Positions 1-36,352 of a DNA stretch of 36,352 nt are shown here, piece by piece (within the stretch, counting starts at the first letter, position 1; every line of letters begins with the position of its first letter). The stretch is from assembly GCF_003265365.1 (NCBI RefSeq), contig NZ_AUPM01000041.1:1-36352 (forward strand), written 5' to 3'. Made by a program: the position numbers and the translations under genes. The notes under the pieces are model-generated. The model was not told the DNA's origin and searched no databases. It was given only the letters and a program-made list of their open reading frames with translations. This DNA is from Petrotoga sp. 9PW.55.5.1. GTDB lineage: Bacteria > Thermotogota > Thermotogae > Petrotogales > Petrotogaceae.

Positions 1-6
1 CGACAT
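1..6 (-). CDS. first two codons of a gene leaving the window on the left
   Basis: On the minus strand an ATG at 6-4 follows an AAAGGAG ribosome binding site by 7 bases, and an extended -10 promoter lies 45 bases upstream. Only two codons are inside the window, so nothing can be said about the product. It is listed because the promoter and Shine-Dalgarno together make a real start likely. Confidence 0.45.
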
Positions 7-48
7 TGTTTTTCTCCTTTGTTTGTAGGATTGAAGTCATCTATTTAA

Positions 49-57
49 ATTATACCA
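49..57 (-). promoter_or_regulatory. extended -10 promoter
   Basis: The minus strand reads TGGTATAAT, a perfect -10 hexamer with the TG extension. No good -35 is present, which an extended -10 can tolerate. It points leftwards to the gene starting at position 6, giving a leader of about 35 bases. Confidence 0.5.
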
Positions 58-87
58 TAGAAGTGATGGTTTTGGTTGGAAAGTAAA

Positions 88-122
88 ATTCCCCTTATGT
101 GATTGGGTAGCGGCATCGCTAA
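88..122 (+). repeat. degenerate copy of the two-hairpin repeat
   Basis: It begins with the ATTCCCCTT head shared by the repeats at 3333-3766 and keeps a TGTGA loop. The second hairpin is different: TAGCG-gcat-CGCTA at 109-122. It overlaps the last codons of the minus-strand gene ending at 119, so the element supplies the end of that gene. Confidence 0.4.
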
Positions 123-742
123 CTCAAAATTTCTTTTAATTTCTCTATGGATATTTCCAATAGATTATCTCCTATGTAATTTATCGTTTTTTCATCTGTG
201 TTTCTAATCTTTTCTTTTAATTCTTCAGTCAGCTTTTTACCAAATATTTTTGATAATAATTTAATAGTAACTTCTTTTTCTCCTTCCAAATTACCTTCTT
301 TTCTTATATCTTCAGCTAATGACATAATTGGTTCACTCCTTTCTGTTAATACAGCTTTGTTATAATAATCGTTATCATCCTCTAGCAATGGCAACAAATC
401 AGAATTTCTTAAATAAAAGGGGAAGTCTTTAGGCACATAAGGCATTTTTGCTTTTCTTTTACCTATATCGTTTTTTATCTTTAACTGAATAAAATACTTC
501 ATAAACCCTTTGAAAGACCCATTAAAATTAAATTTCTCTATCGCACAAAGAAACAAATACGTCAAACATCCAAAACCATCTTCAAAATTAATTTTACACT
601 TTTTCTCAAGCTTACTTGCCTCTTTAATTAAAAACCCTTGGTATTTTAAAAAAAGTTGCTTCTTGGCATCCTTGTTTCCTTCCTGAGAAAGTTTTACTAG
701 TTCGTTATCAGTCAGTTTTGAGAAGTTATAATGAGTTATAAT
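119..742 (-). CDS. sigma region-2-like domain fused to an Rpn-family C-terminal tail
   Basis: About 207 residues. Residues 10-85 look like region 2 of a sigma-70-family protein: LTDNELVKLSQEGNKDAKK, then an EDGF...AIEKFN core. Residues about 135-207 look like the tail of Rpn/PD-(D/E)XK transposase-associated proteins (SLAEDIRKEGNLEGEKE, then a lysine/glutamate-rich helix ending in LKEIL). No nuclease catalytic core is visible, and sigma region 4 is missing. The frame is open well upstream of the first TTG (565). A strong SD (AGGGGGAG) stands 6 bases before an ATT at 742-740 with no ATG, GTG or TTG nearby, so AUU is the likely start. The promoter at 798-827 excludes earlier starts. The gene may be a chimera from recombination. 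Whether it still binds RNA polymerase is unknown. Confidence 0.6.
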   Translation of the reverse strand: MITHYNFSKLTDNELVKLSQEGNKDAKKQLFLKYQGFLIKEASKLEKKCKINFEDGFGCLTYLFLCAIEKFNFNGSFKGFMKYFIQLKIKNDIGKRKAKMPYVPKDFPFYLRNSDLLPLLEDDNDYYNKAVLTERSEPIMSLAEDIRKEGNLEGEKEVTIKLLSKIFGKKLTEELKEKIRNTDEKTINYIGDNLLEISIEKLKEILS

Positions 743-797
743 CTTATTCTCCCCCTTTTTGATTATAATTTTGTTTCCTGTTATACGTATGTATATT

Positions 798-827
798 ACT
801 ATATCAAAAACTAATATGCCATGTCAA
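798..827 (-). promoter_or_regulatory. sigma-A type promoter with extended -10
   Basis: Minus strand: consensus TTGACA at 827-822, an 18-base spacer, and TGaTATAGT with the -10 at 803-798. Transcription would start near 791, about 50 bases before the proposed AUU start of the sigma-like/Rpn gene. Confidence 0.7.
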
Positions 828-858
828 TACTTCTTGAAAAAATTTAACATAAAAAATC

Positions 859-1065
859 TCAACTCTTTTCTTTCTTAGGAAATAAAAGGGCTACAACACC
901 ATCGATTAAAATAGAAATAATCAAATCCATAATAGGAGAATATTTCCCAATAGACTTCAAAAACTCTCTAATTGCTTTCATAACAATATTTTTCTTTTCC
1001 TTGCCATGACCAGGAATTTCAACCATACGAACTAGATCAGGAATCAAACCAACTATCTCTCTCAT
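859..1065 (-). CDS. small hypothetical protein, one possible membrane helix
   Basis: 68 residues. The start is the ATG at 1065, preceded by a near-perfect GGAGGTGA at 5 bases; an ORF ten codons longer exists but has no such site. The N-terminal half is amphipathic and basic (MREIVGLIPDLVRMVEI, then GHGKEKKN). Residues 45-63 are hydrophobic (IMDLIISILIDGVVALLF), followed by a basic PKKEKS tail. The size, the hydrophobic stretch and the charged tail would suit a small holin-like or membrane peptide, but I recognise no family. It is divergent from the DUF1659-DUF2922 pair. Confidence 0.55.
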   Translation of the reverse strand: MREIVGLIPDLVRMVEIPGHGKEKKNIVMKAIREFLKSIGKYSPIMDLIISILIDGVVALLFPKKEKS

Positions 1066-1073
1066 AATTATCA

Positions 1074-1230
1074 CCTCCGTATATAATATCCGCAAGCAGG
1101 TTTACAGTGAAGTAAATACTTTATTAGGTTTTAAATTCCCCTTCTGTGAAAGCGTAAATGCAGTGCTCTATTTATTTCTAATATCGTTACACTGCGTTAA
1201 AAACACCTGCGGATACTGTATGTGGAGTAA
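1074..1230. repeat. imperfect inverted repeat between two divergent genes
   Basis: Read on the minus strand, 1112-1074 gives TTCACTG...CCTGC..GCGGATAtTaTAT..GGAG. Read on the plus strand, 1188-1230 gives ACACTG...CACCTGCGGATAcTgTATgtGGAG. The arms therefore carry related sequence, in inverted orientation, upstream of the gene at 859 and of the DUF1659 gene. A copy of the two-hairpin repeat lies between the arms. It could be a shared regulatory site or a duplicated end; I cannot tell which. Confidence 0.4.
1135..1200 (+). repeat. diverged copy of the two-hairpin repeat
   Basis: It starts ATTCCCCTTCTGTGAAAG, matching the repeats at 3333-3766 over 15 bases. A second stem, GCAGTG (1160-1165) with CACTGC (1190-1195), has a long loop. 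The first stem is damaged on its 3' side. Confidence 0.45.
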
Positions 1231-1300
1231 CAAAAAAAGTATCATCCCCGGGGAAGCTCCAAGAACCAAAAAATGTAAAACCAGCAGGAGGTGAAGATAA

Positions 1301-1501
1301 ATGGCAATGAACTTAGAATCAAGAAAGGCAAAAATTATTTGGATAAGTGTTGTTGACGGAAAAGAATCAAGAAAATCAAAAACCTACGACCTGTACACTG
1401 ACGTTGAAACAGAAATAAAACCAGCTTTGCAAGGCTTAGCAAGTCTCTGTGAAAATCCTAACTCATTCTTCTACTTCACAGAATCTTACGAAATAATCTA
1501 A
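1301..1501 (+). CDS. DUF1659 family small protein
   Basis: 66 residues, starting at an ATG 8 bases after AGGAGGTGA. It matches the pattern of DUF1659 proteins: a basic N-terminus, then a strand-rich stretch with a KSKTYDLYTDVETE core and a C-terminal half containing ALQGLASLCENP. No signal peptide or membrane segment is visible. Function of the family is unknown. It lies 14 bases before a DUF2922 gene, the usual partner, and the two form a single short operon ending in the terminator at 1735-1759. Confidence 0.75.
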   Translation: MAMNLESRKAKIIWISVVDGKESRKSKTYDLYTDVETEIKPALQGLASLCENPNSFFYFTESYEII

Positions 1502-1515
1502 GGGAGGGATAACAA

Positions 1516-1725
1516 ATGAGAAGACTCAGCATGAAATTCTATGATCCAAACGAACAAAAAAGCAAAACATTATCCGTTGACGGAGTATTAGAAACTCTAA
1601 CCCAAGCAGAAGTTGAACCCGTAATGCAATCAATGATTGGAGTGTTAGTTCCAGCAACAGCCCAGGTAGATGAAGCATCAATAATCGAAACAACCACAAA
1701 CGAAATCTTTAATTTAATACAGTAA
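1516..1725 (+). CDS. DUF2922 family small protein
   Basis: 69 residues, with the SD GGGAGGG 6 bases before the ATG. The family pattern is clear: an N-terminal strand pair (LSMKFYDPNEQKSKTLSV) followed by a segment with AEVEPVMQSMIGVLVP and a C-terminal TTTNEIFNLI. Cytosolic by appearance; no function is established for the family. It is cotranscribed with the DUF1659 gene, and both proteins share the KSKT core, suggesting that they are distant paralogues. Confidence 0.75.
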   Translation: MRRLSMKFYDPNEQKSKTLSVDGVLETLTQAEVEPVMQSMIGVLVPATAQVDEASIIETTTNEIFNLIQ

Positions 1726-1734
1726 CAAAAAATA

Positions 1735-1767
1735 ACTCATGCCCTAATTGGGCATGAGTATTTTATT
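1735..1767. terminator. bidirectional intrinsic terminator
   Basis: A perfect 10-bp stem, ACTCATGCCC (1735-1744) with GGGCATGAGT (1750-1759), and a 5-base loop. On the plus strand it is followed by ATTTTATT; on the minus strand by TTATTTTTTG. It serves the DUF2922 gene and, from the other side, the convergent kwaB gene. Confidence 0.9.
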
Positions 1768-1783
1768 AAAATTCAAAATATAA

Positions 1784-2779
1784 TTAAAGGTTCTCTGTTT
1801 CAGAAGCCACCATATTATTCCCCGACAACGTCGACTTATAATACAACTCATCGTACAACTTCAAAAAATCCCTAACAGAACTTGCTCCACTCAAATCTAT
1901 ACTCTTACTCTCTTCATCAAACTCAATCTTCAAACCAAAATCTTCGATCATCCTCTTAACTCTATCAAACTCAAACTTCTTATAATTTCCCTTATTAATA
2001 ACACTATAAAACCTCTTCAAATACAAAGACTTATCTTTAATACTCTCATTAAAATTATCAACCCCTACTATCTTAATATCCTTCCCAAAAAGATTATTGT
2101 TCTTTTTTATCTCTTCAATCGCCTTATCTTTTGCATCTTTATACTTCTTATAATACCCAAAATCTCTCTCAAAACAAAACAAACTCCGTATCAAAACAAC
2201 ATCACCAACAACTATATAATCAAAATAATCTTTCGGATCTATTAAAAACTTATTCTTAATCATACTCAATTTCCTAGCACTCAAAGCCAAAATCCTTTTA
2301 TTTTTAAAAATCTTAGATGGAGTTAGGTACTGTATACCTAACATATACCTCTCCCAACCGCTCTTAAAAATCTTCAAAATCAGTCTTAATCTGGTAATCT
2401 CTTCCAAATCCTTAGAGTGGTATAACTTATTATACCTACCCCCTTCAACCCTCATAATTATATCAGAAATATCGCCCACCTGATCCGCTGCATTCTGCAT
2501 GTATAGAAACTTTCTATCAAAAATAGAAGAGCTATATTCCTCTATTTTATCCCTATCATTCTTCTTCAAATTATCCAAAAACTCTATCAAAGATGACATA
2601 AGTATACCTTTAAAAAACTCAGGATCATCATTCGCCAACCAAAAAATATCCTTGTTATCCCCTTGAATAAAGACTTCAAACTCAAAATCAGAAGAATTTT
2701 TAACCAAATCACTTAACTTCTCTAAACTCTCCCTTTCAACAATACTCTCAATCAACTGATCAAAATTTACATCACTCAC
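1784..2779 (-). CDS. kwaB: KwaB, Kiwa anti-phage system (DUF4868)
   Basis: 331 residues starting at GTG, overlapping the end of kwaA by 8 bases, so the two are translationally coupled. The DUF4868 pattern is visible: an N-terminal FEVFIQGDNKDIFWL strand region, then after about residue 185 the DYFDYIVVGDVVLIRS segment followed by CFERDFGYYKKY, the most characteristic part of the family. No membrane segment is present. In the known Kiwa system KwaB is the cytoplasmic DNA-binding effector that works with membrane-bound KwaA to block phage replication. The reading frame is intact and of normal length. Identification rests on family pattern plus the KwaA-like partner directly upstream. Confidence 0.75.
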   Translation of the reverse strand: MSDVNFDQLIESIVERESLEKLSDLVKNSSDFEFEVFIQGDNKDIFWLANDDPEFFKGILMSSLIEFLDNLKKNDRDKIEEYSSSIFDRKFLYMQNAADQVGDISDIIMRVEGGRYNKLYHSKDLEEITRLRLILKIFKSGWERYMLGIQYLTPSKIFKNKRILALSARKLSMIKNKFLIDPKDYFDYIVVGDVVLIRSLFCFERDFGYYKKYKDAKDKAIEEIKKNNNLFGKDIKIVGVDNFNESIKDKSLYLKRFYSVINKGNYKKFEFDRVKRMIEDFGLKIEFDEESKSIDLSGASSVRDFLKLYDELYYKSTLSGNNMVASETENL

Positions 2780-3294
2780 CCTTCTTCACCACCCCAAAAT
2801 AAAACTCAGGAGTAAACTCCCTAACGGACATCTCATCTTCAATCTTCTTAGAAATCAAAAACCCACATCTACTACCTCCAGACTCAGTCTTAACTCTAAA
2901 CTTAACCTTATAAATATTATACCCAAACAAAGAAAGAACAGGGTTAATAACGATCAACTCAGACTTCACATACACATTCCCAACTATAACTAAAATAATA
3001 CCAACAGAAATTAACTCTCTCACACCATTAATACCAATAAAAGGAATGATATAAACAAAAATATACTCAAGCATCCGAACATTCTCTTGAGACACTCTCT
3101 CAATCGAAACTGTCTTAGGCTGAGCATACCTCTTAGCAGAAGAAAAAAGAACAACAAACCCAAAAACAACAAACAACGAAAAAACCGAAAAAACAAACAA
3201 ACAAAAAACTACCGAAATTATTAATCGCAAAAATTACAAAAAGTGGCAAATACGAAAGCAAAAACAAAAAAGACTTAAATAAATTATTAATCAT
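2772..3294 (-). pseudogene. kwaA: KwaA, Kiwa membrane sensor, frameshifted
   Basis: The natural start is the ATG at 3294: GGGAG lies 8 bases upstream and it opens a 53-codon frame (MINNLFKSFLFLLSYLPLF) typical of a first membrane helix, ending at 3133. The rest of KwaA lies in the neighbouring frame, open from 3230 (TTG, no SD) to 2772: a second hydrophobic segment, then AKRYAQPKT, EYIFVYIIPFIGING and a further helix, ending in a soluble tail. Moving from the first frame to the second requires skipping one base. The overlap (3133-3230) holds four runs of six T on the coding strand. Repaired, the protein has about 173 residues and four membrane helices, as expected for KwaA. It is either inactivated, switched by slippage, or affected by a sequencing error. 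Confidence 0.7.
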
Positions 3295-3332
3295 ATTATC
3301 ATCTCCCAATGATAGTATCTGTAAATGTTTCT

Positions 3333-3578
3333 ATTCCCCTTCTGTGAAGGGGTGGATGCAGCGTTTTATGCTGCAGCCGGGGTAGTCGGTTCAATTCTGC
3401 TTTAATTCCCCTTCTGTGAAGGGGTGGATGCAGCGTTTTATGCTGCAGCCGGGGTAGTCGGTTCTATTCCCCTTCTGTGAAGGGGTGGATGCAGCGTTTT
3501 ATGCTGCAGCCGGGGTAGTCGGTTTTATTCCCCTCTTGAGAGGGGTGTCAGACTGAAAGTCTGACAGGGTTTGGTAAC
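3333..3578 (+). repeat. array of four two-hairpin repeat units
   Basis: Units at 3333-3391, 3405-3463 and 3466-3524 are 59 bases and essentially identical; a fourth diverged unit is at 3527-3578. Each has hairpin 1 (CCCCTTC-tgt-GAAGGGG) and hairpin 2 (GCAGC-gttttat-GCTGC), then a CGGGGTAGTCGG tail. In the fourth unit both hairpins have new sequences that still pair: CCCCTC-ttga-GAGGGG and GTCAGACT-gaa-AGTCTGAC. The array fills the gap upstream of the Kiwa genes. No ORF of its own is credible. Confidence 0.85.
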
Positions 3579-3582
3579 ATAT

Positions 3583-3601
3583 AATTTGCTGAAAGCAAAT
3601 T
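3583..3601. repeat. perfect 8-bp hairpin with GAA loop
   Basis: AATTTGCT-gaa-AGCAAATT. It has the same stem length and loop as hairpin 2 of the unit at 3527-3578, with an unrelated stem sequence. It is probably another, partial, member of the repeat family rather than a terminator, since no T run follows on the plus strand. Confidence 0.5.
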
Positions 3602-3662
3602 AGTGTAACAGCAAGTAACAAATAAAAATCCAATCATAATTAACGAAAATTTAATAAAACAC

Positions 3663-3690
3663 TTGACAAAATTAAAAAAAAATATATCAT
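3663..3690 (+). promoter_or_regulatory. promoter of the polysaccharide operon
   Basis: Consensus TTGACA at 3663-3668, 16 bases, then TATCAT at 3685-3690. It is the best promoter-like sequence I found on the plus strand before the long gene series. Transcription would begin near 3697, giving a leader of about 100 bases that contains a full two-hairpin repeat. Confidence 0.6.
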
Positions 3691-3708
3691 AATACTATTA
3701 GTGCTTCT

Positions 3709-3766
3709 ATTCCCCTTCTGTGAAGGGGTGGATGCAGCGTTTTATGCTGCAGACGGGGTAGTCGGT
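3709..3766 (+). repeat. two-hairpin repeat unit in the operon leader
   Basis: A nearly exact copy of the units at 3333-3524 (AGACGGGG in place of AGCCGGGG). It lies between the promoter at 3663-3690 and the first start codon at 3797, so both hairpins would be in the mRNA leader. Confidence 0.8.
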
Positions 3767-3796
3767 AGTCAACGAACAAGGGGGCGACACGAAAAA

Positions 3797-5083
3797 ATGA
3801 AAAAACTAACAATTCAAACTCTCGACATAATTCTAATCTTTTCATTCAATACTTTTCTCTTAAAATTACCCATTGCAATATCGATAATCTCATCACTAAT
3901 AATATACCTTGGAATCTACTCCTTCAGAGTCTACGACACAGAAACAATGAAAAGCTACACAGAATCCTTAATAAAAACCACCGTTGGAACTCTAATCAGT
4001 TTCATAGTAATACTAATCATATACTTCTTCCTCAGTAAATACTTCAACAGATACTTTTTCCTTTCAAATTTATTATACACTATTATCCTCTTGCCAATAA
4101 TACACAAAATAGAATACAATATATACGAAAAACACATGCCAGTAAAAAACTACCTTGTAATAGGAAAAAAAGAAGAAATAGGCCACATAATGCAAGAAAT
4201 CTCAGACAAAACACTAAACAAAATCCAGTTCACCCAATACATAAACCCAGAACCAACAACGCTTGAAGAAATAATCAACCAAAACGCACTAAAAACAAAA
4301 ACACCAACACTACATGGCATAGTAATAACAGACCCAGAACTAGAAAAAACCGTAAAACCCCAAATAGAGCATTACAAAAAAGAAGGATTAGAAATACATT
4401 ATCTACCAAATATAATCGACAGATATCTCAAAAGGATACCCGTTGGAGTTATTGAAAGATATGAAGAACATTACAAAGTCGTATTTGAAAACTCTATGAA
4501 TTCCCCAACTATCAGAATATTTGATATAATATTTTCTTTAATATTGCTGGTGATCGCTTCTCCTTTTTTACTTGTAAGCATGTTAGTTATAATACTTGAC
4601 GACTTACTTCACAAGGAAAAGGTAGAAATATTCTTCAAACAAGAGAGAATTGGTCAAAACGAAAAGATTTTCAACGTATATAAACTCAAAACTATGAGAA
4701 GAGTTCAAAAAAAAGATGGAACCTATGAAGATGTGCTAACAAAAACAGGGAATTTTCTAAGAAAATTTCGGCTAAACGAGTTGCCCCAATTAATTAACAT
4801 TTTAAAAGGTGACATAAGCCTAGTAGGTCCAAGGCCTGACATAAAATCGACAAAAATATTTTGTGACGAAAATATACCATATTACAATTATAGATTGCGA
4901 ATTCCTCAGGGTATTACTGGCCATGCACAAGTTTTTTTTAGGTATCCCGAAGCAGTTACAAAAGAAATATTTTCAGAGAGACTATCTTACGATCTATATT
5001 ATGTTAAAAACTACAGTTTAACATTGTATTTAGTAACGCTATTAAGGACGGTTGAAACTGTAGTTATGGGGAGAGGAAAATAA
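3797..5083 (+). CDS. polyprenyl-phosphate sugar-1-phosphate transferase (initiating transferase)
   Basis: 428 residues. It transfers a sugar-1-phosphate from a UDP-sugar to undecaprenyl phosphate, starting the repeat unit at the membrane. Four hydrophobic N-terminal segments (residues about 8-105) and a soluble middle are followed by the bacterial sugar transferase domain (about 240-428): a membrane anchor, FFKQERIGQNEKIFNVYKLK, LNELPQLINILKGDISLVGP with RPD, and the C-terminal YYVKNYSL motif. The frame stays open up to 3701, but that part is the repeat element, so I chose the ATG at 3797, although its SD (GGGG, 12 bases away) is poor. Codon use changes near 4500, from A/C-ending codons to T-rich ones, where the catalytic domain begins. 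It overlaps the next gene by one base. Confidence 0.85.
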   Translation: MKKLTIQTLDIILIFSFNTFLLKLPIAISIISSLIIYLGIYSFRVYDTETMKSYTESLIKTTVGTLISFIVILIIYFFLSKYFNRYFFLSNLLYTIILLPIIHKIEYNIYEKHMPVKNYLVIGKKEEIGHIMQEISDKTLNKIQFTQYINPEPTTLEEIINQNALKTKTPTLHGIVITDPELEKTVKPQIEHYKKEGLEIHYLPNIIDRYLKRIPVGVIERYEEHYKVVFENSMNSPTIRIFDIIFSLILLVIASPFLLVSMLVIILDDLLHKEKVEIFFKQERIGQNEKIFNVYKLKTMRRVQKKDGTYEDVLTKTGNFLRKFRLNELPQLINILKGDISLVGPRPDIKSTKIFCDENIPYYNYRLRIPQGITGHAQVFFRYPEAVTKEIFSERLSYDLYYVKNYSLTLYLVTLLRTVETVVMGRGK

Positions 5084-5913
5084 TGCTGTATGGTTTTAGA
5101 ATAGAAGACTGGATTTCAAAATCCCTTTCAGAAAAGATTGAACACTATGAAAAACTTGCTGATATAACAAATAGGGTTGATTTTTATCGATTATTTGAAA
5201 AAGATAAAATTACTCTGATATTTTCCTACTATGAGTACAATAATTTTACTGAAATAGCACAAGTTTTAGACTCTATAAATTTACTGGTAAAGTTAAACAG
5301 AGTATCAAAAATAATTTTTATATCCTCATATAATGTTTATGAACCTGTTTATGGTACTTCATTAAAAGAAGACAGCCCAAAAGCACCAAAAAATTCAACG
5401 GGAATAAATGCATTAACTATAGAAAACATATTAATATATCTACATGAAAAATATAACGTAGAAACATACATTCTTAGACTATTCAGCTTATATGGCCCAT
5501 ATATGGATAATTATACGCTTATTTCAAACTTATTTAGGAGTTATATACATAACGAAGTTGTTAAAATAGGAGATTTAAAGAAAGTCAGAGATTTTTTATT
5601 TATTGATGATCTAATAAATATCATAAACCAAGTATATGAAAGAGAGAACAGTGGTAACCTATACATATACAACGTGGGAACTAACACACCCACATCGATA
5701 AAAGACCTAATAACAAAGATAAACAAGCTAACTAATCGAAAGCCAGAAATAATTTTTAATCCAGAGAGAATTAGGGCTGAATACGACCACGATTATGTAG
5801 TTGCTGACAACAAAAAATTATTGCAAGATTTTCCTGACATTAATCTTACACCTTTAGAAAAAGGGTTAGAATTAACTTATCTTTGGGAGTTAGGAAGGGA
5901 GAAGAATGTTTGA
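5083..5913 (+). CDS. degenerate SDR-type sugar epimerase/dehydratase homologue
   Basis: 276 residues, short for an extended SDR (usually 310-340). The C-terminal half is typical: LRLFSLYGPYMDNYT, VRDFLFIDDLINI, YNVGTNTPTSIKDLI. The N-terminal glycine-rich NAD motif (GxxGxxG) is absent, and the catalytic YxxxK is replaced: residues 105-115 read STGINALTIEN after SSYNVYE (81-87), with Gly and Leu where Tyr and Lys belong. Family knowledge says such a protein cannot do normal SDR catalysis; it may be a partner of another enzyme or a decaying gene. It starts at the TAATG overlap with the initiating transferase gene and overlaps the nucleotidyltransferase gene by 8 bases, so it is still coupled in translation. 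Confidence 0.7.
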   Translation: MLYGFRIEDWISKSLSEKIEHYEKLADITNRVDFYRLFEKDKITLIFSYYEYNNFTEIAQVLDSINLLVKLNRVSKIIFISSYNVYEPVYGTSLKEDSPKAPKNSTGINALTIENILIYLHEKYNVETYILRLFSLYGPYMDNYTLISNLFRSYIHNEVVKIGDLKKVRDFLFIDDLINIINQVYERENSGNLYIYNVGTNTPTSIKDLITKINKLTNRKPEIIFNPERIRAEYDHDYVVADNKKLLQDFPDINLTPLEKGLELTYLWELGREKNV

Positions 5914-6616
5914 AGATGCATTGATCTTGGCAGGTGGTTTGGGGTCAAGATTAAGACCTTTAACATACGCTGTTCCTAAACCCTTGCTTCCCATAGGAGA
6001 AAAACCTATAATAGAAAGAATAATAGAAAAATTGAGGGACCAAGGAATAAAAAATTTTTTTATTTCCATAAACTACAAAGGGGAAATGATCAAAAATTAT
6101 TTAAAAAATGGGATGTCATTAGGCGTAAACATTTATTATCTTGAAGAAGAAGAATTTACTGATACAGCGGGTTCACTGTTTTATCTTCCAGATGATTTAA
6201 AAAAAGATCTGGTAATACACAACGGGGACGTCCTCAGCAATATAGATTTAAAAAAAATGTATCGGTTATTAAAAGAAGATGACTTTGACCTTGTCATTAC
6301 TTCAGTTAAAAAAGAAAATCATATAGATTTTGGAGTCTTAGAATTTGACGATAAATCGAAACAATTGTTAAGCTGGGAAGAAAAACCCACTATCAAATTT
6401 TATTTAAATACTGGAATATACGGTATAAAAAAAGAAACCGTAAAGTTTGTGAAACAAGAAAAAGAAAAGAATATAGAACTATCCATGCCAGATTTATGGG
6501 ATTTTTTAATAAAAAAAGGGAAAAAAATAGGAATTTACGAACATAATGGTAAATGGTTTGATATAGGTAAAATAGACGAATATCTAAAAGTTAATGAAGA
6601 ATATTCAGGGACATAG
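5906..6616 (+). CDS. sugar-phosphate nucleotidyltransferase
   Basis: 236 residues, a single NTP-transferase domain. The N-terminal signature LAGGLGSRLRPLTYAVPKPL binds the nucleotide and PIGEKPIIERII follows; HNGDVLSNIDL carries the metal-binding Asp; VLEFDDKSKQLLSWEEKP and a C-terminal WFDIGKIDEYL complete the fold. It activates a sugar-1-phosphate with an NTP. The closest style is the short mannose-1-phosphate guanylyltransferase-like group, but base and sugar cannot be fixed from sequence. It has no C-terminal beta-helix. It overlaps the preceding SDR gene by 8 bases, which suggests that the two act on the same sugar. Confidence 0.8.
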   Translation: MFEDALILAGGLGSRLRPLTYAVPKPLLPIGEKPIIERIIEKLRDQGIKNFFISINYKGEMIKNYLKNGMSLGVNIYYLEEEEFTDTAGSLFYLPDDLKKDLVIHNGDVLSNIDLKKMYRLLKEDDFDLVITSVKKENHIDFGVLEFDDKSKQLLSWEEKPTIKFYLNTGIYGIKKETVKFVKQEKEKNIELSMPDLWDFLIKKGKKIGIYEHNGKWFDIGKIDEYLKVNEEYSGT

Positions 6617-6654
6617 AAGCCGACTATCTCGGGGATAAATAAGGGAGCAAAAAA

Positions 6655-8028
6655 ATGATGAAAATCCTAATTATATTATTTTTAATAATATTGCCTTTTT
6701 CACTCTTTGCAAAAATAGAAGAATACACAGATGTCAATTTATATTTTAAAACTGACTTTGATGCCAACGAAATAAATTTAAATTTGACTTTTGACGATCA
6801 GCAATATTTTTTGATTAATTTAGACGCATCATTGAATAACGATGAAAAATATAGATATGAACCATGGCAAGATGTGACAATGTTTGGCTATTACTATTTA
6901 CTAAAAGAGGGATATATAGGAGTAAATTTAAACGAGAAAGCCGCTTTAACAGTAGGACAAATAATTCCAAAAGATGAAATTGATTCAAAATATGCGCTTT
7001 TCTTCAATAATCAAACAGAAATTGGAAAATACACGGTGAGTTTTGATTATGAAGGAGAAAGTTTTTTCTATAAATCCAATTGGATGTTACTTAACAAAGA
7101 TTCTGCCTTAGATTATCCAGACAGAGGCTTGAATTACAAAACCTATGGTATAACTTTAGGTAATTTTAAAATTGGATTACAAGATACTATTATATACAGA
7201 AATAGAGTCTTTGACCCCTATTACTTTTTAAATCCTTTTCCATCAACAATGATTCAAGAAATTAGATACACATATTCCGCCCCATGGGTTCAAAAAGCAG
7301 AAAATGTTGATGATAACGCAATGATAGGAATGTTTACGCAATACAACAATGAAAAATCAAGTTATTATTTGCAACTCTTTATTGATGACCTGAATTTAAA
7401 TAGAATTTTTAATCCAGAATCTTATCAAAATCCAGACAAAATAGCATGGTCTTTGAGAACTAAGCAGGCAACAAAATATGGCATTTTCGGATTTTATCAT
7501 GCTGGAGCAACAAAATACACAAGTCAGCGTACAGGAACAGATAAACAAACTGAGTATACTTATTATCCTTCTTCGGAGTATTATTATCCAAAAGGGAATT
7601 CCGAAACAAAAATATTAGATTACAAAGAAAATTATATAGGTTACATATACGGAGAAAATACAGTTTCTTTTTTAGTAGATTATTTAAATCAATCTGATAA
7701 GATGGACAATTACATATCCTTAGAATATGCTATATCAGGAGAAAAATCTCCACATGTATCTTGGAACGGATATAAGACATATGAACCTGGAACACACCTT
7801 TTGAACGACGACATTTTAGAACATTTCATTGAACTAAATTGGGAAATGACTCTAAAATTAACCGATAATTTAAAATTAACTCCGAATATAACAATAAACC
7901 ATTACACAAACAAAATTGAACTTGTAGAAGAAGAAAGAGACGAAGAAGCAAAAATATGGCAACCAGTAGAAGATAACAATGAAACAAACTTTCAAATAGG
8001 TATAAAATTTGAAGTAGATCTTTTTTAA
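6655..8028 (+). CDS. outer-membrane beta-barrel protein, possibly Wzi-like
   Basis: 457 residues. A clear signal peptide (lysine, then ILIILFLIILPFSLFA) is followed by a mature protein made almost entirely of alternating polar/hydrophobic strands rich in Tyr, Asn and Asp, ending in FEVDLF; a C-terminal Phe is usual for outer-membrane barrels. The size and its place in a polysaccharide cluster resemble the Wzi capsule-anchoring barrels, and strands with GYIGVNLNEKAALTVGQ are compatible, but similarity to a named family is only by architecture. It would sit in the outer membrane and bind or help export the polymer. The SD GGGAG stands before ATGATG; either ATG may be used. A fragment resembling the reverse complement of the repeat tail (about 6620-6636) lies just upstream. 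Confidence 0.6.
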   Translation: MMKILIILFLIILPFSLFAKIEEYTDVNLYFKTDFDANEINLNLTFDDQQYFLINLDASLNNDEKYRYEPWQDVTMFGYYYLLKEGYIGVNLNEKAALTVGQIIPKDEIDSKYALFFNNQTEIGKYTVSFDYEGESFFYKSNWMLLNKDSALDYPDRGLNYKTYGITLGNFKIGLQDTIIYRNRVFDPYYFLNPFPSTMIQEIRYTYSAPWVQKAENVDDNAMIGMFTQYNNEKSSYYLQLFIDDLNLNRIFNPESYQNPDKIAWSLRTKQATKYGIFGFYHAGATKYTSQRTGTDKQTEYTYYPSSEYYYPKGNSETKILDYKENYIGYIYGENTVSFLVDYLNQSDKMDNYISLEYAISGEKSPHVSWNGYKTYEPGTHLLNDDILEHFIELNWEMTLKLTDNLKLTPNITINHYTNKIELVEEERDEEAKIWQPVEDNNETNFQIGIKFEVDLF

Positions 8029-8047
8029 GTATTGGAGGTTTGAATCA

Positions 8048-9019
8048 ATGAAAATACTAGTAACAGGTTCAGAAGGCTTTATCGGCTCACATTTAACAGA
8101 GCTCTTAGTTGAAAAAGGTTTTGAGGTTAAAGCCTTTGTAAGGTATAATTTTAAAAATGATTGGGGATGGCTTGAAAATTCGAAATACAAAAAGGATATA
8201 GAGATATACACAGGCGACGTGAGAGACTACGATTCTGTATACGATGCAATGAAAGATGTAGACGTAGTATTTCATTTAGCAGCATTGATAGGAATACCTT
8301 ATTCGTATATATCACCTCTTGCCTACATAAAAACAAATACAGAAGGAACATATAATATATTAGAATCTGGAAGAAAATTAAACTTAAAACGTATAATAAT
8401 AACTTCAACAAGTGAAATATATGGAACTGCTCAATATGTTCCGATTGATGAAGAACATCCCTACAATCCACAGTCTCCATACGCAGCAAGTAAAGCAGCA
8501 GCAGACCATTTAGCCTTATCATACTATAGATCTTTTGGAATTCCCGTTACTATTATAAGGCCTTTTAACACTTATGGGCCACGTCAATCAGCAAGAGCAG
8601 TTATACCAACAATAATAAGCCAAATCTTAGCAGGCAAGAAACAAATAAAACTCGGAAATCTATCTCCAACACGAGATTTAAACTATGTAAAAGACATAGC
8701 TAATGGATTCATAACCGTAGGCTTACACGAAAATACAATAGGCGATGTTTACAATCTTGGTTCTGGACAAGAGATATCTATTGGAGATTTAGCCCAAAAG
8801 ATAATCGAATTAACTGGAAAAGAAGTAGAAATAATCGGAGACACTCAACGAATTAGACCAGAAAAATCAGAAGTAGAAAGATTACTATCAAATGCAGAAA
8901 AAGCAAAAAAAGTAACTGGTTGGGAACCAAAACACACGTTAGAGGAAGGTTTAAAAGAAACAATTGATTGGATAAAAGATAATTTACATTACTATAAACC
9001 TGAAATATATAATGTTTGA
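8048..9019 (+). CDS. legB: UDP-GlcNAc 4,6-dehydratase, LegB type
   Basis: 323 residues, an extended SDR. NAD motif GSEGFIGSHL (7-16); the NDWGWL segment near residue 38 is characteristic of LegB-type dehydratases; TSTSEIYG and SPYAASK carry the Thr, Tyr and Lys of the active site; RPFNTYGPRQSARAVIPT is a second LegB hallmark. It should convert UDP-GlcNAc to the 4-keto-6-deoxy sugar, the first step to UDP-bacillosamine or legionaminic acid. The SD GGAGG is 9 bases before the ATG. The aminotransferase of the same pathway follows two genes later. Confidence 0.85.
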   Translation: MKILVTGSEGFIGSHLTELLVEKGFEVKAFVRYNFKNDWGWLENSKYKKDIEIYTGDVRDYDSVYDAMKDVDVVFHLAALIGIPYSYISPLAYIKTNTEGTYNILESGRKLNLKRIIITSTSEIYGTAQYVPIDEEHPYNPQSPYAASKAAADHLALSYYRSFGIPVTIIRPFNTYGPRQSARAVIPTIISQILAGKKQIKLGNLSPTRDLNYVKDIANGFITVGLHENTIGDVYNLGSGQEISIGDLAQKIIELTGKEVEIIGDTQRIRPEKSEVERLLSNAEKAKKVTGWEPKHTLEEGLKETIDWIKDNLHYYKPEIYNV

Positions 9020-9062
9020 TCAAAATAGATGAAAAATTTATAATTTGGGGGAGTAAATCAAC

Positions 9063-9689
9063 ATTAAAAAACACAAAAAACTCTTTTTAACTCTTTTTAT
9101 AATTATAGGTTTAATTATAATATACATTTTTAGTATCGGTCATTATATAGTATATGAAGACGGATTAGAAAAAGCAGACGCTATTATAATCTTTCTCGGT
9201 AGTAACATATCTCGAATATTGCAAGCATATGACTTATACGAAGCTAATTATTCAAATGAAATCATCTTTACTGAAAATTATATTCCTGGAGAAGAATACT
9301 TAGACGATAATCTAAATTACATAACAGGCGCTCAAGCTGCAAAGCTATTATTATTAGATTTAGGAGTAAAAGAAGAAGACATAACCTTCTTAAAAGACAA
9401 ATCTGCGAATACTTTTGACGAAGTAGTTAATATTACAAATTATATTGAAAATAAAGATTATAAAAAAGTTATTTTAGTTACGTCGCCCTATCATTCCAGA
9501 AGGACAAGTTTAATGTTTAATAAATCAATAAAAAAGAACAATTTAAAAATTGAAACAATATCTTTCCCAACAAAATACGAAGAGTTTGACAAAACAAAGT
9601 GGTATAAAAACAGAGAAAATTTTAATGACGTAATATCAGAAACTCTTAAACTAATCAACTTTTTTATAAATGAGCAGTTTAAGTTGTAA
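9063..9689 (+). CDS. YdcF/SanA-like DUF218 membrane protein, probable AUU start
   Basis: About 208 residues. The first ATG (9219) would remove the N-terminal membrane helix and the first conserved strand. In the same frame, upstream codons give IKKHKKLF and a helix LTLFIIIGLIIIYIF, then EKADAIIIFLGS, the usual DUF218 start. The frame is closed by TAA at 9054-9056 and offers no ATG, GTG or TTG; an ATT at 9063 follows GGGGGAG by 9 bases. C-terminally VILVTSPYHSRRTSLMF is the family's conserved strand and His-Arg motif. DUF218 proteins are envelope-associated, with roles in polymer synthesis suggested but not settled. It lies between legB and legC. Confidence 0.7.
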   Translation: MKKHKKLFLTLFIIIGLIIIYIFSIGHYIVYEDGLEKADAIIIFLGSNISRILQAYDLYEANYSNEIIFTENYIPGEEYLDDNLNYITGAQAAKLLLLDLGVKEEDITFLKDKSANTFDEVVNITNYIENKDYKKVILVTSPYHSRRTSLMFNKSIKKNNLKIETISFPTKYEEFDKTKWYKNRENFNDVISETLKLINFFINEQFKL

Positions 9690-9706
9690 AATTTTTAAAA
9701 GAAGGT

Positions 9707-10786
9707 GTGATTATTACCAAACCTATTTTACTCGATGCACCAAACTTAGGCGAATTAGAAAAAAAATATTTAATCGAATGTATCGATTCGACCTTTGTTT
9801 CCTCAGTTGGAAAAAATATAGATATATTCGAAAATAAATTCGCCCAATATCTAAAAGCAAAAAGAGCAGTATCAACTCAAAGTGGAACAGCAGCGATACA
9901 TCTTGCATTATATGAACTAGGAATAGGGCCTGGTGATGAAGTAATAGTTCCTGTTATAACATTTATAGCAACTGTGAATCCAATCAAGTATGTAGGAGCT
10001 ACCCCTGTTTTTGCTGATGTTGATCCTGAAACATGGAACATAGACCCAAAAGAAATAGAAAATCACATAACAGAAAGAACAAAAGCAATAATACCTGTTC
10101 ATTTGTATGGCAACCCTTGCGATATGGATAAAATAATGGAAATATCCAAAAAATACAATATCCCAGTTATTGAAGATGCTACCGAAAGTTTGGGAGCAAC
10201 GTACAAGGGCCAATTCACAGGTACTTTTGGAGAATTAAATGCATTTAGTTTCAATGGCAATAAGATTATGACCACTGGTGGTGGAGGTATGATAGTAACT
10301 AACGATGAAAATAAAGCGGATCATCTTAAATTTTTAGTAAACCAAGCCAGAGATTCAAGCAAAGGATATTACCATCCTGAAATAGGTTTCAATTACAGGA
10401 TGACCAATTTAGAAGCTAGTTTGGGATTAGCCCAATTTGAAAGACTCCCAGAGTTTCTAAGTAAAAAAAGAAAATTTGCCGAAATATACAAAGAAGGATT
10501 TAAAAACAACGATAAAATTATATTTCAAAAATCCTATGCAGGAGCAGAAAGTTCTTATTGGCTAACCTCAATAAAAATTGAATCAAATAAATCAATACCT
10601 GAAATACAAGAAGAATTAAAAGAAAAAGGTATTCCAACAAGGAGAGTATTTATGCCTATTGTAGAATTTCCACCATACAAAGAGTACAAAAAAGAAGAAT
10701 ACAAAAATGCATATGAAATCTATGAAAAAGGTTTAAATTTACCTGGTTCAACTGTGAATAATTATGAACAGGTGGAATATATATAG
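9707..10786 (+). CDS. legC: LegC-type PLP-dependent aminotransferase, C-terminus clipped by a TA frameshift
   Basis: 359 residues from GTG. It belongs to the DegT/DnrJ/EryC1 family: STQSGTAAIHLALYELG, PVITFIATVNPIKYVGATPV, the cofactor Asp in VIEDATESLGA, and the Schiff-base Lys in FSFNGNKIMTTGGGGM. It should aminate the 4-keto sugar made by LegB. The GTG at 9707 is only one base after GAAGG; the ATT at 9713 (better spacing) is an alternative start. The frame stops at TAG (10784-10786) inside (TA)4 at 10778-10785. With one TA fewer it would read VEYIAKTINR and stop at a TGA just before the next SD. The loss of six residues may be tolerable. Confidence 0.85.
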   Translation: MIITKPILLDAPNLGELEKKYLIECIDSTFVSSVGKNIDIFENKFAQYLKAKRAVSTQSGTAAIHLALYELGIGPGDEVIVPVITFIATVNPIKYVGATPVFADVDPETWNIDPKEIENHITERTKAIIPVHLYGNPCDMDKIMEISKKYNIPVIEDATESLGATYKGQFTGTFGELNAFSFNGNKIMTTGGGGMIVTNDENKADHLKFLVNQARDSSKGYYHPEIGFNYRMTNLEASLGLAQFERLPEFLSKKRKFAEIYKEGFKNNDKIIFQKSYAGAESSYWLTSIKIESNKSIPEIQEELKEKGIPTRRVFMPIVEFPPYKEYKKEEYKNAYEIYEKGLNLPGSTVNNYEQVEYI

Positions 10787-10810
10787 CAAAAACTATAAAT
10801 AGGTGATAAT

Positions 10811-11788
10811 ATGAAAAAAATTTTGTTCACATCACCTGGAAGAAGAGTAGAATTAATAAATTTTTTTAAAATTCAAAATAATTTTTTATTATATGGGGCT
10901 GATTATATAAATACTTCTCCTGCATCTTTTTATTTGGAAAAAGTATTCGAGTTACCTTTTAAAATTGATAAAAAATATATTGAAAAAATATTAAATATAT
11001 GTGAGGAAAATAATATTGATTTGGTAATACCATTAATAGATCCGGAGATTCCTTTATTATCTAATTATGAAAAAGAGTTTTCAAAAATACAAACTAAATT
11101 ATTAATTCCTAATAAAGATATATGCCAAAAATCATTTAATAAATTAGAAATGTCTAAAGAAATCAGAAAAATTAAAGTTAAACAACCTAAAACTATTTCT
11201 ATGAATGATATTGAAAAACTAGAAAATATTAATACTGAAAATATTATTATTAAGCCAAAAACAGGTTCATCTTCTAAAAATGTTTTTAAATTAAAAAAAG
11301 ATGTAGTTAAGGATTTTATAAAATTAATGGATTTTTGCCTTGATGATTTCATTATTCAAGAACATATTAATTATGAATTCGAAGTAACTGTTGATGTTTT
11401 TTCTGATTTTGAAGGTAATATTGTTGAAATGTGTCAAAGAAAAAGGTTAAAAACAAGAGGCGGAGAGGTTGAAAGAGCTGTTACTATGAAAGATAAAAAA
11501 TTAGCAAAAATAGTTGAAAAAATTAGCAAAGAATTGAAAATAAATAGTATTTTTAATATACAATTTCTTTATTCAAATAATAATTATTACTTTTTGGAAA
11601 TAAACCCTAGATTTGGAGGGGGTTATCCTTTGTCTCATAAATCTGGAGCGAATTTTATTGAAAACATAAATAATTTTATTGAGAATAAACCATATAATTA
11701 TTATAAATCTAGCAGATATATTGATAATTATTATATGCTCAGATATGATAATGCAATATATACTAAGGAGCTTAAAAAATTATGTTGA
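10811..11788 (+). CDS. ATP-grasp protein (carbamoyl-phosphate synthase-like)
   Basis: 325 residues. The N-terminal preATP-grasp domain reads ILFTSPGRRVELINFF; the ATP-grasp core follows with IIIKPKTGSSSKNVFKL (nucleotide-binding Lys), DFIIQEHINYEFEVTVDV and the metal-binding FLEINPRFGGGYPLS. It should form a carbonyl-amine or similar bond using ATP. Proteins of this group are common in polysaccharide clusters beside HAD phosphatases; the substrate is not known. It overlaps the HAD gene by 7 bases, implying joint function. Codons are much more T-rich than in legB and legC, as if from another source. Confidence 0.75.
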   Translation: MKKILFTSPGRRVELINFFKIQNNFLLYGADYINTSPASFYLEKVFELPFKIDKKYIEKILNICEENNIDLVIPLIDPEIPLLSNYEKEFSKIQTKLLIPNKDICQKSFNKLEMSKEIRKIKVKQPKTISMNDIEKLENINTENIIIKPKTGSSSKNVFKLKKDVVKDFIKLMDFCLDDFIIQEHINYEFEVTVDVFSDFEGNIVEMCQRKRLKTRGGEVERAVTMKDKKLAKIVEKISKELKINSIFNIQFLYSNNNYYFLEINPRFGGGYPLSHKSGANFIENINNFIENKPYNYYKSSRYIDNYYMLRYDNAIYTKELKKLC

Positions 11789-12408
11789 AAATGGTTGGTT
11801 TTGATTTAGACGATACTCTGTATTATCATTGGTCATTTGAAAAACAGATTTTTTATAAAATATCAATAGTTGTAGAGAAGAAATATGGAATAAATAGAGA
11901 AAAATACTTTGAGAACTTAAAATCACTTTTTTTTCAAAAAAATAAATATAGAACTTTTGATTATGCTTTAAAGAACTTAGTTCATGAAATTCCTGAAGAT
12001 TGGGATAATTTTGTAAAAGATATGATATTGCCAATTTATAGAAATTTTAAACCAAAAGATAAACTAGAAAAAATCGAAGAAAATTTTAAAATAATGTTAG
12101 ATTATTACACAAAAAAAATACCTTTATTTTTAGTTACTAATGGTAATGTTAATGTTCAAAAAAATAAAATTGATAAACTAGAGATTGCCTCTTATTTTGA
12201 TGAGATTTTAATTTCAGATTTTTTTGGTAAAGAATATAGAAAACCAAACACATATATGTTTTCATATATTTTGGAGAAATATAATTTAAATCCTAATGAA
12301 GTTATATATTATGGAGACGATGAAAAAATTGATAGTTGTAGTGAAATACTGGGAATTAAATTTATTAATATTAGTAAAGATATTAGTAAAGATAGGAGAA
12401 AATTTTAA
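11782..12408 (+). CDS. HAD-superfamily hydrolase
   Basis: 208 residues. The four HAD motifs are visible: GFDLDDTLYYH (nucleophile Asp and acid/base Asp), LVTNGNV, the Lys in FFGKEYRKPNTYMF, and YYGDDEKIDSC. The helical cap lies between motifs one and two, as in YjjG/L-2-haloacid-dehalogenase-like phosphatases. It probably removes a phosphate from a sugar or related intermediate. It is coupled to the ATP-grasp gene by a 7-base overlap, and its stop overlaps the next start (TAATG). Without the pairing the substrate could not be guessed, and even with it I do not name one. Confidence 0.75.
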   Translation: MLKMVGFDLDDTLYYHWSFEKQIFYKISIVVEKKYGINREKYFENLKSLFFQKNKYRTFDYALKNLVHEIPEDWDNFVKDMILPIYRNFKPKDKLEKIEENFKIMLDYYTKKIPLFLVTNGNVNVQKNKIDKLEIASYFDEILISDFFGKEYRKPNTYMFSYILEKYNLNPNEVIYYGDDEKIDSCSEILGIKFINISKDISKDRRKF

Positions 12409-13212
12409 TGGATATTTTTTTAAGTTTTTTGTTTTTTATAAGCTTTTTTATAATTTTTTGGGCAATGATAGGTTACCCATTCTCGTTAAAAATCTTGAAA
12501 AAATTATATATCTATAAAAAAATAGCAAAAATTATAATAATAAACCAGAAGTCACAGTAATGGTTGTTGTACATAATGAAGAAAAAGTCATAAAAACAAA
12601 TTAGAAAATCTTTTAAATTTAGAATATCCAAAAGATGAATCAGAGATATTAGTTTCATTAGATAATAGCTGTGATAAAACAAATTCTATTGTAAAAGAAA
12701 TATTAGGAATCAAAATAGAATATACAGATGACCAATTAGAAGATTTATACAAAAAAGGTTATAAAAACGCTTTCGTTTCAATAGGAAAAGTAGAAATAAA
12801 CGAACACAGAAAAAAATTATTTAATAAAATAAAAAATATGGGGTTTAATACACCAGTTATAATTTCTAAATCAGCTAATGTTTCACGATATTCTGAAATT
12901 GGAGAAGGGACCTTAATTGTAAAAAATATTGTAATTAATCCAGGAACCCAGATTGGGAAAAACTGTATCATTAACACTGGATCTATTATTGAACATGATT
13001 GTATTATAGAAGACAATGTTCACATAGGACCAGGAGCAATATTAAGTGGTGGAACACACATAGGTAAGAATTCCTTTATCGGAACTGGTGCTATAATAAT
13101 TCAAAACATAAATATATCGCAAGATACCTTAATTGGAGCTGGCGGTGTAGTTGTAAAGGATATCAACAAACCAGGAGTATATGTAGGAAATCCAGCAAAA
13201 GGAATAAAATAA
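12408..13212 (+). pseudogene. chimera: GT2 glycosyltransferase N-terminus joined to a PglD-like acetyltransferase
   Basis: The first part encodes a GT2 start: a membrane helix (IFLSFLFFISFFIIFWAMIG), then PEVTVMVVVHNEEKVI and ILVSLDNSCDKTN. It is broken twice by loss of one A, in A-runs at 12516-12522 and 12592-12596, giving stops at 12558 and 12602. In the final frame the GT2 sequence passes without a stop, near 12695, into a PglD/NeuD-type acetyltransferase lacking its N-terminal nucleotide-sugar-binding half: YTDDQLEDL, AFVSIGK, then left-handed beta-helix repeats ending VYVGNPAKGIK. The ATG at 12838 has no SD, so a separate acetyltransferase is doubtful. The join implies a deletion that removed the GT2 catalytic end and the acetyltransferase start. 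Not expected to be functional. Confidence 0.8.
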
Positions 13213-13234
13213 GGTGGCAAAGGATAGAAAACAA

Positions 13235-14368
13235 ATGGCTAAAATCTTAATTTTAACTAATACAATCGAAGGTTTATATAATTTTAGATATGAACTCTTA
13301 GAAAGATTAATCAATGAAGAATTTGAAATTTATTTTTCTATACCTGAAAGTAAAAATGATACAAAAGTAAAAAAATTAATCGAGCTTGGATGTAATTACA
13401 TAGAAACAAATTTAGATAGGCGAAGTATAAATCCTTTTAAAGATTTGAATTTAGTTAAACAATATGAAAAAATAGTAAAAAAAATAAGACCGAATATAAT
13501 TACTAGTTATACAATAAAGCCTAATATTTATGGATCTTATGTTGCAAAAAAATATAAAATCCCTATTATTATTAACGTAACAGGGTTAGGTTCTGGATTT
13601 AATAATAACAATACAAAATGGTTAGTTGAAAGAATGTATAAATACGCCTGTAAAAATGCTTACACTATATTTTTCCAAAATGAATCCAATTACAATTATT
13701 TTATTGAGAATAAAATAACAAAAAAAGATAAATCAAAAATAATTCCTGGTTCTGGTGTTAATTTAGAAAAATTTAAGCCAATGGAAAAAACCAAAGAAGA
13801 TGGAATTGTTAGATTTCTTTTTATGGGCAGAATAATGAAAGAAAAAGGAATAGAAGAGTACTTAAAAGCCGCCGAATATATAGCTGATAAATATTCAAAC
13901 GTGGAATTTCAAATTTTAGGCCGTTTCGAAGAAGAAAAATACAAAGAAATTATTTTAAATAACAATAACTCAAAAATAAAATACTTAGGGGTCTCATATG
14001 ATGTTAGAAACGAAATAAAAGAGATAGACTGCATAATAAATCCCACATATCATGAAGGAATGTCTAATGTTTTATTGGAAGGAGCAGCAATGGCAAAGCC
14101 ACTACTATCTTCCAACATTCCTGGTTGTAGAGAGATTGTAGATAACGGAGTTAATGGATACCTATTTGAACCCAAAATGGAAACAAGTCTAATTAAAACA
14201 ATCGAAAAATTTTTATCTCAAAATGAGTCAGACAGAATTAAAATGGGTATTGCTAGTAGACAAAAAGTAGAAAGAAGTTTTGACAGAAATTTAGTTATAG
14301 ATATTTATTTGGAAGAAATAGCTAAGATCTTAAAATCTAAAAAAGAGAGGATATTCCCAAACGTCTAA
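13235..14368 (+). CDS. GT4 family glycosyltransferase
   Basis: 377 residues, GT-B fold. N-terminal MAKILILTNTIEGLYNFR and VTGLGSGF are typical of the PglA/capsule branch of GT4. In the C-terminal domain, FLFMGRIMKEKGIEEYLKAA and the EX7E-type stretch YHEGMSNVLLEGAAMAKPLL with the nucleotide-binding Glu are clear. It adds a sugar to the lipid-linked repeat unit on the cytoplasmic side. I start at the ATG at 13235 (AAGGAT upstream) rather than the GTG at 13214, whose only SD would be too close. A PglA-like transferase following LegB, LegC and PglD-like genes fits a bacillosamine-containing unit. Confidence 0.85.
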   Translation: MAKILILTNTIEGLYNFRYELLERLINEEFEIYFSIPESKNDTKVKKLIELGCNYIETNLDRRSINPFKDLNLVKQYEKIVKKIRPNIITSYTIKPNIYGSYVAKKYKIPIIINVTGLGSGFNNNNTKWLVERMYKYACKNAYTIFFQNESNYNYFIENKITKKDKSKIIPGSGVNLEKFKPMEKTKEDGIVRFLFMGRIMKEKGIEEYLKAAEYIADKYSNVEFQILGRFEEEKYKEIILNNNNSKIKYLGVSYDVRNEIKEIDCIINPTYHEGMSNVLLEGAAMAKPLLSSNIPGCREIVDNGVNGYLFEPKMETSLIKTIEKFLSQNESDRIKMGIASRQKVERSFDRNLVIDIYLEEIAKILKSKKERIFPNV

Positions 14369-14397
14369 TCAAAACTTTTAAGGAGCAGGTGAAAAAC

Positions 14398-15387
14398 ATG
14401 TCGAATGTTTTAATAACAGGTGGAGCAGGTTTCATTGGATACCATTTTTCTAAAAAACTTTCTAATAATAATTTTTCGACGATTATTTTAGACAATTTAG
14501 ACGATTATTACGACATTCATTATAAATTGAATAGGTTATCTTTTTTAGGGATAGATACTTCAAAAATAGAGTATGGCAATGAAATTATTAGTAAAACTTA
14601 TCCCAAATTAAAATTCATAAAAGGGGATGTAAATGACCAAGAATTGATAGAGGATATCTTTTCAAAAAATGAAATTGAATACGTTGTTCATATGGCAGCT
14701 AGATCAGGTGCAAGGGGATCATTTTCTAATCCTCACGAATACATAAAAGACAATATTGAGGGAACTGCTAATATACTTCGTGTATGTGGCAAACACAACA
14801 TTAAGCACTTTGTATTCACATCATCGAGTTCAGTTTATGGAAGCAAAAATGATGAAAATATTGAATCAGCAAAATTAAAACCTATCTCATTATATGGAGC
14901 TTCTAAACTTTCAGCAGAAATTATCTCTGAAACTTATTCAAAATCAAAGGATTTACCAGTTACTGTATGTAGATTATTTTCTGTTTATGGCCCTTTAGGT
15001 AGACCGGATGGATTTATATTCAAAAGTATAGAAAGTATAAAGAATGATATATCTATTGAGTTATTTAATAGTGGGGAAATGTGGCGTGATTTTATTTATG
15101 TAAATGATGTAATTGAGATTCTTTTTAGGATTTTACTTTCAAAGCCTGAAAATAACTTTAAAGTGTACGATATTGGAACTGGGGTAGCTACCAAAATTAC
15201 AGATATAATCCAAATTTTAGAGAAAATTTTAGGAAAGAAAGCAAAAATAAGAAATGTTAGTGGTGACAAATCTGAAAATACAATAACTAAAGCGCATAAA
15301 GAGTTAATGTTTAAAGAATTAGATATACAAAAAATAACTGACATAGAAAGAAACTTAAGGGACTTTTTGAAAGAGGAGAATTTGTAA
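14398..15387 (+). CDS. NAD-dependent sugar epimerase (UDP-glucuronate epimerase-like)
   Basis: 329 residues, an intact extended SDR: NAD motif GGAGFIGYHFS, DNLDDYYDIHYKLNRL as in UDP-glucuronate 4-epimerases, active-site SSSSVYGS and YGASK, then VCRLFSVYGPLGRPDGF. It interconverts UDP-sugars by C4 oxidation; UDP-GlcA/GalA or their N-acetyl forms are likely substrates. The ATG at 14398 has AGGTGA 5 bases upstream; the GTG at 14389 adds three residues and is possible. It is distinct from the epimerase at 17171 (about half the residues differ by eye), so the cluster once held at least three such enzymes. Confidence 0.75.
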   Translation: MSNVLITGGAGFIGYHFSKKLSNNNFSTIILDNLDDYYDIHYKLNRLSFLGIDTSKIEYGNEIISKTYPKLKFIKGDVNDQELIEDIFSKNEIEYVVHMAARSGARGSFSNPHEYIKDNIEGTANILRVCGKHNIKHFVFTSSSSVYGSKNDENIESAKLKPISLYGASKLSAEIISETYSKSKDLPVTVCRLFSVYGPLGRPDGFIFKSIESIKNDISIELFNSGEMWRDFIYVNDVIEILFRILLSKPENNFKVYDIGTGVATKITDIIQILEKILGKKAKIRNVSGDKSENTITKAHKELMFKELDIQKITDIERNLRDFLKEENL

Positions 15388-15447
15388 TTTATAAGTTTCA
15401 AGTTTGAAGATAATATAACTCATCAAATTTGTTTTGGAGGTTTAACA

Positions 15448-15828
15448 TTGATAGAAAATTACAAACCACTTGATAAAAATAAAAGATATCTAATAACTGG
15501 GGTAGCTGGGTTCATAGGATTTCATTTAGCAAAAAGATTACTCGATGAAGATTGTTTTGTAATTGGATTAGATAACTTAAATCATTATTATGATGTAAAC
15601 TTAAAAAAAGATAGGTTAAACATCATCAAACAATACAACAAATTCAAATTCTACTATGCCGATTTACAAGATAAACAAACCTTAGAAAAGATATTCAAAG
15701 AAAATAAAATAGAAAAATTTATAATTTTACCAGAAGAAGAAAAGCAAAAAATATCAAAAAATTCAAGAAAGAAAGTTTAAAAAGAATTTGATAGAAATAT
15801 AATAATAGAAGAATATCTAAAAAAATAA
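15448..15828 (+). pseudogene. chimera: epimerase N-terminus joined to a GT4 C-terminus
   Basis: It starts at TTG after GGAGG. Codons 1 to about 88 copy the N-terminus of the epimerase at 17171 (direct repeat 15472-15713). After 15713 the frame switches to the C-terminal end of a GT4 enzyme: ILPEEEKQKISKNSRKKV, an in-frame TAA at 15778, then KEFDRNIIIEEYLKK, which parallels QKVERSFDRNLVIDIYLEE at the end of the GT4 at 13235. No catalytic residues of either enzyme remain (the SDR YxxxK is absent). It is a recombination scar, still preceded by a good SD. Confidence 0.85.
15472..15713 (+). repeat. direct repeat, copy 1 (epimerase 5' part)
   Basis: 242 bases matching 17195-17436 at a constant offset of 1723 with about six or seven mismatches. 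Together they bracket the dehydrogenase gene at 15857. Confidence 0.9.
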
Positions 15829-15856
15829 AAAAACTAATTTAGAAAGAGGATAATCA

Positions 15857-17167
15857 ATGAACTTATATGAAAAAATAAAAAATAAAGAAGAAAAAATCTC
15901 TGTAATAGGACTTGGATATGTTGGTATCCCTCTAGCCATATCTTTTGCAAAAGTTGCAGATGTTGTTGGATTTGATATTTCTGAATCAAAAGTAAAAAAA
16001 TATTTAGAAGGAATAGATGTCACAAAAGAAGTAGGAAACGAGGCAATAAAAAATACAACAGCAAAATTTACATCAAAGGAAAAAGAAATTCAAAAATGTA
16101 AATTCCATGTTGTTGCAGTACCAACTCCTATAAATAAAGATAAAACTCCTGATTTAAAACCATTAGTGGAAGCCAGTAAAACTGTTGGAAAAAATCTAAC
16201 AAAAGGATCTATAGTTGTTTTTGAATCTACAGTTTATCCAGGAGTAACTGAAGAAATCTGTGTTCCTATATTAGAAAAAGAATCAGGGTTAATATGTGGG
16301 ATAGATTTCAAAGTAGGTTATTCTCCAGAAAGAATAAATCCAGGAGATAAAGAACACAGGTTAGAAACTATAGTAAAAGTTGTTTTCGGAATGGATGAAA
16401 AATCTTTAGAAGATATAGCAAAAATATATGAAATGATAATAGAAGCAGGAGTATACAGAGCAGAAAGTATAAAAGTAGCAGAAGCAGCTAAAGTAATTGA
16501 AAATTCACAAAGAGATATAAACATAGCTTTTATGAATGAACTTTCTATAATCTTCGAAAAAATTGGAATAGATACCAAGGCTGTATTAAAAGCTGCTGGA
16601 ACAAAATGGAATTTTTTAAATTTCACTCCTGGTTTAGTTGGAGGGCATTGTATTGGGGTAGATCCTTATTATTTGACTTATAAAGCTGAACTAATGGGTT
16701 ATCATTCTCAAATTATTTTAGCTGGTAGAAAAATAAACGATAATATGGGAAAATATGTTGCAGAACAAACAATAAAAAAATTAATAAAAGCAGATAGACA
16801 AATAAAAGGTTCAAAAGTAGCAATATACGGAGTAACATTCAAAGAAAATTGTCCTGATGTAAGAAATACAAAAGTAGTTGATATTATAGATGAACTAAAA
16901 GAGTATGGTGTTGAAACAATGGTTTATGATCCAGAAGCAGATAAAGAAGATTTAGAAAGAGAATATGGAATAAAATTAAACGAAGAAAAAAACATAAACA
17001 ATATAGATGCAGTAATCCTAGCAGTACCTCACGATATTTTTAAAGAAATTGATTTAAAACAACTAAAAGAGAAATTTTCAAATAGTAAATATGTTCTTAT
17101 AGATGTAAAAGGACTATTTGACAGAAAAGAAGCAGAAAAAGAAAACTATATTTATTGGAGGCTCTAA
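15857..17167 (+). CDS. tviB: UDP-N-acetylhexosamine 6-dehydrogenase (TviB/WbpA type)
   Basis: 436 residues, nucleotide-sugar dehydrogenase. ISVIGLGYVGIPLAISFA is the NAD site; VAVPTPINKDKTPDLKPL and VFESTVYPGVTEE follow; the catalytic Cys is in PGLVGGHCIGVDPYYL; the C-terminal domain starts at VAIYGVTFKENCPDVRNTK. The HCIGVDPYYL signature and length place it with TviB/WbpA/WecC-type enzymes, which oxidise C6 of UDP-GlcNAc or UDP-GalNAc/ManNAc epimers to a uronate, rather than with UDP-glucose dehydrogenases. The SD is AAAGAGG before the ATG. It is bracketed by direct repeats, so the gene looks like a replaceable cassette. Confidence 0.85.
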   Translation: MNLYEKIKNKEEKISVIGLGYVGIPLAISFAKVADVVGFDISESKVKKYLEGIDVTKEVGNEAIKNTTAKFTSKEKEIQKCKFHVVAVPTPINKDKTPDLKPLVEASKTVGKNLTKGSIVVFESTVYPGVTEEICVPILEKESGLICGIDFKVGYSPERINPGDKEHRLETIVKVVFGMDEKSLEDIAKIYEMIIEAGVYRAESIKVAEAAKVIENSQRDINIAFMNELSIIFEKIGIDTKAVLKAAGTKWNFLNFTPGLVGGHCIGVDPYYLTYKAELMGYHSQIILAGRKINDNMGKYVAEQTIKKLIKADRQIKGSKVAIYGVTFKENCPDVRNTKVVDIIDELKEYGVETMVYDPEADKEDLEREYGIKLNEEKNINNIDAVILAVPHDIFKEIDLKQLKEKFSNSKYVLIDVKGLFDRKEAEKENYIYWRL

Positions 17168-17170
17168 TAA

Positions 17171-18208
17171 TTGAATAAAAAATATAATGCTTTAGATAAA
17201 AATAAAAGATATCTAATAACTGGAGTAGCTGGGTTCATAGGATTTCATTTAGCAAAAAGATTACTCGATGAAGGCTGTTTTGTAATTGGATTAGATAACT
17301 TAAACGATTATTATGATGTAAACTTAAAAAAAGATAGGTTAAACATCATCAAACAATACAACAAATTCAAATTCTACTATGCCGATTTACAAGATAAACA
17401 AGCCTTAGAAAAGATATTCAAAGAAAATAAAATAGATATAGTTGTAAATTTAGCTGCTCAAGCTGGAGTTAGATACAGTCTTACTCACCCTGAAGCATAT
17501 ATCTATTCTAATATCGTTGGCTTTCTAAATATATTAGAGATGTGTAGACATAACAAAATAGAACATCTGGTTTATGCTTCATCAAGTTCAGTATATGGAA
17601 TGAATGTAAAAATGCCTTTTTCTGTACATGATAACGTTGATCACCCTGTAAGTTTATATGCAGCAACAAAAAAATCTAATGAACTAATGGTGCACACTTA
17701 CAGCCATTTGTATAATCTACCTACAACAGGCTTAAGGTTTTTCACGGTTTATGGACCTTGGGGTAGGCCAGATATGGCATTATTCTTATTCACAGATGCT
17801 ATTGTTAATAATAAACCTATCAAAGTATTTAATTATGGAAAAATGAAAAGAGATTTCACTTATATAGATGATATTATTGAAGGGGTAGTAAGAGTATTAA
17901 ACAATCCTCCCCACCCTAATCCAAATTGGGACAAAGAAAAAGCAGATCCAGGAACAAGCTCAGCCCCTTACAAGGTTTATAACATAGGAAATAACAAACC
18001 AGTAGAACTAATGGAATTCATAGAAACCTTAGAAAAAAAATTAGGTAAAAAGGCAAAAAAAGAATTTCTACCTTTACAAGACGGGGATGTGCCTGAAACT
18101 TATGCAGATATAGACGATTTGGTAAAAGACTTTGGTTTTAAACCAAACACTACCATAGAAGAAGGAATTGAAAAGTTTGTTGAGTGGTATGGAGAGTATA
18201 AAAAATAA
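17171..18208 (+). CDS. UDP-glucuronate 4-epimerase
   Basis: 345 residues, a complete CapI/GAE-type [52 protein letters not shown], active-site SSSSVYG and [16 protein letters not shown], and the hallmark [15 protein letters not shown]. It converts UDP-GlcA to UDP-GalA, so it fits the UDP-glucose dehydrogenase gene downstream. Start is TTG, 9 bases after GGAGG. Its first 240 bases are repeated at 15472-15713 and its last 140 bases at 19863-20009. Confidence 0.85.
17195..17436 (+). repeat. direct repeat, copy 2 (epimerase 5' part)
   Basis: The intact-gene copy of the 242-base repeat at 15472-15713; the match stops abruptly at 17436, inside the codons where copy 1 joins GT4 sequence. Confidence 0.9.
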
Positions 18209-18214
18209 AATAAT
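18068..18214 (+). repeat. direct repeat, copy 1 (epimerase 3' end)
   Basis: 147 bases that recur at 19863-20009 with two mismatches (offset 1795). The pair brackets the ugd gene and an epimerase fragment. Confidence 0.92.
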
Positions 18215-18244
18215 TATTGAAAGTTGTAAAATTTAGTTTTTGAA

Positions 18245-18400
18245 AAAGTTTTTGAGCCATTAAAACCAGGGGATGTACCCGCTACATATGCTTCAACTAA
18301 ACTCTTAGAAAAAGTTATTGGATTTAAACCAAAAACAAGTATAGAAGAAGGACTACAAAAATTCACAGATTGGTATGTAGATTATTATAACGTCAAATAA
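18245..18400 (+). pseudogene. 3' fragment of a second UDP-glucuronate epimerase gene
   Basis: Plus-strand translation from about 18245 reads KVFEPLKPGDVPATYAST, then GFKPKTSIEEGLQKFTDWY, ending at TAA (18398-18400). This is the C-terminal 50 residues of a CapI-type epimerase, a paralogue of, not a copy of, the gene at 17171 (which has [13 protein letters not shown]). No start codon or SD precedes it. It was probably left by recombination between paralogues. Confidence 0.85.
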
Positions 18401-18433
18401 GATAAAATTCTCTTTCAAGGAGTGAGATATTTA

Positions 18434-19816
18434 ATGTACAAAAATAAAATAAGTATTATAGGCACAGGATATGTAGGGTTAGTAAGTGGGGTGTGTTTAG
18501 CAGATTTTGGAAATACTATTATTAATGTTGATATAGATGAAGAAAAAATAAAGTTACTTAATGAAGGAATTCTACCAATATACGAGCAAGGATTAGAAGA
18601 AATAATGAAAAGAAACGTTGAAGCTGGAAGAATAACTTTCACTACAGATATAGCTACCGCTATTAAACAAAGTGAAGTTATATTTATCGCAGTAGGAACA
18701 CCACCTGATGAAAATGGAAAGGCAGATTTAAAAGCTGTATTGTCTGTTGCAGAAAGTATTGGAAAACATATAAACGACTATAAAGTAGTTGTAGATAAAT
18801 CTACAGTTCCAATAGGGACAGGAAGAAAAGTTGAAAGAGTAATCCAAGAACAAATGATCAAAAGAGGGGTAAATTATGAATTTGATGTAGCAAGTAATCC
18901 AGAATTTCTAAGAGAAGGCAAAGCTGTTCATGATTTTCTGCATCCAGACAGAGTAGTAATAGGAACAGAAAGTGAAAAAGCAAAAGAAATATTGAAAGAA
19001 GTATATCGAGCATTATATCTCAACGATACTCCTTTTGTTTTTACGAATCTTGAAACAGCAGAAATGATAAAATATGCTTCAAATGCTTTTTTAGCAACAA
19101 AGATATCTTTTATTAACGAAATATCTATTCTTTGCGAAAAAGTTGGAGCAGACGTGCAAAAAGTTGCAAAAGCTATGGGAATGGATGGAAGGATAAGCAG
19201 CAAATTCTTACATGCAGGGCCTGGTTACGGAGGAAGTTGTTTTCCAAAAGACACAAAGGCACTTGTAAATATAGCAAATGAATACGGAGTAGAGTTAAAG
19301 ATAATCAAGGGAGCAATAGAAGCAAACGAAAGGCAAAAACTTTATATGGTAGAAAAGATAGAAACAAACTTGGGAGATTTAAAAGGTAAAAAGATTGGTA
19401 TTTTAGGTTTAAGTTTCAAGCCAGAAACAGATGATATGAGAGAAGCCCCTTCTTTAACTATTATTCCAGAATTGATTAAAAAAGGAGCAACCATAACCGC
19501 ATACGATCCACAGGGTATAAAAGAAGCTGTTTGGAGATTAAAAGAGTATGAGAAAGATATTGTATATTGTGCAAATGAATATGAAGTAATGAAAGGTGTG
19601 GATGCTTTAGTAATTCTAACAGAATGGAATCAATTCAGAAGGTTAGATTTAATAAGAGTAAAGAACTTAATGAAAGGTGATTATTTCTTTGATTTACGAA
19701 ACATCTATGAAAAAGAAGAAATAGAAAATGTAGGATTAAAACATATTGGAGTCGGATTACCAGAAAGAAAAGACGGGGTTGATAAGCAAAATAAAAATAA
19801 AAAAGATATAATTTAA
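18434..19816 (+). CDS. ugd: UDP-glucose 6-dehydrogenase
   Basis: 460 residues. [20 protein letters not shown] is the NAD site; [31 protein letters not shown] and [19 protein letters not shown] follow; the catalytic Cys is in [16 protein letters not shown]; the C-terminal domain has [16 protein letters not shown]. It oxidises UDP-glucose to UDP-glucuronate, the substrate of the epimerase upstream. I start at the ATG at 18434; the GTG at 18422 overlaps the AAGGAG site. It is bracketed by 147-base direct repeats (18068, 19863). Confidence 0.9.
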
Positions 19817-19862
19817 AACAATTCGGTTTTCTTCCAATATCCAATATTCGGGTGTGTGTTCG

Positions 19863-20009
19863 CTACCTTTACAAGACGGGGATGTGCCTGAAACTTATGC
19901 AGATATAGACGATTTGGTAAAAGACTTTGGATTCAAACCAAACACTACCATAGAAGAAGGAATTGAAAAGTTTGTTGAGTGGTATGGAGAGTATAAAAAA
20001 TAAAATAAT
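19863..20009 (+). pseudogene. 3' fragment copy of the epimerase at 17171 (direct repeat, copy 2)
   Basis: It encodes [18 protein letters not shown] and the epimerase C-terminus through EWYGEYKK and a stop, almost identical to 18068-18214. There is no start. The 46 bases before it (19817-19862) hold no recognisable signal. It marks the right border of the ugd cassette. Confidence 0.9.
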
Positions 20010-20085
20010 AGTGGTTAGCAATAAATTCAACTATTATCAATTAAAATAAATTAAAAAATGCATCCAAACACAAGGAAGTGATTCA

Positions 20086-21453
20086 ATGAAGTTTCAGTAT
20101 ATTTATGATCATTCTCCAATTTTTTTTCAAAATTTTATGACTAGCGTTTATGGTTATAGCCTAAAACGTACCAGATATGGAAAATATTATCATGAACATA
20201 TGCAATTATTGAATAAATTGCACTCATACTCAAAGGAACAGCTTCAAGCGTATCAATTTGAAGAGATGATGAAATTGTTACGATATGTCAACGAACATAG
20301 TAAATTTTATAATGAATTGTATAAAAATATCAACATAGATGATATAAAAGCAATTGAAGACATAAAAAAGCTTCCTATCGTTACTAAAGAAATGTTGAGG
20401 AAAAGCATCGAAGATGTTATTACCATTCCTAAAAAAGGAGCAGTTGCGGATCATACTGGTGGAACTACAGGTAAATCCTTGATTGTATATAATAGAGTTG
20501 AAGATATTCAGAAAAGAATGGCTGTCTTGGATTTTTTTAAACTAAAAAATGGCTTTGAGAATATAAAAATGAAGAAAGCAACTTTTATGGGAAAGCATAT
20601 AGTGCCACCTAATCAAAAAAAGAAGGTATTTTGGCGATATAATAAACCAATAAAACAAATGCTTTATTCTTCCTTTCATTTAACAGAAGAGAACATTCCG
20701 TATTACATTGGCAGTTTAAATGATTTTAAGCCAGTTGCAATAGATGGGTTTGTATCTTCAATATATGAAATTGCTTTTTATATAAAAAGAAAAAATGTTA
20801 AATTGAAATTCCAGCCCAAAGTTATATTTCCAACAGCTGAAACTCTAACTGAAGATTATAGACAAACTATAGAAGAAGTTTTTAATTGTAATGTTCGTAA
20901 TCAATACGCTTCTTCAGAGGGAGCTCCTTTCGTTTGGGAATGTGAATATGGAAATTTGCATTACGATATAACAACCGGGGTGATTGAAAACGATGATAAT
21001 TCGAATGAAGTATTAGTTACCAGCTTTTTGAATTACGGTACACCACTAATTAGATACAAAATAGGGGATAGTATGATTTTTGAAGATTCAAGTAGAAGAT
21101 GCGAATGTGGCTTTAATACTCCTTTAATTAAATCTATTGAAGGGAGAAAGGTTGACTATCTATACTCAACAAAAGGAGCTAAAATAAATCTTGGAAATGT
21201 TTCAAATATTTTTAAAAATGTTCCTAATACAATTATTAAAGCACAACTCATACAAGATAAAATAGATCATTTAATTGTAAAAATTGCGGTAGATAATAAC
21301 TTTTCTTTAAAACACAAAGATTTATTAATAGATGAAATTAAACACAAATTTGGAAATGATATGAAAGTAGATATTGAAATTGTTGATGAAATCCCTAGGG
21401 GAAAAAGTGGAAAACATAGATTAATAGTGAATAAAGTAGAGAAGAATTTTTGA
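20086..21453 (+). CDS. CapK-like adenylate-forming protein (phenylacetate-CoA ligase family)
   Basis: 455 residues. AMP-forming superfamily features: phosphate-binding ADHTGGTTGKSLIVYN (about 122-137), QYASSEGAPFVWECE, GTPLIRYKIGD, and the C-terminal Lys-bearing IPRGKSGKHRLIVN. CapK-type members occur in capsule and exopolysaccharide clusters, where they are thought to activate an acyl or amino acid group for transfer to the glycan; this role is inferred, not proven. The SD AGGAAGTGA precedes the ATG. It is followed by capA-like and glycosyltransferase genes with small gaps, forming one block that differs in base composition from the flanking genes. Confidence 0.8.
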   Translation: MKFQYIYDHSPIFFQNFMTSVYGYSLKRTRYGKYYHEHMQLLNKLHSYSKEQLQAYQFEEMMKLLRYVNEHSKFYNELYKNINIDDIKAIEDIKKLPIVTKEMLRKSIEDVITIPKKGAVADHTGGTTGKSLIVYNRVEDIQKRMAVLDFFKLKNGFENIKMKKATFMGKHIVPPNQKKKVFWRYNKPIKQMLYSSFHLTEENIPYYIGSLNDFKPVAIDGFVSSIYEIAFYIKRKNVKLKFQPKVIFPTAETLTEDYRQTIEEVFNCNVRNQYASSEGAPFVWECEYGNLHYDITTGVIENDDNSNEVLVTSFLNYGTPLIRYKIGDSMIFEDSSRRCECGFNTPLIKSIEGRKVDYLYSTKGAKINLGNVSNIFKNVPNTIIKAQLIQDKIDHLIVKIAVDNNFSLKHKDLLIDEIKHKFGNDMKVDIEIVDEIPRGKSGKHRLIVNKVEKNF

Positions 21454-21488
21454 TTACCTTTTTTATAACCTAATGGAGGAAGAAGCTT

Positions 21489-22583
21489 ATGAAAATAGCC
21501 TTTGTTGGTGATATCGCGTTAATAGGCAAATATGATATTACTAAAAATCCTAACACAAAGATAAGGTTAAATAACTTATCTAAAAAATTAAAAGAATACG
21601 ATTATGTAGTTGGAAACCTAGAATCTCCTTTAACAAATCGCGATCATACGTTAATATGTAAATCTATGCATTTACGATCAACACCAAAAAACGTAGAGCT
21701 TTTAAAAGATCTTAACATAAATGCTGTTTCTCTTGCAAACAATCATATTTTTGATTTTGGCAAAAAAGGTATGAATGAAACTATTAAAATATTAGAAGAT
21801 AACGGAATTGAATGGTTTGGGGTAGACAAAAAATATTTATTAAAAGAAATAAAAGGCGAAAAAGTATCATTTAGTGGTTTTTGTTGTTATAGTACAAATG
21901 GTGCGGGGTATAGAAAAAAGAAAGCTATTATAGGAGTCAACCCTCTTATATCGGAGTCAATTATCGAGCAGATTCACTCCGATGAAAAGAATAATGCTTA
22001 TAGTATTTTTTCATTTCATTGGGGGGATGAACACACAAATTTTCCTAATCCTGAACATGTTAGTTTAGTCAACAAACTAACATTGATTAAAGATATGCTA
22101 GTTGTTGGGCATCATCCACACGTTATACAAGGAATACAAAAAATCAAAAATTCATTTGTTGCTTATAGTTTAGGTAATTGTCTATTTGACGATGCTGTTT
22201 CTATTACAGGAAGGTGGATGCTTAAGCAAATTCCAGAAAACAAAAAATCATTTATTCTTGAAGTTGAAATTATTGATGGCGCTCTGAGTAATGTAGGATA
22301 CGTTGGGTTTATAGATGATGATATTGAGGGCCTCAAATTTTATGATATAAAAGATGAAATTAAACTAATATCAGAACCGTTAGAAAAAGATTTATTGGGA
22401 AAAGAATATGAAAAAATGAGAAATAATCAGATAAGTAAATCTTTAGAATCTAAATTTGGCAAAAGAGATTGGAAATGGTTAATAAGTAGATTAAATTATT
22501 ATTCGATTTGTGCGCGTATAAAAGGGAGATTTATGAAGAAAAAATATTTAAAAGAAGTTAAAAAATTTTTGGAGGAGCTTTGA
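21489..22583 (+). CDS. CapA/PgsA-type metallophosphatase-fold protein
   Basis: 364 residues. CapA family motifs: FVGDIALIGKYD (metal-binding Asp), VVGNLESPLTNR (Asn and Glu), VSLANNHIFDFGKKG (Asn-His), FHWGDEH, and VGHHPHVIQGIQ with VAYSLGNCLFDD. The fold is that of calcineurin-like phosphatases. Related proteins act in poly-gamma-glutamate capsule synthesis. It has no signal peptide or anchor, unlike PgsA, so it is probably cytosolic and may work with the CapK-like protein to add a substituent. GGAGG stands before the ATG; the next gene begins 2 bases after the stop. Confidence 0.8.
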   Translation: MKIAFVGDIALIGKYDITKNPNTKIRLNNLSKKLKEYDYVVGNLESPLTNRDHTLICKSMHLRSTPKNVELLKDLNINAVSLANNHIFDFGKKGMNETIKILEDNGIEWFGVDKKYLLKEIKGEKVSFSGFCCYSTNGAGYRKKKAIIGVNPLISESIIEQIHSDEKNNAYSIFSFHWGDEHTNFPNPEHVSLVNKLTLIKDMLVVGHHPHVIQGIQKIKNSFVAYSLGNCLFDDAVSITGRWMLKQIPENKKSFILEVEIIDGALSNVGYVGFIDDDIEGLKFYDIKDEIKLISEPLEKDLLGKEYEKMRNNQISKSLESKFGKRDWKWLISRLNYYSICARIKGRFMKKKYLKEVKKFLEEL

Positions 22584-22585
22584 AG

Positions 22586-23809
22586 ATGAAAAAAGTTTTA
22601 TATATTGGTAATTTTGATTTTCCTAATAATAATGCAGCAGGAAAAAGAGTATATTCCAATGGGAAAATTTTAGAAGAATTGGGTTATAAAGTTATTTTCG
22701 TAGGCTTGGATAGAAATTTGAACGGAGAAATTCCTTTAAAAGAAACAGAAAATATTTATGATGGATTTATATATTATAATTTTCCTTATCCACGTAGTAA
22801 TCTTGATTGGTTAAATTATAGAAAAAATCTGAATTCTTTAATAGATTTATTTTTTATAGAAGAAATGGGAAAGGATGTACAGATTGTTATTTACTATGGA
22901 AGCTTATCTTTGTCAATATTTATTAAAAAACTAATGAGGTTTTGCAGGAAGCATCAGATTAATTTAATAGCTGATTGTACTGATCGACTAACCATCAAAA
23001 CTAATAATCTAGCTTTAAATTTCGTAAAAGGGATAGATGAAACTTATTTGAAAACATATTTAAATAAAAAAGCGGATGGAATCATCACTGTTAGCAATTA
23101 TTTAGCTAATTATTATAAAAACGCAGGTTGTAAAACTGTTATTATACCCCCGTTATCACCTAATAAGTATACAATTTCTGATATAGATTTTAATCTGGAA
23201 GATAAAAAAGTAATATCTTATGCCGGCATACCTTTTAGAAAAAATCAAAAGGATATGGATCCAAGTACTTTCAAAGACAGAATAGATAAGATGATAATGC
23301 TTCTACATATTGCAAAAAAAAGAGGGTGTAAATTTGTTTTTAATGTATTTGGATTAACTCAAAACGAATATTTGTACGCAATTCCATCTCATGGCAAAAT
23401 AATTGATGAACTAGGTGAAAGTATTTGTTTTCATGGACTAACGACTAATGAAGAAGCTATAAAAAATATTAGAAAGTCGGACTTCACTTTTTTAGTTAGA
23501 GATGTTAAAAGAGATACATTAGCGGGATTTCCTACAAAAGTATCGGAAAGTATTAGTTGTGGAACTCCTGTAATAACAAATAGGACAAGCGATTTGGAAA
23601 ATTATGTTATTGAAGGGAAAAATGGTTTTTTCATAGACACACTTGCCGGAGAAATAGATGAGAATAAGTTTATTGAGATTATGAATTTAGATAAAGAAAA
23701 AATAATCTTTATGAAAAATTATTGCATAAATAATAACATCTTTTATTATAAAGAATATAAAGACAAAATGGCAGATTTTTTGAATGAAGTTTTAAGTAAT
23801 GGTAACTGA
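22586..23809 (+). CDS. GT4-like glycosyltransferase
   Basis: 407 residues. N-terminal MKKVLYIGNFDFPNNNAAGKR with a Gly-rich loop, a middle section DGIITVSNYLANYY as in GT4 enzymes that bind the acceptor lipid, and a nucleotide-sugar-binding part with KVSESISCGTPVITN and the family Glu. It probably adds one sugar of the repeat unit. The GGAGGAG site is 8 bases before the ATG at 22586, so the TTG two codons earlier is rejected. The 233 bases that follow (23810-24042) contain only A/T-rich sequence with no gene I can support. Confidence 0.75.
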   Translation: MKKVLYIGNFDFPNNNAAGKRVYSNGKILEELGYKVIFVGLDRNLNGEIPLKETENIYDGFIYYNFPYPRSNLDWLNYRKNLNSLIDLFFIEEMGKDVQIVIYYGSLSLSIFIKKLMRFCRKHQINLIADCTDRLTIKTNNLALNFVKGIDETYLKTYLNKKADGIITVSNYLANYYKNAGCKTVIIPPLSPNKYTISDIDFNLEDKKVISYAGIPFRKNQKDMDPSTFKDRIDKMIMLLHIAKKRGCKFVFNVFGLTQNEYLYAIPSHGKIIDELGESICFHGLTTNEEAIKNIRKSDFTFLVRDVKRDTLAGFPTKVSESISCGTPVITNRTSDLENYVIEGKNGFFIDTLAGEIDENKFIEIMNLDKEKIIFMKNYCINNNIFYYKEYKDKMADFLNEVLSNGN

Positions 23810-24042
23810 AAAATATAAACAAATGAATCAAAAAATTAAAAAAGTTGAGAAGATTATGCTTCCATTCTAATAAAACTGAAAAACCTAGTAGAAATTTATA
23901 ATAAATCTTATTAAATAGAAAAAATGAATATGTTCTATAAAAAATGATTTATACTTTAGTAACTGATACCTTTAATATGGTTGGAAAGAATTATTATTTT
24001 ATATTTTTATATAGTGTAATATTTAAGAAGGGGGCGTTTGAA

Positions 24043-25107
24043 TTGGAAACAAAAAACTTCAAAGACAAAGTTTTATTAGTTACAGGCGGAACCGGTACTT
24101 TTGGTAATGCGGTAGTTAGAAGGTTTCTAAATACAGATATAAAAGAAATTCGAATATTCTCTCGTGATGAAAAAAAACAAGATGACATGAGAAGATATTA
24201 TAAAAATGACAAGCTAAAATTTTTCATCGGAGATGTTCGAGATATACAAAGTGTTAGAAATGCAATGCATGGGGTAGAGTATGTATTTCAAGCAGCAGCT
24301 TTAAAACAAGTCCCCTCTTGCGAATTTTTTCCTTTGGAAGCTGTTAAAACAAACATATTAGGCACAGAAAATGTTTTGACAGCTGCGATAGAGTATCGAG
24401 TAAAAAAGGTTGTTTGTTTATCTACTGATAAAGCAGTTTACCCAATAAACGCTATGGGTATGTCAAAAGCCCTTATGGAAAAGGTTTTTGTTGCTAAATC
24501 TAGAACGGTAGATCCAGATAAAACTCTCATTTGTGGTACTCGATATGGCAACGTCATGGCATCAAGAGGTTCTGTTATTCCACTTTTTGTCTCACAAATA
24601 AAAAGCGGAAAGCCTCTTACCGTAACTAACCCAGATATGACAAGATTCTTAATGAGTATAGAAGAAGCAGTTGATCTTGTATTATATGCATTTGAAAATG
24701 GAAATCAAGGAGATAGATTTGTAAGAAAATCTCCTGCAACTACAATAGGCATACTAGCTCAAGCTTTAAAAGAGATCTTTGAAGTTGATAATGAAATAAA
24801 AATAATAGGAACAAGACATGGAGAAAAAATGCATGAAACTCTTCTAACAAAAGAAGAACACCTTGTTGCCCAAGATTTAGGAGATTTTTACAGAATACCT
24901 CCCGATATAAGAGACTTAAATTATGAAAAATATTTTGATCAAGGAACACTAGATTTATCAAAATATGAAGATTACAGATCAGATAACACTACTATTTTAA
25001 ATTTAGAACAAACAAAAGAAAAATTACTCGCACTTGATTACATACAGATAGAACTTGAAGATTTTAAAAATGGTGGAACAACACCTGTTGCAAGTGAAGG
25101 GTTTTAA
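24043..25107 (+). CDS. fnlA: UDP-GlcNAc 4,6-dehydratase/5-epimerase (CapE/FnlA/WbjB)
   Basis: 354 residues, starting at TTG with AAGGGGG 8 bases upstream; the open frame extends to 23944 but has no SD there. Short polysaccharide biosynthesis SDR: VTGGTGTFGNAVVRRFL, FSRDEKKQDDMRR, AAALKQVPSCEFFPLEAV, active-site LSTDKAVYPINAMGMSKAL (Met replaces the usual Tyr, with Lys four on), as in CapE. It catalyses dehydration and C5 epimerisation of UDP-GlcNAc, the first step to UDP-N-acetyl-L-fucosamine. The next two genes are the remaining steps in order. Confidence 0.88.
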   Translation: METKNFKDKVLLVTGGTGTFGNAVVRRFLNTDIKEIRIFSRDEKKQDDMRRYYKNDKLKFFIGDVRDIQSVRNAMHGVEYVFQAAALKQVPSCEFFPLEAVKTNILGTENVLTAAIEYRVKKVVCLSTDKAVYPINAMGMSKALMEKVFVAKSRTVDPDKTLICGTRYGNVMASRGSVIPLFVSQIKSGKPLTVTNPDMTRFLMSIEEAVDLVLYAFENGNQGDRFVRKSPATTIGILAQALKEIFEVDNEIKIIGTRHGEKMHETLLTKEEHLVAQDLGDFYRIPPDIRDLNYEKYFDQGTLDLSKYEDYRSDNTTILNLEQTKEKLLALDYIQIELEDFKNGGTTPVASEGF

Positions 25108-25127
25108 AACAAAGAAAGGTTGATGTT

Positions 25128-26237
25128 ATGAATATATTAGTAACGGGATCAAAAGGATTTGTCGGGAGAAATTTAATCGCAGAATTAAAAAATTGTGGAT
25201 ACAGAAATATCTATGAGTTTGATGTTGATACACCAAAAGAAAAATTAGAAGAGTACTCAGAAAATTGTGATTTTGTATTTCATTTGGCTGGAGTAAATAG
25301 ACCAGAAGATCCTAACGAATTTATGAAAGGAAATTATGGCTTTACGCTTGAATTGTTAGAAAAACTAAAAGCACACAACAATAAAAGCCCAATACTCTTA
25401 ACTTCATCAATACAAGCTGAATTAGGCAATCCATATGGAAAAAGCAAAAAAGCGGGAGAAGATTTATTATTTCAATATTCAAAAGAAAATAACGTTGAGG
25501 TTTATGTATATAGACTACCTAATCTTTTTGGAAAATGGAGTAAGCCAAACTATAATAGTGTTGTAGCTACTTTCTGCTACAATATAGCAAGGGATTTAGA
25601 AATAAAAATAAACAATCCAGAATCAGAACTAACCCTGTGTTACATAGACGATGTCTTAGATGAATTTAAACGTGTATTAAAAAACAAACCAACAAAAAAA
25701 GGCGATTACTGTTATGTACCTGTAGCGTATAATACGTCAGTTGGAGAACTAGCACAAATAATAAAAAGCTTCAAAGAAACAAGAAAAAATTTAGATATTC
25801 CTAATATGTCAAATCCCTTTATTAAAAAATTGTACAGTACTTATTTAAGTTACTTACCAGAAGACAAATTGAGCTATGAATTAAAAATGAATATTGATAA
25901 CAGAGGTTCTTTTACAGAGTTTATCAAGACTTTAGATAGAGGTCAAGTGTCAATAAACATTATAAAGCCTGGAATTACAAAGGGAAACCATTGGCATCAT
26001 ACAAAAAATGAAAAGTTTTTGGTAGCATATGGAGAAGGAGTTATTAGATTTAGAAAAATAGATTCTCAAGAAATTATAGAATACAATGTAAGTGGAGACA
26101 AGTTGGAAGTAGTAGATATTCCTCCAGGATACACTCACAATATAGAAAATGTAGGAAAAACAGACATGGTTACTGTTATGTGGGCAAATGAACCTTTTGA
26201 TCCAGAAAATCCTGATACTTATTATTTGGAGGTTTAA
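25128..26237 (+). CDS. fnlB: CapF/FnlB-type bifunctional reductase with cupin domain
   Basis: 369 residues. N-terminal SDR: VTGSKGFVGRNLI, FHLAGVNRPEDPNEFM, TSSIQAELGNPYGKSKKAG with YxxxK. C-terminal cupin (about 255-369): SVNIIKPGITKGNHWHHTK with Zn-binding His, FRKI, and IPPGYTHNIENVG. This two-domain arrangement is specific to CapF (second step of UDP-L-FucNAc synthesis: C3 epimerisation by the cupin, reduction by the SDR). Its last 10 bases are followed by GGAGG for the next gene, which starts immediately after the stop. Confidence 0.88.
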   Translation: MNILVTGSKGFVGRNLIAELKNCGYRNIYEFDVDTPKEKLEEYSENCDFVFHLAGVNRPEDPNEFMKGNYGFTLELLEKLKAHNNKSPILLTSSIQAELGNPYGKSKKAGEDLLFQYSKENNVEVYVYRLPNLFGKWSKPNYNSVVATFCYNIARDLEIKINNPESELTLCYIDDVLDEFKRVLKNKPTKKGDYCYVPVAYNTSVGELAQIIKSFKETRKNLDIPNMSNPFIKKLYSTYLSYLPEDKLSYELKMNIDNRGSFTEFIKTLDRGQVSINIIKPGITKGNHWHHTKNEKFLVAYGEGVIRFRKIDSQEIIEYNVSGDKLEVVDIPPGYTHNIENVGKTDMVTVMWANEPFDPENPDTYYLEV

Positions 26238-26238
26238 A

Positions 26239-27366
26239 GTGAACAAACACAAAGTTATGACTGTTGTAGGAACAAGGCCTGAAATAATAAGACTTTCTCA
26301 AGTGATTAGAAAACTAAATAAATCAGAAGCAATAGAACATTATTTAGTTCATACAGGACAGAATTACGACTATGAATTGAACGAGATTTTTTTTAGAGAT
26401 TTAGAATTAAAAAAACCAGACTATTTTTTAAATGCAGCAACTGGAAATGCCGTTGAAACTACCGGTAATATACTTATGAAAATAGATCCTATCTTAGAAA
26501 AAATAAAGCCAGATGCATTTCTAGTTTTGGGAGACACCAACAGCTGTTTATCCGCCTATGCAGCAAAAAGAAGACATATCCCTGTTTTTCATATGGAAGC
26601 GGGAAATAGATGCTTTGACCAAAGGGTTCCTGAAGAATTAAATAGAAGGATAGTTGATCAAATAGCTGATATAAACCTTGTATATAGTGATTTAGCTCGG
26701 GAACATCTTATCAGAGAAGGATTTCCTTCAGATAGGGTAATAAAAACGGGAAGTCCAATGTACGAAGTGTTACAAAATAAGAAGGAAGAGATCGAAAAAT
26801 CAGAAATTTTAAGTAAATTAGACTTAAAAGAAAATCAATATTTTGTAGTCTCGGCACACAGAGAAGAAAACATAAATTCTGAAAATAATTTTAACAATTT
26901 AATAGATAGTCTAAACGCAATAGCAGAAATATATCAACTACCGATAATTTTTAGTACACATCCTAGAACAAGAAAAATGATAGAATTAAAAGATATAAAA
27001 CTTCATCCACTAATTAGAACAGAAAAACCTTTTGGTTTCATCGATTATATCAAGTTACAAATGAATGCAAAGGCTGTTTTAAGTGATAGTGGAACAATAA
27101 GCGAAGAAACATCTATATTAAAATTAAAAGCTTTAAATATTAGAGAAGCTCACGAAAGGCCAGAAGCGATGGAAGAAGCAACTGTGATGATGGTAGGGTT
27201 AAATAAAAAAAGGATACTTCAAGGATTAAAGATATTAGAAACTCAAAACAAAGAAACAATAAGACCTGTTAATGATTACATAGTTCCAAATGTGTCTGAC
27301 AAAGTATTAAGAATAATTGTATCTTATACTGATTATGTCAATAGAGCCGTTTGGGGAGAGAATTGA
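26239..27366 (+). CDS. fnlC: non-hydrolysing UDP-GlcNAc 2-epimerase (CapG/FnlC type)
   Basis: 375 residues. MTVVGTRPEIIRLSQVIRKL is the family start; TGQNYDYELNEIFF, LVLGDTNSCLSA, MEAGNRCFDQRVPEELNRR, VSAHREENI and SDSGTISEETSIL are the conserved stretches of the WecB/CapG fold. It epimerises C2 to give UDP-L-FucNAc from the CapF product. GTG start 6 bases after GGAGG; an upstream in-frame start at 26188 would lie inside fnlB and lacks an SD. The SD of the following glycosyltransferase lies in its last codons and the stop overlaps that ATG. Confidence 0.88.
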   Translation: MNKHKVMTVVGTRPEIIRLSQVIRKLNKSEAIEHYLVHTGQNYDYELNEIFFRDLELKKPDYFLNAATGNAVETTGNILMKIDPILEKIKPDAFLVLGDTNSCLSAYAAKRRHIPVFHMEAGNRCFDQRVPEELNRRIVDQIADINLVYSDLAREHLIREGFPSDRVIKTGSPMYEVLQNKKEEIEKSEILSKLDLKENQYFVVSAHREENINSENNFNNLIDSLNAIAEIYQLPIIFSTHPRTRKMIELKDIKLHPLIRTEKPFGFIDYIKLQMNAKAVLSDSGTISEETSILKLKALNIREAHERPEAMEEATVMMVGLNKKRILQGLKILETQNKETIRPVNDYIVPNVSDKVLRIIVSYTDYVNRAVWGEN

Positions 27367-28529
27367 TGAGAAATAAAAATATAAAAAAAATAATGTATGT
27401 AACTTCAATGAATGTAATTAAAATTAATGATAAATATTATTGTTCAAATGCAGCTTTACCTACTTTAAATAGGTATATACATAACTTTGGATTTATTTAT
27501 TTAATATGTAGAGTCCATGATAAAATAGAGAAAAATGATAGGTATTTTGTGGAAATGCCAAAAGAAGTTGAGGTTTTGGGTGAAAGTTCGTATATAAAAA
27601 TGTTAAGGCCAAGATTTTTGAATGTTATAAAAAGCACTTTAAAAAACACGAAATTTATTTTTATTCATTTTCCATCTATACCAAGTTATTTAGTTGCTTA
27701 TTACGCTAAAAAAATGAATATTAACTATTGCTCCGTTGTTGTTGGATGCACATGGGATTCTTTTTTTAACTACAGTTTTATTGGAAAAATATTAGCACCT
27801 TTTAGTTTTTTAATAATGAAAAAATACATACGAAAAAGTAAATATGCCATTTATGTGACAAAAGAGTTTCTTCAAAATAGATATCCATGTTATTGTAATT
27901 CAATAAATGCTTCAAATGTTTATATAACAGAATTAAATGAAGAAATTCTACTAAAAAGAATTAAAAAAATTGAAAATTATAAAGATGATCACATATATTC
28001 TCTAGCAACATGTGCTGCAGTAGATGTGAAATTTAAGGCCCAAGAAGATGTTATAAAAGCAATTTCAAAATTAAAAAGAAAGGGAAAAATCTTTAATTAT
28101 TATCTAGCTGGTGGAGGAGATCAAAAATATTTGAAAAAAATTTCTAGAAAATATAATGTAGAAAAACAAGTATTTTTTTTAGGCAACCTTAATAATGAAC
28201 AAATAAATAATCTTTTAGATAAAATTGATATTTATATTCAGCCTAGCAAACAAGAAGGGTTACCAAGAGCAGTGATAGAAGCAATGAATAGAGCTTGTCC
28301 AGTACTAGGGGCAAATACAGGTGGTATTCCAGAATTAATAGATAAAAAATATGTTTTTAAAAAGGGTAGAGTTAATGATATTGTAAAAAAGATAGAAGAA
28401 ATTTTAAAAGATGATATGAAAAATGTAGCAAAAAGAAATTTTGAAGAATCATCTAAATATTTGAGTAGTATAATAGATGAAAGAAGAAACAACTACTACA
28501 TTAAAATAAAAAAAGAAAATGATTTGTAA
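27366..28529 (+). CDS. GT4 family glycosyltransferase
   Basis: 387 residues. The C-terminal domain shows YLAGGGDQKYLKKI, VFFLGNLNNEQI and the donor-binding PSKQEGLPRAVIEAMNRACP with VLGANTGGIPELI. The N-terminal half contains VTSMNVI and a hydrophobic stretch (FIFIHFPSIPSYLVAYY). It starts at the ATG overlapping the fnlC stop (TGATG), with GGGGAGAG 5 bases upstream; the direct coupling suggests that it transfers L-FucNAc. Its codons are T-rich, unlike fnlA-C. Confidence 0.8.
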   Translation: MRNKNIKKIMYVTSMNVIKINDKYYCSNAALPTLNRYIHNFGFIYLICRVHDKIEKNDRYFVEMPKEVEVLGESSYIKMLRPRFLNVIKSTLKNTKFIFIHFPSIPSYLVAYYAKKMNINYCSVVVGCTWDSFFNYSFIGKILAPFSFLIMKKYIRKSKYAIYVTKEFLQNRYPCYCNSINASNVYITELNEEILLKRIKKIENYKDDHIYSLATCAAVDVKFKAQEDVIKAISKLKRKGKIFNYYLAGGGDQKYLKKISRKYNVEKQVFFLGNLNNEQINNLLDKIDIYIQPSKQEGLPRAVIEAMNRACPVLGANTGGIPELIDKKYVFKKGRVNDIVKKIEEILKDDMKNVAKRNFEESSKYLSSIIDERRNNYYIKIKKENDL

Positions 28530-28569
28530 ATAATTCTCAAAATTAATTAGACAAGGATCTGACCGATAA

Positions 28570-28735
28570 ATGAAAATAGCAGTAGCAGGAACAGGATATG
28601 CGGGATTATCATTAGCAGTGTTATTATCTCAAAACAATGAAGTAGTAGCACTTGATATAATAAAAGAAAAAGTAGAGATGATAAACAACAAAAAAACACC
28701 CATATCAGACAAAGAAATAGAAGAATACGCAGCCT
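28570..28735 (+). pseudogene. 5' fragment of a second-type UDP-glucose dehydrogenase gene
   Basis: An ATG with AGGAT upstream starts [19 protein letters not shown], then [18 protein letters not shown] and [12 protein letters not shown], the first 55 residues of an E. coli-type Ugd (about 390 residues). The match stops at 28735, where a sequence forming an inverted repeat begins, and the frame then runs into unrelated codons and ends at 28809. This fragment is not derived from the ugd at 18434. Confidence 0.85.
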
Positions 28736-28793
28736 CACCCCTTGTTTTATTTTACCATTTCTTTCATTTTTCTCCAATCTCCATGAGGGGTGA
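28735..28793. repeat. inverted-repeat element at the break of the ugd fragment
   Basis: TCACCCCT (28735-28742) pairs with AGGGGTGA (28786-28793) across a 43-base T/C-rich loop. It begins exactly where the Ugd homology ends. The flank GCAGCCTCACCCC recurs nearly unchanged at 36208-36220 beside IS debris, so it may be the remnant of a small inserted element. Confidence 0.45.
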
Positions 28794-28808
28794 TTACGGG
28801 AGGGATTG

Positions 28809-29732
28809 ATGATGATTTATAATAAATTGTTATTTCTTTGGCTGGATGATCAAGCATTTTATCCTCAACAAATTAAAAAAAGAGGTATAAAAGTAGCGAA
28901 TGTTTTTAAAAAACACCCGAAGATAATCAGGGCTATAAGAAGATTACAAATAGATATGAAAATACCATTTATAAAACCTTGGCTGGAATCTTGGGCAGAT
29001 AATTTAGACAAATATGAAACAATTATAATTCATTCATCAGTTATTACTGTACCTGTTGTAAAATATATTAGAAAGAAAAATAAAAATATTAGGTTAATTG
29101 TTTGGTATTGGAACCCTGTATCTAAGTCAGCTTCAATTGAAGATTATCGAAAATATGATTGTGAGATATGGTCTTTTGATAAAAACGATTGCGATAAATA
29201 CAATTTAAGTTTTAATACTCAATATTATTTTGATAATATTAAATTAGGTGATTCAGAAGAAAAACATTTAGAGGTTTTATTTATTGGTGGAGATAAAGGT
29301 AGAATTGAAAATTTAGCAAAGATTAAATATTATTTAGATAGAAATAATATTTCAAATCTTTTTTATATCACACCCACTGGCAATAAAAAAAATAAGAAGC
29401 ATTTAAAGCTTTATAATAACAAAAAAATTCCATACGAGGATGTTTTAAGATATATATCTAAAAGCAAAACTATTCTTGACTATGTATCTGAAAATCAATC
29501 TGGAATGACAATAAGACCATTAGAAGCACTTTTTTTTGGTAAGAAATTAATTACTAATGATATAAATATTATTAATGAAAATTTTTATAATGAAAATAAT
29601 ACTTTCATTATAAAACATGATAATTTAAATGATTTGAAAGATTTTTTGAAAAAACCATATAAAAATATAAATGAAAATATAATAAAATATTATGATTTTG
29701 ATGAATGGTTGAAAAGATTTTTTAAGGGGTAA
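28809..29732 (+). CDS. putative glycosyltransferase, family not certain
   Basis: About 307 residues. KKLLFLWLDDQAFYP-like N-terminus (here YNKLLFLWLDD), a Lys/Arg-rich middle, VLFIGGDKGRIENL near residue 155, and a C-terminal SENQSGMTIRPLEALFFGKK followed by LITND. The last two look like the second half of a GT-B transferase (nucleotide-binding loop, then a Glu-bearing helix), as in lipopolysaccharide core proteins such as RfaS, but I cannot assign a numbered family. GGGAGGG precedes two adjacent ATGs (28809, 28812). The polymerase gene follows 3 bases after the stop. Confidence 0.6.
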   Translation: MMIYNKLLFLWLDDQAFYPQQIKKRGIKVANVFKKHPKIIRAIRRLQIDMKIPFIKPWLESWADNLDKYETIIIHSSVITVPVVKYIRKKNKNIRLIVWYWNPVSKSASIEDYRKYDCEIWSFDKNDCDKYNLSFNTQYYFDNIKLGDSEEKHLEVLFIGGDKGRIENLAKIKYYLDRNNISNLFYITPTGNKKNKKHLKLYNNKKIPYEDVLRYISKSKTILDYVSENQSGMTIRPLEALFFGKKLITNDINIINENFYNENNTFIIKHDNLNDLKDFLKKPYKNINENIIKYYDFDEWLKRFFKG

Positions 29733-29735
29733 ATA

Positions 29736-30847
29736 ATGACTATATTGCTATATTTTACTGTAATGTTGATTAATTTGATGTTAGTTTTTAATAAAAAACA
29801 ATCTAAAATGATTTCTTTACTAACTATATTGTTTATTATTCTTTTTATAAGCGGAGCGGGTCCTAAATATTCCACGATTAATCATTCAAGAGATTATATT
29901 AATTATGAAATTAGTTATAATAACTCTTTGGAAGAAACTTACTCAAATAATTATAATATATCTTATTTATTTCTGAGCAAAATAGGAAATAAAGTAGGTA
30001 TTGATTTTTTTTATTTTCGATTAATTCTTATATCTATACTATTTTTTATATTATATTTGAGAATAAAAAATTATACTTTTAATATTAACCTTTTTTTATT
30101 ATTATATATATGCTGTACCCTATGATAATGGATAGTGAACAATTAAGAAATTTTATTGCATTTATAATTATATTTGTATCTTTAGATTTATTAAAAAGCA
30201 AGAAATTAGTACATAGAATATTATTATTTGCATTAATATTATTTTCTGGAACTTTTCATATAGCTTTCCTATTTTATATACCTTTAATTTTTATTAACAT
30301 ACATAAAAATAGAATAGTAATATTTTTAGTTTTAGTTTCTATAATTACTTTTTTTATTGCAATTATGAATAATAATACTATACCCTTTATAGGTTTATTA
30401 ACAAATATGGTATCTAATGATGAAATTGTTTTCTACCTTAATTTAAAGACTAATTTAGGGTATCTTCTACCTGTTACTCTTCATCTAATAAACTTGTTTA
30501 TGATTATATGGTCCAAAAATATTTTAAGTTCATCAGAATTTAAAGATACAAAATATTATAGGTTAACAGATATTATATTATATATTAATTTTATAGGTAT
30601 TATTTATTTTCCAACTTTATTATTATCTTTAACATTTTATAGATTATTAAGAAATATATTTATAATAAATTTGATTGTATATTCAAATACTATTTATGTT
30701 TTTAGAAAAAACATCTTGAAATATTTAATTTATTTATTTTTTGTTTTTCTGAATATGTTTTTATGGTTTTATTTTGATTTGATTTTTACAACAAAGCCCG
30801 AAAGAGTACTAATACCTTTTTTTACCCAAAATTATTTTTTTAATTAG
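29736..30847 (+). pseudogene. wzy: Wzy/EpsG-type polysaccharide polymerase, split by a TA frameshift
   Basis: Two overlapping frames (29736-30125 and 30110-30847) encode one multi-span membrane protein: hydrophobic N-terminal half with the GPKYSTINHSRDYINYE loop, then YPMIMDSEQLRNFIAF, the EpsG-family signature, and about six more helices. The break is in (TA)4 at 30103-30110. With one TA fewer the frame reads LLLYMLYPMIMDSEQLRN without interruption, about 370 residues, a normal length. The polymerase joins repeat units on the periplasmic side; no other polymerase candidate is in the window. The second part has an in-frame ATG at the junction but no SD. Confidence 0.8.
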
Positions 30848-30861
30848 AAAGGACTAATTAA

Positions 30862-31737
30862 ATGAAATCCATAATTCTCGCAGGTGGCAGTGGTTCACGC
30901 CTTTATCCCATAACAAAAGGAATAAGTAAACAGTTACTACCAATATACGACAAACCTATGATATACTACCCCTTATCAACAATAATGCTTGCTGGAATAA
31001 GGAAAGTACTAATAATATCTAACCCCGAATACATTGATTCATTCAAAAGGCTTTTAAACGACGGAAGCCATTTAGGAATGAATATAGAATACGCAGTCCA
31101 AGAAAAACCAAGAGGCCTTGCAGATGCCTTTATCGTTGGAGAAAAATTTATAGGAAACGATAATGTCTGTCTGATACTGGGAGATAACATATTTCACGGT
31201 CAAGGATTCTCAAGCATGCTCAAAAGAGCTGCTTCCTTACAAGAAGGAGCTGTTATATTTGGATATTATGTAAAAGATCCAAGAAGCTACGGGGTAGTTG
31301 AATTCGATGAAAACAACAACGTAGTATCCATAGAAGAAAAACCAGAAAAACCAAAATCACACTATGCAGTACCAGGGTTATATTTCTATGACAACCAAGT
31401 CATAGAAATAGCAAAGAACTTAAAGCCATCAGAAAGAGGAGAACTTGAAATAACGGATGTCAACAAAGAGTACCTGAAAAAAGGACAATTAAAAGTGGAG
31501 TTATTTGGCAGAGGGTTTGCATGGTTAGACACAGGCACATACGACTCACTACTTGAAGCAAGTAACTATGTAGAAACCATACAAAAAAGACAAGGATTCT
31601 ACGTATCTTGTATAGAAGAGATAGCATACAGAAACGGTTGGATAAACAAAGAACAACTAAGAAACCTTGCAAAAGAAATGAAAAAGGTAGAATATGGGAA
31701 GTATCTATTAGAAATAGCAGGTGAAAACAATGTCTAA
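30862..31737 (+). CDS. rfbA: glucose-1-phosphate thymidylyltransferase
   Basis: 291 residues, normal length. [20 protein letters not shown] with [13 protein letters not shown] is the RmlA signature; [13 protein letters not shown] holds the metal Asp; [19 protein letters not shown] and [18 protein letters not shown] follow. First step of dTDP-L-rhamnose synthesis. The AAAGGA site is 8 bases before the ATG. The next three genes complete the pathway in the order A-C-D-B, all overlapping or touching. Codons here end mostly in A and C, like those of 3797-4490, and unlike the T-rich polymerase gene before it. Confidence 0.95.
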
Positions 31738-32302
31738 ATTCAAAAAGATAGAAACAGGTATAGAAGGATTATACATAATAGAGCCAACGGTATTTGGAGA
31801 CAGGAGAGGATTTTTTATGGAAACGTGGAACAAAAAGGATTTTCAAGAAATAGGGTTAGACATGGAATTTGTTCAAGACAACCATTCAAAAAGTAGAAAA
31901 GGGGTACTAAGGGGGTTACACTTTCAAACAAAAAACTCGCAAGGTAAATTAGTAAGGTGTATAACAGGTAAGGTGTACGATGTGGCAGTTGATTTAAGAA
32001 AAAACTCCAAAACGTTTGGAAAGTATTACGGCATAGAGCTAACAGAAGAAAACAAACTCATGTTCTATATCCCCGAAGGATTCGCTCATGGATACTTAGC
32101 TCTAACTCAAGAGGTGGAGTTTCTCTACAAGGCAACCAATTACTACTCTCCGGAGTATGAAAGCGGAATAATATGGAACGATGAAGATATAAATATAGAA
32201 TGGCCATTTGAAAAGTACGGGATAAAAAAAGAAGATTTAATACTCTCAGAAAAGGATAAAAAACTACAAAGATTCAAAGAATATATAGGTGAAATACAAT
32301 GA
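31730..32302 (+). CDS. rfbC: dTDP-4-dehydrorhamnose 3,5-epimerase
   Basis: 190 residues. RmlC motifs: [36 protein letters not shown] (catalytic His in LRGLHFQ), [29 protein letters not shown] and [14 protein letters not shown]. It epimerises C3 and C5 of dTDP-4-keto-6-deoxyglucose. I use the ATG at 31730 (AGGTG 6 bases upstream) rather than the GTG at 31721; it overlaps the end of rfbA by 8 bases. Confidence 0.95.
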
Positions 32303-33144
32303 AAATACTCATAACGGGAGCAAACGGTCAGTTAGGACAAGAATTCCAAAAAAAGTTCAACCAATTAAAAATATCATACATACCAACAGATTATCAACAG
32401 TTAGACATCACAAATATCGAACAAATAAGAAAGTTAGTACAAAAAGAAAAAGACATAACCCATATAATAAACTGTGCTGCTTACAACAACGTAGACAAAG
32501 CAGAAGTAGAATGGGAAAAGGCGTATACGATAAACGGCCTTGCTATACGTAACCTTGCCATAGTATCAAACGAAATAAACGCAGAACTAATACACTACTC
32601 AACGGACTATGTATTTTCTGGAACAAAAAAAGAATACACCATATACGATGAACCTTCCCCAATAAACAAATACGGCGAAAGTAAAGCCTTAGGAGAAAAA
32701 GAAGTAAAGCAAGCACAAAGATATTACCTAATAAGGGTGAGTTGGGTATTTGGAATGGGGAATATAAACTTTGCAAAAAAGGTAATAAGTTGGAGTAAAG
32801 ACAAAGAAGAGTTGAGTATAACAACGGATGAAAAAAGTGCGCCAACATACACAGTAGACTTAGTAGAAGCAACGCTTGAATTGATAAAACACAAAGTATA
32901 TGGATTGTACCATATAACAAACACACCATGCACAAGGTACGAATGGGCAGAGTATATACTAAAACAGATAGGATGGCGAGGAAGATTAAACCAAGCAAAA
33001 AGAAGTGATTTCAACTTACCTGCAATAAGACCAGAAAGCTCTGTACTCAACAACTTTGGATACAACCAAGTAACGGGCAAAAGTATGCCAGATTGGAAGG
33101 ATGCAACAAAAAGATTTCTAAAAGAAATGGGGTATAACCTATGA
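32299..33144 (+). CDS. rfbD: dTDP-4-dehydrorhamnose reductase
   Basis: 281 residues. GANGQLGQEFQKKF (NADPH site), INCAAYNNVDKAEVEWEKAY, YSTDYVFSGTKKEYTIYDEP and NKYGESKALGE with YxxxK are typical of RmlD. It makes dTDP-L-rhamnose in the last step. The ATG overlaps the rfbC stop by 4 bases, with ATAGGTG upstream. Confidence 0.95.
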   Translation: MKILITGANGQLGQEFQKKFNQLKISYIPTDYQQLDITNIEQIRKLVQKEKDITHIINCAAYNNVDKAEVEWEKAYTINGLAIRNLAIVSNEINAELIHYSTDYVFSGTKKEYTIYDEPSPINKYGESKALGEKEVKQAQRYYLIRVSWVFGMGNINFAKKVISWSKDKEELSITTDEKSAPTYTVDLVEATLELIKHKVYGLYHITNTPCTRYEWAEYILKQIGWRGRLNQAKRSDFNLPAIRPESSVLNNFGYNQVTGKSMPDWKDATKRFLKEMGYNL

Positions 33145-34187
33145 CAATCTTAGTAACGGGTGTAGCTGGTTTTATTGGAAGTAACTTTGTGTATTACTAC
33201 CTAAGAAAATACAAAGACAGAAAGATAATAGGATTAGATAAATTAACCTATGCTGGTAATTTAGATAACCTATCTAAATTAGGTGAAGAAGAAAAGAAAA
33301 GGTTTGTTTTCATAAAAGGGGATATAAACGATTTAGAATTGTTGGAAGAAATATATTCAAAATATGAAATAGATGGGATAATAAACTTTGCGGCAGAAAG
33401 TCATGTAGACAGATCAATACATGATCCAAGTATATTTCTAAAAACAAACATCTTAGGAACACAAACACTGCTACATGTATATAAGCAACATTACGATGAA
33501 AGAAAAAAACAAAAGTTCTTACATATATCAACCGATGAAGTATATGGAGCACTTGGACCAACAGGATGCTTCACAGAAGAAACACCATTAGACCCACACA
33601 GTCCATACTCAGCAAGTAAAGCAAGCAGCGATCTAATAGTAAAGGCATACCATGACACCTATGGACTAAATACAAACATAACAAGATGCTCAAACAACTA
33701 TGGACCATACCAATTCCCAGAAAAGTTAATCCCTCTAATGATACATAATGCTTTAAACCACAAAGAGTTACCAGTATATGGAGATGGGAAACAAATAAGA
33801 GACTGGTTATATGTAGAAGATCATTGTAAAGCAATAGACTTAGTATTTGAAAAAGGAAAAAGTGGAGAGGTATACAACGTAGGGGGACACAACGAAAAAG
33901 AAAATATAGAGATAGTAAAACTGATAATAAATTACCTTCAAGAAAAAACAAAAGACAAAGAAATAAATGAAAGTCTGATAAAACATGTGAAAGACAGATT
34001 AGGACATGACAGAAGATACGCTATAGATCCAACAAAGATAAAAGAAGAATTAGGATGGGAACCAGAAACAATATTTGAGCAAGGAATAAAACAAACAATA
34101 GATTGGTACTTAGAAAACCAAGAATGGATGAAGAAGGTTATAACAGGAGAGTATATGGAGTTTTATGAGAAAAACTATGTTGATTAG
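33141..34187 (+). CDS. rfbB: dTDP-glucose 4,6-dehydratase
   Basis: 348 residues. GVAGFIGSNFVYYYLRK, FAAESHVDRSIHDPSIF, ISTDEVYGALGPTGCFTEE (Thr-Asp-Glu of the dehydratases), SPYSASKASSDLIV, and RCSNNYGPYQFPEKLIPLMI are all diagnostic of RmlB. It makes dTDP-4-keto-6-deoxyglucose from the RfbA product. Overlaps rfbD by 4 bases. Confidence 0.95.
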   Translation: MTILVTGVAGFIGSNFVYYYLRKYKDRKIIGLDKLTYAGNLDNLSKLGEEEKKRFVFIKGDINDLELLEEIYSKYEIDGIINFAAESHVDRSIHDPSIFLKTNILGTQTLLHVYKQHYDERKKQKFLHISTDEVYGALGPTGCFTEETPLDPHSPYSASKASSDLIVKAYHDTYGLNTNITRCSNNYGPYQFPEKLIPLMIHNALNHKELPVYGDGKQIRDWLYVEDHCKAIDLVFEKGKSGEVYNVGGHNEKENIEIVKLIINYLQEKTKDKEINESLIKHVKDRLGHDRRYAIDPTKIKEELGWEPETIFEQGIKQTIDWYLENQEWMKKVITGEYMEFYEKNYVD

Positions 34188-34196
34188 AGGAATATT

Positions 34197-35564
34197 ATGG
34201 ACCTAAAAAAAAGCTTAATGAAAGTATTTGGGGCAAACTTTATATCTCTAATAGTTAGTGTTGTTAATGGTTTACTAATACCAGCTTTTTTAGAAATAGA
34301 AGAATATGCATTATTGAAAACTTATACTTTATTTATTAGTTATGTAGGTATTTTACATTTTGGTTTTTTAGATGGGATATTTATAAAATATGGGGGTAAA
34401 AATAAAGAAAAAATAAATTTAAGTCAATTAAAATATGAACACGATTTAATTTTTTATATGCAATTTTTATTAACTTTAATAAGTTTATTGATAGGGATTA
34501 TACTTAAAGATATTATTATTATAGCCTTTTCTCTTTCTATAATTCCTATAAATATGAAAACATTTTATTCATTTATATTTCAAGCACTTGGAGAATTTAA
34601 TTTATTTGCAAAAATAACATATATGTTTCCAATAACTATGCTCACATTAAATTTGTTTTTTATATACATCGTTAAAATAAATAATTATATTCCTTTTGTA
34701 ATTGCAAACCTTTCTTCATACTACATTATTTTTATTGTATTTGAATTTAAATATAGAAAATTATTTAAAACAGAAATATCTGAAAAGGTTAATTACAAAC
34801 TAATTTTTATGTCGGGGATATTTATTATGTTGGGCAATTTAGCAAATAAAGTTTTTTATTCATTAGATAGATGGTTTGTTAAGTTTCTACTAAGTGTAGA
34901 AAACTTTGCTTTTTATTCATTTGCAATATCTATGATGAGTGTAATTAACGTTTTAATTAGTTCAATATCAATGACTTTTTATCCTTATCTATCAAAAGGT
35001 TATTCAATTAATCAAATAAAAAAAATTAAAAGTTATTTAATCATAATAGGAGCAATAGCCTCTAGTGGTTATTTTGTTTTATCATTTATAGTAAATGAAT
35101 TTTTACAAAAATATAGTAGTTCATTAAGTATTATTGCTATTTTGTTTGTTGGTTTTCCAGTTACTACAGTAATAAATTCTTTATACGTTAATTTATATAA
35201 AGTTAATAAAACAGAAAAAAAGTATTTTTTTGTAGTTCTAAAAATGGTTGTAAACTCTTTCGTTTTTAATATAATAGCGATTTTAATTTCAAAAAATATT
35301 TATTCAATAGCTATAGCAACCTCTTTATCCTTTTATTTTTGGTTTTTTTATTCAGCTAAAGATTTTGATGGATTGAAAACAAATATAAAAGAAATCGTTT
35401 TTTTAACATTATATGCACCTTTATTTTTATTTTCTAGTAATTATATGAACTATATTAATGGATTTTTAATATTTTTTATTGGCATTTTTTTATTGGTATA
35501 TTTTATGTATAAAAAAGAATTCAGAGAATTAATAAATAAGATAATAAAAAAACCATCTGAATAA
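34197..35564 (+). CDS. wzx: Wzx-type flippase (polysaccharide transporter family)
   Basis: 455 residues, almost all hydrophobic, about 12 predicted spans, as in MOP-superfamily oligosaccharide flippases. The start MDLKKSLMKVFGANFISLIV with the conserved amphipathic first helix, the LDRWFVKFLLSVENFAFYS segment between helices and GFPVTTVINSLYVNLYKVNKT are typical. It moves the lipid-linked repeat unit across the inner membrane for the Wzy-type polymerase. AGAGGA precedes the ATG, 9 bases after rfbB. T-rich codons contrast with rfbA-B. It is the last gene of the cluster; IS debris starts some 30 bases beyond. Confidence 0.85.
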   Translation: MDLKKSLMKVFGANFISLIVSVVNGLLIPAFLEIEEYALLKTYTLFISYVGILHFGFLDGIFIKYGGKNKEKINLSQLKYEHDLIFYMQFLLTLISLLIGIILKDIIIIAFSLSIIPINMKTFYSFIFQALGEFNLFAKITYMFPITMLTLNLFFIYIVKINNYIPFVIANLSSYYIIFIVFEFKYRKLFKTEISEKVNYKLIFMSGIFIMLGNLANKVFYSLDRWFVKFLLSVENFAFYSFAISMMSVINVLISSISMTFYPYLSKGYSINQIKKIKSYLIIIGAIASSGYFVLSFIVNEFLQKYSSSLSIIAILFVGFPVTTVINSLYVNLYKVNKTEKKYFFVVLKMVVNSFVFNIIAILISKNIYSIAIATSLSFYFWFFYSAKDFDGLKTNIKEIVFLTLYAPLFLFSSNYMNYINGFLIFFIGIFLLVYFMYKKEFRELINKIIKKPSE

Positions 35565-35592
35565 TGATATGATACCTCCAGAGTAGACACGT

Positions 35593-35700
35593 AATTAATA
35601 AAAATGTAAAGGGTAAAATAAAAATGTAGGAAAAGTTGCAAATAAAAATGTAGGAAAAGTTGCAAATAAAAATGTACAAAAATGCACATAAAAATGGTAT
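35593..35700 (+). repeat. terminal repeat array of an IS21-type element
   Basis: Units beginning AATAAAAATGTA recur at about 35596, 35617, 35641 and 35665, with a shorter ATAAAAATGGTA at the end; the units at 35617-35640 and 35641-35664 are identical over 24 bases. Such short multiple end repeats are usual at IS21-family ends, where the transposase binds. Confidence 0.65.
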
Positions 35701-35748
35701 CTTTCTCTTAGAGTTTGAATTAGGAAAAGGAGGAGAAGGATATCGAAG

Positions 35749-36157
35749 ATGAAAGAGATGAAAAAGCAGATAGAAATAATAAAGGGGATGAAACCAGAGA
35801 AATCAGTGAAAAGGTATCCGAGGTTTGAAACATTAGAAGGATTACATGCACAGGTAGATTGGAAAGAAGATATAAAACTATAATCGAAAATAGGAGGATA
35901 CTCGAGATACTGTTACTTTGAATACAGGAAAGAAAAGACACAACAAGATGTATTTGAATGTTTAATATTGGAATTTAAGCAAACGGGAGGTGTTCCAAAA
36001 GAGATATTGTTTGACAATATGGGAACCGTTGTTGACATCAACGAAACTGGTAATGAGGGCATTTGCAAGGGTAGCAAACTTTCATTTCTTGAAAGGAACG
36101 GAGGATTTTGATTTTTTTGTTTTTTCAATTGATTTCAGAGAGGTACGAAAAACATAG
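35749..36157 (+). mobile_element. decayed IS21-family element (istA and istB remnants)
   Basis: An ATG after AAGGAGGAGAAGG opens MKEMKKQIEIIKGMKPEKS and LHAQVDWKEDIKL, then a TAA at 35881. The same frame continues GGYSRYCYFEYRKEKTQQD, GGVPKEILFDNMGTVVD: the DDE-type integrase core of IstA, with internal deletions (the usual stretch between QVDWKED and GYSRY is missing). A shifted frame from about 36046 reads KLVMRAFARVANFHFLKG with TEDFDFF, like the start of IstB, ending at 36157. Too damaged to move by itself. Confidence 0.7.
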
Positions 36158-36248
36158 TACCATAATAACAATGAATACACGGTGTTCTGATTGGCAAGAG
36201 ATATTTGGCGGCCTCACCCCCAGTTATTGGAGAATAAATAAAGAAATC

Positions 36249-36352
36249 TTACTTTTTCACAAAAATGGTTTTGGAATTAAAAAAATTATTATCATCAGAA
36301 AAGGTTCTACTAAATTCACTAGGTGTCATATAATTCAAAGAACCGTGTGGCC
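36249..36352 (-). mobile_element. 3' end of an IS3-family transposase gene, cut by the window edge
   Basis: On the minus strand the frame entering at the edge reads PHGSLNYMTPSEFSRTF and ends FVKK at the TAA at 36251-36249. PHGSLNYMTPSEF is the C-terminal signature of IS3-family OrfB integrase-type transposases (IS150/IS51-like). The left end of the element should lie between here and about 36160. Confidence 0.75.

Follow-up and report, generated by a model that had tools for sequence, protein, structure and literature searches.

What are the short, folded repeats that cluster at positions 3,333 to 3,766 of this Petrotoga contig, and what enzyme, if any, moves them? The window, by which we mean the whole 36,352-nucleotide stretch that was analysed (NZ_AUPM01000041.1, 1-36,352; Petrotoga sp. 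9PW.55.5.1), had previously been the subject of a sequence-only reading. This proposed that the second hairpin of each unit changes in sequence while its pairing is kept, and that the folded form therefore matters, either as RNA or as single-stranded DNA handled by an enzyme in the manner of REP/RAYT systems. REP-like repeats are common in bacteria, and RAYT is the enzyme known for the GTAG group. We describe here the distribution of these units within and beyond the genus, and their association with a gene of another kind. We consider it probable that the units stem from a mobile element spread across phyla: they would be its non-autonomous form, and its autonomous form would carry a DUF559 nuclease.

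Units in the window

The four A-type units (3333, 3405, 3466, 3709) and the B-type unit (3527) of the earlier reading were all confirmed in place, but what it took for a partial unit at 3583 is a spacer hairpin and not a unit. The features, all on the plus strand, are as follows.

88..122, +, degenerate unit; overlaps the 3' end of a gene whose tail is weakly DUF4351-like
1135..1197, +, degenerate unit; lies upstream of a pair of small genes
3333..3387, +, A-type unit 1; hairpin 1 CCCCTT/AAGGGG, hairpin 2 TGCAGC/GCTGCA, tail GGGGTAGTC
3405..3459, +, A-type unit 2
3466..3520, +, A-type unit 3, 61 bp past unit 2 in a head-to-tail array
3527..3575, +, B-type unit; hairpin 1 CCCCTC/GAGGGG, hairpin 2 TCAGACT/AGTCTGA
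3583..3601, +, spacer hairpin AATTTGCT..AGCAAATT; the inverted A unit is absent at the window copy
3709..3763, +, A-type unit 4; flanked by a promoter-like stretch (by eye) and the start of a sugar-transferase gene

The architecture of a unit is ATTCCCCT-loop-AGGGGTG, then a second stem-loop, then a tail of either the GGGGTAGT or the GGGTGTGG type. The A-type tail contains GTAG as a bare string of letters. None of 4227 Rfam families matched the window at gathering score and, as in the earlier reading, no gene for a partner enzyme was found in it.

We also noted the surroundings of the units. A Kiwa-type anti-phage pair adjoins the array (window 1784-3230, minus strand): a KwaB-like gene (Pfam E 1.7e-13) and a KwaA-like gene (PADLOC E 7e-21). 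The matches of this stretch in congeners stand at other places. An open frame at 119-822 on the minus strand consists of a weak sigma-factor-like N-terminal part and a weak DUF4351/Rpn-like tail, and this tail is a multi-copy sequence throughout the genus. Positions 1-96, preceding the unit at 88, are repeated in the same genome beside other units (C61, C56, C32 and C74); units thus often lie in, or adjoin, other repeats.

Stem 2 changes while its pairing is kept

Stem 2 was read in 126 of the 129 units that we located in this genome (see below), over 75 nt each. Its paired sequences fall into at least six unrelated classes: TGCAGC/GCTGCA, TCAGACT/AGTCTGA, CTGTGAC/GTCACAG, TGCGAC/GTCGCA, TTCGC/GCGAA and TCTGC/GCAGA, the last of these a single copy. 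No tail was present inside the 75 nt read of 11 of the 126 units, and a few others gave just 2-4 bp. The variety that had been claimed for the window on the basis of four unrelated hairpin-2 stems is genuine, and larger genome-wide, but two of those four stems (TAGCG/CGCTA and GCAGTG/CACTGC) are weak because 88 and 1135 each represent one degenerate copy. Within one class we observed a compensatory change, from TTCGCT/AGCGAA to TTCGCC/GGCGAA, in one copy.

Covariation was measured by an alignment-free shuffle test, rather than with a covariance model, on loci picked by a pattern that is silent on spacer pairing; spacers were of at least 8 nt and G-T pairs were allowed. Across 117 unique spacers (102 loci, many phyla) the mean stem was 5.12 bp, compared with 2.68 bp in shuffled spacers. 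There are 63 distinct stem pairs among these spacers, and 49 have at least 4 bp; taken singly, 58/117 beat 95% of their own shuffles, many of the spacers being short. A further 45 spacers, from 39 additional loci, gave a mean stem of 4.6 as against 2.56 when shuffled. The stem classes, the compensatory change and the shuffle tests agree with one another and with the original proposal, and the covariation of stem 2 is very likely real.

A burst in one genome, and a family across phyla

A search of the genome and its relatives had been suggested at the outset. In the genome of Petrotoga sp. 9PW.55.5.1 (2.08 Mb, 79 contigs), the loose pattern ATTCCCCTN{3,15}AGGGGTG matched at 129 places (63 and 66 on the two strands), as compared to 0 for the reversed pattern that served as control. 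This search succeeded for the genome itself and, as described below, across phyla, but not for the closest relatives: five Petrotoga congeners gave 0 matches to the loose pattern. A survey of 103 Thermotogota genomes found the pattern in six, namely the 129 places above and 1, 1, 1, 4 and 4 in the five others. Same-genus comparison for an empty site was confined to the sugar-transferase leader, where the matched coding part is 80-83% identical; the leaders of three congeners that we read contain no unit.

The copies are intergenic: 2 of 125 unit midpoints fall inside ORFs of at least 120 aa, which cover 124,689 of the 186,064 bases of the same stretches. They stand solo, head-to-tail at a spacing of 61 bp, or as inverted pairs, several of them 154 bp long. 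These inverted composites (about 154 bp) start with AATTCCCC and end with GGGGAATT; inside complete composites the spacer hairpin seen at 3583 has a B or C unit on one side and an inverted A unit on the other. Many contigs start or finish in units. We also found 17 minimal palindromes of the form ATTCCCCT-n-AGGGGAAT in this genome, and none in five other Petrotoga species. A related genus (G036) has two composite copies, one of which adjoins a gene that we took, by eye, for a replication-type gene and that is also seen near unit copies in the Petrotoga genome; this would fit arrival on a mobile replicon. No clean empty site was obtained for the related-genus copy. Taken as a set, the units of this genome are very likely a local burst of a wider family.

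That family has the general pattern AATTCCCCT-n-AGGGGTG-[variable stem]-GGGGTGGT, which we recovered in at least 119 stretches of named genomes and in 22 of viral_contigs. Its members are found in Chryseobacterium and other Bacteroidota, Clostridia, Planctomycetes, Acidobacteria, Chlamydiota, Proteobacteria, Elusimicrobiota, Armatimonadetes and more. It is very likely that the units are one family spanning bacterial phyla.

DUF559 genes stand between and beside units

A further suggestion of the sequence-only reading, to look for a conserved gene flanked by units, was productive in other genomes: that gene encodes DUF559. In a forward test we used 141 loci (1,004,094 bases), selected by the unit pattern alone, and an HMM built from four DUF559 domains. 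DUF559 was present in 16/141 unit loci (10 of the first 102, and 6 of 39 fresh loci), and in 16/16 it lies 32-280 bp from the nearest unit. The first 10 of these loci have units on both sides of the gene in 8 cases, and in 7 of those the units are convergent. Seven convergent unit pairs, 431-544 bp apart, enclose a DUF559 ORF. Three other convergent pairs enclose no DUF559 (268 bp in L118, 392 bp in L133, 688 bp in L168). At 125/141 loci DUF559 was not found in the fetched stretch, so most units are solo. Judged by their letters, the six DUF559 genes of the 39-locus set are three of a DFDRQ type and three of a FRRQHS type. At the level of genomes, PF04480 is present in 38/49 unit-bearing genomes, with no match in the other 11/49, as compared to 2/14 control genomes.

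The reverse test started from the DUF559 genes: 70 strong domains of 49 genomes (E 2.3e-16 or better), the 15 weaker of 85 rows being excluded. These genomes had been selected for holding units, which favours this test. Among genes of the DFDRQ type (n=23), units were present within 350 bp on both sides in 17, on one side in 4 and on neither in 2, whereas the corresponding numbers for the other types (n=47) were 2, 7 and 38 (Fisher p 6e-9; random control intervals of the same loci, 130/2782). Seven genes are shared by the forward and reverse sets, and an eighth, L288, is truncated at the locus end in L162. With the seven shared genes removed, 15/17 of the DFDRQ type have units, compared with 8/46 of the others (Fisher p 4e-7).

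We also placed the genes on a tree (113 columns, quick method, many forks unresolved). In its main clade of 22 rows (SH-aLRT 92), units lie within 350 bp of 22/22 genes, or 15/15 without the shared ones; a second clade, of the FRRQHSVG type, has units in 7/9, and the remaining rows in 1/39. At L283, sister to the main clade, the head of the unit is GTCCCC and escapes the pattern; the frame of this unit, TGGAT...GACGGGGTAGTG, is the closest we have seen to the A type of the window. In L289, a gene of the DFDRQ type is accompanied by a different palindrome. In G033, of the Thermotogota, a DUF559 gene is flanked by two units that share one direction and belong to a related type, ATTCCCCTCTTGGGAGGGGATGG..GGGGTGGG (L310, 1388 and 1934).

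DUF559 has 0 matches in the contigs of the Petrotoga sp. 9PW.55.5.1 genome, and none in five Petrotoga congeners. The shortest contig seen in this genome is of 3,177 bases, so that a DUF559 gene bounded by arrays could be missing from the assembly. From the loci of other genomes, we conclude that DUF559 is likely to be the cognate enzyme of the units. Within the open-licence PMC literature, no title or abstract start with DUF559 ties it to such repeats, although the link may already have been published.

The DUF559 domain and the palindromes of other clades

The domain was recognised by Pfam (for example E 3.1e-28 in L112 and E 1e-30 in L163). An AlphaFold model of it, based on 8 sequences, has a pLDDT of 86; Foldseek matched this model to 3hrl (E 3e-6), to the catalytic domain of I-Bth0305I (E 2.8e-5, TM 0.67/0.76) and, more weakly, to Vsr (E 0.011). 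The match to 3hrl was also obtained by sequence (E 1.2e-15). The DUF559 domain is thus predicted to have a homing-endonuclease/Vsr fold.

A further observation concerns the DUF559 genes outside the main clade, which, read by eye, stand between other C-rich/G-rich palindromes. A stem of at least 8 bp occurs within 200 bp of 38/48 of these genes (26 on both sides), as compared to 8/108 control windows. By the same measure the main clade scores 10/22, because its outer stem is mostly of 7 bp. On plasmids, 10 of 37 DUF559 records were read, by eye: 7/10 loci have C-rich palindromes nearby, and none of the 10 has a CGTC/dRS3-like repeat or, among the palindromes listed, one of the AATTCCCC type. 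Close relatives of the DFDRQ-type genes are absent from the plasmid and phage records (37 and 3, respectively), all of which are below 60% identity. Two loci may be singled out. A DUF559 gene of Neisseria gonorrhoeae (L417, 2005-2418) has a palindrome cluster downstream of it, with CTCTCTCCC..GGGAGAGAG and present twice, and one of Sphingomonas (L421, 1430-1860), with two CCCCTCCCC palindromes, is located between sufB and sufC.

In a nine-row DUF559 clade the domain lies within stop-free frames of 411-1044 residues. Pfam was applied to the flanking halves of six of eleven long DUF559 frames. These halves were assigned to class I tRNA synthetase (L244, L243), to UvrD (L249) and, in L239, to pterin-binding and B12-binding domains (MetH-like); the flanks of two main-clade genes were assigned to Eco57I methylase (L252) and Type ISP (L258). 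In all, DUF559 is in frame inside long ORFs of tRNA-synthetase, MetH-like or helicase appearance at L239, L243, L244, L249, L274, L280 and L292 (4/7 Pfam-tested), and in most of these the palindromes are read through at the joints.

Presence, absence and inversion at one Chryseobacterium locus

Variation was found at L191 of Chryseobacterium jejuense, the element of which we searched for in 98 genomes of the genus. The body is present in forward orientation in 21 of 30 loci returned and absent from 9 (one of these, L377, gave no match to the left flank as well). In five fetched loci the body is inverted between the same flanks, and at least nine genomes have it inverted. Of 13 element-less sites examined, seven keep a palindrome of 25-29 bp, AATTCCCCTCC-n-GGAGGGGAATT, with 0-5 mismatches of 22, a match attained by 0/200 shuffles in each case; one has 7 mismatches and five are without a clear palindrome. 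The G165 site shows no trace. The body, 76-85% identical in most, diverges about as much as the flanks or more, so most change there is old. The palindrome at an element-less site could be either the target or a scar remaining after loss.

Proposed mechanism and alternatives

Folded units beside the gene of a DNA-cutting enzyme suggest a little-noticed kind of mobile DNA. We hypothesize that its autonomous form comprises two inverted two-hairpin units, tails inward, around the gene for a DUF559 nuclease of ~115 residues. The nuclease would recognise the palindrome, either as a duplex or as an extruded hairpin, and may cut in or beside its loop, after which repair would insert a copy of the element, or of a solo unit, at the cut. 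The target's outer arms, AATTCCCCT and AGGGGAATT, would become those of the element, the element's own ends rebuilding the palindrome. Because such a target is palindromic, the element could enter in either orientation; and because nothing but the fold and the CCCC/GGGG frame would be needed, stem 2 could drift freely while it stays paired. In the species of the window, a burst may have filled intergenic DNA, and the nuclease may since have been lost, leaving orphan copies, or may reside in an unassembled, repeat-bounded piece. The folded DNA of the units is probably what an enzyme recognises; homing into the palindrome is the best fit, which we rate at about even.

The strongest competitor, with a substantial minority chance of being correct, is that DUF559 is the gene of a passenger homing endonuclease that uses pre-existing palindromes, while something else spreads the units. 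Minimal palindromes do exist without the gene, both in the Petrotoga genome (17) and at 7/13 element-less L191 sites, and this genome has amplified its units although DUF559 was not found in it. What speaks against a passenger is that different DUF559 clades have different palindromes (the 38/48 genes outside the main clade, above), an arrangement that resembles cognate pairs rather than one common landing site.

It is unlikely that a different nuclease-type gene, with the Rpn/DUF4351-like tail, moves the units within the species. Tail matches do stand close to unit motifs (at distances of 34-94 bp in 9 rows, and of 0-2 bp in 5 rows, at 4 places), a count that is biased because the search covered only unit-bearing stretches. 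However, the tail is multi-copy in all five unit-free congeners and so has the appearance of a landing place or a remnant. A search for PF12784 gave no match in the genome, but no control genome was positive either.

The REP/RAYT logic of the sequence-only reading, or that of IS200/IS605, with a Y1 HUH transposase acting on the hairpins in single-stranded form, has in our estimate a slim chance. The hairpin form, high copy number, intergenic placement and REPIN-like inverted pairs would all suit it, but PF01797 has 0 matches in the contigs of the genome (5/14 control genomes are positive), and the gene between units elsewhere is DUF559. Slimmer still are the prospects of RNA elements (leader, terminator or small RNA) under selection on RNA folding: pairing is kept, and unit 4 stands in what is probably the sugar-transferase leader, but units occur at many places on both strands, the window lacks an Rfam match, and the pattern is absent from five congeners as well as from the three congener leaders that we read.

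Returning to the element with a DUF559 nuclease, we tentatively extend it, at somewhat less than an even chance, to DUF559 genes overall. Mobile palindromes may make up a large class that has gone unrecognised, with these genes supplying the enzymes and each DUF559 clade having a cognate double-hairpin repeat of its own. The enzyme would home, in either orientation, into a palindrome that the ends of the element rebuild, and could enter essential genes (class I tRNA synthetase, MetH-like, UvrD-like, methylase) in frame, where read-through would make it tolerated; the high-copy repeats of the window would be orphaned debris. If true, the tie between a small nuclease and palindromes in many phyla would supply a second, testable enzyme class for REP-like repeats. 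It would also give DUF559 genes a role and explain the in-frame inserts in essential genes.

Comparison with known systems

The units resemble REP/RAYT REPtrons in being short, high-copy, intergenic palindromes in which the stem changes with its pairing kept, in standing both solo and as inverted pairs, and in having a version in which units enclose an enzyme gene. They differ in that the linked enzyme is a DUF559 nuclease and not a Y1 HUH transposase, that each unit has two hairpins, and that an AATT-CCCC frame is common across phyla. We rejected REP/RAYT membership, since Y1_Tnp (PF01797) was not found in the contigs of the genome; the related loci suggest the DUF559 nuclease as partner instead.

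According to a 2013 survey (PMC3733652), CGTC-tagged REPs lack a dedicated transposase and some lie inside genes; the feature given there is a CGTC left unpaired at an end of a stem of 8-9 bp. Like the units, CGTC REPs (including Neisseria dRS3 and Rickettsia RPE-4 and RPE-6) are palindromes found in several phyla. As just 2/170 units have CGTC in the 7 nt that precede the head on its 5' side, we do not count the units among them.

With Vsr-like/EDxHD homing endonucleases such as I-Bth0305I, the element shares the predicted fold of DUF559 and a site-specific presence or absence at one locus; unlike them, its gene is bounded by palindromes that also stand alone in high copy, and by eye neither an intron nor an intein was noticed around it at the loci read. 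Finally, MITEs are likewise small non-autonomous elements with inverted ends, whereas each end in the present case is a two-hairpin unit, and no link to a DDE transposase was noticed.
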